A stretch of 64,000 bases of DNA from Mesorhizobium sp. ZC-5. GTDB taxonomy: Bacteria > Pseudomonadota > Alphaproteobacteria > Rhizobiales > Rhizobiaceae. The translations under genes were made by a program, and so were the position numbers. Below are positions 1-64,000 of this stretch, in pieces (position 1 is the first letter of the stretch; each line of letters starts with the position of its first letter). Location: assembly GCF_025753855.1 (NCBI RefSeq), contig NZ_JAOWPT010000012.1, forward strand, positions 62,001-126,000. The letters are read 5' to 3'. The notes beneath the pieces were generated by a model. The model ran no database searches. It saw only the letters and a program-made list of their open reading frames with translations, and was not told where the DNA came from.

Positions 1-8
1 TAGCGGCG

Positions 9-58
9 GTTCCTCCCCCTTGTGGGGAGGGGGACCGCCGGAGGCGGTGGAGGGGGCT
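9..58. repeat. Intergenic GC-rich palindromic repeat, copy 1
   Basis: The core is an interrupted palindrome (CCTCCCCCTTGTGGGGAGG) followed by a second small inverted repeat (CCGCCGGAGGCGG) and a GGAGGGGG tail. Closely related cores recur at about 911, 62895, 63387 and 63497. This looks like a dispersed intergenic palindrome family of rhizobial genomes. It holds no gene. Confidence 0.6.
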
Positions 59-95
59 TATGCCCGCCTATTCGCGGAGAAAGTGCGAACTTCGC

Positions 96-758
96 TCAGC
101 TCAGGTTCTTCCGCCGTTCCAGTTCCGCTTCGCTCGGCTCGGCCAGCGCGAACGACCCCGTCTTGACCTCTCCGTCGGGGACGTATTTCGTCACGATCAC
201 GCCGGTCGGATAGGATTGCGACTTCACCAGCTTGAGGCCGGCCGGCGCCACTTCGTCGCCGAACAGGCGCTTGCCTTTGCCGAGCAGCACCGGGAAGACC
301 AGCACGTTGAACTCGTCGACCAGGCGATGCTTCCACAGGGTCTGGAGCAGGTTGCTTGAGCCCTGGACCAGAAGGTCGGGGCCGTCTCCGGCCTTCAGTT
401 TCTTCAATGCGCCGACGGTGTCCTCGCCGAGCCAGTGGCTGTTGTTCCACGTCAGGTCCCGCTTCGAGCGCGAGGCGACGTATTTGTCGATCCGGTTGAA
501 TGCTTCGGCGATCGGCGCATCGGGTCCACCCTCGGCGAAGGGCCAGTGGGCGGCGAAGATGTCGTAGGTCTTGCGGCCGAGCAGCAGATCGTAGGGTCGG
601 CTGAAAATCTCGTCCATCGCGGCGCCCGATGCCTCGTCGAAGTGCGGAGCCACCCAGCCGCCGAACCTGAAGCCGCCCGTCGGATCCTCCTCGGGACCGC
701 CCGGCGCCTGCATGACGCCGTCGAGGCTGACGAATGTCGCAACAATGATCTTTCGCAT
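96..758 (-). CDS. Dihydrofolate reductase family protein (RibD C-terminal-like)
   Basis: A 220-residue cytosolic protein of the DHFR/RibD-C superfamily, which uses NADPH to reduce pterin-like or deaminated pyrimidine substrates; the substrate of this subgroup is unknown. The N terminus MRKIIVATFVSLDGV is typical, as are LLLGRKTYDIF, the nucleotide-binding LLVQGSSNLLQTL and the C-terminal FPVLLGKGKRLF. An in-frame start 36 bases upstream exists, but the ATG at 758 has a GGAG motif just in front of it and gives the family-standard N terminus. The gene stands alone, with repeats on both sides. Confidence 0.85.
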   Translation of the reverse strand: MRKIIVATFVSLDGVMQAPGGPEEDPTGGFRFGGWVAPHFDEASGAAMDEIFSRPYDLLLGRKTYDIFAAHWPFAEGGPDAPIAEAFNRIDKYVASRSKRDLTWNNSHWLGEDTVGALKKLKAGDGPDLLVQGSSNLLQTLWKHRLVDEFNVLVFPVLLGKGKRLFGDEVAPAGLKLVKSQSYPTGVIVTKYVPDGEVKTGSFALAEPSEAELERRKNLS

Positions 759-910
759 GGGAGGTCTCCATTCTCGCTTTTTACATCCCGGCAAATCACC
801 GGGTCATTGCAACGACGAACGAAGCGATGCGGTTTCGACAATGGCGCGCGAATTTTCTGGCCTTGGCAATGTGCCGGCCCGACCCTCGCCCCCGGTCGTA
901 TGTGGAATTA

Positions 911-1102
911 CCCCCTAACCCCTCCCCACAAGGGGGAGGGAGACTTTGCGGCAGCGCATCCAGCGCTCAAGCGCGAGCCGCCAGATTGGCATATGCGATT
1001 GCCTGCGCTCGAGGGGGAGGAAGCGTCGCATTTCCTCGCCCCACGAATGTGGGGAGAGGTGTCGAGGGCGAAGCCCGAGACGGAGAGGGGGATCTTGAGC
1101 AG
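911..1102. repeat. Mosaic of GC-rich intergenic palindromes, copy 2
   Basis: This stretch, part of the gene-free interval 759-1120, starts with a CCCCTAACCCCTCCCCACAA core and ends with a second motif, CCCCACGAATGTGGGG, plus GAGGGCGAAGCCCGAGACGGAG. Reverse-complement relatives of the first core lie near 9 and 62895. A mosaic related to the second motif lies at 56479-56650. The rest of the interval shows no coding sequence. Confidence 0.55.
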
Positions 1103-1120
1103 GTCCCCGGAGGTTATGGC

Positions 1121-1345
1121 TCAGGAAGCGATCCGTTCAACCAGCCAGCCGTCCGGACTCGAATCCAAATTGCGCCTGATCTCCTCGGGCTTTGTGATGC
1201 CCTCGTTGAACAAGCCCATGATGCGAGCAGCCAAGCGGTCGCGTGCCGCCTTGTCGCCGGCAATGCCGATTTCCTTCGAATATTCGTCCAGAAGCCTGGT
1301 GAGCGCCGCCAGTTGTTCGGCGTCTGCTATGCCCCACAGTGTCAT
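1121..1345 (-). CDS. Conserved hypothetical protein, 74 aa
   Basis: A small soluble protein beginning MTLWGIADAEQLAALTRLLD. It has alternating charged and hydrophobic residues consistent with an all-helical fold, and no membrane segment or signal peptide. The ATG at 1345 is preceded by AGGGAGA and is preferred to an upstream in-frame start that would add 28 unlikely residues. I do not recognise the family. It lies next to a 55-aa small gene on the other strand. Confidence 0.55.
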   Translation of the reverse strand: MTLWGIADAEQLAALTRLLDEYSKEIGIAGDKAARDRLAARIMGLFNEGITKPEEIRRNLDSSPDGWLVERIAS

Positions 1346-1525
1346 CGCGCGTCTCCCTTTGCGTTGGGCGAAAGCGTGATCGACTCTTTCAATCGCCCCC
1401 GTGCCGTTCGATAGCGGGCGACAGCTCACCCTATGCCTTCCGGTGGAGGAGTCTATTCACAAAGACGTAGTACGGCATGAAACTCGTGATGGCTTGCCAC
1501 GTTATTTCCCTCGGAGGTGCTTCCG

Positions 1526-1693
1526 ATGGCCGACGACCCCAGCAAGCAGGATGCGACGAACGGCCCGGTGGTCCAACGCCTCGTCAGGGAAACAAGCATC
1601 ACTGAGGAACAGGCTCGCGAACTCATCGCGCTGCTGGGGATGAACTGGTCGTCGCTCCTCCGTGAAGCCCGGCAGCTGAACCGGAAGCGTTAG
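1526..1693 (+). CDS. Small hypothetical protein, 55 aa
   Basis: A short gene reading MADDPSKQDATNG at the N terminus, then a charged helical segment (RETSITEEQARELIALLG), then NWSSLLREARQLNRKR. A good Shine-Dalgarno GGAGG sits at 1513-1517, nine bases before the ATG. Its stop overlaps the convergent reductase stop by three bases. The segment around EEQARELIALLG resembles short conserved rhizobial proteins of unknown function. The clear ribosome site and tight packing argue that it is real. Confidence 0.6.
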   Translation: MADDPSKQDATNGPVVQRLVRETSITEEQARELIALLGMNWSSLLREARQLNRKR

Positions 1694-2700
1694 CCCTCCG
1701 CCAGCCTGACCAGCATCTTGCCGGTGTTGTCGCCGGAGAACAGGCCGATGAATGCCTTCGGCGCGTTCTCCAGGCCTTCGACGACCGTATCGCGCGACTT
1801 GATCCTGCCTTCGGCAAGCCAGCCTGCCATCTCGCGGGTCTCGTTGGTGAGATCGGGATAGTCGAGGATGATGTAGCCCTGCATGGCGATGCGCTTGACG
1901 ATGAGGGCGGCAAGGTTGCGCGGGCCGGGCGGCGGCGTCTCGTCATTGTACTGCGCGATCATTCCGCAGATGGCGAAGCGTGCATATCTGTTGGCGACGG
2001 CAAGCGCGGCATCGAGGTGGTCGCCGCCGACATTGTCGAAATAGACGTCGATGCCTTCCGGTGCCGCCTCGGCCAGCGCCTTCGCCAGATCGCCGGCGGT
2101 CCTGTAGTTGATGACGGCGTCGGCGCCGAGTTCGTCCCTGACCCAGCGCGCCTTGTCGTCGGAGCCGACCGAGCCGATGACACGAGCGCCCTTGATTTTC
2201 GCGATCTGCACGGCCATCGAGCCGACCGCGCCGGCGGCGGCCGAGACGAACACCGTGTCGCCCTCCTTCAGTTTCGCGACATGGACGAGCCCGGCATAGG
2301 CAGTCAGCCCCGGCACCCCGAGCGGGCCGAGCCAGGCCTGGAGCGGCGCGATGGCCGGATCGACCTTCGTGGCGGTTGCCGCGTCGATAACCACGCGCTC
2401 GCGCCAGCCGTAAAAATGCTTGACGAAATCGCCGGGCTTGAAGCGGTCGTCGCGGGATTGCTCGACGACGCTGACGGCGTCGCCCTCGAGTGGCTGGCCG
2501 ACCTGGAACGGCTCGATGTAGCTCGGACGGTCGACCATGCGGCCGCGCATATAAGGGTCGACCGACATCCACAGCGTGCGGACAAGAAGCTGGCCTTCGG
2601 CGGGCACGGGCAGGACGCGTTCGGTGAATTCGAAGTTTTCCGGACCCGGCACGCCGGTTGGGCGGCTCTTCAGGTGGATTTCCCGGGCTGCAATGGTCAC
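1690..2700 (-). CDS. NADP-dependent oxidoreductase, MDR superfamily (CurA/leukotriene B4 dehydrogenase-like)
   Basis: A 336-residue zinc-independent medium-chain reductase. The family reduces the C=C bond of alpha,beta-unsaturated ketones or aldehydes with NADPH in the cytosol. A GroES-like N-terminal domain carries the family signature SVDPYMRGRM near residues 46-55. The Rossmann nucleotide loop AAAGAVG is at about 154-160, followed by GSVGSDDKARW. Structural-zinc cysteines are absent, as expected. The gene is divergent from a TetR regulator at 2806, and the intergenic palindrome at 2727-2755 makes TetR control likely. Known relatives are often induced by electrophiles; that role here is inferred. 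Confidence 0.9.
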   Translation of the reverse strand: MTIAAREIHLKSRPTGVPGPENFEFTERVLPVPAEGQLLVRTLWMSVDPYMRGRMVDRPSYIEPFQVGQPLEGDAVSVVEQSRDDRFKPGDFVKHFYGWRERVVIDAATATKVDPAIAPLQAWLGPLGVPGLTAYAGLVHVAKLKEGDTVFVSAAAGAVGSMAVQIAKIKGARVIGSVGSDDKARWVRDELGADAVINYRTAGDLAKALAEAAPEGIDVYFDNVGGDHLDAALAVANRYARFAICGMIAQYNDETPPPGPRNLAALIVKRIAMQGYIILDYPDLTNETREMAGWLAEGRIKSRDTVVEGLENAPKAFIGLFSGDNTGKMLVRLAEG

Positions 2701-2726
2701 GAAAAGCTCCTATATTGATATTAAGG

Positions 2727-2755
2727 ATGGTAGCTTACTGATAGTAACTTACCAT
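2727..2755. promoter_or_regulatory. Probable TetR operator between divergent genes
   Basis: A 29-bp imperfect palindrome with outer arms ATGGTA/TACCAT and inner arms TTACT/AGTAA. Twenty-two of 29 positions are symmetric. It lies 27 bases upstream of the reductase start and 51 bases upstream of the TetR start, in an AT-rich gap that must hold both promoters. Autoregulation plus repression of the reductase is the simplest reading. Confidence 0.7.
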
Positions 2756-2805
2756 TAGTAATATGCGTCGCGACGACGATGTCAAGGCGGCGCCGGAGAG
2801 AGCGA

Positions 2806-3423
2806 ATGGGCCAGATGGTCGAGATGGCTGGGGCAGCGACGAAAAAACTGCCCAAAGCAGAGCGGCGCGAGCAACTGCTTGAGACGGCGCAGACGATCAT
2901 CCGCGAGAAGGGGACCGACGCCCTGACGCTCGGCCATGTCGCCGAATGCGCCGGCGTCAGCAAACCCATCGCCTACGAGCATTTCGGTACCCGCGCCGGG
3001 CTTTTGATCGCGCTCTGCAGCGACTACGATCAGCGGCAGAAGGAAGCGCGCGGCGAGGTGCTGGGCAAGGGCGACGAGACGCTGGCCGACGCGATTGCGG
3101 TGATGGCCGCGGCCTATGTGAACTGCGTGCTCGGCATGGGACCGGAAATGGGCGCGGCCTTCGCCGCACTCTCGGCGACGGAGGAGACGGCGGATTTCCG
3201 CCGCTCGCTGCGCGAAGGCTATGTCGCCGAGTACCGCAGGATATTCGGCCGCTTCGTCAAGCTGCCTCAGAACGACGACGCCATGTTCCTGGGTTTCCTG
3301 GGTGCCGCCGAAGCACTGGCGCAGGACGCCGCGGCCGGGCGCGTCTCGCCCGGCGAGGCGGTTGAGGCGCTTTCGCGGATTTTTAGCGGAACGCTGGAAC
3401 GGTACCGGGTCCGGGAGGGGTGA
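2806..3423 (+). CDS. TetR/AcrR family transcriptional regulator
   Basis: A 205-residue dimeric one-component repressor. The N-terminal helix-turn-helix runs over about residues 41-62 (TLGHVAECAGVSKPIAYEHF), followed by an all-helical ligand-binding domain. An in-frame ATG exists at 2779, but the one at 2806 has GGAGAG five bases ahead and avoids an arginine-rich leader, so I chose it. Its divergent partner is the reductase at 1690-2700, with a shared palindromic operator. The ligand is unknown; an electrophilic substrate of the reductase is plausible. Confidence 0.85.
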   Translation: MGQMVEMAGAATKKLPKAERREQLLETAQTIIREKGTDALTLGHVAECAGVSKPIAYEHFGTRAGLLIALCSDYDQRQKEARGEVLGKGDETLADAIAVMAAAYVNCVLGMGPEMGAAFAALSATEETADFRRSLREGYVAEYRRIFGRFVKLPQNDDAMFLGFLGAAEALAQDAAAGRVSPGEAVEALSRIFSGTLERYRVREG

Positions 3424-3463
3424 CGTTCTTTGCGCCGGTCGTGAACGACCTTGCCGTCGCCCC

Positions 3464-4039
3464 TCAATCCGCGTTCCGAAGCGGATGAGGCCTCAAATAG
3501 ACTGCGAGGCAGGCAATGCAGATCCCTAACCCGGCAAGAGGGCTCCACAACGCAATCACCGCGGCGATACCGAACAACGCCAACGTGATCCACGACCGCC
3601 GACGCATCGCCTGTCGGACCTCGGGCGGCGTTTCGGGGTTGCCGTCGATCAGTTCCCGAACGAGCGCAACATAGGTCGCATTCACCAGGAAGAAGACCGC
3701 CGCGTATAATGAGACCGGCTGTGGCTTCAGCGCGGACGTCGCCATCCACTCGGTCGACAACGGTAGCAGCGACATCGCGAAAAGATGGGCGAAATTGGTC
3801 CACAAGAGACGCGGCGTGGCCTCGCTCGCGTAGCGCAACAGATAGTGGTGATTGATCCAGACGATCGCGATGAACAGGTAGCTAACCGCATAGCTGAGCC
3901 AATGGGGCCACGACGCCAGCAGCGCCGTGTAGGTAGGGGTTTCGGGCGGCCGCAGTTCCAGCACCAGCACCGTGATCAGAACGGCGAACACGCCATCCGA
4001 AAACAGCTTCACCCGTTCCGGGGTCGCTTTCCTAAGCAT
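3464..4039 (-). CDS. TMEM175-like (DUF1211) integral membrane protein
   Basis: A 191-residue membrane protein of the TMEM175/DUF1211 family, whose characterised members are potassium-selective channels. The signature FSDGVFAVLITVLVLEL is at residues 13-29 and contains the FSD motif of the pore-lining first helix. Several further hydrophobic helices follow, the last near the C terminus (LALFGIAAVIALWSPLAGLG). The start at 4039 has GGGAGG upstream and overlaps the stop region of the preceding small gene by eight bases, which suggests translational coupling. The transport role is inferred from the family. Confidence 0.8.
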   Translation of the reverse strand: MLRKATPERVKLFSDGVFAVLITVLVLELRPPETPTYTALLASWPHWLSYAVSYLFIAIVWINHHYLLRYASEATPRLLWTNFAHLFAMSLLPLSTEWMATSALKPQPVSLYAAVFFLVNATYVALVRELIDGNPETPPEVRQAMRRRSWITLALFGIAAVIALWSPLAGLGICIACLAVYLRPHPLRNAD

Positions 4040-4244
4040 CGGCGCCTCCCGGAACGTCGGTTGCATAGAGATGCGTCGCCTGGCCGTCCTTGACCTTGCG
4101 GACGAGACCCCGCCTGATCAGTGTCGCGCGCAGCGAGTCCGATTCCGTCCGGTTCATCAACCGATCGATCTCGGAAGGCCGGATGCCCGGATTGCTCCTG
4201 ATGATCTCGAGTATCTCGGCGAGCGTCTGTTCAGTATCCTTCAT
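4032..4244 (-). CDS. Small winged-helix-like protein, 70 aa
   Basis: The sequence MKDTEQTLAEILEIIRSNPG, then RPSEIDRLMNRTESDSLRATLIRRGLV, has the spacing of a small winged helix-turn-helix domain (helix, turn, recognition helix, wing) with no further domain. The ATG at 4244 follows GGAGG at a standard five-base spacing; another ATG lies 12 bases upstream. Its stop overlaps the start of the TMEM175-like gene (ATGCTTAG), so the two are probably co-translated. It may regulate that operon. Confidence 0.6.
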   Translation of the reverse strand: MKDTEQTLAEILEIIRSNPGIRPSEIDRLMNRTESDSLRATLIRRGLVRKVKDGQATHLYATDVPGGADA

Positions 4245-4258
4245 CTCCACCTCCATTT

Positions 4259-5098
4259 TCACGCGAAAAAATCCCTGATTTCCGCGGCGATCTCGGCAGC
4301 ATGGGTCTCCAGGGCGAAATGGCCGGTATCGAAGAAGGTTACCCGCGCCTCGGGGATATCGCGCTTGAATGCCTCGGCGCCCGGCGGCAGGAAGAACGGA
4401 TCGTTGCGACCCCACGCCGCCAGGAAACGTGGTTTGTGGGCGCGAAAATAGTCCTGGAAGGCCGGATAGAGCGCGACATTGCTCTTGTAGTCGCCGAACA
4501 GGTCGAGTTGGACTACGTCCGCGCCTGGACGGCCGAGATAGTGATCGTCAAGCGTGTAGCCATCCGGCGACACGGCCGAAGGATCGGCGACGCCATGCGT
4601 ATACTGCCAACGGGTGGTCTCGGGCGCCAGTATCGCGCGCAGCGCCTCACGATTGGCGGGTGACGCATCCTGCCAATAGGCGCGGATCGGGTTCCAGCCA
4701 TCGCTCAGTCCCTCGACATAGGCATTGCCGTTCTGGGAAATGATGCCGGCGATGCGTTCCGGATGGCGGATCGCCAGCCGGAAGCCGGTGGGCGCCCCAT
4801 AGTCGAAAACGTAGACGATGAAGCGTTCGAAGCCGATCATCTCGGTGAAGCGTTCGATCGTGTCCGCGATGGAATCGAAGCTGTTGGCTTTGGGATCATC
4901 GGACTGTCCGAAACCCGGCAGATCCGGCGCCACGATGTGGAAGCGATCCGCCAGGAGTGGAATGAGGTCGCGGAACATGTGACTGGACGTCGGGAAACCG
5001 TGCAGCAGCAGCAGCTTGGGTCGGCCGGCGATGCCGGCTTCGCGGTAGAAGATGCTGAGACCGTCCACATCGGCAATGCGGTAGGTGACCTTGGTCAT
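4259..5098 (-). CDS. Alpha/beta hydrolase (haloalkane dehalogenase/epoxide hydrolase-like)
   Basis: A 279-residue cytosolic alpha/beta-fold hydrolase. The oxyanion-hole motif HGFP is at 33-36. The nucleophile elbow reads VFDYGAP, so the nucleophile is Asp99, the residue used by haloalkane dehalogenases and epoxide hydrolases rather than the serine of esterases. A cap domain spans about 130-215. The acid-loop region AAWGRNDPFF and the catalytic histidine in DTGHFALE complete the site. Divergent from the CGNR regulator at 5424, it is probably a target of it. The substrate cannot be read from sequence. It ends 14 bases before the small winged-helix gene on the same strand. Confidence 0.85.
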   Translation of the reverse strand: MTKVTYRIADVDGLSIFYREAGIAGRPKLLLLHGFPTSSHMFRDLIPLLADRFHIVAPDLPGFGQSDDPKANSFDSIADTIERFTEMIGFERFIVYVFDYGAPTGFRLAIRHPERIAGIISQNGNAYVEGLSDGWNPIRAYWQDASPANREALRAILAPETTRWQYTHGVADPSAVSPDGYTLDDHYLGRPGADVVQLDLFGDYKSNVALYPAFQDYFRAHKPRFLAAWGRNDPFFLPPGAEAFKRDIPEARVTFFDTGHFALETHAAEIAAEIRDFFA

Positions 5099-5344
5099 GA
5101 TAGTCGCTCCTATGTGATGCTCTTCACAAATCGTAACTGCTACTTCTATTTAGTCAGGTTACATTCTCGAAGCCAGATCGAACGGCAAGAGAGCCCGATC
5201 GAAAGCTGAATTCCGCACGAGAACCCGCAATGGCGCCGAATCATGCGATTCTCTCGCCAAAACTACCGTGGATGAGTGGCCCCGTAATTTTCCGGTCATT
5301 TCCCTTCTCGACAACTCTGAAACCGCTTAAATGGTATTTATACG

Positions 5345-5392
5345 GTTACAGATGGCCATGTAACTTGTCAATGGCGATTTTAGTGGTTACAT
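5345..5392. promoter_or_regulatory. Cluster of GTTACAT operator-like motifs
   Basis: The perfect inverted repeat GTTACA-N8-TGTAAC is at 5345-5364, and a third copy, GTTACAT, is at 5386-5392. A fourth lies at 5158-5164 near the hydrolase promoter. All four are inside the 325-base gap between the divergent hydrolase and CGNR genes, so this is the likely binding site of the CGNR regulator. The rest of the gap holds no gene. Confidence 0.5.
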
Positions 5393-5423
5393 CTGCGCTG
5401 GATCAGCGACGGATCGCACACCC

Positions 5424-6035
5424 ATGCATCTGAGAATGCCCCCTCTTTTCCTGGCCGACGCCCGCGGGCTCGACTTCCTGAATTCCATCGCAACCCCGGT
5501 CGATGCGCCGGTCGACTGGATCCGCGATGGCCGCGGGCTGATCGATTGGTTGCAACAGGCCGAACTGGTACCCCGGGCGCAGCTCGCGGAGATCGCGGCG
5601 CGCGCGATGCCGGGCGAGTTGGACCGCGTGGCGAACCAGGCGCGTGATCTCCGCGAATGGTTCCGGGACTTCGTGAAACGCCACATGGGTCAGCCGTTAA
5701 GCGCAGACGCCCTTGAAGGACTGACGCCCATCAATCGCCTGCTGGAACGCGACGAGACCTATCATCGTATCGTCGCGCATGCCGATCATCTGGCGCTGGA
5801 GACGGCTCGGCGCTGGCGCTCGCCGGAGTCGCTCCTGATCCCGATCGGCGAGGCGATCGCACGGGTCGTTGCCGGAGAGGATTTCACCCAAGTAAAAGCC
5901 TGCCAAGGCGAGAACTGCACCTTGCTCTTCGCCGACCACACACGTGGCCATGCGCGCCGCTGGTGCAGCATGTCGGTGTGCGGCAATCGTGCGAAGGTCA
6001 CGGCACATCGCTCGCGTCAGCGCGGCGCGCTGTAG
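5424..6035 (+). CDS. CGNR zinc-finger transcriptional regulator (ABATE domain)
   Basis: A 203-residue protein with an N-terminal ABATE-type domain (about 1-150) and a C-terminal CGNR zinc finger. The metal ligands visible are Cys160, Cys165, Cys181 and Cys186; the last begins the name-giving CGNR (186-189), followed by a basic tail. The family is thought to be stress-responsive DNA-binding regulators; few members have been studied. A second in-frame ATG at 5436 is a possible start. It is divergent from the alpha/beta hydrolase, with repeated GTTACAT sites between them. Confidence 0.85.
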   Translation: MHLRMPPLFLADARGLDFLNSIATPVDAPVDWIRDGRGLIDWLQQAELVPRAQLAEIAARAMPGELDRVANQARDLREWFRDFVKRHMGQPLSADALEGLTPINRLLERDETYHRIVAHADHLALETARRWRSPESLLIPIGEAIARVVAGEDFTQVKACQGENCTLLFADHTRGHARRWCSMSVCGNRAKVTAHRSRQRGAL

Positions 6036-6286
6036 AGCGTGACGACGCTTGTTTCCTGGTCCATTAGCCGCGCGTTTCCGCCGAGAGGCTATGTAGTTCA
6101 CACGTTTCGGCCCCAGATCGGCCAATGCGGTCGGTGTGAGCGCTGGCCCGCTTTCTGGCGCAAGCGGTTAAACTGTCTGTTCGCGCCAAGCTTTCCCCCT
6201 CCGCGTACCGATCCCAGACACTCCTGACACAAGGCTGACAGCAGCCTCGCCGCGATGTGTTGACTTTACGCAGGGAGAGGTTCAAT

Positions 6287-6306
6287 AGTTCAAAAGATTT
6301 TGAACT
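6287..6306. promoter_or_regulatory. Perfect palindromic operator upstream of MFS exporter
   Basis: AGTTCAAAA-GA-TTTTGAACT has nine-base arms with a two-base centre, ending 12 bases before the MFS start codon. A TTGACT hexamer at 6260-6265 could be the -35 box, which would put the palindrome over the -10/start region. No regulator gene is adjacent on this strand, so the cognate repressor (HxlR-, MarR- or ArsR-like) is unknown. Confidence 0.6.
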
Positions 6307-6318
6307 TAGGATAACCCC

Positions 6319-7497
6319 ATGGACAAGCGTCTTGTCTGGCTGGCGGTCGGCTCGTTTGCGATGAGCACCGTCGGCTTCGTCTTCGCCAGCCTGTTGCCGT
6401 CGATCGCGGCCGACACCCATACCACGGTACCGATGGCCGGCTACCTGATGATGACCTTTTCGCTCGCCTATGCGGTCGGCGCGCCGGTGCTGTCGGCGCT
6501 GGCGGGTGAGATCGACCGGCGCCGCGTGCTGACAGCAGCGATGCTGACCTTCGTCGCCGGCAATCTCATCGCGGCGGCGAGCGCGTCGTTCACCGCGCTC
6601 CTGGCCGCGCAGATCGTCATGGGCATGTCGGCCGGCCTTTTCGCGGCGACTGCGCAGGCGACCGCTGTGTCGCTGGCGGGACCGGAGCACCGGGCGCGCG
6701 CCATTTCCGTGGTGGTCGGCGGCACCACCTTCGCGGTAGCGCTCGGCGCGCCGCTCGGCTCGCTGATTGCCACCTTCTGGGGTTGGCGAGGCACCTTCCT
6801 GGCTATCGCGCTGCTCGGCATCGCCTGCGCGGCGATCCTCTGGGTGCGGCTGCCGCATGGCCTGCGCGGGGTAAAATTGACGTTGTCCGAACGGTTGGCC
6901 ACCGTCGGGCGTCCCGGCATCCTGCCGGCACTCGCCACCACGCTGCTCTACCTGACCGGCGGCTTCATCATCATCTCCTACCTGGCGCCGCTGGCCATCG
7001 ACGGCGCCGGCCTGCCGGCGCTGGCGCTGCCCGGCATGCTGCTCTGCTTCGGCGTCGGCGCGGTGATCGGCAACCTCGGCAGCGGCTACCTTGCCGACAG
7101 GCTCGGGGCGACGCGCGTCGTGGTGTTGTCGCTGCTGATGTCGGTGGCGGTGTCGCTCGCCATCGCCTTCGGCCTCAAGCTGCTGCCACAGGCGTGGTCG
7201 GGGCCGTTGCTGCTTGGGATCATGGTGCCGTGGGGCATCATCGGCTGGGCGTTTCCACCGGCGCAGGCAAGCCGCATCGTCGGCTATGCGCCCGGGCTGG
7301 CGCACCTGACGCTCGGCCTCAACGCGTCGGCGCTGTATTTCGGCATCGCGTTCGGCACGGTGGTCGGCGGACGGGTGCTGGAATTCGCGACGCCGTCGGA
7401 TCTCGGCCTCGTCGCGGCGATCTTCCCGCTGCTGGCGCTCGCCGTGATATGGGCGTCGCGCCGTGGCCCGGCGGTGGTTGCGGCGGCGGCCGAGTAG
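6319..7497 (+). CDS. MFS transporter, DHA1-type drug exporter
   Basis: A 392-residue inner-membrane protein with about 12 hydrophobic helices. The motif GEIDRRRVL after helix 2 corresponds to the MFS loop motif, and GTTFAVALGAPLGS matches the antiporter motif of DHA1 drug:H+ exporters (AraJ/YdhP-like group). A ribosome site AGGAT precedes the ATG. A 20-bp palindrome lies immediately upstream, so expression is probably repressor-controlled. The substrate is unknown. The gene is convergent with the phosphoesterase, with seven bases between stop codons. Confidence 0.85.
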   Translation: MDKRLVWLAVGSFAMSTVGFVFASLLPSIAADTHTTVPMAGYLMMTFSLAYAVGAPVLSALAGEIDRRRVLTAAMLTFVAGNLIAAASASFTALLAAQIVMGMSAGLFAATAQATAVSLAGPEHRARAISVVVGGTTFAVALGAPLGSLIATFWGWRGTFLAIALLGIACAAILWVRLPHGLRGVKLTLSERLATVGRPGILPALATTLLYLTGGFIIISYLAPLAIDGAGLPALALPGMLLCFGVGAVIGNLGSGYLADRLGATRVVVLSLLMSVAVSLAIAFGLKLLPQAWSGPLLLGIMVPWGIIGWAFPPAQASRIVGYAPGLAHLTLGLNASALYFGIAFGTVVGGRVLEFATPSDLGLVAAIFPLLALAVIWASRRGPAVVAAAAE

Positions 7498-7504
7498 CGG
7501 AGAG

Positions 7505-8278
7505 CTAAACGCCGGCGAGCGTGCCGTCCGGCATGAAGCCGGTGCGCAGACCGTGCGCCCACAACGGCCGGCCGGATTCCTCGGCGCGCCTGGCCGCAGT
7601 TTCGTTGTCGTAGGCGACGGCGAGGGAATCGATCCGCACGGGAGCGTTCGAAGCATCGAGGTCGACCAGCCCGTAACGGGCATGCGGCGACCCCTGTTCG
7701 GAAACATGCGCCGGTGCGGCGTCGTCGAAATAGGCGGGGCAGCCGACGCTGCCGGGATTGAACAGAATGCGGCCATCGGCCAGCCGCAGCAATTCCGGCT
7801 GGTGGCTGTGGCCGAACAGCAGCAACCGATATTGCGGATCAAGCACCGCCAAGCGCTTTTCGATAACCGCCATCGGCGCGCGGACGAGGCGGCCGGTGTC
7901 GATGACCTCGGTCAGGTAGCGCTCGTCGTGGTCAGGGCGGGCATGGAAGGCGAGCACGGAGGGGATGATCTCCGCAGTGAGCGGCAATGCCTCGAGCCAG
8001 CCGCGCTGCTTTTCGGTCAGCCGGTCATAGGCGAAACGGTCGGACGGCCCCATCTCGCCGAGCGGATCGAGGGGAACACGGCGGTCGTGGTTGCCGCGCA
8101 CGGTCGGCGCTTCCAGCGCTTCGAGGCGCTGCATGGTTTCGGCCGGCCAGAGCGGGCCCGAAACGCAATCGCCGAGATTGACGACAAGGTCGGCTCCGCC
8201 GCGCCGCTTCAAATCGTCGAGCACGGCGTCGAGCGCGAGAATGTTTCCGTGGATATCGGCAATGACAGCGATGCGCAT
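7505..8278 (-). CDS. Metallophosphoesterase (calcineurin-like, YfcE/MJ0936-type)
   Basis: A 257-residue cytosolic dinuclear-metal phosphoesterase. All family motifs are present: D8-x-H10 in IADIHGN, GD at 36-37 in NLGDC, GNHD at 62-65, and the late GHSH. These are the ligands for two divalent metals and the catalytic histidine. The family includes phosphodiesterases with poorly defined substrates. The ATG at 8278 starts the domain directly (MRIAVIADIHGN). It lies 95 bases downstream of the methyltransferase-like gene on the same strand. Confidence 0.88.
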   Translation of the reverse strand: MRIAVIADIHGNILALDAVLDDLKRRGGADLVVNLGDCVSGPLWPAETMQRLEALEAPTVRGNHDRRVPLDPLGEMGPSDRFAYDRLTEKQRGWLEALPLTAEIIPSVLAFHARPDHDERYLTEVIDTGRLVRAPMAVIEKRLAVLDPQYRLLLFGHSHQPELLRLADGRILFNPGSVGCPAYFDDAAPAHVSEQGSPHARYGLVDLDASNAPVRIDSLAVAYDNETAARRAEESGRPLWAHGLRTGFMPDGTLAGV

Positions 8279-8373
8279 GGTGTCATCTTCACCGATCGCG
8301 CAGCCGCCCGCAGCCTGCCACCGCGCTCAAACCGGATGGCCCAATGGCAATCAGCGGAGCCGCCAAGCCGGGC

Positions 8374-9243
8374 TTACTTTCGGTCCGGGCGGCGTCGCAA
8401 TTCCGCGCTGCCCGGTAGCGGAACAGCCGCCGACGAGAACCACACGTCCCCAAACACCGCCGTGGCGGTGTCGTCGGGGGCTTTTTCCGACCGCAGCCAG
8501 ATGGAGCGGGTGCGCCTGGCCTGTGACGTGCTTGGCGGCCGGTCGTCCGGCCCGGCCACCGAAGCGCCGACGCACGGGATGAACCATGACCGCATGAACG
8601 GCTCGCAGGAGAACCCGGCGGCGGTGCGCGTCACCAGGACGGCGAGGGCGACTTTTTCCGACGGCCGCCACGGGAAGACCAGGCGGCCGTTTGGACGTAG
8701 CGCGGCGAGCCACTGCACGGGCGGGGCGACGACGCCGGCATTGACGTAGATCAGGTCCGATGCCGGCAGTTTCCGGGCGACGGCATCGGCCGCCGTCACT
8801 TTGGCATTTTCGAACGGCTCGAGATTGAGCTTCGCCTGGGCGGCAAGTTTCCTCTCGATCTCGAAGGCATGGACGCGGCCGTCCGGCAGCACCAGCATGG
8901 CGAGGATGGCGGTGTAGTAGCCGGTCCCGGCACCGATATGGGTGACGATTTCGCCGGCCCGGGGTGCTGCCTTGCCGATCCAGGCGGCATGCAGGAACGG
9001 CTCGCCGTTGTTGATGCCCTTCTCCGCATCGAGGGGAACCATGATGTTCTGGTAGAGGAAGGCTGGGTCGGCGCTCGGCGTTTCGAGGCTGAGGTGGTTA
9101 TGCCGGATGTGCCACGGGCCCGGCGGCAGGAACGCCTCGCGCGGGACGAGCTCGAAGATCCGCTCGAGACGCGGATCGGTGGAGCCGCTCGCGGCGGCCA
9201 TCAACTGCGCGTAGAACCGTCTGACTTCGGGCAGCGTCGCCAT
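8374..9243 (-). CDS. Protein-L-isoaspartate O-methyltransferase-like protein
   Basis: A 289-residue PCMT-family protein. The SAM-binding motif THIGAGTGYYTAILA and the following VHAFEIERKLA are typical of enzymes that methylate L-isoaspartyl residues in damaged proteins. The N-terminal YQNIMVPL segment matches the substrate loop region. The C-terminal 70 residues are arginine/proline-rich and diverged, so it may have a different substrate. The start at 9243 has GAGGAAC upstream. It begins 10 bases after the AraC gene ends and is probably co-transcribed with it. Confidence 0.8.
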   Translation of the reverse strand: MATLPEVRRFYAQLMAAASGSTDPRLERIFELVPREAFLPPGPWHIRHNHLSLETPSADPAFLYQNIMVPLDAEKGINNGEPFLHAAWIGKAAPRAGEIVTHIGAGTGYYTAILAMLVLPDGRVHAFEIERKLAAQAKLNLEPFENAKVTAADAVARKLPASDLIYVNAGVVAPPVQWLAALRPNGRLVFPWRPSEKVALAVLVTRTAAGFSCEPFMRSWFIPCVGASVAGPDDRPPSTSQARRTRSIWLRSEKAPDDTATAVFGDVWFSSAAVPLPGSAELRRRPDRK

Positions 9244-9253
9244 GGCCGGTTCC

Positions 9254-10153
9254 TCAAACTCCCGTGGCCCGCGGTTGTCCGGCGGCCGGCGCGAATGCCG
9301 CTGCCGGCACGGGGACGGTACGCTTGGCCCGCAGATAGCTGCGCGGCGGTTCGCCCAGCATGCGCTTGAACATGGTGGTGAAGGCGGGAACGCTTTCGTA
9401 GCCGAGATCGAGCGCAACGCCGGTGATCGGTTCGCCGTCGGCCAGCCGGGGGAGGGCGGCGAACAGGCAGGCCTGCTGGCGCCAGGTCGACAGGCTGAGC
9501 CCCGTCTCGCGGTGGAACATGCGCGTGAAGGTGCGGCGGCTCATGCCGAGCGTCTCGGCCCAGCCGTCGATGGTGGCGCGCGGCGAGGGCGCCGCGACAA
9601 AACTGCGGCAGAGCGCCGCCAGCCGCGGTTCGGCCGGAAACGGCAGCCCGAGCGGCCGCGGCGTCAAATTGGGAATCTCGTGCAGCAGAAGACCCATGAC
9701 CAGCCCGGCGCGGGTGCCGGGATCGGGGTTGGGCTGCAAGGTCACCGCCTCGACGATCAGGCTGCGCATCAGGCCGGTGACGGTGACGACGCGCAGGTCG
9801 CGCGGCAGGCCTTCGAGCGCGTCCGGCTTGACGTAGATCGACCGCATGGCGACGTCACCCAGCATCTCCACCGAATGGTCGACGCCGGCCGGCAGCCAGA
9901 TCGCGTGCTCTGGCGGCACCATCCAGCGGCCCTTGCCGGTGCTGACCATGACCACGCCGGTCAGCGCATGCAGCAGCTGCGAGCGGCTGTGGCGGTGGGT
10001 CGGCACGCGATAGCCATCAGGGTATTCGCTGGGCAGCGCCACCACTTCGCCGCCGGCTTCCTCCAGCCAGCGCAGCCGGTGCTCGTGCAGGCGAACGAGG
10101 TCGGAGCCGATCGCCCCTTCACCCCAGAACCGTTTAGTCATCTGCTGTTTCAT
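9254..10153 (-). CDS. AraC family transcriptional regulator (cupin type)
   Basis: About 299 residues. An N-terminal cupin-like sensor (HRHSRSQLLHALTGVV, then PPEHAIWLPAGVDHSVEM) is followed by a C-terminal double helix-turn-helix, with the first HTH in AETLGMSRRTFTRMFHRETG and the second in VALDLGYESVPAFTTMFKRMLG. The ligand is unknown. The ATG at 10153 (MKQQMTKRFW) is used; a second ATG at 10141 is possible and the ribosome site is weak. It is followed closely by the isoaspartyl methyltransferase-like gene, its most likely target. Confidence 0.85.
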   Translation of the reverse strand: MKQQMTKRFWGEGAIGSDLVRLHEHRLRWLEEAGGEVVALPSEYPDGYRVPTHRHSRSQLLHALTGVVMVSTGKGRWMVPPEHAIWLPAGVDHSVEMLGDVAMRSIYVKPDALEGLPRDLRVVTVTGLMRSLIVEAVTLQPNPDPGTRAGLVMGLLLHEIPNLTPRPLGLPFPAEPRLAALCRSFVAAPSPRATIDGWAETLGMSRRTFTRMFHRETGLSLSTWRQQACLFAALPRLADGEPITGVALDLGYESVPAFTTMFKRMLGEPPRSYLRAKRTVPVPAAAFAPAAGQPRATGV

Positions 10154-10238
10154 GGCCCACTTGCGAAGGTGTGGAGAAAACCATGGAAAACGGGCGAAGG
10201 CAAGCGGGGGGTTGTTGGCGGCTGGTGGGTGCGTCTGA

Positions 10239-10280
10239 CTAGTGATGATCCTGTGAGTCTGCGACCTAGTGATGATCCTG
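10239..10280. repeat. Tandem 15-bp direct repeat at the edge of the low-GC island
   Basis: CTAGTGATGATCCTG occurs at 10239-10253 and again at 10266-10280, 27 bases apart start to start. The second copy contains the stop codon of the NADAR gene. This is where composition changes from high GC (AraC side) to low GC (island side), so it could mark an insertion boundary. Confidence 0.55.
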
Positions 10281-10922
10281 CTCAAAAAATGATGCTTGTG
10301 CCGGCGCAAGTTTTTTTTCGCCGCACGCCTGAGTCATCGAATTTTTCGGGATACCCACCATTATGGGGGGAATGGTGCGCCCGAAAAGTAGAAAATCATC
10401 AACTGGGAGGGGTTGAACCTCAATCAGCTCAGAAGGCTTTTTTTTCAGCTTTTCCCGAAGTTCCATAAGCAACCGACCAAGAACGTTGTTACCGTGCAAA
10501 GCGCCATCGTCAGCAGCCTTTGCACCCCAGTATTCATCCTTGCGAGAATCCTCTACGATGGGGAGGTTGTCCGTTGCCAATAGTAGCTGGCCGAAATTCT
10601 CCCAGTTTTGGGCCAGTTTCACCCTCAGGCACCACTTCATGACTGGAACACGAACATGCTCCCAGTCAGACCGTGAGTACTTGCGATAGGGCTTTGAACG
10701 CATTTTGGCCGTCATTGGGCTGATTTCCCGAATGATCTTGTTCTGCACATCGGGCAGGTGCGGGAATCGGCATGCCTGATAAAGTGCTTCGGCCGTGTGA
10801 ATGCGGATGCCGTTGATTTCAAGAGGGTAGCCAGCTGCCATATTCGAGAGGCCGCCAAATTTCTCATTCGTTTTACGGAACACAACAGCCTGTGTCCGCC
10901 AATAAGTCCTCACCTCTGCCAT
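10266..10922 (-). CDS. NADAR family protein (YbiA/DUF1768-like)
   Basis: A 218-residue cytosolic protein. The NADAR fold spans about 12-160: FGGLSNMAA at 22-30, the acidic helix TAEALYQACRFP with Glu45, the basic MRSKPYR near 74-80, EDSRKDEYWGAK at 124-135 and GNNVLGRLLM at 144-153. NADAR enzymes cleave N-glycosidic bonds in NAD/ADP-ribose-related or riboflavin-pathway molecules; some remove ADP-ribose from guanine in DNA. The tail after 165 is not recognised. The ATG at 10922 overlaps the preceding stop (TGATG), so it is coupled to the PRTase-like gene. Base composition is clearly below that of its neighbours. Confidence 0.85.
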   Translation of the reverse strand: MAEVRTYWRTQAVVFRKTNEKFGGLSNMAAGYPLEINGIRIHTAEALYQACRFPHLPDVQNKIIREISPMTAKMRSKPYRKYSRSDWEHVRVPVMKWCLRVKLAQNWENFGQLLLATDNLPIVEDSRKDEYWGAKAADDGALHGNNVLGRLLMELREKLKKKPSELIEVQPLPVDDFLLFGRTIPPIMVGIPKNSMTQACGEKKLAPAQASFFEQDHH

Positions 10923-11905
10923 CAGTTGGTCTTTCTCCGAAATAGCGGATACCAAGGATCTCCCGCCCAAAGCGCTAGAGGCGCATTGTTGGGGCAATTT
11001 CGGAACGTTACGATCATTGACCCAAAACCTGTCGTTTTGAGGACCACGTTGCCCAAAGGGCGCTGATAAATGCCGAGATTCGGACAGACGGAGCGAATAT
11101 GCACACCTATTTTCAGAAATTCTTGCTCCAACAGGCTTCGACCTTGTTCAGATGAAAAGAACTGCTTTCCCCCTACATTGCCGGCCGTGCGTAAGACCGG
11201 CGGATAGCCGAGGCCTTGTACATAAGCTTGTGTCGCCGCATCATTTGGTATTGCCGTGGGACGCAGCACATCCGATACGTTGGTGTGTGACTTTCGGTCC
11301 TCAATTTCTACCGCTCGCCACCATTTGATCTGGATATTCTTATTTGCTGCAGTTGCAGCCTCCTTAATCTGTTTGTTCGCGTACCATGTACCCGACCTGT
11401 GTTCGCCAATTGTAACCACGTGAACCATTGCCGCAGCGGGGGCAGTTTGGTTGATCCAACCCATCAAATCTGCTCGAATACGGCCACCGGAGAAAACGAC
11501 ATCATCCAAATAAAGGTAAGCCGCCGGGTTCTCACCACATTCGTCAACACTGAAACCGCAGTGGTTGTGAAGGACTTCGCTGAATAACTGCAACATCTCC
11601 TTCTGGCTGTTACCGCCGCCTTGAATTTTCAGAAATTTTACACCGCGCCAAAAGGCGCAGGGATCGTCGCCTGCGAGCTTGGCGTTCGATACGAGACTGC
11701 GCAGAAATCGTAGGATGTTTGCTTTCGTGAAATACGTCTTGCTAAAAACATGCTCAAGCTCCGCGAGCATGGGTTGCTGGACCGGCCCCGGAAATTGTTG
11801 AATCCAACGATCGATGTGCAGCGGTGTGGGAGCTAGAAGTTCCCCGGAACGATAGTCAGCGGTAATGGTTGCAAGCGACTGCAACAAGCGATCTCTTTCA
11901 GACAT
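10922..11905 (-). CDS. Phosphoribosyltransferase-like protein (PRTase-CE type)
   Basis: A 327-residue protein with a type-I PRTase signature: AYLYLDDVVFSGGRIRADL at about 129-147, where Asp134-Asp135 and Ser139-Gly-Gly form the PRPP-binding loop. The C terminus TFRNCPNNAPLALW and WYPLF matches my memory of the PRTase-CE family, described by comparative genomics in predicted conflict/defence operons. Its product is unknown. GAGGGTG lies upstream of the ATG. Two 60-base samples, starting at 11101 and 11281, count to about 42 and 47 percent G+C against roughly 65 percent nearby, which suggests transfer. It is coupled to the NADAR gene by a one-base stop/start overlap. Confidence 0.78.
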   Translation of the reverse strand: MSERDRLLQSLATITADYRSGELLAPTPLHIDRWIQQFPGPVQQPMLAELEHVFSKTYFTKANILRFLRSLVSNAKLAGDDPCAFWRGVKFLKIQGGGNSQKEMLQLFSEVLHNHCGFSVDECGENPAAYLYLDDVVFSGGRIRADLMGWINQTAPAAAMVHVVTIGEHRSGTWYANKQIKEAATAANKNIQIKWWRAVEIEDRKSHTNVSDVLRPTAIPNDAATQAYVQGLGYPPVLRTAGNVGGKQFFSSEQGRSLLEQEFLKIGVHIRSVCPNLGIYQRPLGNVVLKTTGFGSMIVTFRNCPNNAPLALWAGDPWYPLFRRKTN

Positions 11906-11976
11906 AGTTTTTCACCCTCAAGCCCCGCTATGCTACTAGCACGAGATCGAACGCATGTAATCTCAAGGCTGCTTCT

Positions 11977-13506
11977 TCATTCGCCATCCTCCGCAACCGC
12001 CCGGAAAAACGCCTCCGGACTGTCGACTTCGGTCAGCTTGCGCTTGTCGATCAGCCAGAAGCGGTTGCCGACCGCCCTTATGAAAGAGCGGTCGTGCGAG
12101 GCGAGCAGGCAACTGGCCTGATGCGCCAAAAGTTCCGCCTCCAGCGCTTCCTGGCCCTCGATGTCGAGGTGGTTGGTCGGCTCGTCGAGGAGATAGAAGT
12201 TAGGGTTGGCGAGCCTCAGCGCCAGCATCATCAGCCGTGCCTTCTGGCCGCCCGACAGCGCGCCGATTTTCCGCTCCTGCATCTCGATGCTGACGCCCGC
12301 GCCGGCAAGCAGCGAACGCGCCCGCTGGTCGCCGACCTCGAATTTTCGCGAAAGCATCGCCAGCGGCGTGTCGTCGGCACGCATGCCCGACAGCGCCTGG
12401 TCGCTGTAGCCGAGCACCACGGACGGCGTCACCCTGACGGGGGCGGTCACCGTTTCGGGTTCGGCGATGGCGCGGCGGATCAGTTCGATGAAGCGCGACT
12501 TGCCGACACCGTTCCTGCCCAGAAGCACGATGCGGTCGCCCTGACAGATGGGGCGCTTGCCGGTCCGGAACAGCAGCGTGCCGTCCGGCGTCTCAACGGA
12601 AACGTCGTCGAGCGTGATCAGCACCTTGGCGTGGGTGCCGCGATTGGCGAGCTTGATGGCGCCCGACGATTTTTCGCGGTGCGCCGGCAGCGCGGCATCC
12701 TCGAGGCGTTCGGCTCGCTCCCTGAGCTGCTTGGTCTTGACGGTGAGCAGGTCGCTGCCGGAGTTGATGCCGATGTTGTTGAGCTTGGCCGCCTGGCGGC
12801 GCAATTGCTGCGCCACCTTCATGTCGCGCTGGAACTTGCGCTCAGCCGAGGCGTCGACCTCGTCCAGCGCGTCGCGGGCGCGCGAATAGGGCAGCGAAAA
12901 CACCGGCGAGTTTTCCGGGCGCAGGAACAGGGTGCGGTTGGTGGTGGCGTCGAGAAAGGCGCGGTCGTGGCTGGCGACCACCACCGGCACGTCGCGCGGC
13001 AGTGCATTCAGCCAAGTTTCCAGCTGGCTGATCTTGGCGAGGTCGAGATGGTTGGTCGGCTCGTCGAGCAACAGCACGTCGGGATCGGTGACCCAGACGC
13101 GGGCGATCAGCGCCAGCCGCTGCCAGCCGCCGCTCAACCTGTTGACCGGCCGCTCGCGCATCGCCTCGGGAACATCGAGCGAATCCAGCACGACATCGAC
13201 GCGCCACATCTCGCTGTCGGCCTGGTCCGGCGGCAAGGCGTCGGCGACCGCCTGGTGGAAAGTGCGCTCCAGAAGGGCGGCAGGCACCGCCTGTTCGACA
13301 TGGCCGATGCGCAGGCCGCGCGTGCGGGTAATGTCGCCGGTGGTCGGCTCGAAGTCGCCGGCGAGGGATCGGAGCAAGGTCGACTTGCCGCGTCCGTTGG
13401 CGGCGACGATGCCGAGACGGTCGCCGGAGCCGACGACGAGGTTGAGGTTGGAAAAGAGCGGCGCACTCATGGTGACGCCGAGGTTCTTGAGGCTGATCAG
13501 GGCCAT
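11977..13506 (-). CDS. ABC-F family ATPase (Uup/ribosome-protection type)
   Basis: A 509-residue soluble protein with two ABC ATPase domains and no transmembrane segment, the ABC-F pattern; members act on ribosomes, as translation factors or antibiotic-protection proteins. Domain 1 has Walker A AANGRGKST at 35-43 (Ala where Gly is usual), LSGGWQRLALIAR and LLLDEPTNHLD. Domain 2 has GRNGVGKS, LSGGQKARLMM and LLDEPTNHLD. The charged linker lies between about 225 and 300. The start MALISLKNLG is at 13506. A 23-codon leader ORF with competing hairpins lies upstream, suggesting translation-responsive control. Confidence 0.88.
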   Translation of the reverse strand: MALISLKNLGVTMSAPLFSNLNLVVGSGDRLGIVAANGRGKSTLLRSLAGDFEPTTGDITRTRGLRIGHVEQAVPAALLERTFHQAVADALPPDQADSEMWRVDVVLDSLDVPEAMRERPVNRLSGGWQRLALIARVWVTDPDVLLLDEPTNHLDLAKISQLETWLNALPRDVPVVVASHDRAFLDATTNRTLFLRPENSPVFSLPYSRARDALDEVDASAERKFQRDMKVAQQLRRQAAKLNNIGINSGSDLLTVKTKQLRERAERLEDAALPAHREKSSGAIKLANRGTHAKVLITLDDVSVETPDGTLLFRTGKRPICQGDRIVLLGRNGVGKSRFIELIRRAIAEPETVTAPVRVTPSVVLGYSDQALSGMRADDTPLAMLSRKFEVGDQRARSLLAGAGVSIEMQERKIGALSGGQKARLMMLALRLANPNFYLLDEPTNHLDIEGQEALEAELLAHQASCLLASHDRSFIRAVGNRFWLIDKRKLTEVDSPEAFFRAVAEDGE

Positions 13507-13610
13507 GTTCGTTCTCTGGTCTGCCCGGAGCTCACTCCGGTTCGATGCACTTTGACGGTGTTTGCGAGCCAAGGCTCAGCGACACCACGAAGGGCAAACC
13601 AAAAATGGAA

Positions 13611-13665
13611 CAGGGAAAATGCCCTGGGACCGTTTCGGTCAGCCCTGCAAGCAAGCTCGCAGGGC
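13611..13665 (-). promoter_or_regulatory. Candidate attenuator hairpins in the ABC-F leader
   Basis: Three adjacent hairpins, in RNA order on the minus strand: GCCCTGC/GCAGGGC (13665-13642, extended by further pairs), GACCG-AAA-CGGTC (13640-13628) and CAGGG/CCCTG (13626-13611). The CAGGGC of the third could also pair with the GCCCTGC of the first, so two folds exclude each other. The first hairpin lies inside the leader ORF. This is the layout expected of a ribosome-stalling attenuator; the mechanism is inferred. Confidence 0.5.
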
Positions 13666-13710
13666 AGGGACAGGGCCGCGCTGACGGTGGTGATCTGGTC
13701 TAAAAAACAC
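13639..13710 (-). CDS. Candidate leader peptide of the ABC-F gene, 23 aa
   Basis: A GTG start at 13710 is preceded by a near-consensus AAAGGAGG at optimal spacing. The ORF reads MFFRPDHHRQRGPVPAL and then RACLQG before TGA at 13641-13639. Such a strong ribosome site in front of so short a frame, 130 bases upstream of an ABC-F ATPase and overlapping a hairpin, fits a regulatory leader peptide. I cannot say which residues would cause stalling; the proline- and arginine-rich middle is a candidate. Confidence 0.5.
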   Translation of the reverse strand: MFFRPDHHRQRGPVPALRACLQG

Positions 13711-13796
13711 GCAGCCCTCCTTTCAAGATGTTCGGGACAGAACCAGCGCAATACAACGAGGCAGGTCCCGAAGGCAAGTCGGATCGCGCATCGCGG

Positions 13797-14651
13797 TCAG
13801 ACAAGCAGACGCGCCCAGCGGCCGGGTGTGATGCCGAACGCCTGCTTGAAATGGCGGGTGAGGTGGCTCTGGTCGGCGAAGCCGGCGTCGAAGGCCGCCG
13901 TGGCAAGGTCCGTGCCGCCGGCGATCAGGGCGCGGGCACGCGCCAGCCTGCGCATCACCAGATAGCGGTAGGGGCTGGTGCCGAAGAACAGGCGGAACTG
14001 GCGCGCCAGCTGATAGCGCTCGAGGCCGCTTATTTTCTCCAGTTCTTCCGAGCCGACGGTGCGGGCGGCATTGTCCTCGAGGTAGTCGCGTGCCCGGCGA
14101 AGTGCAGCCTCGGGCATTCGTGACGGTTTCGGCGCGCCGCCTTCCCGCCGTGCCAGGCCCTCGGAAAGCGCGGCGACGACCTGATCGGCGAGCAGTTCGT
14201 CCAGCGGCCGGTCGAAATCATCGAGCGCGGCGATCAGGCAGGAGACCAGATGCGGGTCGGTGAATACCGGCGTCCTGACGAAGGGCAGGCTGCGCCGGCG
14301 CTCGCCGAGCGCCTCCTGGACCAGAAGCGGCTCGACATAGAGCATGCGGTAACGGAAGCCGGCCTCGGTTCCGGCATGGCCGTCATGCACCTCGTCGGGA
14401 TGGATGACGAGCACGTTGCCGGCGGTGCTGACGGCATCGGCGCCACGGTAGCGGAAGCATTGCACGCCGTTCAGCGTGTAGCCGATGGCGTAGGTGTCGT
14501 GGCGGTGAGGGTCGTAGGCGTGGCCGGTGAAGCCGGCGTCGATGCGCTCGAGGCCCGGGCTCGGCGGCGCCTGCCGGATCCAGTCGCCGGCAGCCGGCAC
14601 GCACGATCGTTCAAGACCGGCGGCGGAGGCATGGGGTATTGGAGCATTCAT
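13797..14651 (-). CDS. AraC family transcriptional regulator
   Basis: About 284 residues. An N-terminal AraC-binding cupin domain (YDPHRHDTYAIGYTLNGV, then VLVIHPDEVHDGHAG) is followed by a C-terminal AraC HTH pair, with helices in LEKISGLERYQLARQFRLFF and AFDAGFADQSHLTRHFKQAF. The latter is a textbook second HTH. The annotated ATG (14651-14649) shares CATG with the start codon of the divergent DUF2000 gene. In-frame starts at 14675 and 14720 would deepen the overlap. Regulation of the DUF2000 gene is likely. Confidence 0.83.
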   Translation of the reverse strand: MNAPIPHASAAGLERSCVPAAGDWIRQAPPSPGLERIDAGFTGHAYDPHRHDTYAIGYTLNGVQCFRYRGADAVSTAGNVLVIHPDEVHDGHAGTEAGFRYRMLYVEPLLVQEALGERRRSLPFVRTPVFTDPHLVSCLIAALDDFDRPLDELLADQVVAALSEGLARREGGAPKPSRMPEAALRRARDYLEDNAARTVGSEELEKISGLERYQLARQFRLFFGTSPYRYLVMRRLARARALIAGGTDLATAAFDAGFADQSHLTRHFKQAFGITPGRWARLLV

Positions 14652-15060
14652 GATCTTCGACACAAAAATCGTCATCGCCGTTCGCGACGATATCGCAACA
14701 TGGCAAAAGCTCAATGTCACCGCCTTCCTGGCGGGCGGGCTGGCGGGTGCCGAGCCAGAACTCGCCGGCGAGCCCTACCGCGATGCGTCGGGCACCGGTT
14801 ACGGCCCGCTGATCCGCCAGCCGATCGTGGTGTTCACCGGGTCGGCGGACGACCTGAAAGCCGCCTACCGCCGCGCGCTGGAGCGCAACGTCACGCTGCA
14901 CATCTACACCAGGGAATTGTTCGCCACCGGCAACGATATCGACAACCGGGCGGCGGTCGCGGCGGTGGCGCAAGCCGACCTCGACCTGGTCGGGCTGGCA
15001 TTCAGGTGCGACCGGCGGGTCGCCGACAAGATCACCAAACCGCTCAAGCTGCACCCATAG
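14650..15060 (+). CDS. DUF2000 family protein
   Basis: A 136-residue soluble protein beginning MIFDTKIVIAVRDDIATWQK and containing TAFLAGGLAG, QPIVVFTGSADDL and IYTRELFATGNDIDNRAAVA, all typical of DUF2000. The function is unknown; the fold is related to the peptidyl-tRNA hydrolase II-like group. TTGGAG precedes the ATG. The start codon overlaps that of the divergent AraC regulator, a pairing often seen for AraC-controlled genes. It is followed after 113 bases by the Fsr-like exporter. Confidence 0.8.
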   Translation: MIFDTKIVIAVRDDIATWQKLNVTAFLAGGLAGAEPELAGEPYRDASGTGYGPLIRQPIVVFTGSADDLKAAYRRALERNVTLHIYTRELFATGNDIDNRAAVAAVAQADLDLVGLAFRCDRRVADKITKPLKLHP

Positions 15061-15173
15061 AATCCTAAAGCTGATGGCCCACTCGCGTAAATGATGGGCC
15101 AAACCACGAAAGAAGCACCGTGACAAGGGGCGTATAAGGCTGCCCGGCGCATCCACGCCGCACGGAGTTTCAA

Positions 15174-16388
15174 TTGACCGACACGACCGCCAGCGCCGGA
15201 AGAATACCGGCCGAGACCACCGCCTATGCCGTCATCCTGGCGGTGAGTTTCTGCCATCTGCTCAACGACATCATGCAGTCGCTGCTGTCGGCGATCTATC
15301 CGATGCTGAAGGCGGACTACGGGCTGGATTTCTGGCAGATCGGCCTTTTGACGATGACCTTCCAGGTGACGGCGTCGCTGCTGCAGCCGGTGATCGGCAT
15401 CTACACCGACAGGCGGCCGCTGCCCTATTCGCTGCCGGTCGGCATGGGCTCGACGCTGATCGGGCTGATCTTCCTGGCATTTGCCGGGCAGTATGTCTTT
15501 CTGCTCGTCGGCGCGGCCCTGGTCGGACTGGGTTCGGCGGTGTTCCACCCGGAATCGTCGCGCGTCGCGCGGCTTGCATCCGGCGGACGCTACGGGCTGG
15601 CGCAGTCGCTGTTCCAGGTGGGCGGCAATTTCGGCCAGGCCATGGGACCGCTGCTGGCGGCGTTCATCGTGGTGCCGCGCGGCCAGTCGAGCGTCGCCTG
15701 GTTCTCCGTGGCGGCGCTGGTCGGCATGATCGTGCTGTGGAAAGTCGGCACCTGGTACAGCAACCACCGCAAGGCCAATGCCGCGCGTCCGGCAGCCGCG
15801 CCGGTGCTGACGCTGCCGCGCCGCACGGTGGTGATCGCGCTGGTCGTGCTGGCGCTGCTGACCTTTTCCAAGAACATTTACATGGCGAGTATCTCCAGCT
15901 TCTACACCTTCTACGTCATCGAGAAATTCGGGGTGACGGTGCAGATGTCGCAGATCCTGCTGTTCGTGTTTCTCGGCGGCGCTGCCGTCGGCACCATCGT
16001 CGGCGGACCGTTCGGCGACCGCTTCGGCGCCAAGACGGTGATCTGGTTCTCCATCCTCGGCGTGCTGCCGTTCACGCTCGTGCTGCCTTATGCCGATCTC
16101 AACTGGACCATCATCCTGTCGTTCGTCATCGGCCTCGTCATGGCCTCGGCGTTTCCTGCGATCGTGGTTTTTGCCCAGGAACTGGTGCCGGGCAGGGTCG
16201 GCATGGTGGCCGGCATCTTCTTCGGCTTCGCCTTCGGCATGGGCGGCATCGCGGCCGCGGTGCTCGGCGTCGTCGCCGACGCCAAGGGCATCGACTTCGT
16301 CTATGCGGTGTGTTCGTTCATGCCGCTGCTCGGGCTGTTGACCATATTCCTGCCCAACACGCGCCAGGCGCGTCGCGCGACGGCCTGA
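15174..16388 (+). CDS. MFS transporter, fosmidomycin resistance (Fsr) family
   Basis: A 404-residue inner-membrane protein with about 12 hydrophobic helices. FCHLLNDIMQSLLSAIYPML in helix 1, QVTASLLQPVIGIYTDRRP and GLGSAVFHPESSRVAR are hallmarks of the Fsr group, which exports fosmidomycin and other compounds by proton antiport. The start is TTG at 15174 with GGAG upstream, giving MTDTTASAGRIPAET before the first helix. A strong terminator follows the stop. It may share a transcript with the DUF2000 gene. The natural substrate is unknown. Confidence 0.87.
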   Translation: MTDTTASAGRIPAETTAYAVILAVSFCHLLNDIMQSLLSAIYPMLKADYGLDFWQIGLLTMTFQVTASLLQPVIGIYTDRRPLPYSLPVGMGSTLIGLIFLAFAGQYVFLLVGAALVGLGSAVFHPESSRVARLASGGRYGLAQSLFQVGGNFGQAMGPLLAAFIVVPRGQSSVAWFSVAALVGMIVLWKVGTWYSNHRKANAARPAAAPVLTLPRRTVVIALVVLALLTFSKNIYMASISSFYTFYVIEKFGVTVQMSQILLFVFLGGAAVGTIVGGPFGDRFGAKTVIWFSILGVLPFTLVLPYADLNWTIILSFVIGLVMASAFPAIVVFAQELVPGRVGMVAGIFFGFAFGMGGIAAAVLGVVADAKGIDFVYAVCSFMPLLGLLTIFLPNTRQARRATA

Positions 16389-16407
16389 CGACCGGTCATT
16401 GGACATG

Positions 16408-16440
16408 AAAGCGCCCGGCGAAAGCCGGGCGCTTTTTATT
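16408..16440 (+). terminator. Rho-independent terminator after the Fsr-like gene
   Basis: The perfect stem AAAGCGCCCGGC / GCCGGGCGCTTT has a GAAA tetraloop (16420-16423) and runs into a T-rich tail. The stem is 12 base pairs. It sits 20 bases after the exporter stop codon. Confidence 0.93.
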
Positions 16441-16544
16441 TGTGCGCCGCGCAGCAATCGCGATCAAATGCGCCCTAAAAGCATGCTCTAGAGTGTGCGG
16501 ACGTTCAGCCAAGCGGGCCGTTGAACCGGCAGGATGAGGATCGC

Positions 16545-17378
16545 ATGGACCCGGTAGAAAGAGCCATCTGGTTCGTGGAGCAGGGTTTCGACAAGGAAAT
16601 CTCGCTCGAGAACATCGCGGCGGTCGCCGGGGTGTCGCGGTTCCACATGGCACGCGCCTTCGGCGCCGCGACGGGCCACTCGGTGATGCGCTACGTGCGC
16701 GGTCGCAGGCTCTCGGAGGCGGCGCGAACGCTGGCCGCCGGCGCGCCGGACATTCTCGCCGTGGCGCTCGACGCCGGATACGGATCCCACGAAGCCTTCA
16801 CCCGCGCCTTCCGCGATCAGTTCGGGGTGACGCCCGAACAGCTTCGCGCGCAAGGCTCGCTCGACATCGTCAACCTCATGGAGCCAATCAAGATGGACAA
16901 TTCGCTCGTCATCGATCTCGAAGAGCCGCGTTTCGAAGACGGCAAGCCGCTGCTGATCACCGGCATCGGCGTGCGCTACACCTGCGACACGAACCAGGGC
17001 ATTCCTGCCCAGTGGCAGCGTTTCGGCCCGCATATCGGCAACATTCCGGGCCAGATCGGGTCGGTCTCCTACGGGCTGTGCTGCAATTTCGACCACGACG
17101 ACAGCTTCGAATACATCGCCGGCGTCGAGGTTTCGAGCTTCGGCGACGTGCCCGAAGGTTTCAGCACAATCAGGGTTCCGCCGCAGAAATATGCGGTGTT
17201 CGACCATCGCGAACACATCTCGGCGATCGGCAGGACTGTCTCGGCCATCTGGAGCAAATGGCTGCCGCAGTCCGGATACGAGGTGGCCGACGCCCCGAAT
17301 TTCGAACGCTACGACGACCGTTTCGATCCGCAAACCGGCAAGGGCGTCGTCGAAATCTGGATACCGCTCAGAGCCTGA
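16545..17378 (+). CDS. AraC family regulator with GyrI-like effector-binding domain
   Basis: A 277-residue protein of the MarA/Rob-type layout. The N-terminal AraC double HTH spans about 1-105 (IAAVAGVSRFHMARAFGAAT, then ALDAGYGSHEAFTRAFRDQF). It is followed by a GyrI-like/AraC_E_bind small-molecule domain (about 120-277), visible in VPPQKYAVFDHREH and the terminal VEIWIPLRA. The ATG at 16545 is preferred over an upstream TTG because GAGGAT precedes it and MDPVERAIWFVE is the usual start. These proteins sense hydrophobic compounds. The target is unknown; the adjacent small lysine-rich gene is a possibility. Confidence 0.87.
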   Translation: MDPVERAIWFVEQGFDKEISLENIAAVAGVSRFHMARAFGAATGHSVMRYVRGRRLSEAARTLAAGAPDILAVALDAGYGSHEAFTRAFRDQFGVTPEQLRAQGSLDIVNLMEPIKMDNSLVIDLEEPRFEDGKPLLITGIGVRYTCDTNQGIPAQWQRFGPHIGNIPGQIGSVSYGLCCNFDHDDSFEYIAGVEVSSFGDVPEGFSTIRVPPQKYAVFDHREHISAIGRTVSAIWSKWLPQSGYEVADAPNFERYDDRFDPQTGKGVVEIWIPLRA

Positions 17379-17448
17379 CGACGGGCGGAACATCGCCGTT
17401 CGCCATGCGTTGACGGGGACGGCCCGGACGGCCGTATGGAGGAACAAC

Positions 17449-17640
17449 ATGGCCATGAAGGAAAAATCGGCGGTCACCGCCAAGGGCAAGGCCGCCGGCG
17501 CATCGCTGAAGAGAAGCGCCGGCAAGGAAGAGCGGAAGATCGAAGCCTCCAAGGGCAGCGACCTGGCCAAGGGCGCGAAGCGTTTCGAGGAGCGCTCGAA
17601 AAGTTCCGACGGCAAGAGCGCGGGCACAAAACAACGCTGA
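17449..17640 (+). CDS. Small lysine-rich hypothetical protein, 63 aa
   Basis: The sequence begins MAMKEKSAVTAKGKAAGASL and ends GAKRFEERSKSSDGKSAGTKQR. It is very rich in Lys, Ala, Ser and Gly, so probably disordered and basic. A good GGAGG lies at 17438-17442. I do not recognise a family. It may bind nucleic acid, but no motif proves this. It follows the AraC/GyrI-like regulator by 70 bases. Confidence 0.5.
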   Translation: MAMKEKSAVTAKGKAAGASLKRSAGKEERKIEASKGSDLAKGAKRFEERSKSSDGKSAGTKQR

Positions 17641-17761
17641 CGGTAATAGCAACGGCGAAATATGCCAAAATTACAAGGAACACCGGAAAGCCTAATTTAA
17701 GCAGTCATCCTTAATCTACGCGGCAAATCGAGCGGATCGATTTTGCGACGGTGACGGGTTC

Positions 17762-20425
17762 TTGAAGCATTCTGGCGCCAAATACAGGAATGTGCGGCGG
17801 GCCGTTTTCGCGACGACCAATATTCCTGCGGCCATAGCGTTCGTCGTCATCGTGGTCTTGTGCTTTTTCGCCGACCACCAGAACCGGCTCCTTTCGCGGC
17901 AGGCGTCGCGGGCTGAGGTTCTTGCGCAGACGAACCTGATCCGCTCCAATCTCGAAGGCATCGTCAACGGCAACATCCAGCTGGTGCGCGGGCTGGTCGC
18001 CACGCTGTCCACAGAGCCCGAAATGAGCCAGGAGCGCTTCGAGCAACTCGCCTCGACCCTCTTCGGTGCCGACAACCAGCTGCGCAATATCGCCGGCGCT
18101 CCCAATCTGGTCATTTCGCTGATGCATCCTTTGGCCGGCAACGAAAAGGCGATCGGTCTCGACTATCGGAAGAACAAGGCGCAACGCGATGCCGCGCTGA
18201 AGGCAAGGGACAGCGGAGAGCTGGTCCTGGCAGGCCCGATCGACCTGGCGCAAGGCGGCCAGGGGTTGGTCGCGCGCTTTCCTGTCTTCGTGAATTCGCC
18301 CGGCGGGAGCAAGACGTTCTGGGGAATCGTTTCTGCCGTCATCGACGCTGAAAGGCTTTATCGCGACGCCGGGTTGCGCGATCCGGACTCGTCCGTCGAG
18401 GTGGCCATCGTCGGCAAGGACGGCCGTGGAGCGGCCGGGCCTCAGTTCTTCGGGAGCCGGGCTGTTCTGGACAACGATCCGGTGACAGCCGGCGTGATGT
18501 TTCCAACCGGTTCCTGGCAGCTTGCCGCCATCCCCAAGGGCGGCTGGGATCTGGCTGGGCGCAACATCTGGCTGTTCAGGCTTTTCATGGTCGTTGCCGG
18601 TGCGCTGGTGGTGATCCCGATCCTGGTCGCCGGGCGCCTGGTCGAGGAGCGGCAGAAGCACTACCGGCAACTGCGGCGGAGCGAAAAAGAGCTGCGGCAG
18701 CTTTCGCAAAGGCTGGAACTCGCGCTCGAAGCGTCGCAGATCGGGGTGTGGGAGCACAACCTGGACAACAATGAGCTGCTATGGGACGACCGCGTCAACG
18801 AACTCTATGGAAAGCCCGAGGACGGCGAGCCGCGGGGATTTGACGACTGGATTGGGGCGATCCATCCCGAAGATGCCGAACAGGCGCAGAAGGATTTCGA
18901 TGCGGCGGTCGCGGGCCATGGCCCCTATTCGTCCGAATACAGGCTGCTGCTGCCCAACGGGACGCTCCGGTATATCCGGACCCGGGCAACCATCTTCCGC
19001 GATCGCAACGAACCGCCCAAGATGATCGGCGCCGAATGGGATGTGACCGCCGACGTCACATTGCGCAAGGATCTTGAACGAGCCAGGGATCTTGCCGAAC
19101 GCCGATATGCGGAGCTCGAAAAGATCAGGGCACGCATCGAATATGTGGCGATGCACGATTCACTGACCGGCCTGCCCAACCGGCGTTATCTCGATGCCGT
19201 ACTGGAGCGCTTCGTGCCCACAGGCAAGGATAGCATCGCGCTGCTGCATATCGACCTCGACCGCTTCAAGCAGATCAACGACACGCTGGGCCATGCCGCG
19301 GGCGATGCGATGCTGGTGCATGCGGCGAACGTGCTCAAGACAAATGTCCGCGAAGGTGATTTCGTCGCCCGCATCGGCGGCGACGAGTTTGTGGTGTTCT
19401 GCCCCTCGGAAGGCGATCCCGAGCAGATGGCGATGCTTGCCGACCGGATCATCCGCCACATGCGGCGTCCGGTTGCCTATCAGTCCTACGAATGCCGTTT
19501 CGGCGTCAGCGTCGGCATCGCCAGCGAAACCGGCGAACTGGACCCGAAGCGCCTGCTGGTGAATGCCGACATCGCGCTCTACCGGGCCAAGAGCCGCGGC
19601 CGCAACCGGCATGAATTCTTCACCGAGGCGCTGCAGCAGGAAATCATCGTCACCAAGAAGATGGCCGACGAAATCCTCCACGGCCTCGAATGGGACGAGT
19701 TCCTGGCCTACTACCAGCCGCAGTTCGATGCCAACACGCTGGATATCGTCGGCGTCGAAGCGCTGGTCAGATGGCGGCATCCGGTGCAGGGGATGCTGAC
19801 GCCGGATGTCTTCCTGCACACAGCCGAGGAATTGAACGTCGTCTCCACCATCGACCGGATAGTCTTGGAACAGACCCTCGCACACCACGCGGAATGGTCC
19901 CGCGACGGCCTTGTCATACCGCACGTTTCGGTCAACGTGTCGGCGCGCCGGCTTCAGGACGAAGAACTGATCGGCAGCCTCCGGGACATGGGCATCAAGC
20001 CCGGGGTGCTGTCGTTCGAGCTCGTCGAATCCATCTTCCTCGACGAGAACGACGAGCTGGTGACCTGGAACATCAACCAGATCAAGGAACTCGGCATCGA
20101 CATCGAGATCGACGATTTCGGCACCGGCTACGCGTCGATCGTCAGCCTGCTGAAGCTCAAGCCGCGCCGGCTGAAGATCGACCGCCAGCTGGTATCACCC
20201 ATCACCACGTCGCCCGCCCAGCGGCGGCTGGTCGAATCCATCATCGATATCGGCAAGTCGCTCGGCATCGAGGTCACCGCCGAAGGCGTCGAGACCATGG
20301 AGCATGCCCGCATCCTGAAGGAACTGGGCTGCGACACCTTGCAGGGTTATGCCTTTGCCGCCCCGATGAACGCGGCTGATTTCAGGGAATTCGTCCGCAC
20401 CCGCAAATGGCGCGCCGCCTCTTAA
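17762..20425 (+). CDS. CHASE-PAS-GGDEF-EAL cyclic-di-GMP signalling protein
   Basis: An 887-residue inner-membrane protein. TM1 is at about 20-37, a periplasmic CHASE sensor at about 60-245 and TM2 at about 270-292. A helical linker, a PAS/PAC domain at about 320-435, a GGDEF domain with intact GGDEF at 539-543 and an EAL domain follow. EAL is at 666-668 inside GVEALVRWRHP, DDFGTGY at 784-790 and EGVET at 841-845, so cyclase and phosphodiesterase motifs both look complete and net activity cannot be predicted. The start is TTG at 17762 with a weak ribosome site. The gene stands alone and probably couples an external signal to c-di-GMP. Confidence 0.92.
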   Translation: MKHSGAKYRNVRRAVFATTNIPAAIAFVVIVVLCFFADHQNRLLSRQASRAEVLAQTNLIRSNLEGIVNGNIQLVRGLVATLSTEPEMSQERFEQLASTLFGADNQLRNIAGAPNLVISLMHPLAGNEKAIGLDYRKNKAQRDAALKARDSGELVLAGPIDLAQGGQGLVARFPVFVNSPGGSKTFWGIVSAVIDAERLYRDAGLRDPDSSVEVAIVGKDGRGAAGPQFFGSRAVLDNDPVTAGVMFPTGSWQLAAIPKGGWDLAGRNIWLFRLFMVVAGALVVIPILVAGRLVEERQKHYRQLRRSEKELRQLSQRLELALEASQIGVWEHNLDNNELLWDDRVNELYGKPEDGEPRGFDDWIGAIHPEDAEQAQKDFDAAVAGHGPYSSEYRLLLPNGTLRYIRTRATIFRDRNEPPKMIGAEWDVTADVTLRKDLERARDLAERRYAELEKIRARIEYVAMHDSLTGLPNRRYLDAVLERFVPTGKDSIALLHIDLDRFKQINDTLGHAAGDAMLVHAANVLKTNVREGDFVARIGGDEFVVFCPSEGDPEQMAMLADRIIRHMRRPVAYQSYECRFGVSVGIASETGELDPKRLLVNADIALYRAKSRGRNRHEFFTEALQQEIIVTKKMADEILHGLEWDEFLAYYQPQFDANTLDIVGVEALVRWRHPVQGMLTPDVFLHTAEELNVVSTIDRIVLEQTLAHHAEWSRDGLVIPHVSVNVSARRLQDEELIGSLRDMGIKPGVLSFELVESIFLDENDELVTWNINQIKELGIDIEIDDFGTGYASIVSLLKLKPRRLKIDRQLVSPITTSPAQRRLVESIIDIGKSLGIEVTAEGVETMEHARILKELGCDTLQGYAFAAPMNAADFREFVRTRKWRAAS

Positions 20426-20426
20426 A

Positions 20427-20825
20427 TCACTTCGATGCGTTGAGCGCTGCGGCGGCGGCAATGAGCGCCTTCAGCGCCTTTTCGTCGATCGTGTCACCCT
20501 CGCGGATATCGATGGCGCGGCGGGTGTTGCCTTCGAGGCTGGAGTTGAAGAGGCCCGAGGGGTCCGGGAGTGCCGCGCCCCTGGCGAAGGTCAGCTTCAC
20601 GACGGCCTTGTAGGTCTCGCCGGTGCAGATGATGCCGGCATGCTCCCACACCGGAACGCCGCGCCACTTCCACGTCTCGACCACCTGCGGGTCGGCCTCA
20701 CTGATGAGCTTTCGGACCCGGGCGAGCGTCTCGCCCCGCCAGTCGCCCAGCTCCTTGATCCGCGCATCGATCAACTGGGAGGGCGAGGCGCCGGTGGTTG
20801 CTTCCGTTGAATTGCTTTTCTTCAT
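20427..20825 (-). CDS. DUF1801 domain protein
   Basis: A 132-residue protein. The DUF1801/YdhG-like features are GDWRGETLARVRKLI, VVETWKWRGVPVWEHAGIIC and VKLTFARGAAL, ending in a helical tail. The function is unknown; the fold is related to iron-chaperone-like YdhG proteins. The stop is one base beyond the convergent GGDEF-EAL stop. A decayed relative lies at 23885-24046, where GDWRGETLARV is still readable. Confidence 0.82.
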   Translation of the reverse strand: MKKSNSTEATTGASPSQLIDARIKELGDWRGETLARVRKLISEADPQVVETWKWRGVPVWEHAGIICTGETYKAVVKLTFARGAALPDPSGLFNSSLEGNTRRAIDIREGDTIDEKALKALIAAAAALNASK

Positions 20826-20860
20826 GGTACGTTCCCGGATCAGGTTGCTGTGTCAGCTTG

Positions 20861-21817
20861 TTAGCGTTGTTCGGCGATGAAATCGATGAAGGCGCGAAGC
20901 GGCGTCGGCATGAAGCGGCTGGAGAAGTAGAGGCGGGGGCCGTCGAACGGCAGCCGCCAGTCCGCCAGCACGGGCATGAGCGTTCCGCGCTCCAGAAGCG
21001 GCTCCAGCCAGTTGCCGAAGGTATAGATCAATCCATGCCCGGCGACGGCCAGGTCGAGCGCCGCGGCCGGTGTCGCGGTGGCGATGATCAGATGCGCGGG
21101 AGGGTCGACGACAAGCGTTTCTCCCTCCTTCTCGAATTCCCATCCGGTCAGCGCGCCGCTTGCGAAGCGCATGCGGATACAATCGTGTTCCAGCACGTCG
21201 CGCGGATGCGTCGGCACGCCGCGCCTGCCGAGGTAGCTCGGCGCGGCGGCAACCCCTGCCCACTGCCGGCGCGGACCGATCGGCACCGCGATCATGTCCT
21301 GCGCCAGATGCTCGCCGTAGCGAATGCCCGCATCGCAGCCCGCCGCGGTGATATCGACGAGCCGGTCATCGACCATCACTTCGATCCGGACCTCGGGATG
21401 CTTCGCGAGAAACCCGTCGATCAGTGGCGGAAGGATATCGACCATCACCGCGCCCGGCACGTTCAGCTTGAGACGCCCGCGCACCTTGGACTGCGAGCTC
21501 GCCGCGTCATCCAGGGCCGCGCGCGCCTCCGACATGACCGGCCCAAGCCGCTCGGCGAGCGCTCGGCCGGCCTCAGTCAGCTGCACGCTGCGTGTCGTTC
21601 GGAGCAAAAGCGGCACGCCGAGCCGTCGTTCCAGCCGCGAGATTGTTTCGCTGACCGTTGAGGGGGCCACCCCGAGCCACCGCGCCGCGGTGCGGAATCC
21701 GCCATGCCTGGAGACCGCCGTCGACACGGCAAGAAAGACCGACAGATCGTCCAACGAGGGAAAGGCGTGATTGTTCGGCACGGCGAACAAGCTATTCGCG
21801 ATGACCGCGCTTATCAA
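20861..21817 (-). CDS. LysR family transcriptional regulator
   Basis: About 318 residues. The winged HTH is in AVSRHGGFRTAARWLGVAPS and TVSETISRLERRLGVPLLLR near residues 35-75. The periplasmic-binding-like effector domain follows (GRLKLNVPGAVMVDILPPLI onward). The start is uncertain: the longest frame begins with TTG at 21817, without a clear ribosome site. It is divergent from an aldo/keto reductase, with 45 bases between starts, the classic arrangement of a LysR regulator and its target. The effector is unknown. Confidence 0.85.
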   Translation of the reverse strand: MISAVIANSLFAVPNNHAFPSLDDLSVFLAVSTAVSRHGGFRTAARWLGVAPSTVSETISRLERRLGVPLLLRTTRSVQLTEAGRALAERLGPVMSEARAALDDAASSQSKVRGRLKLNVPGAVMVDILPPLIDGFLAKHPEVRIEVMVDDRLVDITAAGCDAGIRYGEHLAQDMIAVPIGPRRQWAGVAAAPSYLGRRGVPTHPRDVLEHDCIRMRFASGALTGWEFEKEGETLVVDPPAHLIIATATPAAALDLAVAGHGLIYTFGNWLEPLLERGTLMPVLADWRLPFDGPRLYFSSRFMPTPLRAFIDFIAEQR

Positions 21818-21862
21818 GGTTCAGCCGATCAGCCATATTGAGCGGAAAGGAGACATCCACGC

Positions 21863-22735
21863 ATGAACAATCAGATCCCCGCGGCCGCAGCCGGCCGTTT
21901 CACCTTCCCCGGTACCTCGATCTCGGTGAACCGGATGGGTTATGGCGCCATGCAACTGGCCGGCCCGCATGTGTTCGGCGAACCCCGGGATCCGGACGAG
22001 GCCCGCGCCGTCTTGCGCGAGGCTTTGGCGCTCGGCATCGACCACATCGATACGAGCGACTACTACGGTCCGTATGTCACGAACCGCCTGATCCGCGAGG
22101 CGCTGTTCCCTTATCCCAGGCATCTGACGTTCGTCACCAAGATCGGCGCGCGGCGCGACGACAAAGGCGACTGGATCCTCGACCGCAGTGCCGATTTCCT
22201 ACGCCGATCCGTCGAAGACAATCTCGAAAGGCTCGGCCTCGAGCGGATGGCGATCGTCAATCTGCGCATGGGTGGCCCCGAGGACGACATCGCCGAGCCG
22301 ATGCGTGCGATGCGGCGGATGCAGGAGGAGGGACTGCTCGACCATATCGGCATCAGCACGGTCGACATGGCGCAGTTGCGCGTCGCGCGCGATATTGCCC
22401 CGGTCGTCTGCGTGCAGAACCAGTACAATCTGATCCACCGCCACGACGACGCGATGATCGGGGCGCTGGCCGGGGACGGCATCGCCTATGTGCCATATTT
22501 CCCGCTGGGCGGCTTCACGCCGCTGCAGACCGAGGAGTTGAACGCGGTCGCTGGCGCAATCGGGAAATCGCCGCAGGTTGTCGCCCTCGCATGGCTGTTG
22601 CAGCGCAGTCCGAACATCCTGCTCATTCCCGGAACCTCCCGGCGTGCGCACCTGCACGAGAACGTTTCGGCCGCGGGACTGACGCTCGCGGCGGCGCACA
22701 AGACCAGGCTGGACGCCATCGCCAGCCTGCATTGA
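21863..22735 (+). CDS. Aldo/keto reductase
   Basis: A 290-residue NADPH-dependent TIM-barrel oxidoreductase. Of the catalytic tetrad, Asp63 and Tyr68 (HIDTSDYYGP) and Lys93 (VTKIG) are present. The usual histidine position reads VNLRMGG (about Asn133), a change I recall from a YdbC-like subgroup. The cofactor phosphate site is LIPGTSRRAHLHEN. AAAGGAG precedes the ATG. The gene is divergent from the LysR regulator and probably controlled by it. The substrate is unknown. Confidence 0.88.
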   Translation: MNNQIPAAAAGRFTFPGTSISVNRMGYGAMQLAGPHVFGEPRDPDEARAVLREALALGIDHIDTSDYYGPYVTNRLIREALFPYPRHLTFVTKIGARRDDKGDWILDRSADFLRRSVEDNLERLGLERMAIVNLRMGGPEDDIAEPMRAMRRMQEEGLLDHIGISTVDMAQLRVARDIAPVVCVQNQYNLIHRHDDAMIGALAGDGIAYVPYFPLGGFTPLQTEELNAVAGAIGKSPQVVALAWLLQRSPNILLIPGTSRRAHLHENVSAAGLTLAAAHKTRLDAIASLH

Positions 22736-22755
22736 CGGAGAAACAGGCGCGGGGA

Positions 22756-23808
22756 TCAGATCAAATCACGCGCCACCGCAATCAAGCGCTTGCACTGATC
22801 CTCCGTCCCGACCGTGATGCGCAGGAAGTCTTCGATCCGAGGCTTCTGAAAATGCCGCACCAGAACGCCGTGCTCGCGAAGTCGGGCGGCGAGATCAGCG
22901 CCGCGGTGGCTGGCATGGTGCGCGAAGACGAAGTTCGCCATGGATGGCAGAACCTCGAAGCCCAGCTCGGAGAGGGACTGGACCAGCGATTGGCGGTTCG
23001 CAATGATGCGTGCGCGCGTTTCCTCAAACCATGCATCGTCCTCCATGGCCGCGACCGCGCCCGCGATGGCCAGGCAATCGAGAGGGTAGGAGTTGAAGCT
23101 GTCCTTCACCCGTTCCAGGGCCTCGATCAAAGGCCGTTGGCCGATGGCGAAGCCCACGCGCAGTCCGGCGAGCGCCCGCGACTTGGAGAGGGTCTGGACG
23201 ATCAGCAAATTGTCGTGGCGCGCGACCAGCGACACGGCGCTCTCGGCGCCGAAGTCGACGTAAGCCTCGTCGACAACCACCAGCTGGTCCGGATGTTCGG
23301 TCACCAGCGCCTCGATCGCCTCGCGCGGAAGCGCAATCCCGGTGGGGGCGTTCGGATTGGGCAGGAGGATGGCGCTGCATGGCCGCTGGAAGTCGGCGAT
23401 CCGCACCCGCATCGCGGCATCGAGCGGCACCTCTTCGTAGCGGATTGCGTACAGGCCGCAGTAGACCGGGTAGAAACTGTAGGTGATGTCGGGGAACAGC
23501 AACGGCGCATCATGCTTCAGCAGCGCCTGGAAGATATGGGCCAGAACCTCGTCCGAGCCATTGCCGACGAACACCTCCTCCGGCGCGACATCGTAGCGGG
23601 CCGCGATCGCCTCGCGCAGCGCGGTCGCGCGGGGATCGGGGTAGAGGCGCAGGCGATCCGTAGCAGAGGCGATCGCGGCAAGAACGCGGGGCGACGGTGC
23701 GTAAGGGTTCTCGTTGGTGTTGAGCTTGACGAGGCCATCCAGCCTGGGCTGCTCGCCGGGCACGTAGGGCGTCAGGCCATGGACAACGGAACTCCAGAAG
23801 CGGCTCAT
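22756..23808 (-). CDS. hisC: Histidinol-phosphate aminotransferase
   Basis: A 350-residue PLP enzyme of fold type I, converting imidazole acetol phosphate to histidinol phosphate with glutamate in histidine synthesis; homologues also act on aromatic amino acids. Seen are [15 protein letters not shown], the cofactor-binding [21 protein letters not shown], the Asp/Tyr pair in [10 protein letters not shown] and the PLP lysine in [14 protein letters not shown]. Length is normal. No other his genes are near, and rhizobia often carry several hisC copies, so the exact substrate is uncertain. It is convergent with the aldo/keto reductase. Confidence 0.88.
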
Positions 23809-23869
23809 GATGCGGGACTCAAACGGCGGATCCGGTCACAGTAAGATATGCCGGGCCGACGACGAAAGT

Positions 23870-23921
23870 CCGCTCACGCACCGCTCACATCTTCTCGCCG
23901 GGCAATTTGCTGGCCTGCTTC
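23870..23921. repeat. Direct repeat A flanking the RES-domain gene
   Basis: About 51 bases from CCGCTCACGCACCGCTCACA to TTGCTGGCCTGCTTC. They match 26252-26304 with one indel and a few mismatches. The repeat contains the last 11-12 codons of a DUF1801 gene (reading KQASKLPGEKM on the minus strand) and a little 3-prime flank. The two copies bracket a 2.3-kb low-GC segment. Confidence 0.75.
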
Positions 23922-24046
23922 TTGCACGTCGGCTTCCTTGACCCGGGCGAGCGTCTCGCCCCGCCAGTCGCCGGCTTCCTGATCCTCGCATCGATAAGTT
24001 GGGAGGGAGGGCCTGTGGTTGCTTCCGTCGAACCGGTCTTCTTGTA
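23885..24046 (-). pseudogene. Remnant of a DUF1801 gene (fused ends, frame disrupted)
   Basis: Reading from 24046, KKTGSTEATTG then PPSQLIDARI matches the start of the DUF1801 gene at 20825. GDWRGETLARV is then readable only in another frame. The last codons, KKQASKLPGEKM, match the end of the other DUF1801 gene (26268-26798). The middle is missing, so this is a deletion/frameshift scar between two related genes. No start codon or ribosome site is left. Confidence 0.7.
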
Positions 24047-24098
24047 GCCTCTTCGTGGTTTGTTGTCGGCGGAACGACTCGGTTATCATGCTGCCACC

Positions 24099-26042
24099 TC
24101 ACAGGTCTGACCTGAACTTGGGTTCCTTTGCGACCTCAGCGACGCGCTTTTGAGTACGGTCTTGATCGGGATCGGCGATAGCTGCAACTGAACGGATGTA
24201 GCGGTTCACGTACGCTTCCGGCAGATCGTGTTCGACCGCGCCTTGTACAACGAAGTCCTTGTACCAGTCGTAGGGCTTGAGGCCGGTGGTGATGGATTTC
24301 GGGCTGGCAACATACGTGATCGCTTCGACAGGAAGCCCATCAGCATCGATAACGGTTACCTTGGCGTCATCGTAACCGCTGCCAAGGCCCTCGGCCTTAT
24401 CCAAGACAGTCTTATCGGAAAGAGGTACGTCAAAAAGCACGCCGACCACGACCGAGGCGAGATCGCTGGTTTCAAAAGCGTCGCATTTTGCGGAGCCGTC
24501 CTTGCTGGCTTTGTGGAACCGGAGTTCGTGCCCGACCAACGATGCGATACCCTTCGCCCGGCAACGTGAAATTCGATAACGAAGCCGATCTGTACTCATG
24601 TTGGAGCCGTACGCGAAATACGTGAATGTGTCTGGAATGCCTAAGATTTCATCGTCGCCTTCGGCACTTCGGTATCTATTTACGCGGCGCTGGATAGCGT
24701 CATAACGCACCCCCCGGATTCGTACGACTTCTATGTCGCTCACGAGAAGTCTTAAGCGCGGATTGGGAGGAACGAGGTCCTCGATCTCTGAATATGTTTC
24801 CCGGTCAATGATTGATGAGCCAAAGTCGAACACTGAGGGCCGCTTCTTTCTTTCCTTCTTCTTAGCGACTACCAAAGGAGGACGCGGTGTCGTTTCCCAG
24901 ATCGCAATGCTGTCGTCTGCGTCCTCGTCTGTGATCCAACCCATGTTGGCTGTAATTTTCGTTCCAGTTGGCAGCGAGTAGGGCTCCACACCGCTGGCAT
25001 GATGGAAGAGCACTGCGTTACGTCCATCACCTCCCATTTGTGCAGAGGAGAAGAGGATGCCATCCAGCGTGGGCGTGACGTTGGTCGCCAGAAATTCCGC
25101 GACGGTCTGTGTGATAAGGTACTCATCTTCCTCATCGCGCGGCATGATCGGCTTGCTGATCTCTTCCACCAACCGTCGGAAGAATCGGATGCGTCCGACG
25201 ACGGTGCGATAGCGAGCATCGAAGACGCTGATCTGCGCATAGATGCTGTTTAGCTTATCAAGATCAAGGAGCCGTAGTTCTCGTATTATCTCGAAGCGGC
25301 CTATGACAACGTGACTTCCTACCGGCGCTCGGACTTCCGCAATACATGTGTCCTTCTCCTGAGCGCCGTAGAACATTGAGATGCCCTTGGCGTTCATCCG
25401 CCCCGGTCTTGCGAATCTCGACGGCGGTGGTCCTAGTTCCCTGACTGGCGATCTCAGCATCTCTTCGAGTTCAGCCTCAGAAAAGGCGATGCGCCCTCGG
25501 TAAAGGAACGCCTCGTCCGTACCGGAACTGATCATTTTGATGACAGGCTCACCGGACCACGTCTTAAGCTCAGTGAGATCGCCAAAAATTTGCTCTAGCG
25601 CGCTCTGTCCTTCCTTACTGAAATACCGCGCTCGTGTTCGGATTTCGCGAATGAAGAACTCCCATGTTTCTTGGAAATCATAGATGTCGGCAGCCTTTTC
25701 GATATAGCAAGCCTCACTGCCAAATGGATCTGAGTATCCCCCTTCATGGGCCTCCCACGCGGTATCGTCAGAGATTTTATCGCGAACGGCTTCCGCGACC
25801 TCTTTCTCGCAATTGAGCAGGTCGGCGATAAGGTAGACTACGGGCTGGCCATCATCTGCACCCCACTCATCCTGGTGATGCTGGTAGTGCTCGTCTATGA
25901 CTTCGCGGACGCGGCAGGCAAGATCATTAAGAGTGATGGACTTGCGACGTCTGCTACAAAATTCGCAAACTGCACGGTTGCCTTCCGAGCGCATCTCGGC
26001 GCTGAGGGCAGTGTCACCGATGCACTTGTAGCAGATATTCAC
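24099..26042 (-). CDS. Zinc-ribbon/RES-domain protein fused to a gamma-glutamylcyclotransferase domain
   Basis: A 647-residue protein. A CxxC pair at 4/7 and another at 26/29 form a likely zinc ribbon, followed by a helical HEPN/RES-N-terminal-like region to about 165. The RES domain spans about 175-360: YRGR at 181-184, RFARPGRMNAKGISMFYGAQ at 209-228, AEVRA at 235-239, and SSAQMGGDGRNAVLF at 332-346. RES domains are NAD+-degrading toxins in Xre-RES systems. After a basic linker, a GGCT/AIG2-like domain starts at FAYGSNM (476-482) with the expected acidic residue Glu551 in DKAEGLGSGY. No antitoxin gene adjoins it. Sampled G+C is about 45-53 percent. The insert is flanked by direct repeats. 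Confidence 0.8.
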   Translation of the reverse strand: MNICYKCIGDTALSAEMRSEGNRAVCEFCSRRRKSITLNDLACRVREVIDEHYQHHQDEWGADDGQPVVYLIADLLNCEKEVAEAVRDKISDDTAWEAHEGGYSDPFGSEACYIEKAADIYDFQETWEFFIREIRTRARYFSKEGQSALEQIFGDLTELKTWSGEPVIKMISSGTDEAFLYRGRIAFSEAELEEMLRSPVRELGPPPSRFARPGRMNAKGISMFYGAQEKDTCIAEVRAPVGSHVVIGRFEIIRELRLLDLDKLNSIYAQISVFDARYRTVVGRIRFFRRLVEEISKPIMPRDEEDEYLITQTVAEFLATNVTPTLDGILFSSAQMGGDGRNAVLFHHASGVEPYSLPTGTKITANMGWITDEDADDSIAIWETTPRPPLVVAKKKERKKRPSVFDFGSSIIDRETYSEIEDLVPPNPRLRLLVSDIEVVRIRGVRYDAIQRRVNRYRSAEGDDEILGIPDTFTYFAYGSNMSTDRLRYRISRCRAKGIASLVGHELRFHKASKDGSAKCDAFETSDLASVVVGVLFDVPLSDKTVLDKAEGLGSGYDDAKVTVIDADGLPVEAITYVASPKSITTGLKPYDWYKDFVVQGAVEHDLPEAYVNRYIRSVAAIADPDQDRTQKRVAEVAKEPKFRSDL

Positions 26043-26251
26043 CCGGCCCCCCGCCGCAGAAAGAAGACAGCACCATCTATATCACGCCAGTGGTGCACCA
26101 ATGCAAACCGCGTTCAGATGGTGACGATCCCGAATGAAAACTAATCAATCGCTGCTTTGCACGCCACTTTTTTGGCTGTTAATTCAGGAAGTATGACAGG
26201 CAGCGGCCTTTCTTGGCTTACGGGCTGATTATGGCGCCTATTCGCGCCACG

Positions 26252-26304
26252 CCGCTCACGCACCCGCTCACATCTTCTCGCCAGGCAGTTTGCTCGCCTG
26301 CTTC
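26252..26304. repeat. Direct repeat B flanking the RES-domain gene
   Basis: The partner of the repeat at 23870-23921. It covers the 3-prime end of the intact DUF1801 gene (from its stop codon to the KQASKLPGEKM codons) and 16 bases beyond. Between this and the RES gene start (26043-26251) is an AT-rich stretch that must hold the promoter of the RES gene; I see no other gene there. Confidence 0.75.
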
Positions 26305-26798
26305 ACCCAGGCGGCGAACCGGGCTTCGTCGAGTTGGCCCTCGTGGATATCGAGGTAGCGCACTTCCGGATGCTTTGATGTGCCCGGCGGGACGGGATCA
26401 AGCGACGTGCCGCGGAAGAAGGTCACCTTCACGTATTTCGTGAAGCAATGCAGGCTGAGGAACCAGAGGTCGTCCTCGACGCCATAGAAAGGCGAGTTCC
26501 ACTTGACCGCCTTGCGCACGCCGGGCACGGCGCGCTCGATCAGCGCGTCGAGGCGGCGCCCGACCTCGCTTTTCCAGCCCGGCATGGCCGCGATGTAGGC
26601 CTGCACCGGGGCGTCGCCGTAGCCCTTGGTGATCTGCGGGTTGCCGCCGGACAGGAGGACCGGCTGTGCTTTGCCCTCCTTGCTCCCGGATGTCGTGGAC
26701 TGCTTGCCTTTGCCTCCCTTCTGCCTGGCAGGGGCGGGTTGTTTGTGGACGGCGCGCGATGGGCGCTCGGCCTTCCCTGGACTGGTCTTACCGGCCAT
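26268..26798 (-). CDS. DUF1801 domain protein with basic N-terminal extension
   Basis: A 176-residue protein. The first 55 residues are rich in Lys, Ser and Pro (AGKTSPGKAERPSRAVHKQP onward) and probably disordered. The DUF1801 domain follows (AYIAAMPGWKSEVGRRLDAL, VKWNSPFYG, FLSLHCFTKYVKVTFFRG). The ATG at 26798 has GGAGCC upstream; the longer frame is unlikely. It is the last gene of the operon starting with ArsR at 28411. Its function is unknown. Confidence 0.8.
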   Translation of the reverse strand: MAGKTSPGKAERPSRAVHKQPAPARQKGGKGKQSTTSGSKEGKAQPVLLSGGNPQITKGYGDAPVQAYIAAMPGWKSEVGRRLDALIERAVPGVRKAVKWNSPFYGVEDDLWFLSLHCFTKYVKVTFFRGTSLDPVPPGTSKHPEVRYLDIHEGQLDEARFAAWVKQASKLPGEKM

Positions 26799-26809
26799 TT
26801 CAACGGCTC

Positions 26810-27175
26810 CTAAAGAGGTTTCAGCACAAGCCTGCCGTAGGCGATGAACGCGCATATGGCAGCCACGACGAGCCAATAAATCATGGGACCGTAGTTCGGG
26901 TCGCCGGAAAAGATATGCAACACGCAAAAGAGCAGCATTTCCGCGGCTATGATGGCCGCTGCGATCGGGACCGCGAAACCCATCGGCTTATAGAGCGCCG
27001 GGAGGACCAGGGCCACGGCGCAAAGCAGTTCAACGACGCTCATGCCCAGCCAGACGGCGTGGGGAATTGCGCTCAGCGAAGGCACGGTTTGCTCGGAATT
27101 GGAAAACTTCCAGACCGCGCCTATGGCGGTATGCGCGGCGAGAAGGCTTTGGAGAACCCACAAGACAATGTTCAT
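26810..27175 (-). CDS. DoxX-like small membrane protein
   Basis: 121 residues with four hydrophobic helices (MNIVLWVLQSLLAAHTAIGA, AVWLGMSVVELLCAVALVLP, then PIAAAIIAAEMLLFCVLHIF and MIYWLVVAAICAFIAYG). This is the DoxX/DoxX-like pattern; family roles are poorly defined (redox or respiratory membrane partners). It lies 11 bases before the DUF1801 gene and 46 after the VOC gene, within the ArsR-led operon. Confidence 0.8.
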   Translation of the reverse strand: MNIVLWVLQSLLAAHTAIGAVWKFSNSEQTVPSLSAIPHAVWLGMSVVELLCAVALVLPALYKPMGFAVPIAAAIIAAEMLLFCVLHIFSGDPNYGPMIYWLVVAAICAFIAYGRLVLKPL

Positions 27176-27221
27176 GGTGACGTCCCTGGTTGATTTGGCC
27201 GATCGGCGCTGAAGCGCCCGC

Positions 27222-27611
27222 CTACCAGGCCGGCTGGATGATCTGGACGAGGTTGCCGCAGCCGTCGTTGACCTGCGCGATGGTCGCGCCGGTCACGTCG
27301 GTCGGCGGCATGGCGAACTCGGCGCCGGCCGTTTTCATGCGCTCGTGGTCGCGCCTGACGTCGTCTGTGTGGAGCATGAGCGTAGGCTGGCCTTGGCTGA
27401 ACATGGCCTGCTGGTAGGCCTTGGCCGCCGGGTTGTCGTCGAGCGCAAGCTGCAGCTGCGGTCCGTCCGGGTCTTCCGCCGAGGCCACGGTGAGCCAGCG
27501 GTATTGCCCCTGGCTGACATCGGTTTTTTTGGCGAGGCCCAGCACTTCGGTGTAGAAGCGCAGGGCCTTGTCCTGGTCGTCCACATAGACGCTGGTCAGT
27601 TTGATCTTCAT
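27222..27611 (-). CDS. VOC family protein (glyoxalase/dioxygenase fold)
   Basis: 129 residues with two beta-alpha-beta-beta-beta modules: KLTSVYVDDQDKALRFYTEV starts the first, TLMLHTDDVRRDHERMKTAG the second, ending DGCGNLVQIIQPAW. The family covers glyoxalases, dioxygenases and resistance proteins, with metal or ligand bound between modules. The substrate is unknown. It is part of the ArsR-SRPBCC-VOC-DoxX-DUF1801 operon. Confidence 0.85.
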   Translation of the reverse strand: MKIKLTSVYVDDQDKALRFYTEVLGLAKKTDVSQGQYRWLTVASAEDPDGPQLQLALDDNPAAKAYQQAMFSQGQPTLMLHTDDVRRDHERMKTAGAEFAMPPTDVTGATIAQVNDGCGNLVQIIQPAW

Positions 27612-27680
27612 CGGTACTCACTCCATTTTCTGATGTTCGCGGTCCGCCCCGGCAGGGCACCGCCTTGAATTGCGCCGGCC

Positions 27681-28091
27681 TCAGTCCATCCGGGCCAGCA
27701 CCTGCTCCAGGGCGGCAAGGAACTGCGGCCACCCGGCCGTGGCGCCCCGGTAGAAAGACCGCTGATCAGGCCGGAACCCGGACTGTTCCATGCGCAGATG
27801 GGTCCCCGTGCTCGTTGGGGTGAGCGTCCAGGTGATGACACTCTTCAAATCCTTGGTGTCCCATGTGTAGCTCAGCGTTTTGTTCTGCTCGACCGTCTGG
27901 ACCTGACCGTCGACGCCGCCCCAGTTTGCGCTGAAATTGAAGCGGCTTCCCGTCTCCGGCTTGAAGTCGTTCCTCATCATCCACTCCTCGATCAGGTGTG
28001 ATTGCGTGAGCGCGCGCCAGATCTTTTCCGGCGGATGCGGTATCTCCCGTTCGACGATGACGGAGAGGGTTTCGGGCGGCGTTTCGTTCAT
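27681..28091 (-). CDS. SRPBCC family protein (AHSA1-like)
   Basis: 136 residues with the START/AHSA1 fold: VIVEREIPHPPEKIWRALTQ at the N terminus, then LIEEWMMRNDFKPETGSRFN and TWTLTPTSTGTHLRMEQSGF, ending in a long C-terminal helix. The fold encloses a hydrophobic pocket; no catalytic function can be assigned. Its ATG overlaps the ArsR stop (ATGA), so it is translationally coupled to the regulator, a very common ArsR-AHSA1 pairing. Confidence 0.87.
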   Translation of the reverse strand: MNETPPETLSVIVEREIPHPPEKIWRALTQSHLIEEWMMRNDFKPETGSRFNFSANWGGVDGQVQTVEQNKTLSYTWDTKDLKSVITWTLTPTSTGTHLRMEQSGFRPDQRSFYRGATAGWPQFLAALEQVLARMD

Positions 28092-28411
28092 TGGTCCATT
28101 CTGTTCAGCAGGTTTTCGAGGTCGTCGAACCGGGTTTCCCAAAACCCGGCCATTTCTTTTGTCCAGTCGACCAGCGGAGCCAGCGCACCGAGCTGCGCGC
28201 TGTAGTGCGTCTGGCGGCCTGCGTGGCGGTCGCGCACCAGCCCGGCCTGCTTGAGAACGCCGAGATGCTTCGACACGGCCGGTTGCGAGACCCCGGCCCG
28301 CGCCGTCAGCGCGCCGACCGTCTGCTCGCCTTCGCGGCACAATCGCTCGAAGAGAGCCCGCCTGGTCGGATCGGCGAGTGTTCTGAAGAGCGCGTCGTGA
28401 GTATTCGGCAT
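28088..28411 (-). CDS. ArsR family transcriptional regulator
   Basis: 107 residues of winged helix: FRTLADPTRRALFERLCREG, then the recognition region TARAGVSQPAVSKHLGVLKQ and the wing LVRDRHAGRQTHY. The metal-binding ELCVCDL-type motif is absent, so this is a non-metal ArsR of the kind paired with AHSA1 proteins. It leads a five-gene operon running down to 26268. The upstream gap contains two ATAACC-type half-sites (near 28421-28455) that may be its operator. Confidence 0.86.
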   Translation of the reverse strand: MPNTHDALFRTLADPTRRALFERLCREGEQTVGALTARAGVSQPAVSKHLGVLKQAGLVRDRHAGRQTHYSAQLGALAPLVDWTKEMAGFWETRFDDLENLLNRMDQ

Positions 28412-28620
28412 TCGGATTGATAACCCGCTGGCTATTGATTGACGTATAACCGACGGGATATGGATTGGTCAAGCGGGCATGCGGAACGGTTTTGCCAACG
28501 CAGCGGCCCGTCGAAAAACCCTGTGACTTGATGCAACCGTTGGGCTAGTTATTGGTTTCGGTCCGCCGGATTGAGTGGTTCAGCCCGGCGGACCCGGAAA
28601 ACCGCGCCAAGAGGTTCACG

Positions 28621-29538
28621 ATGCTTTGGAGAGGCCGCCGTCAAAGTGACAATGTCGAGGACGCGCGCGGACAAGGCGGCGGGCTTCCCGGCGGTTTCGG
28701 GCGCGGCGGACCGGGCCGCATCCGCATAGGGCCTGGTGTGCGCGGCGGTGGCGGGCTGTCCGGCATCATCATCCTGGTCGTCCTGTTCTTCGTGCTGAAG
28801 GCCTGCGGCATCGACCCGATGCAGATACTCGCCGGCGGCGACCCCTCCGCGCAGGCTCCGGGCGGCGGCGGCAACGTGACGGAGACGAATGCGCCTGCCT
28901 CGGACGAGATGAAGCAGTTCGTCTCGACGGTGCTGGCCGAGACCGAGGACGTCTGGAAAGGCGTCTTCCAGGCCGAGGGCGAAACCTACAAGGAACCGAC
29001 GCTGACGATGTTTTCCGGACAGATCCGGTCGGCCTGCGGCTTTGCGTCTTCGGCATCCGGGCCGTTCTATTGCCCGGGCGACCAGAAGGTCTATCTCGAC
29101 ACCTCCTTCTTCGACCAACTCGACCGGCAGTTCGGCGCCTCGGGCGACTTCGCGCAGGCTTACGTGATCGCCCACGAGGTAGGCCATCACGTGCAGAACC
29201 TGATCGGCGTGCTGCCCAAGTTCAACCAGATGCGGCAGTCGATGAGCGAGGGCGAAGCCAACCAGATGTCGATGCGCGTCGAGTTGCAGGCGGACTGCTT
29301 TGCCGGCGTGTGGGGTCACTTCACCGCGCAGAAGGGCATCCTTGAGGAGGGCGACATCGAGGAAGCGCTGAACGCGGCGCAACAGATCGGCGACGACACG
29401 CTGCAGCGGCGCACGCAAGGTTATGTGGTGCCGGAAAGCTTCAATCACGGCACCTCTGAGCAGCGCCAGACCTGGTTCGCGCGGGGCTTCAAGAGCGGCA
29501 AGCTGTCGGACTGCGATACGTTCAACAACCCGATCTGA
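28621..29538 (+). CDS. Neutral zinc metallopeptidase (YpfJ family)
   Basis: 305 residues. A glycine/arginine-rich cytoplasmic N terminus (RGRRQSDNVEDARGQGGG) is followed by one transmembrane anchor (LSGIIILVVLFFVLKACG, about 43-60) and a zinc-peptidase domain with HEVGHH starting at residue 185. The domain also shows SACGFASSASGPFYCPGDQK and VELQADCFAGVWGH, family hallmarks. It is presumably anchored with the peptidase domain in the periplasm; substrates are unknown. The ATG at 28621 follows AGAGG. It is divergent from the ArsR operon. Confidence 0.9.
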   Translation: MLWRGRRQSDNVEDARGQGGGLPGGFGRGGPGRIRIGPGVRGGGGLSGIIILVVLFFVLKACGIDPMQILAGGDPSAQAPGGGGNVTETNAPASDEMKQFVSTVLAETEDVWKGVFQAEGETYKEPTLTMFSGQIRSACGFASSASGPFYCPGDQKVYLDTSFFDQLDRQFGASGDFAQAYVIAHEVGHHVQNLIGVLPKFNQMRQSMSEGEANQMSMRVELQADCFAGVWGHFTAQKGILEEGDIEEALNAAQQIGDDTLQRRTQGYVVPESFNHGTSEQRQTWFARGFKSGKLSDCDTFNNPI

Positions 29539-29721
29539 GGCCGCGCACACCGCGGAGCTGTGCTGCCCGCGGCGGGCGCAGCTCTCGTGGCAAGTGTCCG
29601 AAATTGCGGATAGGCGCTGGTACAACCGCTTTGCGGCGTTCATGCATTGTTCCTGTGGGATGACTCGTCTATAAGCGACTTCCGCTTTGCCCCGGGCGGC
29701 CGCAACAACCAGAGTTTTTCC

Positions 29722-30981
29722 ATGGTCGACGAAAAAACCGCCAAACGGGGCCTTGCGCTCGTTTTCACGACGCTGCTGCTCGACGTCATAGGCTTCGGCA
29801 TCATCATGCCGGTGCTGCCGGCTTATCTGCAGGAACTGAGCGGCGTCAGCATCAGCGGCGCTGCGATCGAGGGCGGCTGGCTGTTTTTCGCCTACGCGGC
29901 GATGCAATTCGTGTTCGCGCCCGTTATCGGCGGCCTGTCCGACCGCTTCGGCCGCCGGCCCGTCCTTTTGGCGTCGGTGTTCACCTTCGCGATCGACAAC
30001 CTGATCTGCGCGATCGCGTGGTCGTACCCGATGCTGTTCATCGGCCGCATCCTGGCCGGCATCAGCGGCGCCAGCTACTCCACCGCGTCGGCCTTCATCG
30101 CCGACGTCAGCACCGACGAGAACCGGGCCAAGAATTTCGGCCTGCTGGGCATCGCCTTCGGCATCGGCTTCGTCATCGGCCCGGTCCTGGGCGGGCTGCT
30201 CGGCACTTTCGGGCCGCGGGTGCCGTTCTATTTCGCCGCGGGCCTGGCGTTCCTGAACTTCGTCGTCGGTTATTTCCTGCTGCCGGAAACGCTGGAAAAA
30301 CATCACCGACGCGCCTTCGACTGGCGCCGCGCCAATCCGCTCGGCTCGCTGAAGCAGATGCGCAACTACCCGGGCATCGGCAGCATACTGGCGGTATTCT
30401 TCCTGATGACGCTCGGCCACATGATGTATCCGGCGGTCTGGTCGTTCGTGAGCAGCTACCGCTATGGCTGGAGCGAGCAGCAGATCGGCTTTTCGCTTGG
30501 CGCATTCGGCCTGTGCGGCGCCATCGTCATGGCGGTGGTGCTGCCGCGGGTCATCCCGGGGATCGGCGAGTGGCGAACCGCGGCCATCGGACTGACCTTC
30601 ACGGCAGCCAGCGCATTTGGCTATGCCTTCGCCTGGCAGGGCTGGATGATCTATGCGGTCATCGTTGCCGGCTGCCTGGAGGCGCTGGCCGATCCGCCGC
30701 TGCGCAGCCTTGCCGCCGCCAAGGTGCCGCCGTCGGCGCAAGGCGAGTTGCAGGGGGCGATGACGTCGATCTTCTCGCTCACGTCGATTATCACGCCGCT
30801 GCTCTACACGGCGATCTTCTCCTGGTTCACAGGGCCGGCCGCGCCGGTGGTCTTCGGGGGCGCGCCCTATCTGCTGGGTGGCGTCTTCCTGGTGCTGTCG
30901 CTGGTGGTCTTCGTCACCATGGTCGCCCGGCCGACGCCCAAGGAGGTCGAACGCATGCATGCGCCGGAGGCGATGCACTGA
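29722..30981 (+). CDS. MFS transporter, TetA-like (TCR family)
   Basis: A 419-residue inner-membrane protein, 12 helices. The motif GLSDRFGRRPVLL after helix 2 and LDVIGFGIIMPVLPAYLQEL in helix 1 are characteristic of class A-type tetracycline exporters and their many chromosomal relatives; GRILAGISGASYSTASAFIA is also typical. Chromosomal members often do not confer tetracycline resistance, so the substrate is uncertain. The ATG at 29722 (MVDEKTAKRGLALVF) is preferred over an upstream frame extension. It is convergent with the ArsR gene at 31000. Confidence 0.86.
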   Translation: MVDEKTAKRGLALVFTTLLLDVIGFGIIMPVLPAYLQELSGVSISGAAIEGGWLFFAYAAMQFVFAPVIGGLSDRFGRRPVLLASVFTFAIDNLICAIAWSYPMLFIGRILAGISGASYSTASAFIADVSTDENRAKNFGLLGIAFGIGFVIGPVLGGLLGTFGPRVPFYFAAGLAFLNFVVGYFLLPETLEKHHRRAFDWRRANPLGSLKQMRNYPGIGSILAVFFLMTLGHMMYPAVWSFVSSYRYGWSEQQIGFSLGAFGLCGAIVMAVVLPRVIPGIGEWRTAAIGLTFTAASAFGYAFAWQGWMIYAVIVAGCLEALADPPLRSLAAAKVPPSAQGELQGAMTSIFSLTSIITPLLYTAIFSWFTGPAAPVVFGGAPYLLGGVFLVLSLVVFVTMVARPTPKEVERMHAPEAMH

Positions 30982-30999
30982 GCGTGGCCGGTTGTGGCG

Positions 31000-31338
31000 T
31001 CATTTACCGTTGACCGGCTCGGCTTCCATGATCCTTGGATAGGCAGCGGCGGCCGTGATGACCGAATCCAGCAGGCCGGGGAAGCGAGCGTCAAGGTCGT
31101 CGCGCCGGAGCGAGATGTAACGGGCGGTGCCTTCGATCCTCGTGCGGGTTATACCCGCCTCGCGCAGCTTGGCGAAATGGTAGCTCAGATTGGATTTCGA
31201 AGCGAAGTCGAGCCGCCGGCACATGGATTCGCCGTCCTCGGCAAGTTGGCGGATGATCGACAGGCGGGTGGGATCGCTGAGCGCTGCAAGCACCAGCGGT
31301 AACTCGATCTGCCCGGGATCGGGATGCAGCAATTTCAT
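31000..31338 (-). CDS. ArsR family transcriptional regulator
   Basis: 112 residues of winged HTH: LVLAALSDPTRLSIIRQLAE, then RRLDFASKSNLSYHFAKLRE as turn and recognition helix, then the wing ITRTRIEGTARYISLRRD. No metal-site cysteines of the classical type. It is single and in the opposite orientation to the TetA-like gene. Its own upstream region (31339-31445) has a weak GTTCA-N8-TGAAC repeat similar in half-site to the palindrome at 6287. Confidence 0.85.
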   Translation of the reverse strand: MKLLHPDPGQIELPLVLAALSDPTRLSIIRQLAEDGESMCRRLDFASKSNLSYHFAKLREAGITRTRIEGTARYISLRRDDLDARFPGLLDSVITAAAAYPRIMEAEPVNGK

Positions 31339-31445
31339 GCTCCCGATCTATGGAAATTCGAAAGCCGGATCAATGGCCGGCGCCATTGTTCAGCAAAATT
31401 TGAACTAAGAAGGGGCGCGCCAGCGGCAAACTTTTCCGCAGGCAG

Positions 31446-32645
31446 TCATTCCGCCAGTGCCGGCTCGCCCTTCTTTTCGCGGATCAAATTGACGAAGCGG
31501 CGGAAGAGATAGTGCGAATCCTGCGGGCCGGGCGAGGCTTCCGGGTGGTGCTGGACCGAGAACACCGGCTTGCCCGTCAGGGCGATGCCGCAGTTCGAGC
31601 CGTCGAACAGCGAAACGTGAGTCTCTTCAACACCGTCGGGCAGCGACTTGGAGTCGACCGCGAAGCCGTGGTTCATCGAGACGATCTCGACCTTGCCGGT
31701 GGTGTGATCCTTGACCGGGTGGTTGGCGCCGTGGTGGCCCTGGTGCATCTTCTCGGTCTTGCCGCCGACGGCGAGCGCCAGCATCTGGTGGCCGAGGCAG
31801 ATGCCGAACATCGGCAGGCCTGTCTTCAAGAGGTCCTGGATCACCGGCACGGCATATTCGCCGGTGGCGGCCGGGTCGCCGGGGCCGTTCGACAGGAAGA
31901 CACCATCCGGCTTCATGGCGACGATGTCTTCGGCGGCCGTTGTCGCCGGCACGATGGTGACCTCGGCGCCGAGCCCGGTCAAAAGCCGCAGGATGTTGCG
32001 CTTCACCCCGTAGTCGATCGCCACCACCTGCATGGTGGGCTCGCCCTGGGTTCCATAGCCTTCGTCCCAGACCCACGGCGTCTCATGCCAGGTCGAGCTC
32101 TGGCCGGAGGTGACCTCCTTGGCGAGGTCGAGGCCGACAAGGCCCGTCCAGGCCCTGGCCTGGCGTTTCAGGTCGTCGATGTCGAACTTGCCGTCGGGCG
32201 CGTGAGCGATGACGGCGTTCGGCATGCCCTTCTCGCGGATCAGCGCGGTCAGCGCGCGGGTGTCGATGCCCGACATGGCGACGATGCCGCGCCGCTTCAG
32301 CCACTGGTCGAGGTGGCCGGCGGCGCGATAGTTCGACGGGTTGGTGACGTCGGCCTTGAACACGGCGCCGACGGCGCCGGCGCGAGCCGCCGGGGTCAGG
32401 TCCTCGATATCCTCGTCGTTGGTGCCGACATTGCCGATGTGCGGAAAGGTGAAGGTGACGATCTGGCCGGCGTAGGAGGGATCGGTGAGTATTTCCTGGT
32501 AGCCGGTGAGCGCGGTGTTGAAGCACACCTCGGCAACTGCGGTGCCGGCAGCGCCCAGTCCGCGCCCCTCGATGACGGTGCCGTCAGCCAGCACGAGCAG
32601 GGCGGTGGGGATTTCGGTCGTCCAGGGGGCAGTCGTCGCGGCCAT
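31446..32645 (-). CDS. carA: Carbamoyl-phosphate synthase small subunit
   Basis: 399 residues, the glutaminase subunit supplying ammonia to CarB for carbamoyl phosphate in arginine and pyrimidine synthesis. The N-terminal CPSase small domain shows FNTALTGYQEILTDPSYAGQ and FTFPHIGNVGTN. The class-I amidotransferase shows LSNGPGDP, the catalytic cysteine in FGICLGHQ and the His/Glu pair in QHHPEASPGP. Length is normal. carB is not adjacent in this window, as is usual in rhizobia. It is back to back with yqeY, with one small gene between. Confidence 0.96.
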   Translation of the reverse strand: MAATTAPWTTEIPTALLVLADGTVIEGRGLGAAGTAVAEVCFNTALTGYQEILTDPSYAGQIVTFTFPHIGNVGTNDEDIEDLTPAARAGAVGAVFKADVTNPSNYRAAGHLDQWLKRRGIVAMSGIDTRALTALIREKGMPNAVIAHAPDGKFDIDDLKRQARAWTGLVGLDLAKEVTSGQSSTWHETPWVWDEGYGTQGEPTMQVVAIDYGVKRNILRLLTGLGAEVTIVPATTAAEDIVAMKPDGVFLSNGPGDPAATGEYAVPVIQDLLKTGLPMFGICLGHQMLALAVGGKTEKMHQGHHGANHPVKDHTTGKVEIVSMNHGFAVDSKSLPDGVEETHVSLFDGSNCGIALTGKPVFSVQHHPEASPGPQDSHYLFRRFVNLIREKKGEPALAE

Positions 32646-32791
32646 GGCGGCTCTCCATCAAACGTGCGTGCGTGAACGTTTCCCGCTGGCGGGTGCGCGG
32701 CAAAAGGCACGGGACGGCATTTCGCGACCTCCGTGCACAAGCAGAATCCAGTTCATGCAAGGCCTCCACATAGGGTAAGCCGCCGGAACGG

Positions 32792-33307
32792 TCAATCGGC
32801 GGCGGCCGATTTGAACTCGGCTTTCCAGCCTCCATGGAATTCGGCCACCAAGGTCGTTCGCAGTGCTCTCGCCGCGGCTTCCGCGTGGTCCATGCGCTCG
32901 ATGAACCGGAGTGCGCGCGCGACGGGATCATGCAGGTATTGGTCAGGCCCCAGCATCTTTCGCCGGTTCAGTTCGGTCGTGTCCAGCAAATGGAAATCGA
33001 CGCGCTCTATAGCGCAATTCCATCCCTCATGGAGACCCGACCATCCCTTTCGATGATGCTCCAGCAGCCGCTCGCGGCTGGAGTAGCCGTGATAGTCGAA
33101 GGCGACGGCGCCGTCGGTGACATAGATATGGTTCCCGGAGAAGCCTTCGCCTGGAACGATGCGCTCGGCGTGGAAGCCGGCGAGGGGCGGGCGTTCGAGG
33201 AAGGCGCCCGCGAGGATATGGCAGGCGCCGTAACCAAAGAAAATGCGGTCGGGCAGGTTCCAGCGTCTCTGAGGGTCTTTCTTGATGCCGCGCTTCAGGA
33301 CGTACAT
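32792..33307 (-). CDS. Conserved hypothetical protein, 171 aa
   Basis: A soluble protein beginning MYVLKRGIKKDPQRRWNLPD, followed by FFGYGACHILAGAFLERPPL and HIYVTDGAVAFDYHGYSS, then an arginine-rich helical half. I do not recognise a domain. The composition and codon pattern look native. It is divergent from yqeY, with 74 bases between starts, and upstream of carA on the same strand. Confidence 0.65.
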   Translation of the reverse strand: MYVLKRGIKKDPQRRWNLPDRIFFGYGACHILAGAFLERPPLAGFHAERIVPGEGFSGNHIYVTDGAVAFDYHGYSSRERLLEHHRKGWSGLHEGWNCAIERVDFHLLDTTELNRRKMLGPDQYLHDPVARALRFIERMDHAEAAARALRTTLVAEFHGGWKAEFKSAAAD

Positions 33308-33381
33308 GCCGTGCCCTCTTTGAGGTTTGCCGGCAGTGGTTTATCAGGACCTGCAGGAACGCACCATTCAGGACAAAACCG

Positions 33382-33831
33382 ATGCGCGACAAGATCACCG
33401 ATGCCCTCAAGACGGCGCTGAAGAGCGGCGACCGGGAACGCAGCGGCACGTTGCGGCTCGTCAACGCGGCGATCCAGGATCGCGACATTGCCAATCGCGG
33501 CACCGGCAAGCCTGCCGCCACCGACGACGAGGTGATGCAGATCCTGGCCAAGATGGTGAAGCAGCGCGAGGAATCGGCAAAGGCTTTCGACGACGGCAAC
33601 CGCCCGGAACTCGCGGCCAAGGAGCGGTCCGAGATCGAGATCATCCGCGGCTTCCTGCCGACCCAGATGGACGACGCCGCGACCCAGCAGGCGATCCGCG
33701 ACGTCATCGCCGAGACGGGTGCTGCCGGTGTCAGGGACATGGGCCGCGTGATGGCGGCGCTCAGGGAAAAATATGTCGGCCAGATGGATTTCGGCAAGGC
33801 CAGCGGCGTGGTGAAAAGCCTGCTGCAGTAG
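33382..33831 (+). CDS. yqeY: GatB/YqeY domain protein
   Basis: 149 residues made only of the tRNA-binding GatB/YqeY helical domain: MRDKITDALKTALKSGDRER, LRLVNAAIQDRDI, then RSEIEIIRGFLPTQM and MGRVMAALREKYVGQMDFGK. In many alphaproteobacteria it lies near carA, dnaG and rpoD, as here. Its cellular function is not settled; relation to the amidotransferase GatB suggests tRNA contact. Confidence 0.93.
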   Translation: MRDKITDALKTALKSGDRERSGTLRLVNAAIQDRDIANRGTGKPAATDDEVMQILAKMVKQREESAKAFDDGNRPELAAKERSEIEIIRGFLPTQMDDAATQQAIRDVIAETGAAGVRDMGRVMAALREKYVGQMDFGKASGVVKSLLQ

Positions 33832-33914
33832 GGCGTTCCGGGATAACGCCGGCGCCAACATGGGTAGAACTCCATGTCGGCGTCTGCGATTCTGAAACGG
33901 ACCTGACCAGGCCC

Positions 33915-34298
33915 TTATTCGGCAGTGGCCTGCATTTCGGGGCTGGAGGCGAAGCCGACCTCCTTGACGGTAAGCTTGTCGCCGGAGCGTGAGATTTCGA
34001 GGCTGTGGGCAGCTTCGCCCAATTCGCCCGGCACGGATATCGTGGTCGTGTGATTGTCGGCGAGTGTGGCCGAGAAGCGCATCGGCAAGCCGGCCTCTCC
34101 GTCCGCGATCGTCGCGACTACCCGAAAGCCGTCATTTTCGCTGGTAAAGTAGACGACGCCGTGAAAACGGCCGAGGTCAATGCTTTCGCCCGCCATGGCC
34201 GACAGTTCGCCGGCATGCAGGGGAGTTGTGGTCAGATAGATGGCCGCGAGACCACCGATGAAGTTGCGCGCCGTGGCGCTCCGATTGAAGTATTTCAT
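33915..34298 (-). CDS. Small exported hypothetical protein, 127 aa
   Basis: The N terminus has basic residues and a hydrophobic stretch (NFIGGLAAIYLTTTPLHAG), a probable Sec signal with cleavage near residue 29. The mature part is short beta-rich segments (GVVYFTSENDGFRVVATIAD, MRFSATLADNHTTTISVPGE). No family recognised. It is divergent from a TetR gene, with paired TGTTGACA-type half-sites between them, so it is probably repressed by that TetR. Confidence 0.65.
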   Translation of the reverse strand: MKYFNRSATARNFIGGLAAIYLTTTPLHAGELSAMAGESIDLGRFHGVVYFTSENDGFRVVATIADGEAGLPMRFSATLADNHTTTISVPGELGEAAHSLEISRSGDKLTVKEVGFASSPEMQATAE

Positions 34299-34309
34299 GG
34301 CCTTGTTCC

Positions 34310-34371
34310 AATGTTGACAGTGTTAACTTCCGCGCATTGACATAGGCTTGGAAGTAGGCGATGTCAACAAT
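34310..34371. promoter_or_regulatory. Paired inverted half-sites between TetR and exported-protein gene
   Basis: AATGTTGACA at 34310-34319 and its near-exact inverse TGTCAACAAT at 34362-34371 face each other 42 bases apart, one near each divergent start. Each contains a TTGACA/TGTCAA core that may also serve as a -35 box. This is a likely TetR binding region. Confidence 0.5.
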
Positions 34372-34399
34372 GTTTCTGATGACAACTTTGTGAGGCAAC

Positions 34400-35002
34400 A
34401 TGCAGGAAGCCACCGATCGCCCGTATCATCACGGAAATCTGAGGCACGCGATCATCGAGACCGCCATGGCAATGCTGCTCGAGGAGAAGGGCTGGCAGTT
34501 CACTCTGAGGGAGGTAGCCCGCCGCGCCGGCGTCAGCCATGCGGCTCCTTACAAGCACTTTCCGGACAAAGCCGCCCTGCTTTCCGAAATGGCGCTACTG
34601 GGATTCGACAGACTGCATAAGGCGATGGCAACGGCGAAGCCAAGGGGGGCAAATTCCTGGCGCGACGAATTTCTCGCCGTCAGCCGGGCCTATGTTCGGT
34701 TTGGAACGTCAAATCCGGGTCTCTACCGGCTTATGTTCAGCGCGGAGGCCGGCAACGCAGCCGACGTGCATTTGAGCGAAAGGGCGCTCGCGCCGCTTGG
34801 CGTGGTGATCGCATTGCTGGAGCGGGGCGAGGCCGAGGGCGTGCTGCGCAAGCGCGAAGTGCGGGGTCGCGCGGGAGCCTGTTGGGCGCAAGTCCATGGC
34901 ATCACGATGTTGACCATGGAAGGTTTGTTTCGGCTCGAAAAGGTCGGACCGAATCCCCTGGACGCCGCTCTCCTCACGCTGCTCGAAGGGTTGGAGAGCT
35001 GA
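34400..35002 (+). CDS. TetR family transcriptional regulator
   Basis: 200 residues. The HTH is in FTLREVARRAGVSHAAPYKH (residues about 34-53) after the leader YHHGNLRHAIIETAMAMLLE, a form typical of TetR proteins with a WHG-type C-terminal domain. The rest is all-helical, with RFGTSNPGLYRLMFS. Divergent from the exported small protein, it probably regulates it and itself. The ligand is unknown. Confidence 0.86.
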   Translation: MQEATDRPYHHGNLRHAIIETAMAMLLEEKGWQFTLREVARRAGVSHAAPYKHFPDKAALLSEMALLGFDRLHKAMATAKPRGANSWRDEFLAVSRAYVRFGTSNPGLYRLMFSAEAGNAADVHLSERALAPLGVVIALLERGEAEGVLRKREVRGRAGACWAQVHGITMLTMEGLFRLEKVGPNPLDAALLTLLEGLES

Positions 35003-35151
35003 CGGATATCGGCAAAGCCGGCGGCCTTGGTGAAAGGCCTGCTGCAATGACGGTCCGGCGGGTCGACCTGGCTCGTTCGCTTCCCGCTTCTGGATATTGT
35101 CCACGATGACGGTTTTAGCAAAAAGCCCACCCGTAACCCTCGCTCGAATTC

Positions 35152-35712
35152 ATGCCGATGCAGCTCGTCAAACCCGCCGCCGAATACCTGCCGTCCTATG
35201 TCGACGCCCTCCAGCGCGGTTGGTCGCCCGCGAGCATCCGCAGCGCGGAGATCGCGCGGGAGCATCGGGATGCGATCGCCGATGATGCGGCCGCGTTCGT
35301 AGACAGCCTCGACGATCCGCAGGCGAGCGGCAAGCCGATCACGCTGCCGGACGGCACGCAGGTGCCGCGGCTGCCGGGTTTCATCCGCTGGATGTGGGAC
35401 GGCGAATTCAGCGGTTCGATCCAGCTGCGCTGGCAGAACGGCACGTCGGAACTGCCGCCGCACGTGCTCGGCCATATCGGCTACACCGTGGTGCCATGGA
35501 AACACCGGCTCGGCTACGCAACAAGGGCGCTCGGCCTGCTGCTGCCGGAGGCGAGGGCGGTGGGACTGGATTATGTCGAGATCACCACCGAGGCCGACAA
35601 CCTGCCGTCGCAGAAGGTGGTCACCGCCAATGCCGGCGTTCTGGTCGAACGCTTTCACAAGCTGCCGGTTTATGGCGGCGGCGAAAGCCTGCGGTTCCGG
35701 ATTACGCTCTGA
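35152..35712 (+). CDS. GNAT family N-acetyltransferase
   Basis: 186 residues. The acetyl-CoA site is in HIGYTVVPWKHRLGYATRAL, the R/Q-x-x-G-x-G/A loop region, followed by LLLPEARAVGLDYVEITTEA and a C-terminal strand. This matches the predicted acetyltransferase (RimI-like/COG3981) group. The substrate is unknown. Two ATGs at 35152 and 35158 are both possible. It is convergent with the MFS gene, with three bases between the stop codons. Confidence 0.83.
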   Translation: MPMQLVKPAAEYLPSYVDALQRGWSPASIRSAEIAREHRDAIADDAAAFVDSLDDPQASGKPITLPDGTQVPRLPGFIRWMWDGEFSGSIQLRWQNGTSELPPHVLGHIGYTVVPWKHRLGYATRALGLLLPEARAVGLDYVEITTEADNLPSQKVVTANAGVLVERFHKLPVYGGGESLRFRITL

Positions 35713-35715
35713 CGC

Positions 35716-36903
35716 TTATTCCGCCGCACCCACAGGCTGGGGCGGGGTGAGGCCGCGGCGCTGCTCGGCGATCCAGGACGAAAGCGCGACGACTGTCGCG
35801 ACGACCATCGCGGCGACCCCGAGCAGCGGCAGGCTGCGGTAGGAATAGCCGGCGTTGAGCATCATCGCGCCGACGAAGGCGGCAAGCGCGATGCCGACGT
35901 TGAAGCCGGACGGAATGAGCGAGGACGCGAGATTCGGAGCGTCGGCGGTCCAGCTCAGGATACGGGTCTGGATCGGCGTGCCGACCGCGAAGTTGAGGCC
36001 GCCCCACAGCGTCAGCGCCGCCACCATGGGCAGCGGGTAGGGGCTGACCAGGTAGATCGTTGCCAGCACCACGCCTTGCAAGGCCAGCATGGTGATGAGC
36101 GACGGCATCAGCCTGTGGTCGGAGAGCTTGCCGCCGATGAAGACGCCGAGCGTGGCGCCGATGCCGTTGAGCAGCAACACCCACGGCACGAACGCCGCGT
36201 CGAGACCGGTCACCTGCTGCAACAGCGGCGCGATATAGGTGTAAGGCACGAACTGGCAGAGCATCAGCATCAGCATCAGGATAAGCGACGTCCACACCTG
36301 CTGGCGGCCCAAGACCCGCACCTCGCTCCGCAATCCGGCCGGCGGCCTGGAACTGCCGGCGGTGCGCGGCAACAAGGCGATCATCGCCAGTGCTGCGACG
36401 ATGCCCAGCACGAACATCGCCCAGAAGGTCGCGCGCCAGCCCCAGACATTGCCGATCGCGGTGCCGGCCGGAACGCCGACGATGCCGGAAACGGTGAGGC
36501 CAGCCAGGATGAGCGCAACCGCCATGCCGCGCTGGTCTTCGCGCACCAGGGAGACCGCCACCACCATGGCAACGCCGAAATAGGCGCCGTGCGCGACCGC
36601 GACGGCGATGCGGATCGACAGCATGGCCGCGAAATCGGGCGCCAGCGCGCAGGCGGCCTGGCCGGCGCAGAACACCACCATCAGGCAGAGCAGCAGCGTC
36701 TTGCGCGGCACTCTCGCGGTGGCGAGCGTCAGCAACGGCCCGCCGATGGCGATGCCGAGGGCGTAGCCGGAAACAAGGTAGCCGGCGGTCGGCACGCTGA
36801 CGCCCAGCCCTTCCGCCACCTGCGGCAGCACGCCGGCGATGACGAACTCCGTGGTGCCGAAGGCGAAAGCGGCAATGAACAAGGCTATCAGCGGAAGCGA
36901 CAT
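35716..36903 (-). CDS. MFS transporter, DHA1 family
   Basis: 395 residues, about 12 helices. It starts MSLPLIALFIAAFAFGTTEF, which contains the FGTTEFVI motif common in sugar/arabinose-efflux-like (AraJ/YdhP) exporters. The helix 4-5 region reads GVAMVVAVSLVREDQRGMAV. The substrate is not predictable. A longer frame running back into the ABC-F region is not the real start; the ATG at 36903 begins directly before helix 1. It is downstream of the second ABC-F gene on the same strand, 152 bases away. Confidence 0.86.
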   Translation of the reverse strand: MSLPLIALFIAAFAFGTTEFVIAGVLPQVAEGLGVSVPTAGYLVSGYALGIAIGGPLLTLATARVPRKTLLLCLMVVFCAGQAACALAPDFAAMLSIRIAVAVAHGAYFGVAMVVAVSLVREDQRGMAVALILAGLTVSGIVGVPAGTAIGNVWGWRATFWAMFVLGIVAALAMIALLPRTAGSSRPPAGLRSEVRVLGRQQVWTSLILMLMLMLCQFVPYTYIAPLLQQVTGLDAAFVPWVLLLNGIGATLGVFIGGKLSDHRLMPSLITMLALQGVVLATIYLVSPYPLPMVAALTLWGGLNFAVGTPIQTRILSWTADAPNLASSLIPSGFNVGIALAAFVGAMMLNAGYSYRSLPLLGVAAMVVATVVALSSWIAEQRRGLTPPQPVGAAE

Positions 36904-37055
36904 GATCTTTCGAGCCGGATGGTGGCAGACTGGCCACAGACCATGCACGCCGCTGCCGGGCAATCCATAAATCTTGGGCCAGGCTTTAGTTTTTCTGCAG
37001 GGAAGGATGCTGCTCACACGGGCGGTGCAGCCAGGGCGCCCACCGAAATGAATGA

Positions 37056-38678
<1,623 letters not shown>

Positions 38679-38850
38679 GCTTTTTCAACTTGGGAGATTT
38701 TTGGGGGCTGCGACACGACCGGCGGTCGCGAAAGAGTGGGTCCCCTAAATCATCGTCCTATACCGACGCAAGCGGAAATGCCTCGATCTTCGCATCCCAA
38801 GCCGGTCCGGATGGCTCAGGAAGCCGCCGCAGAGCCCCCACAGGCTTCCG

Positions 38851-39844
38851 CTAGTTCCGGAGAGACGTTCCGAGCGCCTTCGACAGGGTCGCGGACGGCA
38901 GTTCGCCGAATTGGCGCTTGTACTCGGCCGAGAACTCGCCGAAATGCCAGAAACCGAAGCGCGACGCGACGCCCGTCACGGTCCGTTCGCCCGAGGGATG
39001 AGCGAGCGCGCGGCGCACGGCGTTGAGACGCAGTTCCAGCAGCAACGCCTTGGGTGGCCGGCCGAACGCCTCGGTGCAGGTCAGAAAAAGTGTCCGCTCC
39101 CTCACGCCGAGCGCTTCGCACATGGCGCTTATGTTCGGCGGCGTCTCGACACTGCCCATCAGAATGTCGCGCAGTTTCATGGCGACGCGCGCACGCCTGT
39201 GGAGGGGTTCAGCCACATCGGTTGCCGGCACAATCCCCAGGACGACGTCGACAACCTGGCTTTCGATCGCCGCGAGCATGTCCGGCGAGGCATCGCCGTC
39301 GGCTCTGCTCATCAGCGCCTTCAACAGCTTCGCCAGTTTGAATCCTCGCTGGACAACCTCGCGCTTGCGGATCGCCCACGGCCGGTTGAGATATTTCCGG
39401 TCAAGCCCGGGCGCACCTCTGCGGACCTGCATCCAATGCTCGATCTGTCCGACGGGAATGGCAGCAAGCGCGAGCTCGGTCGACCCGTTGGCGATGAACG
39501 CAATGTCCTCGCATGGCCCGACCAGGATCGGCTGGCCCTGGCCGACCTGCTGTCCGCGCACATGTAGCGATCCTTCGGCGGCGGTCGGAAAAGCGATGAC
39601 CCAGGAGTGCGTCGGCGCGCTGCCACGCTGCATGATGCCGGGCTTCCATCGGACGCGACCGACCCTGAAGGGTGTTCAGCACCACCTGGCTCAAACGGCC
39701 CTCGAAAGGACCGCGGCCGATGTGATCGTATTTCTGGTCCCAAGCGATCACGCTGTCGGCCATCATGTCGAAGTCCGAATAGCGGGACTCGAAGGCGGCG
39801 AGAATTTCCACCTGGCGGCCGTAGTTCCCCTGTAAACTCGTCAC
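38851..39844 (-). pseudogene. AraC family regulator interrupted by a +1 frameshift
   Basis: The second part (from about 39660 down) reads VGRVRWKPGIMQRGSAPTHS and then a normal AraC protein ending in the HTH pair (ISAMCEALGVRERTLFLTCT, VASRFGFWHFGEFSAEYKRQ). The first part, from GTG at 39844 behind GGAGG, reads MTSLQGNYGRQVEILAAFES through FEGRLSQVVLNTLQ in another frame. The span is 994 bases, one more than a multiple of three. Removing one G near 39665 (CAGGGTCGG) restores about 330 residues. It is either a real inactivating mutation or a base-call error. It is divergent from the DUF1254/DUF1214 gene, its likely target. Confidence 0.75.
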
Positions 39845-40042
39845 GGCACCCCTCCAGCGCAACGACCGCGGCAACAGTATCAAATGGCTTCGCAGAAATC
39901 GACGGCCACTCGACAATAGTTGTTCCCGCGAGGCCTTGCGAGGCGCGTGCGCTCTTGCAGGATTCCGATAGCGACCCTTTCGGCCGGCGCGTATCCATCT
40001 CTCCATGCCGCTACGGAAGGGCACGCACCAGGGAACGCAGCC

Positions 40043-41593
40043 ATGAACCTTTTCGACAAACGATTTATCATCTCGACGGCCTTCGTCAGCGTGCTCGCGA
40101 TCGCGACGGCGCACGCGCAGAACACACCCGGCTTCAACCAGAAGATACCCGACCAGATCATGACGCCCGACAAGGTCGAGACCCGGCTCGGCACGTTGAA
40201 TTTCGTCGACGGCATTCCGACCGTCGAAACCGCGCAGCTGGTCTACGACAATCTCGATTTCCTGCGTGGGGTCGAGGTTTTCCTCAACTTCGTCCCGGCT
40301 GCCTCGATCGAAGCGGCTCGTCTGGGCAACGCCGAATTGGGTGCGAAGAAGAGCAACCAGGCTGTCATCTTCGACCAGTTGCTGGATTCGAACCCGCTGC
40401 TTCTCACTGGAAACACCGACACTGTCTACTGCCTCGCTATGTTGGATCTCGAAACCGACGGCCCGACGGTCGTCGAGGTTCCACCGGGCTCGGGTCCGGG
40501 CACGGTGGATGACGCGTTCTTCCGCTTCGTCGTCGATATGGGCAGCCCAGGCCCGGACCAGGGCAAGGGCGGCAAATACCTCATCGTTCCCGCCGACTAC
40601 ACCGGCGAATTGCCGAAGGACGTGAAAGACGGCGGCGAGTACTTCATCGCCCGCTCGCCGTCTTACGTGAATCTCCTGGTGCTTCGCGGCTTCCTCGTCG
40701 ACGGCAAGCCGGACGCTGCCTCCAAAATGTTCCGCGAGGGCCTGAAAGTTTATTCGCTCGGCAAGAAAGACAACCCGCCGGCGATGGAGTTCTTCAACGG
40801 CTCGAAAGTGCCCTACAACACGATCCACGCCAACAATTTCGAGTTCTACAAGGAGCTGGATCACGTCATTCAGAAGGAGCCTGTCGATCTTTTCGACCCC
40901 GAACTGCTTGGCCTCGCCGCGGCTATAGGCATCCGCAAGGGCGCGCCATTTGCGCCCGACGAGAGGATGACGAAGACGCTAACCGAAGCCGTCGCGGTCG
41001 CAAACGCAACCGCGCGCGCGATCGGGTTCCGCAATCGTGATCCTCGCGCCGAAATATACGAGGGCTCCCAGTGGAAGACCGGCTTCGTTGGCGCCGACTA
41101 CAGATGGCTGGATGTCGACGGCGTTTCCGGGCGCGGCAAGGACGCACGCACCAACTTCTTCTACCTGGCCACGGTCAACACGCCCGCGATGGCGATGAAG
41201 ATTCCCGGCAAGGGCTCCCAATACGCGATGACCTATCTGGACCAGAGCAGCAACGCGCTCGACGGCGCCAAGACCTATCAGCTCAACGTGCCTGCAAACG
41301 TTCCGGCCAAGGACTTCTGGTCAGTCGTAGTCTATGATCCGCAGACCCGTTCCGAGCTGCAAACGGGCCAGCCGTTCCCGAGCAAGAACAGCAAGCGCAA
41401 CACCGACATGGCCGTTAACGCCGATGGATCGGTCGACCTCTATTTCGGACCGAAGGCGCCGGAAGGAAAGGAAGCCAACTGGATCGAAACCCGCCCCGGC
41501 AAGAGCTGGTTCGCGATCTTCCGGCTCTACGGCCCGTTGGAGCCATGGTTCGAAAAGACCTGGCGGCCGGGCGAGATAACACTGGTGCCGTAA
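40043..41593 (+). CDS. Exported DUF1254/DUF1214 domain protein
   Basis: 516 residues with a Sec signal peptide (FIISTAFVSVLAIATAHAQ, cleavage near 25). A DUF1254 region (about 70-200, with VYDNLDFLRGVEVFLNFVPA and LTGNTDTVYCLAMLDLETDG) and a C-terminal DUF1214 region (YLDQSSNALDGAKTYQLNVP, then DFWSVVVYDPQTRSELQTGQ and the FRLYGPLEPWFEKTWRPGE ending) follow. It is a periplasmic protein of unknown activity. The start at 40043 gives the signal peptide at once; the upstream frame is not needed. Probably controlled by the divergent, frameshifted AraC gene. Confidence 0.85.
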   Translation: MNLFDKRFIISTAFVSVLAIATAHAQNTPGFNQKIPDQIMTPDKVETRLGTLNFVDGIPTVETAQLVYDNLDFLRGVEVFLNFVPAASIEAARLGNAELGAKKSNQAVIFDQLLDSNPLLLTGNTDTVYCLAMLDLETDGPTVVEVPPGSGPGTVDDAFFRFVVDMGSPGPDQGKGGKYLIVPADYTGELPKDVKDGGEYFIARSPSYVNLLVLRGFLVDGKPDAASKMFREGLKVYSLGKKDNPPAMEFFNGSKVPYNTIHANNFEFYKELDHVIQKEPVDLFDPELLGLAAAIGIRKGAPFAPDERMTKTLTEAVAVANATARAIGFRNRDPRAEIYEGSQWKTGFVGADYRWLDVDGVSGRGKDARTNFFYLATVNTPAMAMKIPGKGSQYAMTYLDQSSNALDGAKTYQLNVPANVPAKDFWSVVVYDPQTRSELQTGQPFPSKNSKRNTDMAVNADGSVDLYFGPKAPEGKEANWIETRPGKSWFAIFRLYGPLEPWFEKTWRPGEITLVP

Positions 41594-41607
41594 CGGTCGG
41601 AGCGTAG

Positions 41608-41638
41608 GGGCGCGGGAGTTCATTGCGAACCCGCGCCC
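41608..41638. terminator. Possible stem-loop between convergent genes
   Basis: GGGCGCGGG and CCCGCGCCC are separated by 13 bases between the DUF1254/DUF1214 gene and the Na/Pi symporter gene, which converge here. There is no T-run on either side, so termination is possible but not proven. Confidence 0.35.
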
Positions 41639-41657
41639 ATGCGATTTCGGAATGCGC

Positions 41658-43322
41658 TCAGCTCGCCTTCAGCCGCGATCCGCGCAAAAGGCCCTGTTCC
41701 TCGAGCACCGGATAGGCGATGGAGGCGAGCAGGGAGTTGATCTGCTTGAGGTCGCGGATGGTGTCGAGGTGGATGGAACTGGTCTCGACGCTTTTTGCGG
41801 TACCCTCGCGCAGCCGCTGGAAATGGCTCTGGCTCGCTTCCTTTTCCAGTGCCCGCAGCCGGTCTTTTTCCTCGACCAGCTGGCGAGCGGTTTCGGGATC
41901 GCGCGAGACCAGCACGTTGAAGGCGAGCCGCGCATTGGTCAGCACCGAAGAATGGAAGCTGGCGAGTTCGCGCCAGCCCTCCTCGGTGAACTCCAGGCCG
42001 CGGTCGAGCTTCTTCTGCACATGCGCCAGCATGTTGCGCACGATGATGTCGCCGACCTGTTCCAGCTTGACGCAGGCGCCGATCAGTTCCTGATGGCGCA
42101 GCGCCTCGGCCTCGGTGAGCTGGCGGGCGCTGACCTTGGCCAGATAGAGCTTGATCGCCGCGTGTTTCCTGTCGACGCGATCGTCCAACGCCGCAAGTGC
42201 CGCGATCTTGTCGGCGTCGGCCTTCTCGTAAAGCTCGATGATGCGCTTCAGCATGATCTCGACGGTTTCGCAGACGCGCACCACTTCGCGGGTGGCGTTG
42301 GCGAGCGCCTGGCCTGGCGTGTCGAGCGCGCTTTCGTTGAGGGCGCTGAGTTCGGCGTTGGCGAGCGACTCGGCCGGCTTGGCCGGCGTGCCGAGCGCCA
42401 CGATCTTTTCGGACGCGCGATAGACGAGGCCGGCAAGCGGGATGCCGGCGACGAGGATGAGGCAATTGAACAGGATGTGCGCGTTGATGATCTGGTCTGG
42501 CACCGTGGCGCCAAGGTAGGCGACCGGCGGCTTCAGCCAATGGAAGGCGATCATCAGGATCAGGGAACCGGCGCCGCGCATCAGGAGGTTGCCGATCGGC
42601 ACGACGCGCACGCCAGGCTCGGCATGGCGCGTCAGCAGCGGCGCTATGACGGAGCTGCCGAGATTGACGCCGAGCACCAGCACGACGCCAAGTTCCGGCG
42701 GGATGAAGCCACGGCCGGCAAGGGTAACCAGCAGCAGCACGGCGGCGATGCTGGAGTGGAAAAGCCAGGTGACCAGCGCGGCGAGCAGGTACGCGGTGAC
42801 CGGGTCGGTGGAGAAATAATCGACGATGACGGGAAGCAGGCGACTTTCGCGCAGCGGCTCGGAGGCCTCGCCGATCATCTCGAGCGACAGGATCAGCAGG
42901 CCGACGCCGACCAGGATGCGGCCGAACTGGCGCCAGGCGCGCCGCTCGGTGGCCATGAACATCACCGTTCCGGCGGCCAGGCAGATCGGCACCAGCAGGC
43001 TGAGGTCGAAGGACAAAAGCTTGACCACCAGCGCCGAGCCGATCTCGGCGCCACGCACCGCAAGCTGCCCGGAAATGCCGCTGACGATGCCGGACCCGGC
43101 GAAGGAACCGACGAGCAGCGTCACGGCGGTCGAACTTTGCAGCGCGATGGACAGCGCCGCCCCGGTCAGCACCGCCATCACCGGGTTGCGCATCGTGGCG
43201 CGCAGTTTCTGGCGCAGCACATCGCCATAAGCGCGCTCGACGCCGGTGCGCACCATGCGCGTCGCCCACAGGAGCAAAGCGACAGCCCCGGCCAGATGCA
43301 GCAGGACGACCGAGCCGCTCAT
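41658..43322 (-). CDS. Na/Pi cotransporter family protein with PhoU-like tail
   Basis: 554 residues. The N-terminal half is a PNaS-type membrane domain with two inverted repeats (GAALSIALQSSTAVTLLVGS and VTWLFHSSIAAVLLLVTLAG, each with the QSS/HSS motif). The C-terminal third is a helical PhoU-like cytoplasmic domain (ALANATREVVRVCETVEIML onward). The family takes up phosphate with sodium (NptA-like), with PhoU as a regulatory module. The start MSGSVVLLHLAGAVALLLWA begins in helix 1. No pho box was identified upstream. Confidence 0.9.
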   Translation of the reverse strand: MSGSVVLLHLAGAVALLLWATRMVRTGVERAYGDVLRQKLRATMRNPVMAVLTGAALSIALQSSTAVTLLVGSFAGSGIVSGISGQLAVRGAEIGSALVVKLLSFDLSLLVPICLAAGTVMFMATERRAWRQFGRILVGVGLLILSLEMIGEASEPLRESRLLPVIVDYFSTDPVTAYLLAALVTWLFHSSIAAVLLLVTLAGRGFIPPELGVVLVLGVNLGSSVIAPLLTRHAEPGVRVVPIGNLLMRGAGSLILMIAFHWLKPPVAYLGATVPDQIINAHILFNCLILVAGIPLAGLVYRASEKIVALGTPAKPAESLANAELSALNESALDTPGQALANATREVVRVCETVEIMLKRIIELYEKADADKIAALAALDDRVDRKHAAIKLYLAKVSARQLTEAEALRHQELIGACVKLEQVGDIIVRNMLAHVQKKLDRGLEFTEEGWRELASFHSSVLTNARLAFNVLVSRDPETARQLVEEKDRLRALEKEASQSHFQRLREGTAKSVETSSIHLDTIRDLKQINSLLASIAYPVLEEQGLLRGSRLKAS

Positions 43323-43734
43323 CCGCGGGTTCCGGAAGGATCATAAGCGCCGCATGCCGAGACCAGCGCCGCGGCGCCATCCCCGGCAACGGTATGCCAG
43401 AAGCGAATCAAAGCCATTTTTCCATGCGTTTTATCTTAGCCGGATAATAATTTTCGTCCATGCGTCATAAGCGTTTCATGCCGACGCAGTGTGTCGGAAT
43501 TGGATCGGAAGTCAAAGTGAATTGGGACTGGTGGCGACAGGACCAGGTGCGGTGGGAAGGAGTGGCCCGGGGATGATGCGACCGCCGGCAGCGAACTTCC
43601 CGGCCCGCACCCCGGCTGTGAATTAACCTCTGTAAACGTATGAAAGCATTACAAAAATGTAATGGCACCATTCAGTTTCGGTTCATGGGCCGGGCGCTAC
43701 TTCATGGGCATCGACAACCAAGGAGTAAACCCCG
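43323..43734. other. Gap between Na/Pi symporter and RcnB-like gene
   Basis: About 410 bases holding the symporter promoter on one side and the RcnB-like promoter on the other. No convincing ORF. The only clear structure is the palindrome at 43648-43665, annotated separately. Confidence 0.5.
43648..43665. promoter_or_regulatory. Perfect palindrome upstream of the RcnB-like gene
   Basis: CATTACA-AAAA-TGTAATG, seven-base arms with a four-base centre, 70 bases before the RcnB-like start. It is symmetric enough to be an operator for a dimeric regulator; the regulator is not identifiable here. Confidence 0.55.
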
Positions 43735-44139
43735 ATGAAACGTCTCGTCCTCAGCGCAATTGCGTTTTCCATGCTTGCCGTCCCGGCCATGCAGGCTAAG
43801 GCGGCGCCGCTCAACGCACCGCTTGCGCCGCAGGCCAATGTGCAACTCGTCGCCCAGAAACACGTCGTCAAGGAGCGCGTGGTGGTGAAGAAGCACGTCG
43901 TCAAGAAGCGGTACGGCGTCAACAAGCGGGTCGTGCACAAGAAGGTCGTGGTGCACAAGTCGCACTGGAAGCGCGGCCAGAAGTATCCAGGCTGGCGGCA
44001 GCATCGCCCGGTTCGCGACTACCGCCACTACGGCCTGCACCGTCCGGGTCGCGGCCAGGAATGGATCCGCGTCGGCAACGACTACCTGCTGGTCAGCTTC
44101 GCCTCGGGCGTCATCGCCGGCATGATCGCCGCCCGCTAA
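43735..44139 (+). CDS. RcnB-like periplasmic protein
   Basis: 134 residues. A signal peptide (MKRLVLSAIAFSMLAVPAMQ, cleavage after AKA) is followed by a highly basic Lys/Val/His repeat region (residues 40-80, e.g. VVKERVVVKKHVVKKRYGVN) and the RcnB-like C terminus, HRPGRGQEWIRVGNDYLLVS. RcnB of E. coli moderates Ni/Co efflux; many rhizobial relatives have unknown roles. The histidine/lysine-rich segment could bind metal or anionic surfaces. A strong terminator follows. Confidence 0.82.
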   Translation: MKRLVLSAIAFSMLAVPAMQAKAAPLNAPLAPQANVQLVAQKHVVKERVVVKKHVVKKRYGVNKRVVHKKVVVHKSHWKRGQKYPGWRQHRPVRDYRHYGLHRPGRGQEWIRVGNDYLLVSFASGVIAGMIAAR

Positions 44140-44161
44140 GCGGCCCGGCGGGAAGGAACGG

Positions 44162-44188
44162 AGGCGGCTCGCGAGGGCCGCCTTTTTT
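44162..44188 (+). terminator. Rho-independent terminator after the RcnB-like gene
   Basis: AGGCGGC / GCCGCCT stem with an 8-base loop followed by six T residues, 23 bases after the stop codon. Confidence 0.85.
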
Positions 44189-44276
44189 GTTTGCCTGTGA
44201 AAACCGGGCACTCTCCGCATTAGGTGTCGTCTCCACTGCCGCGCATGTTTATATGGAAGGCAAACGAGCTTCATTC

Positions 44277-46193
44277 ATGCGCTTTCCGCCCTCCTTTCTC
44301 GACGAGATACGCGACCGCGTGCCGATTTCATCGGTGATCGGCGCGCGCGTCTCGTGGGACAAGCGCAAGACCAACACCTCGCGCGGCGACTACTGGGCCT
44401 GCTGCCCGTTCCACGGCGAGAAGTCGCCGTCGTTCCACTGCGAGGACAAAAAAGGCCGCTACCACTGCTTCGGCTGCGGCGTTTCGGGCGATCACTTCAA
44501 GTTCCTGACCGAACTCGACGGCATGGGTTTTCCCGAGGCGGTGGAGAAGATCGCCGGCATGGCTGGAGTTCCAATGCCGGCCCGCGACGAACAGGCGGAA
44601 CGGCGCGAGAAGGAACGCGCCACACTGCACGACGTGATGGAACTGGCGACAAAATTCTTCCAGGAGCAGTTGCAGTCGGCGGCCGGCGCCAAGGCGCGCT
44701 CCTACCTGCGCGAGCGCGGGCTGACGCCGGCGACGCAGCAGGCCTTCCGGCTGGGCTACGCGCCTGAGAGCCGCAATGCACTGAAGGAATTTCTCGCCGG
44801 CAAGGGTGTGCCGAAAGCCGATATCGAGGCGTGCGGGCTGGTCCGCCACGGCGATGACATTCCGGTCTCCTACGACTGGTTCCGCGACCGCATCATGTAC
44901 CCGATCCCGGATTCGCGCGGCCGCATCATCGCCTTCGGCGGTCGTGCGCTGGCGGCGGACGCGCTCGCCAAATACATGAACTCGCCCGAGACCGAGCTCT
45001 TCCACAAGGGCAATGTGCTCTACAATTTCGTGCGCGCCCGCAAGGCGCAGCAGAAGGACGGCACGGTGATTGCCGTCGAGGGCTACATGGACGTCATCGC
45101 GCTGGCGCAGGCCGGCTTCGAGAACGCCGTGGCGCCGCTCGGCACGGCGCTGACCGAGAACCAACTGGAACTGCTGTGGCGGATGACCGGCGAGCCGGTG
45201 CTCTGCTTCGACGGCGACAAGGCCGGGCTGAAAGCCGCCTGGCGTGCCGCCGACATGGCGCTGCCGCTGATCCAGGCCGGCCGCACCGTGCGCTTCGCGC
45301 TTTTGCCCGAAGGCAAGGACCCCGACGATCTGGTGAAGGAGTCAGGCCCGGAAGCGTTCCGGCAGGTGCTGGCCGAGGCGCGGCCGCTGGCCGATCTCCT
45401 GTGGCTGCGCGAAACCTCCGGCGGTGTCTTCGACACGCCGGAAAAGCGCGCCGAACTGGAAAAGACGCTGCGCGAACTGGTGAGCCGCATCCGCGACGAG
45501 AGCGTGCGCTACCATTACCAGCAGGAGATGCGTGAACGGGTGCTCGCCTTCTTCGGCACGACGCGGAGCCGTCCGCAGCGACAGGGCGACCGCGATCAGC
45601 GCCCGGGCCGTGGCGGCAGGCCGGGTGTGGCCGCAGGCCGGCTGGCGGTGTCCGACAGCCTGGCCCGCTCGGCACTGGTGAAGCGCGCCGGCGGCATCAT
45701 GCCGTTGCGCGAAACCGTGATCATGGTCGCGCTGGTCAACCATCCGGCGCTGATGGACGAGAATTTCGACGTCGTCGAAAGCCTCGATCTGGTGCATCCC
45801 GACTTGCGGCAATTGCACGCAGCGCTGATCGACGCCCTGGCGCACGACCTTGCGCACGACCGCTCGGCGGTGGTTCAGGCGCTGGAGACTGCGGGCCTGC
45901 TGGAGGTGTGGGAGCGGGCGGTGACGCTGATCCGCCGCGCTCGCATGTGGCCGGCACTGGAAGACGCAGCACTCGAGGACGCGCGCGAGGCTTTCGCCCA
46001 GGCGCTCCACTTGCACCGCAGCGCGCGCACTCTACATAAGGAGCTGAAAGCGGCTGAAGTGGCACTGGCAACCGACCCGACAGACGAAAATTACCGTCAC
46101 ATGCTGGAAATACAGGCGCAGTTTCGCGACGCGCAGGCCACGGAAGCGCTGATCGAAGGCTTCGGCATACCCTCCGGACGGGCAAGTCGGTGA
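44277..46193 (+). CDS. dnaG: DNA primase
   Basis: 638 residues. The enzyme makes RNA primers at the replication fork with DnaB helicase. The N-terminal CHC2 zinc domain has ligands Cys43, His46, Cys64 and Cys67 (CPFHGEKSPSFHC to CFGCG). The Toprim catalytic core has Glu268 in IAVEGYMDV and the DxD pair Asp312/Asp314 in CFDGDKAG. A C-terminal helicase-binding domain follows a low-complexity Arg/Gly/Gln linker near 430-455. The start MRFPPSFLDEIRDRV is the usual rhizobial one; an ATG 24 bases upstream is less likely. It is followed by rpoD in the conserved order. Confidence 0.96.
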   Translation: MRFPPSFLDEIRDRVPISSVIGARVSWDKRKTNTSRGDYWACCPFHGEKSPSFHCEDKKGRYHCFGCGVSGDHFKFLTELDGMGFPEAVEKIAGMAGVPMPARDEQAERREKERATLHDVMELATKFFQEQLQSAAGAKARSYLRERGLTPATQQAFRLGYAPESRNALKEFLAGKGVPKADIEACGLVRHGDDIPVSYDWFRDRIMYPIPDSRGRIIAFGGRALAADALAKYMNSPETELFHKGNVLYNFVRARKAQQKDGTVIAVEGYMDVIALAQAGFENAVAPLGTALTENQLELLWRMTGEPVLCFDGDKAGLKAAWRAADMALPLIQAGRTVRFALLPEGKDPDDLVKESGPEAFRQVLAEARPLADLLWLRETSGGVFDTPEKRAELEKTLRELVSRIRDESVRYHYQQEMRERVLAFFGTTRSRPQRQGDRDQRPGRGGRPGVAAGRLAVSDSLARSALVKRAGGIMPLRETVIMVALVNHPALMDENFDVVESLDLVHPDLRQLHAALIDALAHDLAHDRSAVVQALETAGLLEVWERAVTLIRRARMWPALEDAALEDAREAFAQALHLHRSARTLHKELKAAEVALATDPTDENYRHMLEIQAQFRDAQATEALIEGFGIPSGRASR

Positions 46194-46501
46194 TTCTGAG
46201 CAATTGATTCGCTTTTTTGTTGCGAATCGTGCGAGAGCCGCTTGACCTTCCGTCGGAATGACGGAATCAGGACGATTCGAAAAGGTTAACCTGCGGGACT
46301 GCCCGCACCCAACAATGACGGGACGGAGCCTGAATACTGGACGGGTGGGGAGCCCGCCACAGATATCAGGGTTAATCGGGCTTTAACGCACGGCGAGTAC
46401 TCGCGTCTGATGGCGCAGGTACATATGAATTCGCTTGGCTTGCCTGACTGACCAGGAGCACCGGCTCCGCTCGAAACTCCGGCCCTTGGAGAAAGTTACG
46501 A
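46194..46501 (+). other. Intergenic region upstream of rpoD
   Basis: 308 bases without an ORF, which must carry the rpoD promoter. A TTGACC hexamer at 46242-46247 and a small CCGTC-GGAAT-GACGG stem-loop at about 46250 are visible; no good -10 box at 17-base spacing. GGAGAAAG precedes the rpoD ATG. Confidence 0.45.
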
Positions 46502-48532
46502 ATGGCGACAAAGGAAAAGGAAGAGGTCGAGACTGAACGCGAAGCCACAACCGATGGCCCGTTGCTCGACCTTTCCGATGATGCTGTCAAGAAGATGATC
46601 AAGGCCGCCAAGAAGCGCGGCTATGTGACCATCGACGAGTTGAACGCGGTGCTTCCTTCGGATGAAACCGACCCCGACCGCATCGAAGACATCAATGCGA
46701 TGCTGTCCGACATGGGCATCAACGTCGTCGAGGACGACGAGACCGGCGAAGAGACCGAAGGTGAACCTACGGCCGCCGACGCCGAGGAAGACGCCAACGA
46801 GCTTGCCGAGCAGACCGGCACCGCGGTTGCCGCCACCACGACCAAAAAAGAGCCGACCGATCGCACGGACGATCCGGTGCGCATGTATCTGCGCGAGATG
46901 GGCTCGGTCGAACTGCTGTCGCGTGAAGGCGAAATCGCCATCGCCAAGCGTATCGAGGCCGGCCGCGAGACGATGATCGCGGGCCTCTGCGAAAGCCCGC
47001 TGACCTTCCAGGCCATCATCATCTGGCGCGACGAACTGAACGAAGCGAAAATCCTGCTGCGCGAGATCATCGATCTCGAAACCACCTATGCCGGGCCGGA
47101 AGCCAAGCAGGCGCCGGTGGTGGAGCGCGTCGAGGAAGCCGAGAAGCCGAAGCTCGACGAGCGTGGCCGCCGTTCGAGCGGGCCGCGCGAGGACGACGAC
47201 ATCACCAATGTCGGCGGCGAATCGCGCGCCGAAGAGGAAGAGGACGACGAGGACGAGGCGAGCCTTTCGCTTGCGGCGATGGAAGCAGAGCTTCGCCCGC
47301 AAGTGATGGAGACGCTGGATTCCATCGCCGACATCTACAAGAAGCTCAGGAAGCTGCAGGACCAGCAGGTCGAGAACCGGCTTGCCGCCGCGGGCACGTT
47401 GTCGCCCAGCCAGGACCGCCGCCTGAAGGAGCTGAAGGACCAGCTTATCAAGGCGGTGAAGTCGCTGTCGCTCAACCAGAACCGCATCGAGGCACTGGTC
47501 GAGCAGCTCTATGACATCAACAAGCGGCTGGTGCAGAATGAAGGCCGGCTGCTGCGGCTCGCCGAAAGCTACGGCGTGCGCCGCGAGGAGTTCCTGAGGG
47601 AATACCAAGGGTCCGAACTCGATCCGAACTGGATGAAGTCGATCGCCAATCTTACCAGCCGCGGCTGGAAGGAGTTCACCAGGAACGAGAAGGAAGCGAT
47701 CAAGGATATCCGCTCCGAGATTCAGAACCTCGCCACCGAAACGGCGATCTCGATCCTGGAATTCCGCAAGATCGTCAACCAGGTGCAGAAGGGCGAGCGC
47801 GAAGCCGCGATCGCCAAGAAGGAAATGGTCGAGGCCAATCTGCGGCTCGTCATCTCCATCGCCAAGAAATACACCAACCGAGGCCTGCAGTTCCTCGACC
47901 TGATCCAGGAAGGCAACATCGGCCTGATGAAGGCGGTCGACAAGTTCGAGTATCGCCGCGGCTACAAGTTCTCCACCTACGCGACATGGTGGATCCGGCA
48001 GGCGATCACCCGCTCGATCGCCGACCAGGCGCGCACCATCCGCATTCCGGTCCACATGATCGAGACGATCAACAAGATCGTGCGGACCTCGCGCCAGATG
48101 CTGCACGAGATCGGCCGCGAACCGACGCCGGAGGAACTGGCCGAAAAGCTCGCCATGCCGCTGGAAAAAGTGCGCAAGGTCTTGAAGATCGCCAAGGAGC
48201 CGATCTCGCTCGAAACGCCGGTCGGCGACGAGGAGGATTCGCATCTCGGCGACTTCATCGAGGACAAGAACGCCATCCTGCCGATCGACGCGGCGATCCA
48301 GGCGAACCTGCGCGAGACCACGACGCGGGTTCTCGCCTCGCTCACCCCGCGCGAAGAGCGCGTGCTGCGCATGCGCTTCGGCATCGGCATGAACACCGAC
48401 CATACGCTGGAAGAAGTCGGCCAGCAGTTCTCGGTCACCCGCGAACGTATCCGCCAGATCGAAGCCAAGGCGCTGCGGAAACTCAAGCACCCGAGCCGCA
48501 GCCGCAAGCTCAGGAGCTTCCTGGACAGCTAA
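46502..48532 (+). CDS. rpoD: RNA polymerase sigma factor RpoD (sigma-70)
   Basis: 676 residues, the housekeeping sigma factor. Region 1.1 is followed by an acidic stretch (about 75-105). Region 1.2 is in [21 protein letters not shown] long non-conserved insert (acidic near 240-255) precedes region 2 ([40 protein letters not shown]). Region 3 follows, and region 4 contains [16 protein letters not shown] and the [23 protein letters not shown]. Length and order fit alphaproteobacterial RpoD. A strong terminator follows directly. Confidence 0.97.
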
Positions 48533-48535
48533 CAA

Positions 48536-48566
48536 ACAAAAACCCGGCAAGTTGCCGGGTTTTTTG
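48536..48566 (+). terminator. Rho-independent terminator after rpoD
   Basis: AACCCGGCAA-G-TTGCCGGGTT stem followed by a T tract, starting four bases after the rpoD stop. It is flanked by an A-run, so it can act in both directions. The sequence from here to 48711 has no gene. Confidence 0.93.
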
Positions 48567-48711
48567 TTGGTTGCGGCCTCCAGGTGGAGCGGCGCTTCAG
48601 CCTGATGCACCGACTCGAATCCACCGATCACCATGCGGCCCGACAGGTCAAGCAGGGTAAATGAAGACCCGGCACGGGCCGGGCCTTCTCGGGTCATTCG
48701 CTAACTTTGCG

Positions 48712-49119
48712 CTATGCCTCTTCTGCGGTATCGATCACCCAAGACACGCCCCAGCGGTCGGTGACCGTCCCGAATCCCTTGGACCATGGCTGCTCGCCGA
48801 AGGGGATGCCGATCTCGCCGCCCTTGCCGAGTTCGCCGAAAATACGCTGGGCTTCGCCGGCGGAGTCGGCTTGCACCATCACGCTCATGCCCTTGCGGCC
48901 GTCGAAATCCTGCATGTCCTGACCCATCAGGGCCTGGTTACCGATGTCGATCCAGGCATGGAGGATGCGGTCCATTTTCTCCTCCGGCACCGGAGGCCCC
49001 ATGTCGGGCGCGTCGCGGTGGCTGATCATTGCGCGTATCTTGCCGCCCAGAATCGCGGCGTAGTTCGTAAAAGCCTCGCGGCACTCTCCGTCGAAATCGA
49101 TATTGGCGAGCACTTTCAT
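48712..49119 (-). CDS. VOC family protein (PhnB-like)
   Basis: 135 residues. MKVLANIDFDGECREAFTNY opens a PhnB/3-demethylubiquinone-type VOC domain, with KIRAMISHRDAPDMG, SVMVQADSAGEAQRIFGELG and FGTVTDRWGVSWVID. PhnB proteins have a single compact domain of unknown activity. AGGAGAATGCC precedes the ATG at 49119. It is divergent from the HxlR regulator, 70 bases away, which likely controls it. Confidence 0.85.
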   Translation of the reverse strand: MKVLANIDFDGECREAFTNYAAILGGKIRAMISHRDAPDMGPPVPEEKMDRILHAWIDIGNQALMGQDMQDFDGRKGMSVMVQADSAGEAQRIFGELGKGGEIGIPFGEQPWSKGFGTVTDRWGVSWVIDTAEEA

Positions 49120-49175
49120 GGCATTCTCCTTTGGCTGATTTCCCTCATCGACTTGCAAAGCTTCGCATACAAAGT

Positions 49176-49191
49176 TATAGTTGACAACTAT
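49176..49191 (+). promoter_or_regulatory. HxlR operator/promoter overlapping the start codon
   Basis: The perfect palindrome ATAGTTG-A-CAACTAT spans 49177-49191. A sigma-70-like promoter TTGCAA (49153-49158), 17-base spacer, TATAGT (49176-49181) coincides with it. Transcription would begin at about 49188, two bases from the ATG at 49190, so the transcript is probably leaderless. No Shine-Dalgarno is present. Confidence 0.6.
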
Positions 49192-49870
49192 GAAGTTAGA
49201 AAAAATAACCGGAAAATCGCCGCGCAGTTATGAAGACGCTTGCGCAACGGCTCACGCGCTCGACCTTCTGGGCGAACGATGGGCGCTGCTCGTCATGCGC
49301 GAACTCATGCTCGGCCCGCGCCGCTTTGGCGATCTCCGCGCCAGCTTGCCCGCCATCAGCGCCAATGTCCTGACGCAGCGGCTCGAAGGGCTGGAAGGTG
49401 CGGGCGTGGTACGCAGGCGAAAGCTGCCGCCGCCCGCTTCCGTCCAGGTCTACGAATTGACCGAATGGGGTCTGGAGGCCGAGCCTATCCTGCTGTCCCT
49501 GGGCAAATGGGCTGTGCGCTCGCCGCGCCATGATCCGACCTTGCCGCTCAGCCCCGTTGCGTTGATGCTGTCGTTTCGCGCCAAATTCGAGGCCGGAAAG
49601 GCGAGGGGGCTGGATATTTTGATGGCGTTCCGCTTCGGCGCTGAGTCTTTTTCCGTCGGGGTGATGAACGGCGTTCTGATAACCGAACGGGGCGAGCCGC
49701 AGCGCACCGACGCGGTGGTGTCTGGCAGCCCTTCCGCGATTGCGGGCCTGGCCTACGGCAAGCTGCCGCTGGCGGAACTTGAGCAGCAGGGAGCCTTGGA
49801 AATCGCCGGCGAACGCACGGCGCTGCAGCGCTTCGCCGACCTGTTCGAGATGCCGCCGAAAGCGGGCTGA
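49190..49870 (+). CDS. HxlR family transcriptional regulator with C-terminal extension
   Basis: 226 residues. The HxlR winged helix spans about 10-110 (HALDLLGERWALLVMRELML, then RRFGDLRASLPAISANVLTQ and the wing RRRKLPPPASVQVYELTEWG). The remaining 110 residues have a sterol-carrier-like alpha/beta pattern (FRFGAESFSVGVMNGVLITE). HxlR proteins sense aldehydes, quinones or oxidants. The ATG at 49190 is chosen over a TTG nine bases upstream because of the leaderless promoter. It is divergent from the PhnB-like gene, and a YjbQ gene follows after seven bases. Confidence 0.83.
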   Translation: MKLEKITGKSPRSYEDACATAHALDLLGERWALLVMRELMLGPRRFGDLRASLPAISANVLTQRLEGLEGAGVVRRRKLPPPASVQVYELTEWGLEAEPILLSLGKWAVRSPRHDPTLPLSPVALMLSFRAKFEAGKARGLDILMAFRFGAESFSVGVMNGVLITERGEPQRTDAVVSGSPSAIAGLAYGKLPLAELEQQGALEIAGERTALQRFADLFEMPPKAG

Positions 49871-49877
49871 GCGCGTC

Positions 49878-50300
49878 ATGCCGCAATCGATCATCACGCT
49901 CCAGACCTCCGGCGCCGGTCTCTACGAATTCACCGATCGCGCAACGGCATTCGTGCGCCAGGCAGATATCGGGACCGGGCTGCTGACGCTGTTCGTGCGG
50001 CACACGTCATGCTCGCTGCTCATCCAGGAGAACGCCGACCCGGACGTCAGGCGCGATCTCGAGGCCTTCTTCCGGCGGCTGGTGCCGCCGGCCGATGATC
50101 CGTCGATGAACTATCTCGTGCACCGCCTCGAGGGGCAAGACGACATGCCGGCGCATATCAAGGCGGCGTTGACGGCGGTTTCGCTGTCGATCCCGATCGT
50201 CGACGGACGCCTTGCGCTCGGCACCTGGCAGGGCATCTACCTGTTCGAGCACCGGACGGCACCGCACCGGCGCGAGATCGTGCTGCATGCCGGTTCCTGA
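49878..50300 (+). CDS. yjbQ: YjbQ family protein (UPF0047)
   Basis: 140 residues. LFVRHTSCSLLIQENADPDV contains the conserved HTS and ENAD motifs, and RLALGTWQGIYLFEHR and HRREIVLH are the family C terminus. YjbQ proteins are small trimeric enzymes with thiamin-phosphate-synthase-like promiscuous activity; the true role is unclear. It probably forms an operon with the HxlR gene. Confidence 0.9.
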   Translation: MPQSIITLQTSGAGLYEFTDRATAFVRQADIGTGLLTLFVRHTSCSLLIQENADPDVRRDLEAFFRRLVPPADDPSMNYLVHRLEGQDDMPAHIKAALTAVSLSIPIVDGRLALGTWQGIYLFEHRTAPHRREIVLHAGS

Positions 50301-50523
50301 TCCAAGACGCGAACCCGCCAAATAGGGCAAAGCGCCGGTTCGCTGCTGCCTGGCCGCGTGATTTGCAGCGGCAATGGCCTCCATTTTCGGGAAAACCCCG
50401 ATCCGGGGTTCAAATTCTCAACCATGTGCGATATGGTATTTCATCCCTGATCGACAATCGACTCGCGTGCTCGCGGAGCGCGCGAAAATCTATTTTTTGC
50501 ATAAAAAGGAAGGAGAAGAAATA

Positions 50524-51387
50524 TTGGAAAATATTTCATACGATCAAACAGGCAAAATAAACTTGAACGGGATTTACAACAGGGATGAGCCTGTATCTTA
50601 TTTCTCTGCGCTATCTCGTCTTGGCTACAGGATTCCTCAGGAAGCAAAGCCAAGATTTGAATCTCTTATCGAGGCGCGTCGCCGCTCCACGCAATCCGAG
50701 GCGATAAAGGTCATCGATCTCGGCTGCTCCTACGGGGTCAACGGCGCCTTGCTCAAGCACGGGCTTTCGATGGACGATCTCTATGAACGTTACGCCGCCG
50801 GACCTGACAATGCGGGGGCACTTCTGGCGCGCGATCGCGATCTCTACGCCGAACCGGCCGATGCCTGCCTCGAGATGGTGGGCGTGGACCCCGCCGTGCG
50901 GGCGGTATCGTACGCGGTCGATGCCGGCATGCTCGATGCCGGAATCACGACCAATCTCGAGGCAGGAGATCCCAAGGCCAAGGATGTCGCAGCGCTCGAA
51001 AACGCCGACCTCATCATCTCGACGGGCTGCGTCGGCTATGTCACGGAGACGTCGCTGGAACGGCTCCTCGAAACGAGTATCGAGAGCAAGCCGTGGATGG
51101 CGCACTTCGTGTTGCGCATGTTCGATTTCGGCGCACCGGAAGACATGCTGAGCAGCCACGGCTACGTGACCGAGAAGGTGGAAGGCCTCTTCCCTCAGCG
51201 CCGTTTCGCCTCGTCCGAGGAACAGGAACACGTTCTCGGCAATCTGGACCAGCTGGACATAGACGCCAGCGGCGCCGAGGCGACCGGCTGGTATTTTGCC
51301 GAGCTGCATGTCTCGCGGCCACAGGAGATCACGCAATCGGTGCCGCTCGACAGGATACTGAGAAGCGACGCCTTCCAGCCCGCTTGA
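50524..51387 (+). CDS. Class I SAM-dependent methyltransferase family protein
   Basis: 287 residues from a TTG start at 50524, chosen because AGGAAGGAG lies just upstream and because MENISYDQTGKINLNGIYNR looks like the family N terminus; a longer frame starting at 50374 has no comparable site. Motif I is VIDLGCSYGVNGALLKHG, then the family-specific LSMDDLYERYAAGPDN. A later region ENADLIISTGCVGYVTETSL fits a methyltransferase core. The substrate is unknown. The first 120 bases and the upstream gap are more AT-rich than the rest. Confidence 0.78.
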   Translation: MENISYDQTGKINLNGIYNRDEPVSYFSALSRLGYRIPQEAKPRFESLIEARRRSTQSEAIKVIDLGCSYGVNGALLKHGLSMDDLYERYAAGPDNAGALLARDRDLYAEPADACLEMVGVDPAVRAVSYAVDAGMLDAGITTNLEAGDPKAKDVAALENADLIISTGCVGYVTETSLERLLETSIESKPWMAHFVLRMFDFGAPEDMLSSHGYVTEKVEGLFPQRRFASSEEQEHVLGNLDQLDIDASGAEATGWYFAELHVSRPQEITQSVPLDRILRSDAFQPA

Positions 51388-51529
51388 CGAGCGGCGCGGG
51401 TCCGAACATCTCCACAAGGTCGCTTGCAGGCCCGCGCGGGCAGGATCATACTTTGAGCCAAGCGGATGGGCGATCGACCGGCGCCGCTTGGCGATTTCTG
51501 CGCTCGACGGCACCGGAGGGAGGTGTGCC

Positions 51530-51823
51530 GTGACGATTTACATCATGCTCGTTAACTGGACCGAACAAGGCGTGAAAAACGTGCGCGAATCGCCGCGCCG
51601 GCTCGACGCGGCGAAGAAGCAGCTCGCCGACATGGGCGGCAGTTTCAAGGAATTCTACCTCACGATGGGTGACGCCGATATGGTGGCGGTCTGCGAGGCG
51701 CCGGACGACGCGGTTGCTGCAAGGTTCGCGCTGCAGCTCGGCATGGCGGGAAACGTGAGGACGCGAACGCTGAAGGCGTTTCCGGAGGCCGCCTATCGCG
51801 AGATCATTGCATCGCTGGGATGA
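51530..51823 (+). CDS. GYD domain protein
   Basis: 97 residues from GTG at 51530, with GGAGGGAGG directly upstream. It starts MTIYIMLVNWTEQGVKNVRE, with KKQLADMGGSFKEFYLTMGD carrying the GD/YD-type motif that names the family, and ends in a small ferredoxin-like fold. The function is unknown; related proteins bind divalent metals or act as small dimeric modules. The longer frame from 51488 lacks a ribosome site. Confidence 0.82.
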   Translation: MTIYIMLVNWTEQGVKNVRESPRRLDAAKKQLADMGGSFKEFYLTMGDADMVAVCEAPDDAVAARFALQLGMAGNVRTRTLKAFPEAAYREIIASLG

Positions 51824-51900
51824 CGCGAAGCTACATCGCGTCGGCCCGCTGTTGCGTGCCGACGCGAGCTTGAGGCGTTGCCGGGAATAGTGTTTGGCGC

Positions 51901-52479
51901 CTACTGCGCCGGCGCCGGATATTTCTCCCAGAACCCTTCCTTGGGTGCGATCTGCTCGACCACGTCGACCAGCACGCCCGCCGGGTCGCGCGTCATGAAG
52001 CGGCGCTGGCCCCAGTCTTCCTCGGTCAAGGGATGGACGACCGGCGCGCCGTCCCTGGAAAGCTTGTCGAAGACGGCTCCCGCATCCGCCACTTCGACGG
52101 TGAGGATCATGCCGCGGCCGTCGAAGGCTTCCGGTCCGGGCGGGTTCGACGGATGCTCCGGGCTCATGAAGGCGAGGGTGGCGCCGCGTGTCCCGTCCTC
52201 GCCAGGGCCTGAAAGATAGACGAACCAGCTCGCCTCGAAGAGCACGTCGAAGCCGAAATGCCTGACGTAGAAATCGCGCGCTTCGAACAGAGCAGGAGTG
52301 GTGATCAGCGGATAGAGATCGCGGACGCGCATGGTTTGCTGTTCCTCTTTCTGGGTGCTGGATTGATCGTTTGCCGAGGTGTTCCCGGCGATGAGCATGG
52401 CGGCCGACAAGGTGCAGGCGGCAATGACGGCGCGCCGAAATCCGCTCATCCAGCCGGATTGTTTCGTTTCCCTGTCCAT
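51901..52479 (-). CDS. VOC family protein with N-terminal export signal
   Basis: 192 residues from ATG at 52479 (AAAGGAAAAC upstream). Residues 1-36 form a signal peptide (GFRRAVIAACTLSAAMLIAG), then the VOC domain from MRVRDLYPLITTPALFEARD onward, ending DVVEQIAPKEGFWEKYPAPA. An internal ATG before MRVRDLY has GAGGAACAG in front, so a cytosolic form is also possible. Its promoter has the same 17-bp operator as the TetR/VOC pair at 55.9 kb. It is most similar in layout to the VOC protein at 55936. Confidence 0.78.
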   Translation of the reverse strand: MDRETKQSGWMSGFRRAVIAACTLSAAMLIAGNTSANDQSSTQKEEQQTMRVRDLYPLITTPALFEARDFYVRHFGFDVLFEASWFVYLSGPGEDGTRGATLAFMSPEHPSNPPGPEAFDGRGMILTVEVADAGAVFDKLSRDGAPVVHPLTEEDWGQRRFMTRDPAGVLVDVVEQIAPKEGFWEKYPAPAQ

Positions 52480-52528
52480 GAGTTTTCCTTTCGCAACGGA
52501 CGTGGAGTCGATCTGTAGCTTCACATAA

Positions 52529-52545
52529 ACATACAGACTGTATGT
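52529..52545. promoter_or_regulatory. TetR operator, remote copy
   Basis: ACATACAG-A-CTGTATGT, eight-base arms, perfectly symmetric. It differs at one position from the site at 55896-55912 and lies 50 bases upstream of the exported VOC gene. Confidence 0.75.
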
Positions 52546-52696
52546 ATGCAAGTGGAAAAATGAAATGGACCGGCCGACGGATGGAGGGTTGCTGACACTC
52601 CGTTGTCAGGAACCGGACCGCGGATTGGAACCTGGGGCCATCCGACGGGTTCTCCAGCCAGTAGGGTGGCGGAGGCATTCAACCCTGGAGAAAGCC

Positions 52697-53077
52697 ATGA
52701 CGAGCGAGTCAAAAGGCAGGAGCATCGTCGGACGCATCTGGTTCGGCCGCACCCGCGCCGACCGTGCGGACGAATATCTCGACTACAACGCCCGCGAGGG
52801 CGTTGCCTCGATCGCAGCGAAACCCGGCTGCCTCGGTGTCCAGCAATTTTGCCGGATCAAGGGCGATGTCGCTGAATTCACCGTGATTTCCTACTGGCCC
52901 TCTGTCGAGGCTATGACGGCGATGCACGACGACGATGGCGACCCGATGCGGGTTTCGCATCTCGACCGTGATGCGGAGTTCTTGCTCGAACTGCCGGACT
53001 ATGTCGAAGTGACCGAGCTGTTCATCAACCACTGGAATGACGAGGCGGCGAAGATGCCGGTTCCGCGCGCGGCATAA
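52697..53077 (+). CDS. Antibiotic biosynthesis monooxygenase-like (ABM) protein
   Basis: 126 residues with a dimeric alpha/beta-barrel (ferredoxin-like) fold: GRIWFGRTRADRADEYLDYN, then SIAAKPGCLGVQQFCRIKGD and FTVISYWPSVEAMTAMHDDD. Such proteins act as heme- or cofactor-free monooxygenases or as unknowns. GGAGAAAGCC precedes the ATG at 52697. Confidence 0.72.
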   Translation: MTSESKGRSIVGRIWFGRTRADRADEYLDYNAREGVASIAAKPGCLGVQQFCRIKGDVAEFTVISYWPSVEAMTAMHDDDGDPMRVSHLDRDAEFLLELPDYVEVTELFINHWNDEAAKMPVPRAA

Positions 53078-53148
53078 GAGCCGGTGCCTCGACGTGGCGC
53101 GGCGAAGCGGTTAATTTGAAGCCTGCGCAACCTGCGAGGCTTCTCTCA

Positions 53149-53436
53149 ATGTCATTTCTGAAAAGACTGTTCGGTGGCGGCGGCGAATCGGCGAAGGCCG
53201 AGCCCGCGGTGGCGGCCGAAGCCGAACACAAGGGCTTCACCATCCGCGCCACGCCGTTCAAGGAGGGTGGCCAGTTCCAGACCTGCGGCGTGGTTTCCAA
53301 GGAAATCGACGGCGCGGTGAAGGAACACAAATTCATCCGCGCCGACCGCTTCGCCACGTTGGAGGACGCGGTCAATGTCTCGCTCACCAAGGGCCGCCAG
53401 CTGATCGACGAACAGGGAGAGCGACTGTTCGGTTAA
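53149..53436 (+). CDS. HlyU family transcriptional activator-like protein
   Basis: 95 residues. MSFLKRLFGGGGESAKAEPA is a flexible start; the HlyU domain follows (HKGFTIRATPFKEGGQFQTC, then IRADRFATLEDAVNVSLTKG). HlyU in Vibrio is an ArsR-type activator, but this Pfam HlyU domain is a different small fold of unknown role, common in rhizobia. The stop codon overlaps the first bases of a RIME-like repeat. Confidence 0.82.
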   Translation: MSFLKRLFGGGGESAKAEPAVAAEAEHKGFTIRATPFKEGGQFQTCGVVSKEIDGAVKEHKFIRADRFATLEDAVNVSLTKGRQLIDEQGERLFG

Positions 53437-53538
53437 TGCATGTCGCCCGAAAGTGTCCTCGGTTTCGGGGCAACGACATGCATCAAATCAAAGAATCTAA
53501 AGCGCGGCCGCCGGATCTTATCGGCGGCCGCGCTTTAG
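53436..53538. repeat. RIME-like two-hairpin intergenic repeat, copy 1
   Basis: Hairpin A: ATGCATGTCG (53436-53445) with its inverse CGACATGCAT (53474-53483), enclosing CCGAAA/TTTCGG. A spacer, then hairpin B: 17-base perfect arms CTAAAGCGCGGCCGCCG (53497-53513) and their inverse (53522-53538). The same two-part layout is inverted at 57647-57751. Rhizobium-specific intergenic mosaic elements (RIME) have this architecture. It lies between convergent genes and may stop transcripts. Confidence 0.75.
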
Positions 53539-53576
53539 GAGCGCTGCCGGGCAGCGCTCCAGATTTGTGGGATTCG

Positions 53577-54224
53577 TCAGGCGGCGGCTGCGGCGAGCGG
53601 AATTTCCCGCACCGACGAAATGATCTCGTCGACGCGGCTCTCGGCCTTGGCAAGCGCGGCGGTCACCGCATCGGCGCCCATGCCGACGCCTTCGACGCGG
53701 ATCACCTCGATATCGGTCATGCCGTTGAAGGCGAGCACGCTCTTCAGATAAGGGACGGCAAAATCCATGACGGCGGCCGGGCCTTCGGAATAGACGCCGC
53801 CGGACGCCAGCACCACATAGACCTTCTTGCCGGTGACAAGCCCCTTCGGGCCGTTCTCGTCGTAGGCAAAGGTCCTGCCGGACCGCGAGATATGGTCGAC
53901 CCAGGATTTCAGCGTCGAGGAGATGCTGAAATTGATGAAGCCGGTGGCAAGGATGATGTGGTCGGCGGCAAACAGTTCGTCGACGGCGGCGTCGGAAACG
54001 CCGACCACTTCGGCCTGACGCGGCGTGCGTGCTTCGGCCGGCGTATAGATGCCGGACGCATAGTCCGGCTCGATGTGCGGCAGCGGGTTGGCAACCAGAT
54101 CGCGCGTGGTCAGGGTGCTGCCGGGCAGCGCGGCCTGCAGCTTTGCGGCGAGATCGGTGGCGACGCGGGTGGAATGGGACGCGGCACCGCGCGGGCTTGA
54201 GGTGACAAGCAGGATAGAGGACAT
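53577..54224 (-). CDS. azoR: FMN-dependent NADH-azoreductase
   Basis: 215 residues of flavodoxin-like fold. LLVTSSPRGAASHSTRVATD binds FMN phosphate; FINFSISSTLKSWVDHISRS and FAYDENGPKGLVTGKKVYVV are AzoR/AcpD signatures; SGGVYSEG follows. The enzyme reduces azo compounds and quinones with NADH in two-electron steps, in the cytosol. The ATG at 54224 gives the normal length. It is divergent from a LysR gene that probably controls it in response to quinones or azo compounds. Confidence 0.92.
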   Translation of the reverse strand: MSSILLVTSSPRGAASHSTRVATDLAAKLQAALPGSTLTTRDLVANPLPHIEPDYASGIYTPAEARTPRQAEVVGVSDAAVDELFAADHIILATGFINFSISSTLKSWVDHISRSGRTFAYDENGPKGLVTGKKVYVVLASGGVYSEGPAAVMDFAVPYLKSVLAFNGMTDIEVIRVEGVGMGADAVTAALAKAESRVDEIISSVREIPLAAAAA

Positions 54225-54321
54225 TTTCTTGGCTCCATTGGGGGCGTCCGGTGGGGACGCGTGAACTTCGCCAAACAGATAGTCCTCGACTTCCATTCAT
54301 AAAATTGGGAAAATATATATC

Positions 54322-54337
54322 CAATATATCGATATTG
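54322..54337. promoter_or_regulatory. LysR-type site between azoR and the regulator
   Basis: CAATAT-ATCG-ATATTG inside an AT-rich stretch, 14 bases before the LysR start. LysR boxes are AT-rich interrupted palindromes of this kind. Confidence 0.45.
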
Positions 54338-54350
54338 TGGATGGATTGTC

Positions 54351-55286
54351 ATGCAGGCCAACCCGACGCTCGACCAGTTGCAGGTGTTCCTCGCGGTCGC
54401 CGAGGCCGGCAGCTTTTCCGCCGCGGCGCGCCGGCTCAACCGCGCGCAGTCTGTAGTCAGCTACACGATCGCCAATCTTGAAGCACAGCTCGAGGTCAAG
54501 CTGTTTTCCCGCGAGGGCACGCGCGAACCGGTTCTGACGACGGAAGGCAAGGTGATGCTGCCCGACGCCAGGCGCATGATCGCGGTGCTGCAGGATATCC
54601 GCGCGCGCGTGGACGGTCTGAAGCAGGGGCTCGAGGCTGAGTTGACCATCGCTGTTGACGTGACGTTGCCATTGCCGGTGCTGGTCGACGTGCTGAAGGC
54701 GTTCAACGATGAATTCCCGACGGTGACGCTTCGGCTCAACATCGGAGCGCTGGGCATCATCTGGGAGCAGTTGCTCAGCCGTAGAAGCGACATCAGCTTT
54801 GGCGGAGAGGTGGCAGCGCAGGATCCCGACCTCGTCTCGGTCCGCATCGGCGATGCCAGCATGTCGCCGGTCGCCGCTCCGGATCATCCGCTGGCGCTTT
54901 ATTCCGGGCGGGTGCCGCTGGCGGTGGTGCGCGAGCATATCCAGTTGGTGGTTTCCGACATTTCCGACATGACCAAGGGCAAGGATTTCGGCGTGTTCGC
55001 CTATCGCACCTGGCGCATGACCGACGTGTCGACCAAACGCGAACTGATCCTTTCAGGGCTCGGCTGGGGTGGCTTGCCGGAGTGGATGGTCGATGCGGAT
55101 ATCGCGGCAGGCCGCCTTGTCGCGCTCGACCTCGAACCCTACCCGCCGCGGCCTTACACGCTGCATGCCTTCCACCGCGCTGATACGCCGCCGGGTCCGG
55201 CGGCGAGCTGGATGATCGAACGCTTCAAGGTGGAACTGCCGAAGGTCTGCGCAGCCAAGCTTGAGCAACTCAACGCCCGGGGGTGA
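54351..55286 (+). CDS. LysR family transcriptional regulator
   Basis: 311 residues. The HTH is in [20 protein letters not shown] and [20 protein letters not shown] (about 14-53); the substrate-binding domain runs from [20 protein letters not shown]. Divergent from azoR with an AT-rich palindrome between, it is the likely azoR regulator. Its stop overlaps the convergent TetR stop by 17 bases. Confidence 0.88.
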
Positions 55287-55866
55287 GGCCTTCGATCAGT
55301 GCGGTGAGCGCCTTGCGGTAATCCTCGACCGGCGCGCCGGCATCGATGGCCAGGGCGGCGCGGTCGAAGGCGGACGAGACGAGCGCGGTGACGGCATCGA
55401 GCGAGAGGCGCTTCATGACGCCGTCGCGCATGGCGAATGCGATGCCGGCGCGCAAGGTGCGGGTGCCGTGGCGCGCGTCGATGGCGTCCATCTCGGCGCG
55501 GCCGAGCACGGCAGGTCCGTCGAGCAGCAGAAGCCGGGTGCGGCCGGGCGTCGCCATCGCCTTGATGAAGGCTTCGCCGCCGGCAATCAGCGCCTTGCGC
55601 GCCGGCAGCGTGTCGGGTGCGGCGCGCTCGATCTCGGCGGCAACCAGTTCGGCTTCATGTTCGACGACGGCGCGGAACAGCGCCTGCTTGTCCTCGAAAT
55701 GGTGGTAGAGCGCGCCGCGGGTGACACCCGCCGCCGCGACGATTTCCGGCGTCGAGGTTTCGGCATAGGATTTTTCGGTGAACAGTTTTCGCGCCGCGGC
55801 GATCAGGTCGCGGCGCGTCGTTTCGGTGCGTTCGCGGTTGGAGCGCCGTTCCGCCGGTTGTTGCAT
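55270..55866 (-). CDS. TetR family transcriptional regulator
   Basis: 198 residues. The HTH is in [20 protein letters not shown] (about 38-57) after [20 protein letters not shown]; helical C-terminal domain. The ATG at 55866 ([10 protein letters not shown]) has only a weak ribosome site. Two operator-like palindromes lie directly upstream, one touching the start codon, so it is probably autorepressed. The same 17-bp site recurs at 52529 upstream of a second VOC gene. Confidence 0.86.
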
Positions 55867-55883
55867 GCATGCAGCCTGTATGT
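55867..55883. promoter_or_regulatory. TetR operator, proximal copy
   Basis: GCATGCAG-C-CTGTATGT, matching ACATACAG-A-CTGTATGT at 14 of 17 positions. It abuts the TetR start codon. Confidence 0.65.
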
Positions 55884-55895
55884 TACTTGGAAAGT

Positions 55896-55912
55896 ACATG
55901 CAGACTGTATGT
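55896..55912. promoter_or_regulatory. TetR operator, distal copy
   Basis: ACATGCAG-A-CTGTATGT, one mismatch from the remote copy at 52529-52545. Its centre is 29 bases from that of the proximal copy, about three helical turns, which would allow two dimers on one face. It is 24 bases before the VOC gene. Confidence 0.75.
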
Positions 55913-55935
55913 CAAACGGACCGGGAGGGAAAGCC

Positions 55936-56358
55936 ATGCGACCGATCATCAGCTATCCGGTCATCCTGACCGGCGACGTGGCCGGTACGGCAGCCTTCTA
56001 CCAGCGCCATTTTTCGTTCGAGCCACTGTTCACCAGCGACTGGTATATCCACCTTCGATCGACCGAGAACCGGCGGGTCAACCTCGCCATCGTCGACGGC
56101 GACCACGAAACGGTGGCGCCAGCCGGGCGGGGCAGGGCGTCGGGCATCATCCTCAATTTCGAAGTGCGGGACGTCGATGCCGAATACGAGAAGGCGGTAG
56201 CCGCCGGGCTGCCGATCCTCTGGCCGCTCTGCGACGAGGAATTCGGCCAGCGGCATTTCGTGACCGCCGATCCGAACGGGGTGATGATCGACATCATCAA
56301 GCCGATCCCGCAGAGCGCGGAGTTCGCCGCGCGGTATGCGCAGGCGGAGGCGCAGTAA
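55936..56358 (+). CDS. VOC family protein
   Basis: 140 residues from ATG at 55936 behind [27 protein letters not shown], then [20 protein letters not shown] opens the first module; [20 protein letters not shown] the second, ending [20 protein letters not shown]. It is related to the exported VOC protein at 51901 (shared PL/I-x-x-F-x-x-FYxRHFxF, GQRxFxTxDPxGVxxDxxxxI). Divergent from TetR with two operators, and almost certainly regulated by it. The substrate is unknown. Confidence 0.85.
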
Positions 56359-56478
56359 CGGCGGGCGATTGCGGTGCAATCGCAACGGGTTGCGCCGATT
56401 GTCAGACGTTGTCAGGTTAGAATTTCCGCCGCCGTGGTGTCGCGTGCCGGAGCGGTCTATGGTCGGCAGTCGAACGTA

Positions 56479-56650
56479 AACCTCCTCTCCGGTTTGCTTC
56501 GCAAACCACCTCTCCCCGCTTTGAGGGGCGAGGAACCGAGGCTGGAGGGCGAGGAACTGCTGCCGCGATGCCGGCGCTTCTCCAGCTTGGGTTCCTCGCC
56601 CCCATGAAATGGGGGAGAGGTGGCTCGCGAAGCGAGACGGAGGGGGGCTT
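56479..56650. repeat. Mosaic GC-rich intergenic repeat, copy 3
   Basis: Ends of the form CCACCTCTCCCC and GGGGGAGAGGTGG face each other about 100 bases apart, flanked by the small palindromes GGTTTGCTTCGCAAACC and CTCGCGAAGCGAG; the centre carries GGAACC and GCGAGGAAC repeats. It is related to the second motif at about 1031-1102. No gene. Confidence 0.6.
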
Positions 56651-56672
56651 GGCCCAGTGAGGTTACAGAAAA

Positions 56673-57587
56673 ATGCCTGAAATCTGCCTCATCCGCGCGC
56701 CGTCGAACCTGGGTCTGCGCCCGCTGAAGCCGGGGCATGTTCCCGGCACCTGGCGTGGCCCGCAGGCGCTCACCGAGGCTGGGCTGGTGGAGGCGCTGAA
56801 GCCGAAAAGCACCGTAGATCTCAAGCGTCTCGCCTACAGCACCGAAGAGCAGCCCGGCACGCGGCTGCGCAACGGGCCGGCGATCAGGCGCTTCAACCTC
56901 GAACTCGCCGACATCGTCGAAAAGACGGTCGGGCGCGGTGAATTCCCACTGATTGTCGGCGGCGACTGCTCGATCCTGCTCGGCGCTCTTGCCGGACGTC
57001 GGCGGTCCGGTCCGCTGTCGCTCGTCCATGTCGACGGCCACAGCGATTTCCGCCATCCCGGCAATTACGACATGAATGCCGGGCTGGCCTCGGCGGCCGG
57101 CATGGACCTGGCGCTGGCCACCGGGCGCGGCGAGGCGCTCCTGACCGAGTGGCCGGGCATTGCCGGCCAGCTTGTCCCCGACGGCCGAGTGGTGCAGATC
57201 GGCGAGCGGGAAGGGCGCGACCCGGATTTTGCCTGGCCGGACGTCAACGACACCGACTTCACCCGCATCGACGTGTTTGCCGCGCGCGAACTCGGTGCCG
57301 CCGGCGTGCTGGAGCGAACGCGAAAAGCGCTCGACAAGGCAGGCTGGCCGTTCTGGCTGCATTTCGACATCGACGCACTCGACCAGACGGTGATGCCGGC
57401 GGTGGATTCGCCGGGCAGTCCGGGCATCGACCCCGGCGATCTGGTCGAAATCCTGGGTGCGCTCGCCGCCGACCCGCGCTGTGCCGGCATGGACATGACC
57501 ATTTTCGACCCCGATCTCGACCCGGATGGACAACTGGCAAGCTTTCTGGTCGACTTTCTCGCGAAAGTGTTGGCATCGCGGGGCTGA
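56673..57587 (+). CDS. Arginase/agmatinase/formiminoglutamase family protein
   Basis: 304 residues of ureohydrolase fold. Seen are GGDCS at 96-100, HVDGHSDF at 119-126 and a late HFDIDALDQ. In characterised arginases the first motif is GGDHS and its histidine binds manganese A; here that position is Cys99. The Asp/His ligands in DGHSD and the Asp pair in DID are kept. The enzyme may use a different metal or substrate. It is monocistronic, downstream of a repeat. Confidence 0.82.
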   Translation: MPEICLIRAPSNLGLRPLKPGHVPGTWRGPQALTEAGLVEALKPKSTVDLKRLAYSTEEQPGTRLRNGPAIRRFNLELADIVEKTVGRGEFPLIVGGDCSILLGALAGRRRSGPLSLVHVDGHSDFRHPGNYDMNAGLASAAGMDLALATGRGEALLTEWPGIAGQLVPDGRVVQIGEREGRDPDFAWPDVNDTDFTRIDVFAARELGAAGVLERTRKALDKAGWPFWLHFDIDALDQTVMPAVDSPGSPGIDPGDLVEILGALAADPRCAGMDMTIFDPDLDPDGQLASFLVDFLAKVLASRG

Positions 57588-57646
57588 AGACGCCGCGCCG
57601 CTCTTCCCGCGGCCACATTCCGGTCCTATCTACAGCGCGTCTCACC

Positions 57647-57751
57647 CTACAGCGCCGCGCGTCCTATTGGACGCGCAAAGGACGCTGTAGCACTTTGAAT
57701 CGACGCATAATCCTTTCCAAAAACCGATTCCGGTTTTCGGGGTCATGCGTC
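57647..57751. repeat. RIME-like two-hairpin intergenic repeat, copy 2 (inverted)
   Basis: Hairpin B-like: CTACAGCG with CGCTGTAG (57647-57690), enclosing GCGCGTCC/GGACGCGC. Hairpin A-like: GACGCAT with ATGCGTC (57702-57751), enclosing AAACCG/CGGTTTT. Same architecture as 53436-53538 in the opposite direction. It ends 16 bases before the lipid kinase start codon, so the start of that transcript may lie inside it. Confidence 0.7.
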
Positions 57752-57766
57752 AGGATTGGAGCGCAA

Positions 57767-58741
57767 TTGGCCGCGACGAAAAAAACCGCGACGACAAAGC
57801 CGGCAACGAAAAAGCCGGCAACGAAAACGTCCGCGAAAAAAGCTGCCGCCCGGCCACGCAGCAAGGACAAGCGCGCGCTGCTGGTGGTGAACCCGCGCGC
57901 GCGGCGCGGCAACGGCTCGGTGGCGTCGGCGCGCGACGTGCTGGAAAAGGCCGACATCTCGGTCACCGAGATCAAGCCCGGCAAGGGCGAAGACATCGCC
58001 GACATCATCGCGCGCAATGCCGACCACTACGATCTCGCCATCGTCGGCGGCGGCGACGGCACGCTGAACGCGGCCGCACCCGCGCTGGTGGAGACCGGCA
58101 TGCCGCTCGGCGTCATCCCGCTCGGCACCGCCAACGATTTTGCCCGCACCGTCGGCATCCCCACCGACCCTGCCAAGGCGGCCGAGCTGATCGCCGCCGG
58201 CAAGCTAAGGGACATCGATCTCGGCGAAGTGAACGGCCACCTCTTCTTCAACGTCGCCAGCATCGGCTTCAGCGCCGAACTGGCGCAGGACCTCACCGAA
58301 CATGCCAAGAAGCGCTGGGGCACGCTCGGCTACGGCATCGTCGCGGCGCGGCTTTTGATCCGCTCGCGGCTGTTCACCGCCTTCGTCGATCATGACGGCA
58401 CCACCGAAAAGATCCGCACGCTGCAGGTCTCGGTCGGCAACGGCAAGCACTATGGCGGCGGCATGACGGTGGAGGAAGCGGCGACCGCCGACGACGGAAA
58501 GCTCGATTTCTACAGCCTGGAGGTCGATCACTGGTGGCGGCTTTTGGCGCTGCTGCCCAGCCTGCGCAAGGGCACGCAGGGCAAATGGGACGACGTCCGC
58601 GCCTTCCAGACCACCGAAGTGACGGTGCGCACCAGCAAGCCGAGGCCGGTCAACACCGACGGCGAGCTCTCAACCTACACGCCGGCGCATTTCAAGATCA
58701 GGCCGAAGGCGTTGAAGGTGTTTGTGGGGGAGAAGGGGTGA
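57767..58741 (+). CDS. Diacylglycerol kinase-like lipid kinase with histone H1-like N-terminal tail
   Basis: 324 residues from TTG at 57767 with GGAG upstream. Residues 2-35 are a Lys/Ala/Thr/Pro repeat (TTKPATKKPATKTSAKKAAA). The DAGK catalytic domain follows: VVNPRARRGNGS, the nucleotide loop AIVGGGDGTLNAAA, IPLGTANDFARTVGIPTDP, then FNVASIGFSAEL. It ends in a typical lipid-kinase beta domain. The family phosphorylates diacylglycerol or related lipids. The start lies right behind a RIME-like repeat. Confidence 0.82.
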   Translation: MAATKKTATTKPATKKPATKTSAKKAAARPRSKDKRALLVVNPRARRGNGSVASARDVLEKADISVTEIKPGKGEDIADIIARNADHYDLAIVGGGDGTLNAAAPALVETGMPLGVIPLGTANDFARTVGIPTDPAKAAELIAAGKLRDIDLGEVNGHLFFNVASIGFSAELAQDLTEHAKKRWGTLGYGIVAARLLIRSRLFTAFVDHDGTTEKIRTLQVSVGNGKHYGGGMTVEEAATADDGKLDFYSLEVDHWWRLLALLPSLRKGTQGKWDDVRAFQTTEVTVRTSKPRPVNTDGELSTYTPAHFKIRPKALKVFVGEKG

Positions 58742-58781
58742 GGTTGCGAGCGGCGAAGGTGTCGGAACGCGATGATTATCT

Positions 58782-59008
58782 CTACTTTGCTTTTCGTGCG
58801 ATCTTAAGTGATTCTATAAATCCTTCTTTATAAAAGAACCTTGTTAAGGCCTGCATTAATCGCAAAATCAATAAAAATGCTATTACGCAGATCAAAGGTA
58901 ATATGAGAACGCTGAAATACCCGTCAAAAATGAAATTTGACGCTACAAAAAAATTGTAAGAGGGGCAAAGATAAAAATCCCGACATTTGTATATCGCTCT
59001 TCGCTCAT
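58782..59008 (-). pseudogene. Possible small two-helix membrane protein, frameshifted at a T7 run
   Basis: From ATG at 59008 one frame gives MSEERYTNVGIFIFAPLTIF and stops after a run of seven T. The frame one base back continues FVASNFIFDGYFSVLILPLI into a second hydrophobic helix and ends ESLKIARKAK. One extra T would give 75 residues with two helices. The junction has the slippery form T TTT TTG. The ribosome site is weak and the region is AT-rich. It is either a decayed gene or recoded; low confidence that it is expressed. Confidence 0.3.
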
Positions 59009-59402
59009 GGCTTTGTCTCAACTAGGCTCGCTTGACAATATCCTAAACCGCCATGATCCGCCTCAAGAATTGCGATGATGGGGCTGTCTGGCGAAGGCGC
59101 CGTGCCAACAGGAGTTCATCAGCACTGCGGCGCCTTTCCGCGTCGATCATGGATGGCCGGTTCGGAGCAGGTACTTCGGTCGTTTGTGTCTGTTGCGCGC
59201 GTGGCCAACTCCTGTCGAGGAAATCGCCGCACAAAGGACCGGATTTCTGAACCGATTGGTGGGAATACAGCCCGAAGAAGGAACTCTGATAACCGAGGAT
59301 TACTACCCCAGCAGCCCGGCAGCCCACAGAACCAGTCCCCGATTGCGCTGCTCCGGACCGCTATGGGATTGCTCGTCTTCGGTCATATGCTCCCGCCACT
59401 TG
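59009..59402. other. Gap without a convincing gene
   Basis: Several frames of 60-100 codons are open, but none has a ribosome site, recognisable domain or good composition. It could hold the decayed promoter end of the small membrane protein and otherwise nothing I can identify. Confidence 0.45.
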
Positions 59403-60383
59403 CTACCGGCTTACCGCCAGTGGAAAGCTCAGGGAAAGGAAGACGGAATCGCCTTCCATGTGGTTCGTCGCATTGAATTGATGATAATATCTCAACCGGG
59501 TCGAAACCGGGGCTTGGCCTATCTTGAAGTTATAGCCGATCTGGGCACCTATGCCGGCTATCTCGCCCTTGAAATCTCCAAGGATCGCATGGATCGCCGG
59601 GGGAGATCGATCTCCGGTTAGCTGCTTGTAGTAGTATCCGACCAGCCCCACCGAAAAGCTCTCGGTTAGCTGCTTTGTAATTGCGCCTTCCCAGTGGAAC
59701 TCGTTTCCCGTTTTGTAGTTCGTCGCCTCATTTTCGGCGTTGAACGTGATACCCACAGTGTTGGAGACATCAATTCCCCACTCCGGATGCAGCCAGGTGA
59801 CCGCCGCGTAAAAATCCGCAGCCAGCCTGTGGCGCGCAACATTGGCCAGCGCGCCTTCCGTGTAGTTGCCAATCGGCAAATAGCCTGTGACACCGGACTG
59901 CACATGGAGATTTCCGCTGTTCCAGCCAAGGAACGCGGCAAGTGCGGGGTCGCCGAACGTCGTGGTGTCGTCGCTCAGCTCGAGAATCGGCGTGACAAAA
60001 CCGTCGACGCCGACGCGACCATACGGGGCTGTCAGCGAGAACCCGAGCCTGGCGTTCATCACCTCGGCCGGCGTGACCCAAATCAAGGTTGGGATATTCA
60101 CGAACACGCTGGTGTCGACACCGCCGGCCAGGCGGCCGCCGTCGAGTTCCAAGATCCCGGAAAACGATCCGTCGTACATGAAAACCTGATTGGAGAAAAA
60201 GAGACCGGGCGGCGGGGTCATGCCGGCGCCATTGCTGCGCAAGCCAAGCACATAAACGCCACTGCCGCCTTCAGCGGAATAGGCGCTCGGTCCCGGGTAG
60301 AGACAGCCGACAAGGAGGGACAGCGCAAGCAACGACGGGCGCAAGAAGGCGCCAAGTTGCCGTGGTGATCCTGGTGGCAGCAT
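59403..60383 (-). CDS. SphA-like outer membrane protein (phenol MetA deg family)
   Basis: 326 residues. The signal peptide runs over about 1-37 (SLLALSLLVGCLYPGPSAYS). The mature protein is beta-rich with alternating aromatic/hydrophobic strands (FMYDGSFSGILELDGGRLAG, GNLHVQSGVTGYLPIGNY, VGYYYKQLTGDRSPP) and ends in RLRYYHQFNATNHMEGDSVF, then LSLSFPLAVS. It belongs to the group named for proteins in phenol meta-cleavage and SphA loci, likely a porin or transporter for hydrophobic compounds. No catabolic genes adjoin it. Confidence 0.8.
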   Translation of the reverse strand: MLPPGSPRQLGAFLRPSLLALSLLVGCLYPGPSAYSAEGGSGVYVLGLRSNGAGMTPPPGLFFSNQVFMYDGSFSGILELDGGRLAGGVDTSVFVNIPTLIWVTPAEVMNARLGFSLTAPYGRVGVDGFVTPILELSDDTTTFGDPALAAFLGWNSGNLHVQSGVTGYLPIGNYTEGALANVARHRLAADFYAAVTWLHPEWGIDVSNTVGITFNAENEATNYKTGNEFHWEGAITKQLTESFSVGLVGYYYKQLTGDRSPPAIHAILGDFKGEIAGIGAQIGYNFKIGQAPVSTRLRYYHQFNATNHMEGDSVFLSLSFPLAVSR

Positions 60384-60720
60384 CTCTTCCTCGCAAAGTG
60401 TCGCCCGCTCAGTTCAATTTCTAGGTGAGGCGCGGATATTGCTCAAGTCCGTTCCAGCTTCCTATTTTCCGGAAGCCGTATGTGACTTTTCGCACAGACG
60501 GCGGCGCAGATCAGAGCCTTATTGTTCCATGGCGGTGCGCACCGGAAAGGCGCGGGAAGGAGAGCAAGAACCGACCTCTTCCATGTCGGCCAATCGGGCA
60601 TTCTGGACAGCGACGTCCACTGCGAATCGTTGGCAGCCCATGGGTTCCGCCAAGCAATCGTTGGGCGCTCCATTGTGCCCGTGATCCGTCCTTCAGACCT
60701 CCCTCAAAACAGGATATCAA
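60384..60720. other. Gap between SphA-like and S41-like genes
   Basis: About 340 bases between divergent genes. Several arginine-rich frames are open but none has a recognisable product. It presumably holds both promoters. No clear palindrome was found. Confidence 0.45.
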
Positions 60721-62097
60721 ATGCTCCGGACAATTTCCCAGCGTCTCATTGCGTGCCTCGTGTTGGCGGCCCTGTACTCGACGACGCCTGCTCGGGCGGA
60801 CGACATCCAATTGGCATCGGCGCAGATGCGCGAAGACCTCGTCTTCCTGAAGGAGGAATGGGCGCCACTCGACAAGAGCTTCAGCGACGAGCAACGGCTC
60901 GAGTTCGACCGGCTTGTCGACGAGACAATGGCGGCGACGGACCAGTTAGCGCCGCAGGAGTTCGCTCTCGCAATCATGAGGGCCGCGGCAATCGCGCGCA
61001 ACGGGCACACGAGCGCCAACATCGACCGGTTTCTCGGCGACGATCTTCCCGTGCGCGCATGGTGGTTTTCCGACGGGCTGCATATCGTCAAGACGCATCC
61101 CGAGTTCGCGCGGCTGCTCGGCGCGCGCATCGACAGGATTGGTTCACTCACCACGGCGGACGCGCAGGAACGGATCAAGCCCTATCTGTCCGGTACCGAC
61201 CAGCGCATACGGTTCCTGAGCCCCGGATATCTGGTTAGCCCCGTCGTCCTCAAGCAGATCGGTGCGATTGACGATACGGCGCGCGTTCCGCTGACCCTGC
61301 GACTGGCCGACGGCAAGACGGAGACCGTCGAGCTTCAGGCGTCCGGCGAGGGCGATCCCGGCGACGAGCGCAAGGCAGGTCTCAACAGGGGCTATTCCGT
61401 GCTCATTCCCGACGATGCCGAAATGCCGGGACGCTGGCCGCACCTGCTCGACGGCGTCGGTGATCGCTCGCCGCTCTACAGCAAGCGCAGCGACCTTCAG
61501 TCCCGGTTCCTGGACGGCGAGAAGAAGGTGCTCTACATCCGCAACGATACGGTGAGGAGCATCGACGAAACGCCGCTGGTCGACAAATTCGCCGGTCTCT
61601 TCCACGAGAAGATCCTGCCGACGCAACCACGCTACATCGTCGTCGACCTGCGCCTGAACAATGGCGGCGACTTCTTCAATACGATCCTGTTTTCGCAGGC
61701 CCTGCCGCGGCTCGTGCCGGGTAACGGGCGGGTTTTCGTGCTGATGGGCAGGGCAACGTTCTCCGCAGGGCTCTCCACCGCCGCCATGCTCGAGGGAGCC
61801 GGACCCGACAAGGTAAGCCTCATCGGGGAGACGATGGGAGACAACGCCCGGTTCTGGTCCGAAGGCGAAAGAGTCCCGCTGCCGAACTCGAAAATTGCCG
61901 TTCGCTACAGCCCCCAATTCCACGACTATGAGACCGGCTGCACGGAACTTTCCAGCTGCTATTGGGCCACGGTGGCCTTCGGCCCGCGCGGCATTTCGAT
62001 TGCGCCCGAAACCACGATCGACGTGAATTTCGCGGATTATGCGGCCGGGCGGGATCCCGTGCTGGAAGCAGCGGTCGAACAAATGAAGAAAGACTGA
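60721..62097 (+). CDS. Exported S41-like serine peptidase family protein
   Basis: 458 residues with a signal peptide (ISQRLIACLVLAALYSTTPA, cleavage after ARA near 26). The C-terminal half resembles the tail-specific protease fold: YIVVDLRLNNGGDFFNTILF and VFVLMGRATFSAGLSTAAML, where Ser348 is at the nucleophile position. No PDZ domain is evident and the usual lysine is not identified, so activity is uncertain. Periplasmic. It appears to be monocistronic. Confidence 0.72.
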   Translation: MLRTISQRLIACLVLAALYSTTPARADDIQLASAQMREDLVFLKEEWAPLDKSFSDEQRLEFDRLVDETMAATDQLAPQEFALAIMRAAAIARNGHTSANIDRFLGDDLPVRAWWFSDGLHIVKTHPEFARLLGARIDRIGSLTTADAQERIKPYLSGTDQRIRFLSPGYLVSPVVLKQIGAIDDTARVPLTLRLADGKTETVELQASGEGDPGDERKAGLNRGYSVLIPDDAEMPGRWPHLLDGVGDRSPLYSKRSDLQSRFLDGEKKVLYIRNDTVRSIDETPLVDKFAGLFHEKILPTQPRYIVVDLRLNNGGDFFNTILFSQALPRLVPGNGRVFVLMGRATFSAGLSTAAMLEGAGPDKVSLIGETMGDNARFWSEGERVPLPNSKIAVRYSPQFHDYETGCTELSSCYWATVAFGPRGISIAPETTIDVNFADYAAGRDPVLEAAVEQMKKD

Positions 62098-62621
62098 CGC
62101 GGCGCGGACTGGTTCCGCTAGATCGCGGAGGACGGCACGTCTTGAACCGCCGGCTCTCGGCCGCATGGTTCGGCATGGATCCTATGGTCTGCGCGACGTC
62201 GCTTCGCTCCCGCTCCGCCATAGGATGACGAGGGATGGATGTTCGCGCCAGTTGCAACGCTGGTGATTAGCCATGAACCCCTCCACTTCGTCATCCATGA
62301 ACCCTCCACCTTCGTCATCCTCGGGCTTGACCCGGGGATCCATGCCGTAACCGCAAAGATACGCTGGGCGGTACAGATCGCGTCCTCTTGCCGGTGGAGC
62401 CAACCCGCCACTCGCCAGTCTGTCCACGCCTGCTCCGCCCTGAAGAAGATTCTTTCGAGCGATTTCAATCGCTTGACGGATTCCCGAAAAATTTCGCTTT
62501 CGTCTTTTCCACGTCCCTCCGGCCTCGCCTTATCCTTGTGCCTATTCTCATTTCGAGGCGAGGCGTGGTGGACAGGCAGGATCGGCAAGGGAGCGAGACG
62601 CAGCGCCATCACACAACGTTG
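62098..62621. other. Gap with dispersed repeats
   Basis: About 520 bases. Near 62279-62345 is CATCCTCGGGCTTGACCCGG, a form frequent in intergenic repeats of rhizobia, preceded by short direct repeats of CCTCCAC-type and TTCGTCATCC. No supported gene apart from the small overlap with the next hypothetical gene. Confidence 0.45.
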
Positions 62622-63371
62622 ATGCGCCTGCTCGCCTTCATCTTCGTCTATGCCGGGCTGGCCGACGACACGCATTCCGCCGCCGCCGACACAGGCCGCG
62701 CCGGCCGCGCTTTTGATGCCAGCTGCGAGGCCTGGACATTGTCGCGCCGGGCCTGCCGCAGGCTGCTTCTGCTGCTGAGGCCCGTCGAGGCCGCGACGCG
62801 CCGCCTGATCGTCGTTCTGGCGAGCGGCCTGCCCATCCTGAGCCCGCGCGCCGCAGGCTCCGAACACCCGGCCCAGCGGCCGGCGCCGGCCCGGTCCCCC
62901 TCCCCCTTGTGGGGACGGGTTAGGGGTGGGGGTAGTTTCACAGCCGCTCCGCCCGGCGACGGCAAAACTTCCGATGCACGTCTGCCGCTTTTTTCGCTGG
63001 CCGACCGGCCCAAGCGCTACGAATGGTTCTTTTCGGGAAAACCGCATGGCGCGGGCTGGAAGGGTCCGTCACTGGCCTTGCCCGGCGACGACGAACTCGA
63101 CGCCGCCGGCATTTTGCGCCGCATCGCCGCGCTGGCGCGGGCGCTCGACGATTTGCCGGCACAGGCCCGCCGTTTGGTGCGCTGGCGGCTCCGGCGCATG
63201 GCTGCCCGCGCGGCGGGCAAGGCCAGAGCCCTGTCGCCGCTCCGGCCCGGCCGCCCGCCGGGTTCGCTGCCGCGCAGGGCGCCGAAACGGGAGCGCCGCG
63301 AAGAGCACGACCTTTTGTCCGAAACCCACGCGCTCGCCCGGGACGCTCTGGCGCGCCTCGACACGTCATGA
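62622..63371 (+). CDS. Hypothetical protein with in-frame palindromic repeat
   Basis: 249 residues, proline/arginine/alanine-rich. MRLLAFIFVYAGLADDTHSA starts the frame, then TGRAGRAFDASCEAWTLSRR and RRLLLLLRPVEAATRRLIVV (hydrophobic). Residues about 92-105 (SPSPLWGRVRGGGS) are encoded by a copy of the intergenic repeat, kept in frame. The C terminus is basic and helical (RRLVRWRLRRMAARAAGKAR onward). No family is firmly assigned. There is no good ribosome site at 62622; an adjacent TTG at 62619 is also possible. Confidence 0.5.
   Translation: MRLLAFIFVYAGLADDTHSAAADTGRAGRAFDASCEAWTLSRRACRRLLLLLRPVEAATRRLIVVLASGLPILSPRAAGSEHPAQRPAPARSPSPLWGRVRGGGSFTAAPPGDGKTSDARLPLFSLADRPKRYEWFFSGKPHGAGWKGPSLALPGDDELDAAGILRRIAALARALDDLPAQARRLVRWRLRRMAARAAGKARALSPLRPGRPPGSLPRRAPKRERREEHDLLSETHALARDALARLDTS
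62895..62935. repeat. GC-rich palindromic repeat inside a coding sequence, copy 4
   Basis: Contains CCCCCTTGTGGGGACGGGTT then AGGGGTGGGGG, the reverse complement of the core at 911-940. It lies in frame in the hypothetical gene 62622-63371. Confidence 0.6.
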
Positions 63372-63386
63372 CCTGGCGCGCAGACT

Positions 63387-63434
63387 TCACCTCCCCCTTG
63401 AGGGGAGGTCGTGCCGAAGGCACGGGCGGGGGTG
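63387..63434. repeat. GC-rich palindromic repeat, copy 5
   Basis: CACCTCCCCCTTGAGGGGAGG followed by GTGCCGAAGGCAC. Same family as copies at 9, 911 and 62895. It lies after the stop of the hypothetical gene. Confidence 0.6.
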
Positions 63435-63496
63435 ATCAAGGCCAGACCGGCGAAAAATCCGGGGCGTGGCGATGATGAAGCGCGTCTTGAGAAATT

Positions 63497-63640
63497 GCCC
63501 CTCACCCTTACCCTCTCCCCGCAAGCGGGGAGAGGGAGTCGCCAGCGTTGACGCCCCCCTCTCCCCGTCCTTCACGGGGAGAGGGTAAGGGTGAGGGGCA
63601 GCATCCTCCCCTCAAGGAGGAGGGGCGGGCGCCGGAAGCG
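63497..63640. repeat. Nested inverted repeat with 25-bp perfect arms, copy 6
   Basis: The outer arms are 63497-63521 (starting GCCCCTCACCCTTACC) and 63575-63599, exact inverses, 53 bases apart. Inside are CCCGCAAGCGGG and a second CCCCTCTCCCCG unit. A further palindrome, CCTCCCCTCAAGGAGGAGGGG, follows at about 63605. The whole interval 63372-63725 is repeat-rich and non-coding and ends at the peptidase gene. Confidence 0.65.
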
Positions 63641-63725
63641 ATGGCATCGCCTTCGCAAATCTGGTAGGACCAGATTAAACAGATCAGGGCGAGCCTGCCG
63701 ACCCCACAAACCCAGGGAGAAAGAC

Positions 63726-64000
63726 GTGAACACCAACACCGCCGCACTGGCCGATGCCGCGATCCCCTTTGATCATCACCGCGTCGACCGGCTGATGGAG
63801 GACGCGGGCATCGACGTGCTTTTGGCGACGTCGAAGCACAACGTCCAGTACCTGCTCGGCGGCTACAAGTTCATCTTTTTCTCGGCGATGGACGCAATCG
63901 GCCACAGCCGCTACCTGCCAGTGGTGGTCTACGAAAAGGGCCGGCCGGAGCATGCCGCCTATGTCGCCAACAAGATGGAAGGCGGGGAGCACCACAACAA
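63726..64000 (+). CDS. M24-family creatinase/Xaa-Pro aminopeptidase-like protein, N-terminal part
   Basis: Cut by the window end after 91 codons. The GTG start at 63726 has AGGGAGAAAGAC upstream. The N-terminal creatinase-type domain is visible: DHHRVDRLMEDAGIDVLLAT, then SKHNVQYLLGGYKFIFFSAM and YLPVVVYEKGRPEHAAYVAN. The metal-binding catalytic domain, if present, lies outside. The exact substrate is unknown. Confidence 0.8.
   Translation, partial: MNTNTAALADAAIPFDHHRVDRLMEDAGIDVLLATSKHNVQYLLGGYKFIFFSAMDAIGHSRYLPVVVYEKGRPEHAAYVANKMEGGEHHN

Follow-up and report, generated by a model that had tools for sequence, protein, structure and literature searches.

In a 64,000-nucleotide stretch of the Mesorhizobium sp. 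ZC-5 genome (hereafter the window, meaning the whole stretch that was analysed) we found a single gene whose product joins a RES domain to a C-terminal gamma-glutamylcyclotransferase (GGCT) domain. The core of this protein, a putative zinc ribbon followed by HEPN/RES-NTD1 (hereafter NTD1) and RES, is already known, and the unexpected part is the GGCT tail. A protein of the same architecture is encoded in a genome of another genus, both enzyme domains are under constraint, and the window copy was horizontally acquired. We tentatively read the protein, at a probability somewhat short of even, as a single-gene, horizontally moved effector that degrades NAD(P), probably acts against phage and has an added arm that cleaves gamma-glutamyl compounds.

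Architecture of the RES-GGCT protein

The open reading frame starts with GTG and encodes 647 residues with no internal stop. As shown in Table 1, the order of its parts is a putative zinc ribbon, NTD1, RES, a C-terminal region common to the closer solo RES relatives, and GGCT. The original prediction had named N-terminal CxxC pairs, YRGR, Arg182 and FAYGSNM with Glu551, and all of these are borne out: the cysteine pairs are C4/C7 and C26/C29, YRGR occupies residues 181-184 (with Arg182) and FAYGSNM residues 476-482, and Glu551 is present; the RES, HEPN_RES_NTD1 and GGCT profiles that it proposed to search each matched over the Pfam cut-offs. HEPN_RES_NTD1 passed narrowly (E = 9.4e-7; 29.7 bits against a cut-off of 27.4), RES matched residues 210-349 with E = 9.2e-16, and the tail was recognised by two overlapping models, GGACT (residues 475-581, E = 3.9e-7) and AIG2_2 (residues 532-614, E = 4.4e-13). 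In a phmmer search against PDB sequences, residues 470-614 matched four entries for human GGCT, 2i5t among them (best E = 2.7e-6), and the domain carries YGSN at residues 478-481 together with the putative catalytic Glu551. The four putative zinc-ribbon cysteines are invariant in an alignment of seven relatives. At E values up to 1 the protein matched nothing in NCBIfam, no PADLOC family, and thus no catalogued anti-phage model, and not the ChaC profile of Pfam.

Table 1. Features of the RES-GGCT locus in window positions, with the loci of type B proteins in the last row
Feature	Position	Strand	Basis or remark
RES-GGCT fusion gene, 647 aa	24099..26042	-	ORF list and Pfam; full-length relative in G047
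Putative N-terminal zinc ribbon, C4/C7/C26/C29	25956..26033	-	CxxC pairs; compare PMC3710099 (main text)
HEPN_RES_NTD1 (PF18870), residues 21-144	25611..25982	-	Pfam, narrow pass
RES domain (PF08808), residues 210-349	24996..25415	-	Pfam and alignments
C-terminal region common to closer solo RES relatives, residues 361-467	24642..24962	-	Alignment
GGCT domain (PF06094/PF13772), residues 475-614	24201..24620	-	Pfam, phmmer and alignment
Low-GC segment carrying the fusion gene	24050..26263		GC 0.543 against 0.631 for the window
41-bp direct repeat (93%), left copy	23881..23921		In DUF1801 hybrid remnant
41-bp direct repeat, right copy	26264..26304		3' end of intact DUF1801 gene
DUF1801 gene B, upstream flank	26268..26927	-	
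DUF1801 gene A	20427..20825	-	Counterpart adjoins that of gene B in sister G147
Type B protein (label given here), ~310 aa, Cys-rich C-terminal stretch	L001-L007, L141, L210, L211		Same GGCT clade

A second copy and the age of the fusion

Genome G047, which belongs to another genus of the same family, encodes the same architecture with 56% identity over residues 1-644 of the window protein (loci L082/L134). The G047 copy is an uninterrupted frame of 707 aa, and the sole TAA in the matched stretch is the frame's own stop; the fusion is therefore not an artefact or a misassembly, which the original prediction had named as a risk, and its claim that RES and GGCT occupy one polypeptide is borne out by Pfam and by this second protein. 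Identity between the two copies is 57% in the zinc ribbon, 50% in NTD1, 67% in RES, 41% in the linker and 58% in GGCT. Nonsynonymous change lies well below synonymous change in both enzyme domains (pN/pS of 0.20/0.75 for RES and 0.29/0.83 for GGCT, with synonymous sites near saturation), so both are under constraint. A RES-half tree of 24 rows pairs the two copies at 100/100 and a GGCT-half tree of 121 rows does so at 100/99, a result that fits a single fusion whose halves have since descended together through a long divergence.

The fusion is rare in the genomes searched, in line with the original prediction, which had called it unusual. Among 298 genomes of the family 36 matched, at 41 places, and only the window genome and G047 span both halves; the same two were the only spanning genomes among 395 family genomes (overlapping the 298; 11 matched at E up to 1e-40) and among 397 genomes of the order (108 matched), and the window genome was the only one among 385 genomes of the class (10 matched at E up to 1e-20). 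In 72,556 plasmid records 792 matched, none covering 80% of the query, and with the GGCT half alone 10 records matched, the best two being fusions of the type B kind described below. Four of 50,697 phage records matched, none across both halves, and a viral set of 2.9 million contigs had GGCT relatives at 69 loci. A search of genome contigs yielded 511 relatives, of which the best 80, all found via the GGCT half, were considered, a selection that may omit near relatives of the window protein. A literature search, largely without subscription journals, found no paper that treats a RES domain and a gamma-glutamylcyclotransferase jointly.

The parent family of solo RES proteins

NTD1 fused to RES, in some proteins with a further N-terminal zinc ribbon, is a published class (main text of PMC3710099); AIG2 and cyclotransferase are absent from that main text. 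The window protein has NTD1, a RES domain after it and what appears by sequence to be an N-terminal zinc ribbon, and it shares with members of this class the zinc-ribbon cysteines, NTD1, RES and the C-terminal region. In contrast to the solo relatives, which lack GGCT, it does not end after the C-terminal region (a feature outside the published definition) but continues into GGCT. The closer solo relatives (L083, L084 and L135-L140) end within about 25 residues of the fusion point, and the more distant ones (L089, L105 and L118) are shorter. The YGSN motif occurs in none of the 22 solo RES rows and in none of 18 relatives from the viral set, whose rows are partly the same as the 22.

As the original prediction had noted, no Xre gene adjoins the fusion gene: the genes scanned on its two sides encode a DUF1801 protein and an aminotransferase, in place of the adjacent Xre/MbcA/ParS antitoxin of a RES-Xre module. 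The same holds for six plasmid relatives, none of which has an annotated Xre abutting it, although their gene annotation has gaps, a few small hypothetical genes are found nearby, and one of the six has a helix-turn-helix gene about 2.9 kb away. The missing Xre beside the window gene is therefore ordinary, this large RES family seems as a rule to go without one, and the window protein is to be grouped with the orphan RES proteins. Among genes within 2 kb of solo RES genes (13 loci, 75 of 75 scanned), none of the 25 Pfam families listed, out of 49, occurred more than three times, and Xre_MbcA_ParS was not among them. The window genome has three other RES genes, two of which abut an Xre_MbcA_ParS antitoxin; the third abuts a 228-aa gene with no Pfam match (L252, 1988-2671), which could be an unrecognised antitoxin.

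Catalytic residues of the RES domain

Characterised RES toxins destroy NAD(P)+. The window protein resembles the toxins of RES-Xre toxin-antitoxin modules (NatT, MbcT, ParT and RES of P. putida) in having a RES domain with apparent counterparts of the R, R, Y, S and N residues named for NatT; it differs from them in its extra domains at both ends, its orphan setting and its length, 647 residues against 168-256 for the three other RES frames of the window genome. The active site of NatT comprises R23, R82, Y93, S184 and N193 (PMC11535050), and the putative equivalents in the window protein are R182 (upstream of the Pfam match), R215, Y225, S333 and N342, which are invariant both in a 7-row family alignment and in all 12 family rows of a larger one. 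The spacing from R82 to Y93 is 11 residues against 10 from R215 to Y225, and that from S184 to N193 is 9, as it is from S333 to N342. When the three other RES proteins of the window genome were included (15 rows, with C14 and C7, two of the three, poorly aligned), R215 and Y225 were common to all rows, and these proteins had K, R and T in column 182, S, P and A in column 333, and N, a gap and N in column 342.

NatT R186 is one of four residues that hold a second phosphate near the nicotinamide (PMC11535050). This residue aligns with Q335 of the window protein, and the position is Gln in 11 of the 12 family rows, which means that phosphorolysis may not apply and that the family may use hydrolysis or transfer instead. 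RES alignment A2, used as a profile against the PDB, had no more than two matches (E = 0.012 and 0.36), which we took as chance, so the mapping onto NatT rests on residue spacing and on the alignment with the other RES proteins of the genome. Alignments A3 and A4, in which RES rows had slid into the GGCT region, were discarded; A5 was sound.

The GGCT domain and its fused clade

Glu551, Gly479 and Tyr557 are present in all 121 rows of the GGCT alignment, and Ser480 and Asn481 in 120. The catalytic glutamate is Glu98 in human GGCT and Glu82 in GGACT (PMC7022552), and the window protein has both the YGSN-type motif and the putative catalytic glutamate of GGCT/AIG2 proteins. It shares these with human GGCT (C7orf24) and bacterial AIG2-like proteins, with about 145 residues alignable, and differs from them in that its GGCT is the fused C-terminal domain of an effector-like protein. 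The lack of a ChaC match argues, if weakly, against glutathione as the favoured substrate.

In the GGCT tree the window and G047 rows fall in a clade of 13 rows (96/93) together with 10 type B rows and L141, which comes from the viral contig set and is also type B; L006/L087 and L007/L088 are identical pairs, which leaves eight distinct type B rows. In every sampled row of this clade GGCT is fused C-terminally, its partner being RES or a type B protein. No Pfam family matched before the GGCT domain in the seven type B proteins scanned, and BLAST detected no similarity of their N-terminal part to the RES half of the window protein; one type B protein gave a sub-threshold ChaC match (E = 0.03). 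The N-terminal part also occurs alone on plasmids, as proteins of 309-316 aa in the three records looked at, one example being the 5.85-kb plasmid pAES4 of Paracoccus aestuarii, and GGCT is therefore a clean C-terminal addition there too, as it is in the window protein. Like the RES-GGCT genes, type B genes sit in plasmid or mobile settings in several cases. Fold prediction for type B (alignment A1, 6 rows) reached a mean pLDDT of 38.6, too low a confidence to support a fold search. A 506-aa frame in G1151 (L244) may be another type B fusion. Other long GGCT frames (L018, L024, L028, L039, L054, L068, L076, L078, L091, L092, L095, L099, L126, L130 and L131) were rejected as fusions by eye, the sequence before the domain looking like a non-coding open frame.

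Neighbouring genes

No defence genes stand beside the window copy, whose neighbours are DUF1801, LysR, aldo/keto reductase and aminotransferase genes. Within about 6 kb of the G047 copy are HamA with a DEAD helicase and, side by side, a PRTase-CE protein and a reverse transcriptase; RepB and RepC are encoded on the same 20-kb stretch. We take the HamA gene beside the DEAD-box helicase to be Hachiman-like. On the contig itself (L134, 257-7789), HamA and the DEAD helicase, the reverse transcriptase and the PRTase-CE protein with a wHTH are grouped near this second RES-GGCT gene, possibly as a defence island on a plasmid-like contig. Three of the six solo RES plasmid loci have Shedu and AbiE, UvrD-type helicase or ABC-three-component genes close by, and the remaining three have no such defence gene annotated. 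Near type B genes, a SMODS cyclase lies about 2 kb from L001, an annotated Shedu protein lies near L210, and one AbiEii and one AbiEi match were taken from sequence as those beside L141.

No recurring partner gene was found among the neighbours of standalone GGCT, solo RES or type B genes. For standalone GGCT, 104 of 132 neighbouring ORFs were scanned (28, mostly small or near-duplicates, were left out by hand) and no Pfam family occurred more than three times among the 25 of 142 families listed; for type B, 66 neighbours, hand-edited from a list of 79, were scanned at 13 loci, three of them without GGCT, and no family occurred more than twice among the 25 of 58 listed. PADLOC searches of the three neighbour sets (E up to 1e-10) returned 116, 126 and 50 model names, which count models and not genes, and the neighbours of standalone GGCT, our contrast set, also matched Shedu, type III methyltransferase and LmuB. 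Since neighbour distances differed between the sets, and the few loci were compared by inspection, the contrast is only suggestive of a defence setting.

Function of the fusion protein

In the effector reading that we favour, the zinc ribbon-NTD1 part would sense or bind a trigger, probably one linked to phage, and the RES part, by analogy with characterised RES toxins, would destroy NAD(P)+ without need of an Xre partner. The C-terminal GGCT, judged by its residues, would be an active second enzyme that converts a gamma-glutamyl compound to 5-oxoproline, with glutathione a less probable substrate than a gamma-glutamyl amine or amino acid. Once the protein is switched on, gamma-glutamyl cleavage would add a second metabolic arm to NAD(P)+ destruction, the two presumably being coupled. 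Because its catalytic residues are kept, we regard GGCT as an enzyme and not as a binding scaffold; because each partner family also exists without GGCT and the RES family shows no antitoxin beside it, we regard the tail as an added activity and not as a replaced antitoxin; and because relatives work without it, the second arm would not be essential. Catalytic residues kept in both domains, the presence of the fusion in two genomes of different genera and the plasmid-like, defence-rich setting of the G047 copy count for the effector reading, and the window copy without defence neighbours and the lack of a PADLOC or NCBIfam model count against it. A comparative-genomics paper states that RES-clade domains are deployed by prokaryotic immune systems (PMC9503650).

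We considered whether GGCT could instead be a regulatory module in cis that, in place of an antitoxin, switches RES off or on by binding a gamma-glutamyl ligand or mark or by taking it away. In keeping with such a role, no antitoxin gene was found beside the window copy, although two of the other three RES genes in its genome abut one; however, the solo RES relatives lack both GGCT and an annotated abutting Xre, so that no antitoxin seems to have been replaced, and GGCT domains of this clade also sit on type B proteins, in which no RES domain was detected. The control of toxicity that the original prediction had proposed for the cyclotransferase fares poorly on the same ground, as the solo relatives (22 of 22 rows lacking YGSN) manage without it, and we hold regulation in cis to be unlikely. 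GGCT might also act on a product of a phage or mobile element, such as a small molecule or a base that carries a gamma-glutamyl group, the fusion serving to bring GGCT to wherever the N-terminal part binds. Its relatives on viral contigs and the occurrence of one GGCT clade on two different N-terminal partners would agree with this, but no phage substrate with a gamma-glutamyl group was identified, a literature search on cyclotransferases and hypermodified phage DNA found no paper and no support was found for GGCT enzymes acting on macromolecules, which makes such a role quite unlikely.

The two other explanations give the fusion no part in defence or little function at all. A passenger tail, left by an accidental in-frame fusion of little functional consequence, would suit a fusion found in only two genomes and an insertion site with repeats and a hybrid remnant, yet the tail has been kept at 44% protein divergence with its catalytic residues in place and under constraint, and its clade recurs on a second partner in the eight distinct type B rows; we consider this explanation very unlikely. 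A housekeeping or metabolic bifunctional enzyme of NAD and gamma-glutamyl metabolism would sit comfortably among the metabolic and regulatory neighbours of the window copy, and the varied neighbours of standalone GGCT genes (no listed Pfam family above three in 104) are compatible with it. Such an enzyme is at odds with a sporadic distribution, a low GC, a site left empty in a sister genome and a plasmid-like second copy, and we judge it highly improbable.

The NatT paper (PMC11535050) states that no RES toxin-antitoxin system has been implicated in bacterial immunity and describes the role of the RES family as unresolved. An orphan RES protein with a second conserved enzyme domain offers a concrete handle on the role of RES in immunity, and two point mutants would separate the RES and GGCT arms. 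A broader proposal is that a GGCT tail was added to two unrelated orphan mobile proteins able to sit in defence islands, gamma-glutamyl cleavage being an undescribed anti-phage arm that is here joined to NAD(P) destruction; we put this forward as speculative and somewhat unlikely. Should the GGCT arm prove important, the known outputs of bacterial defence would come to include gamma-glutamyl chemistry.

Insertion site

GC content falls to 54% over the 2.2 kb that carry the fusion gene, against 63-67% in the genes beside it, and GC as low as that of the segment was found in 11 of 1236 sliding windows of the same size, a count that includes the windows covering the segment. The two DUF1801 genes are direct neighbours in sister genome G147, where the place of the insert is empty; in sister G059 the flank used was unmatched. 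The low GC and the empty place in G147 establish that the window copy was horizontally acquired. In the window the two DUF1801 genes are about 5.4 kb apart and enclose the LysR, aldo/keto reductase and aminotransferase genes, a hybrid remnant and the fusion gene. The remnant (23881-24043) resembles one intact DUF1801 gene in its 5' part and the other in its 3' part, and the two intact genes together with this hybrid suggest tandem duplication and unequal crossover at the insertion site. Two other stretches of the window with a GC of 0.56 or less, at about 9601-12660 and 58601-60960, are possibly acquired.
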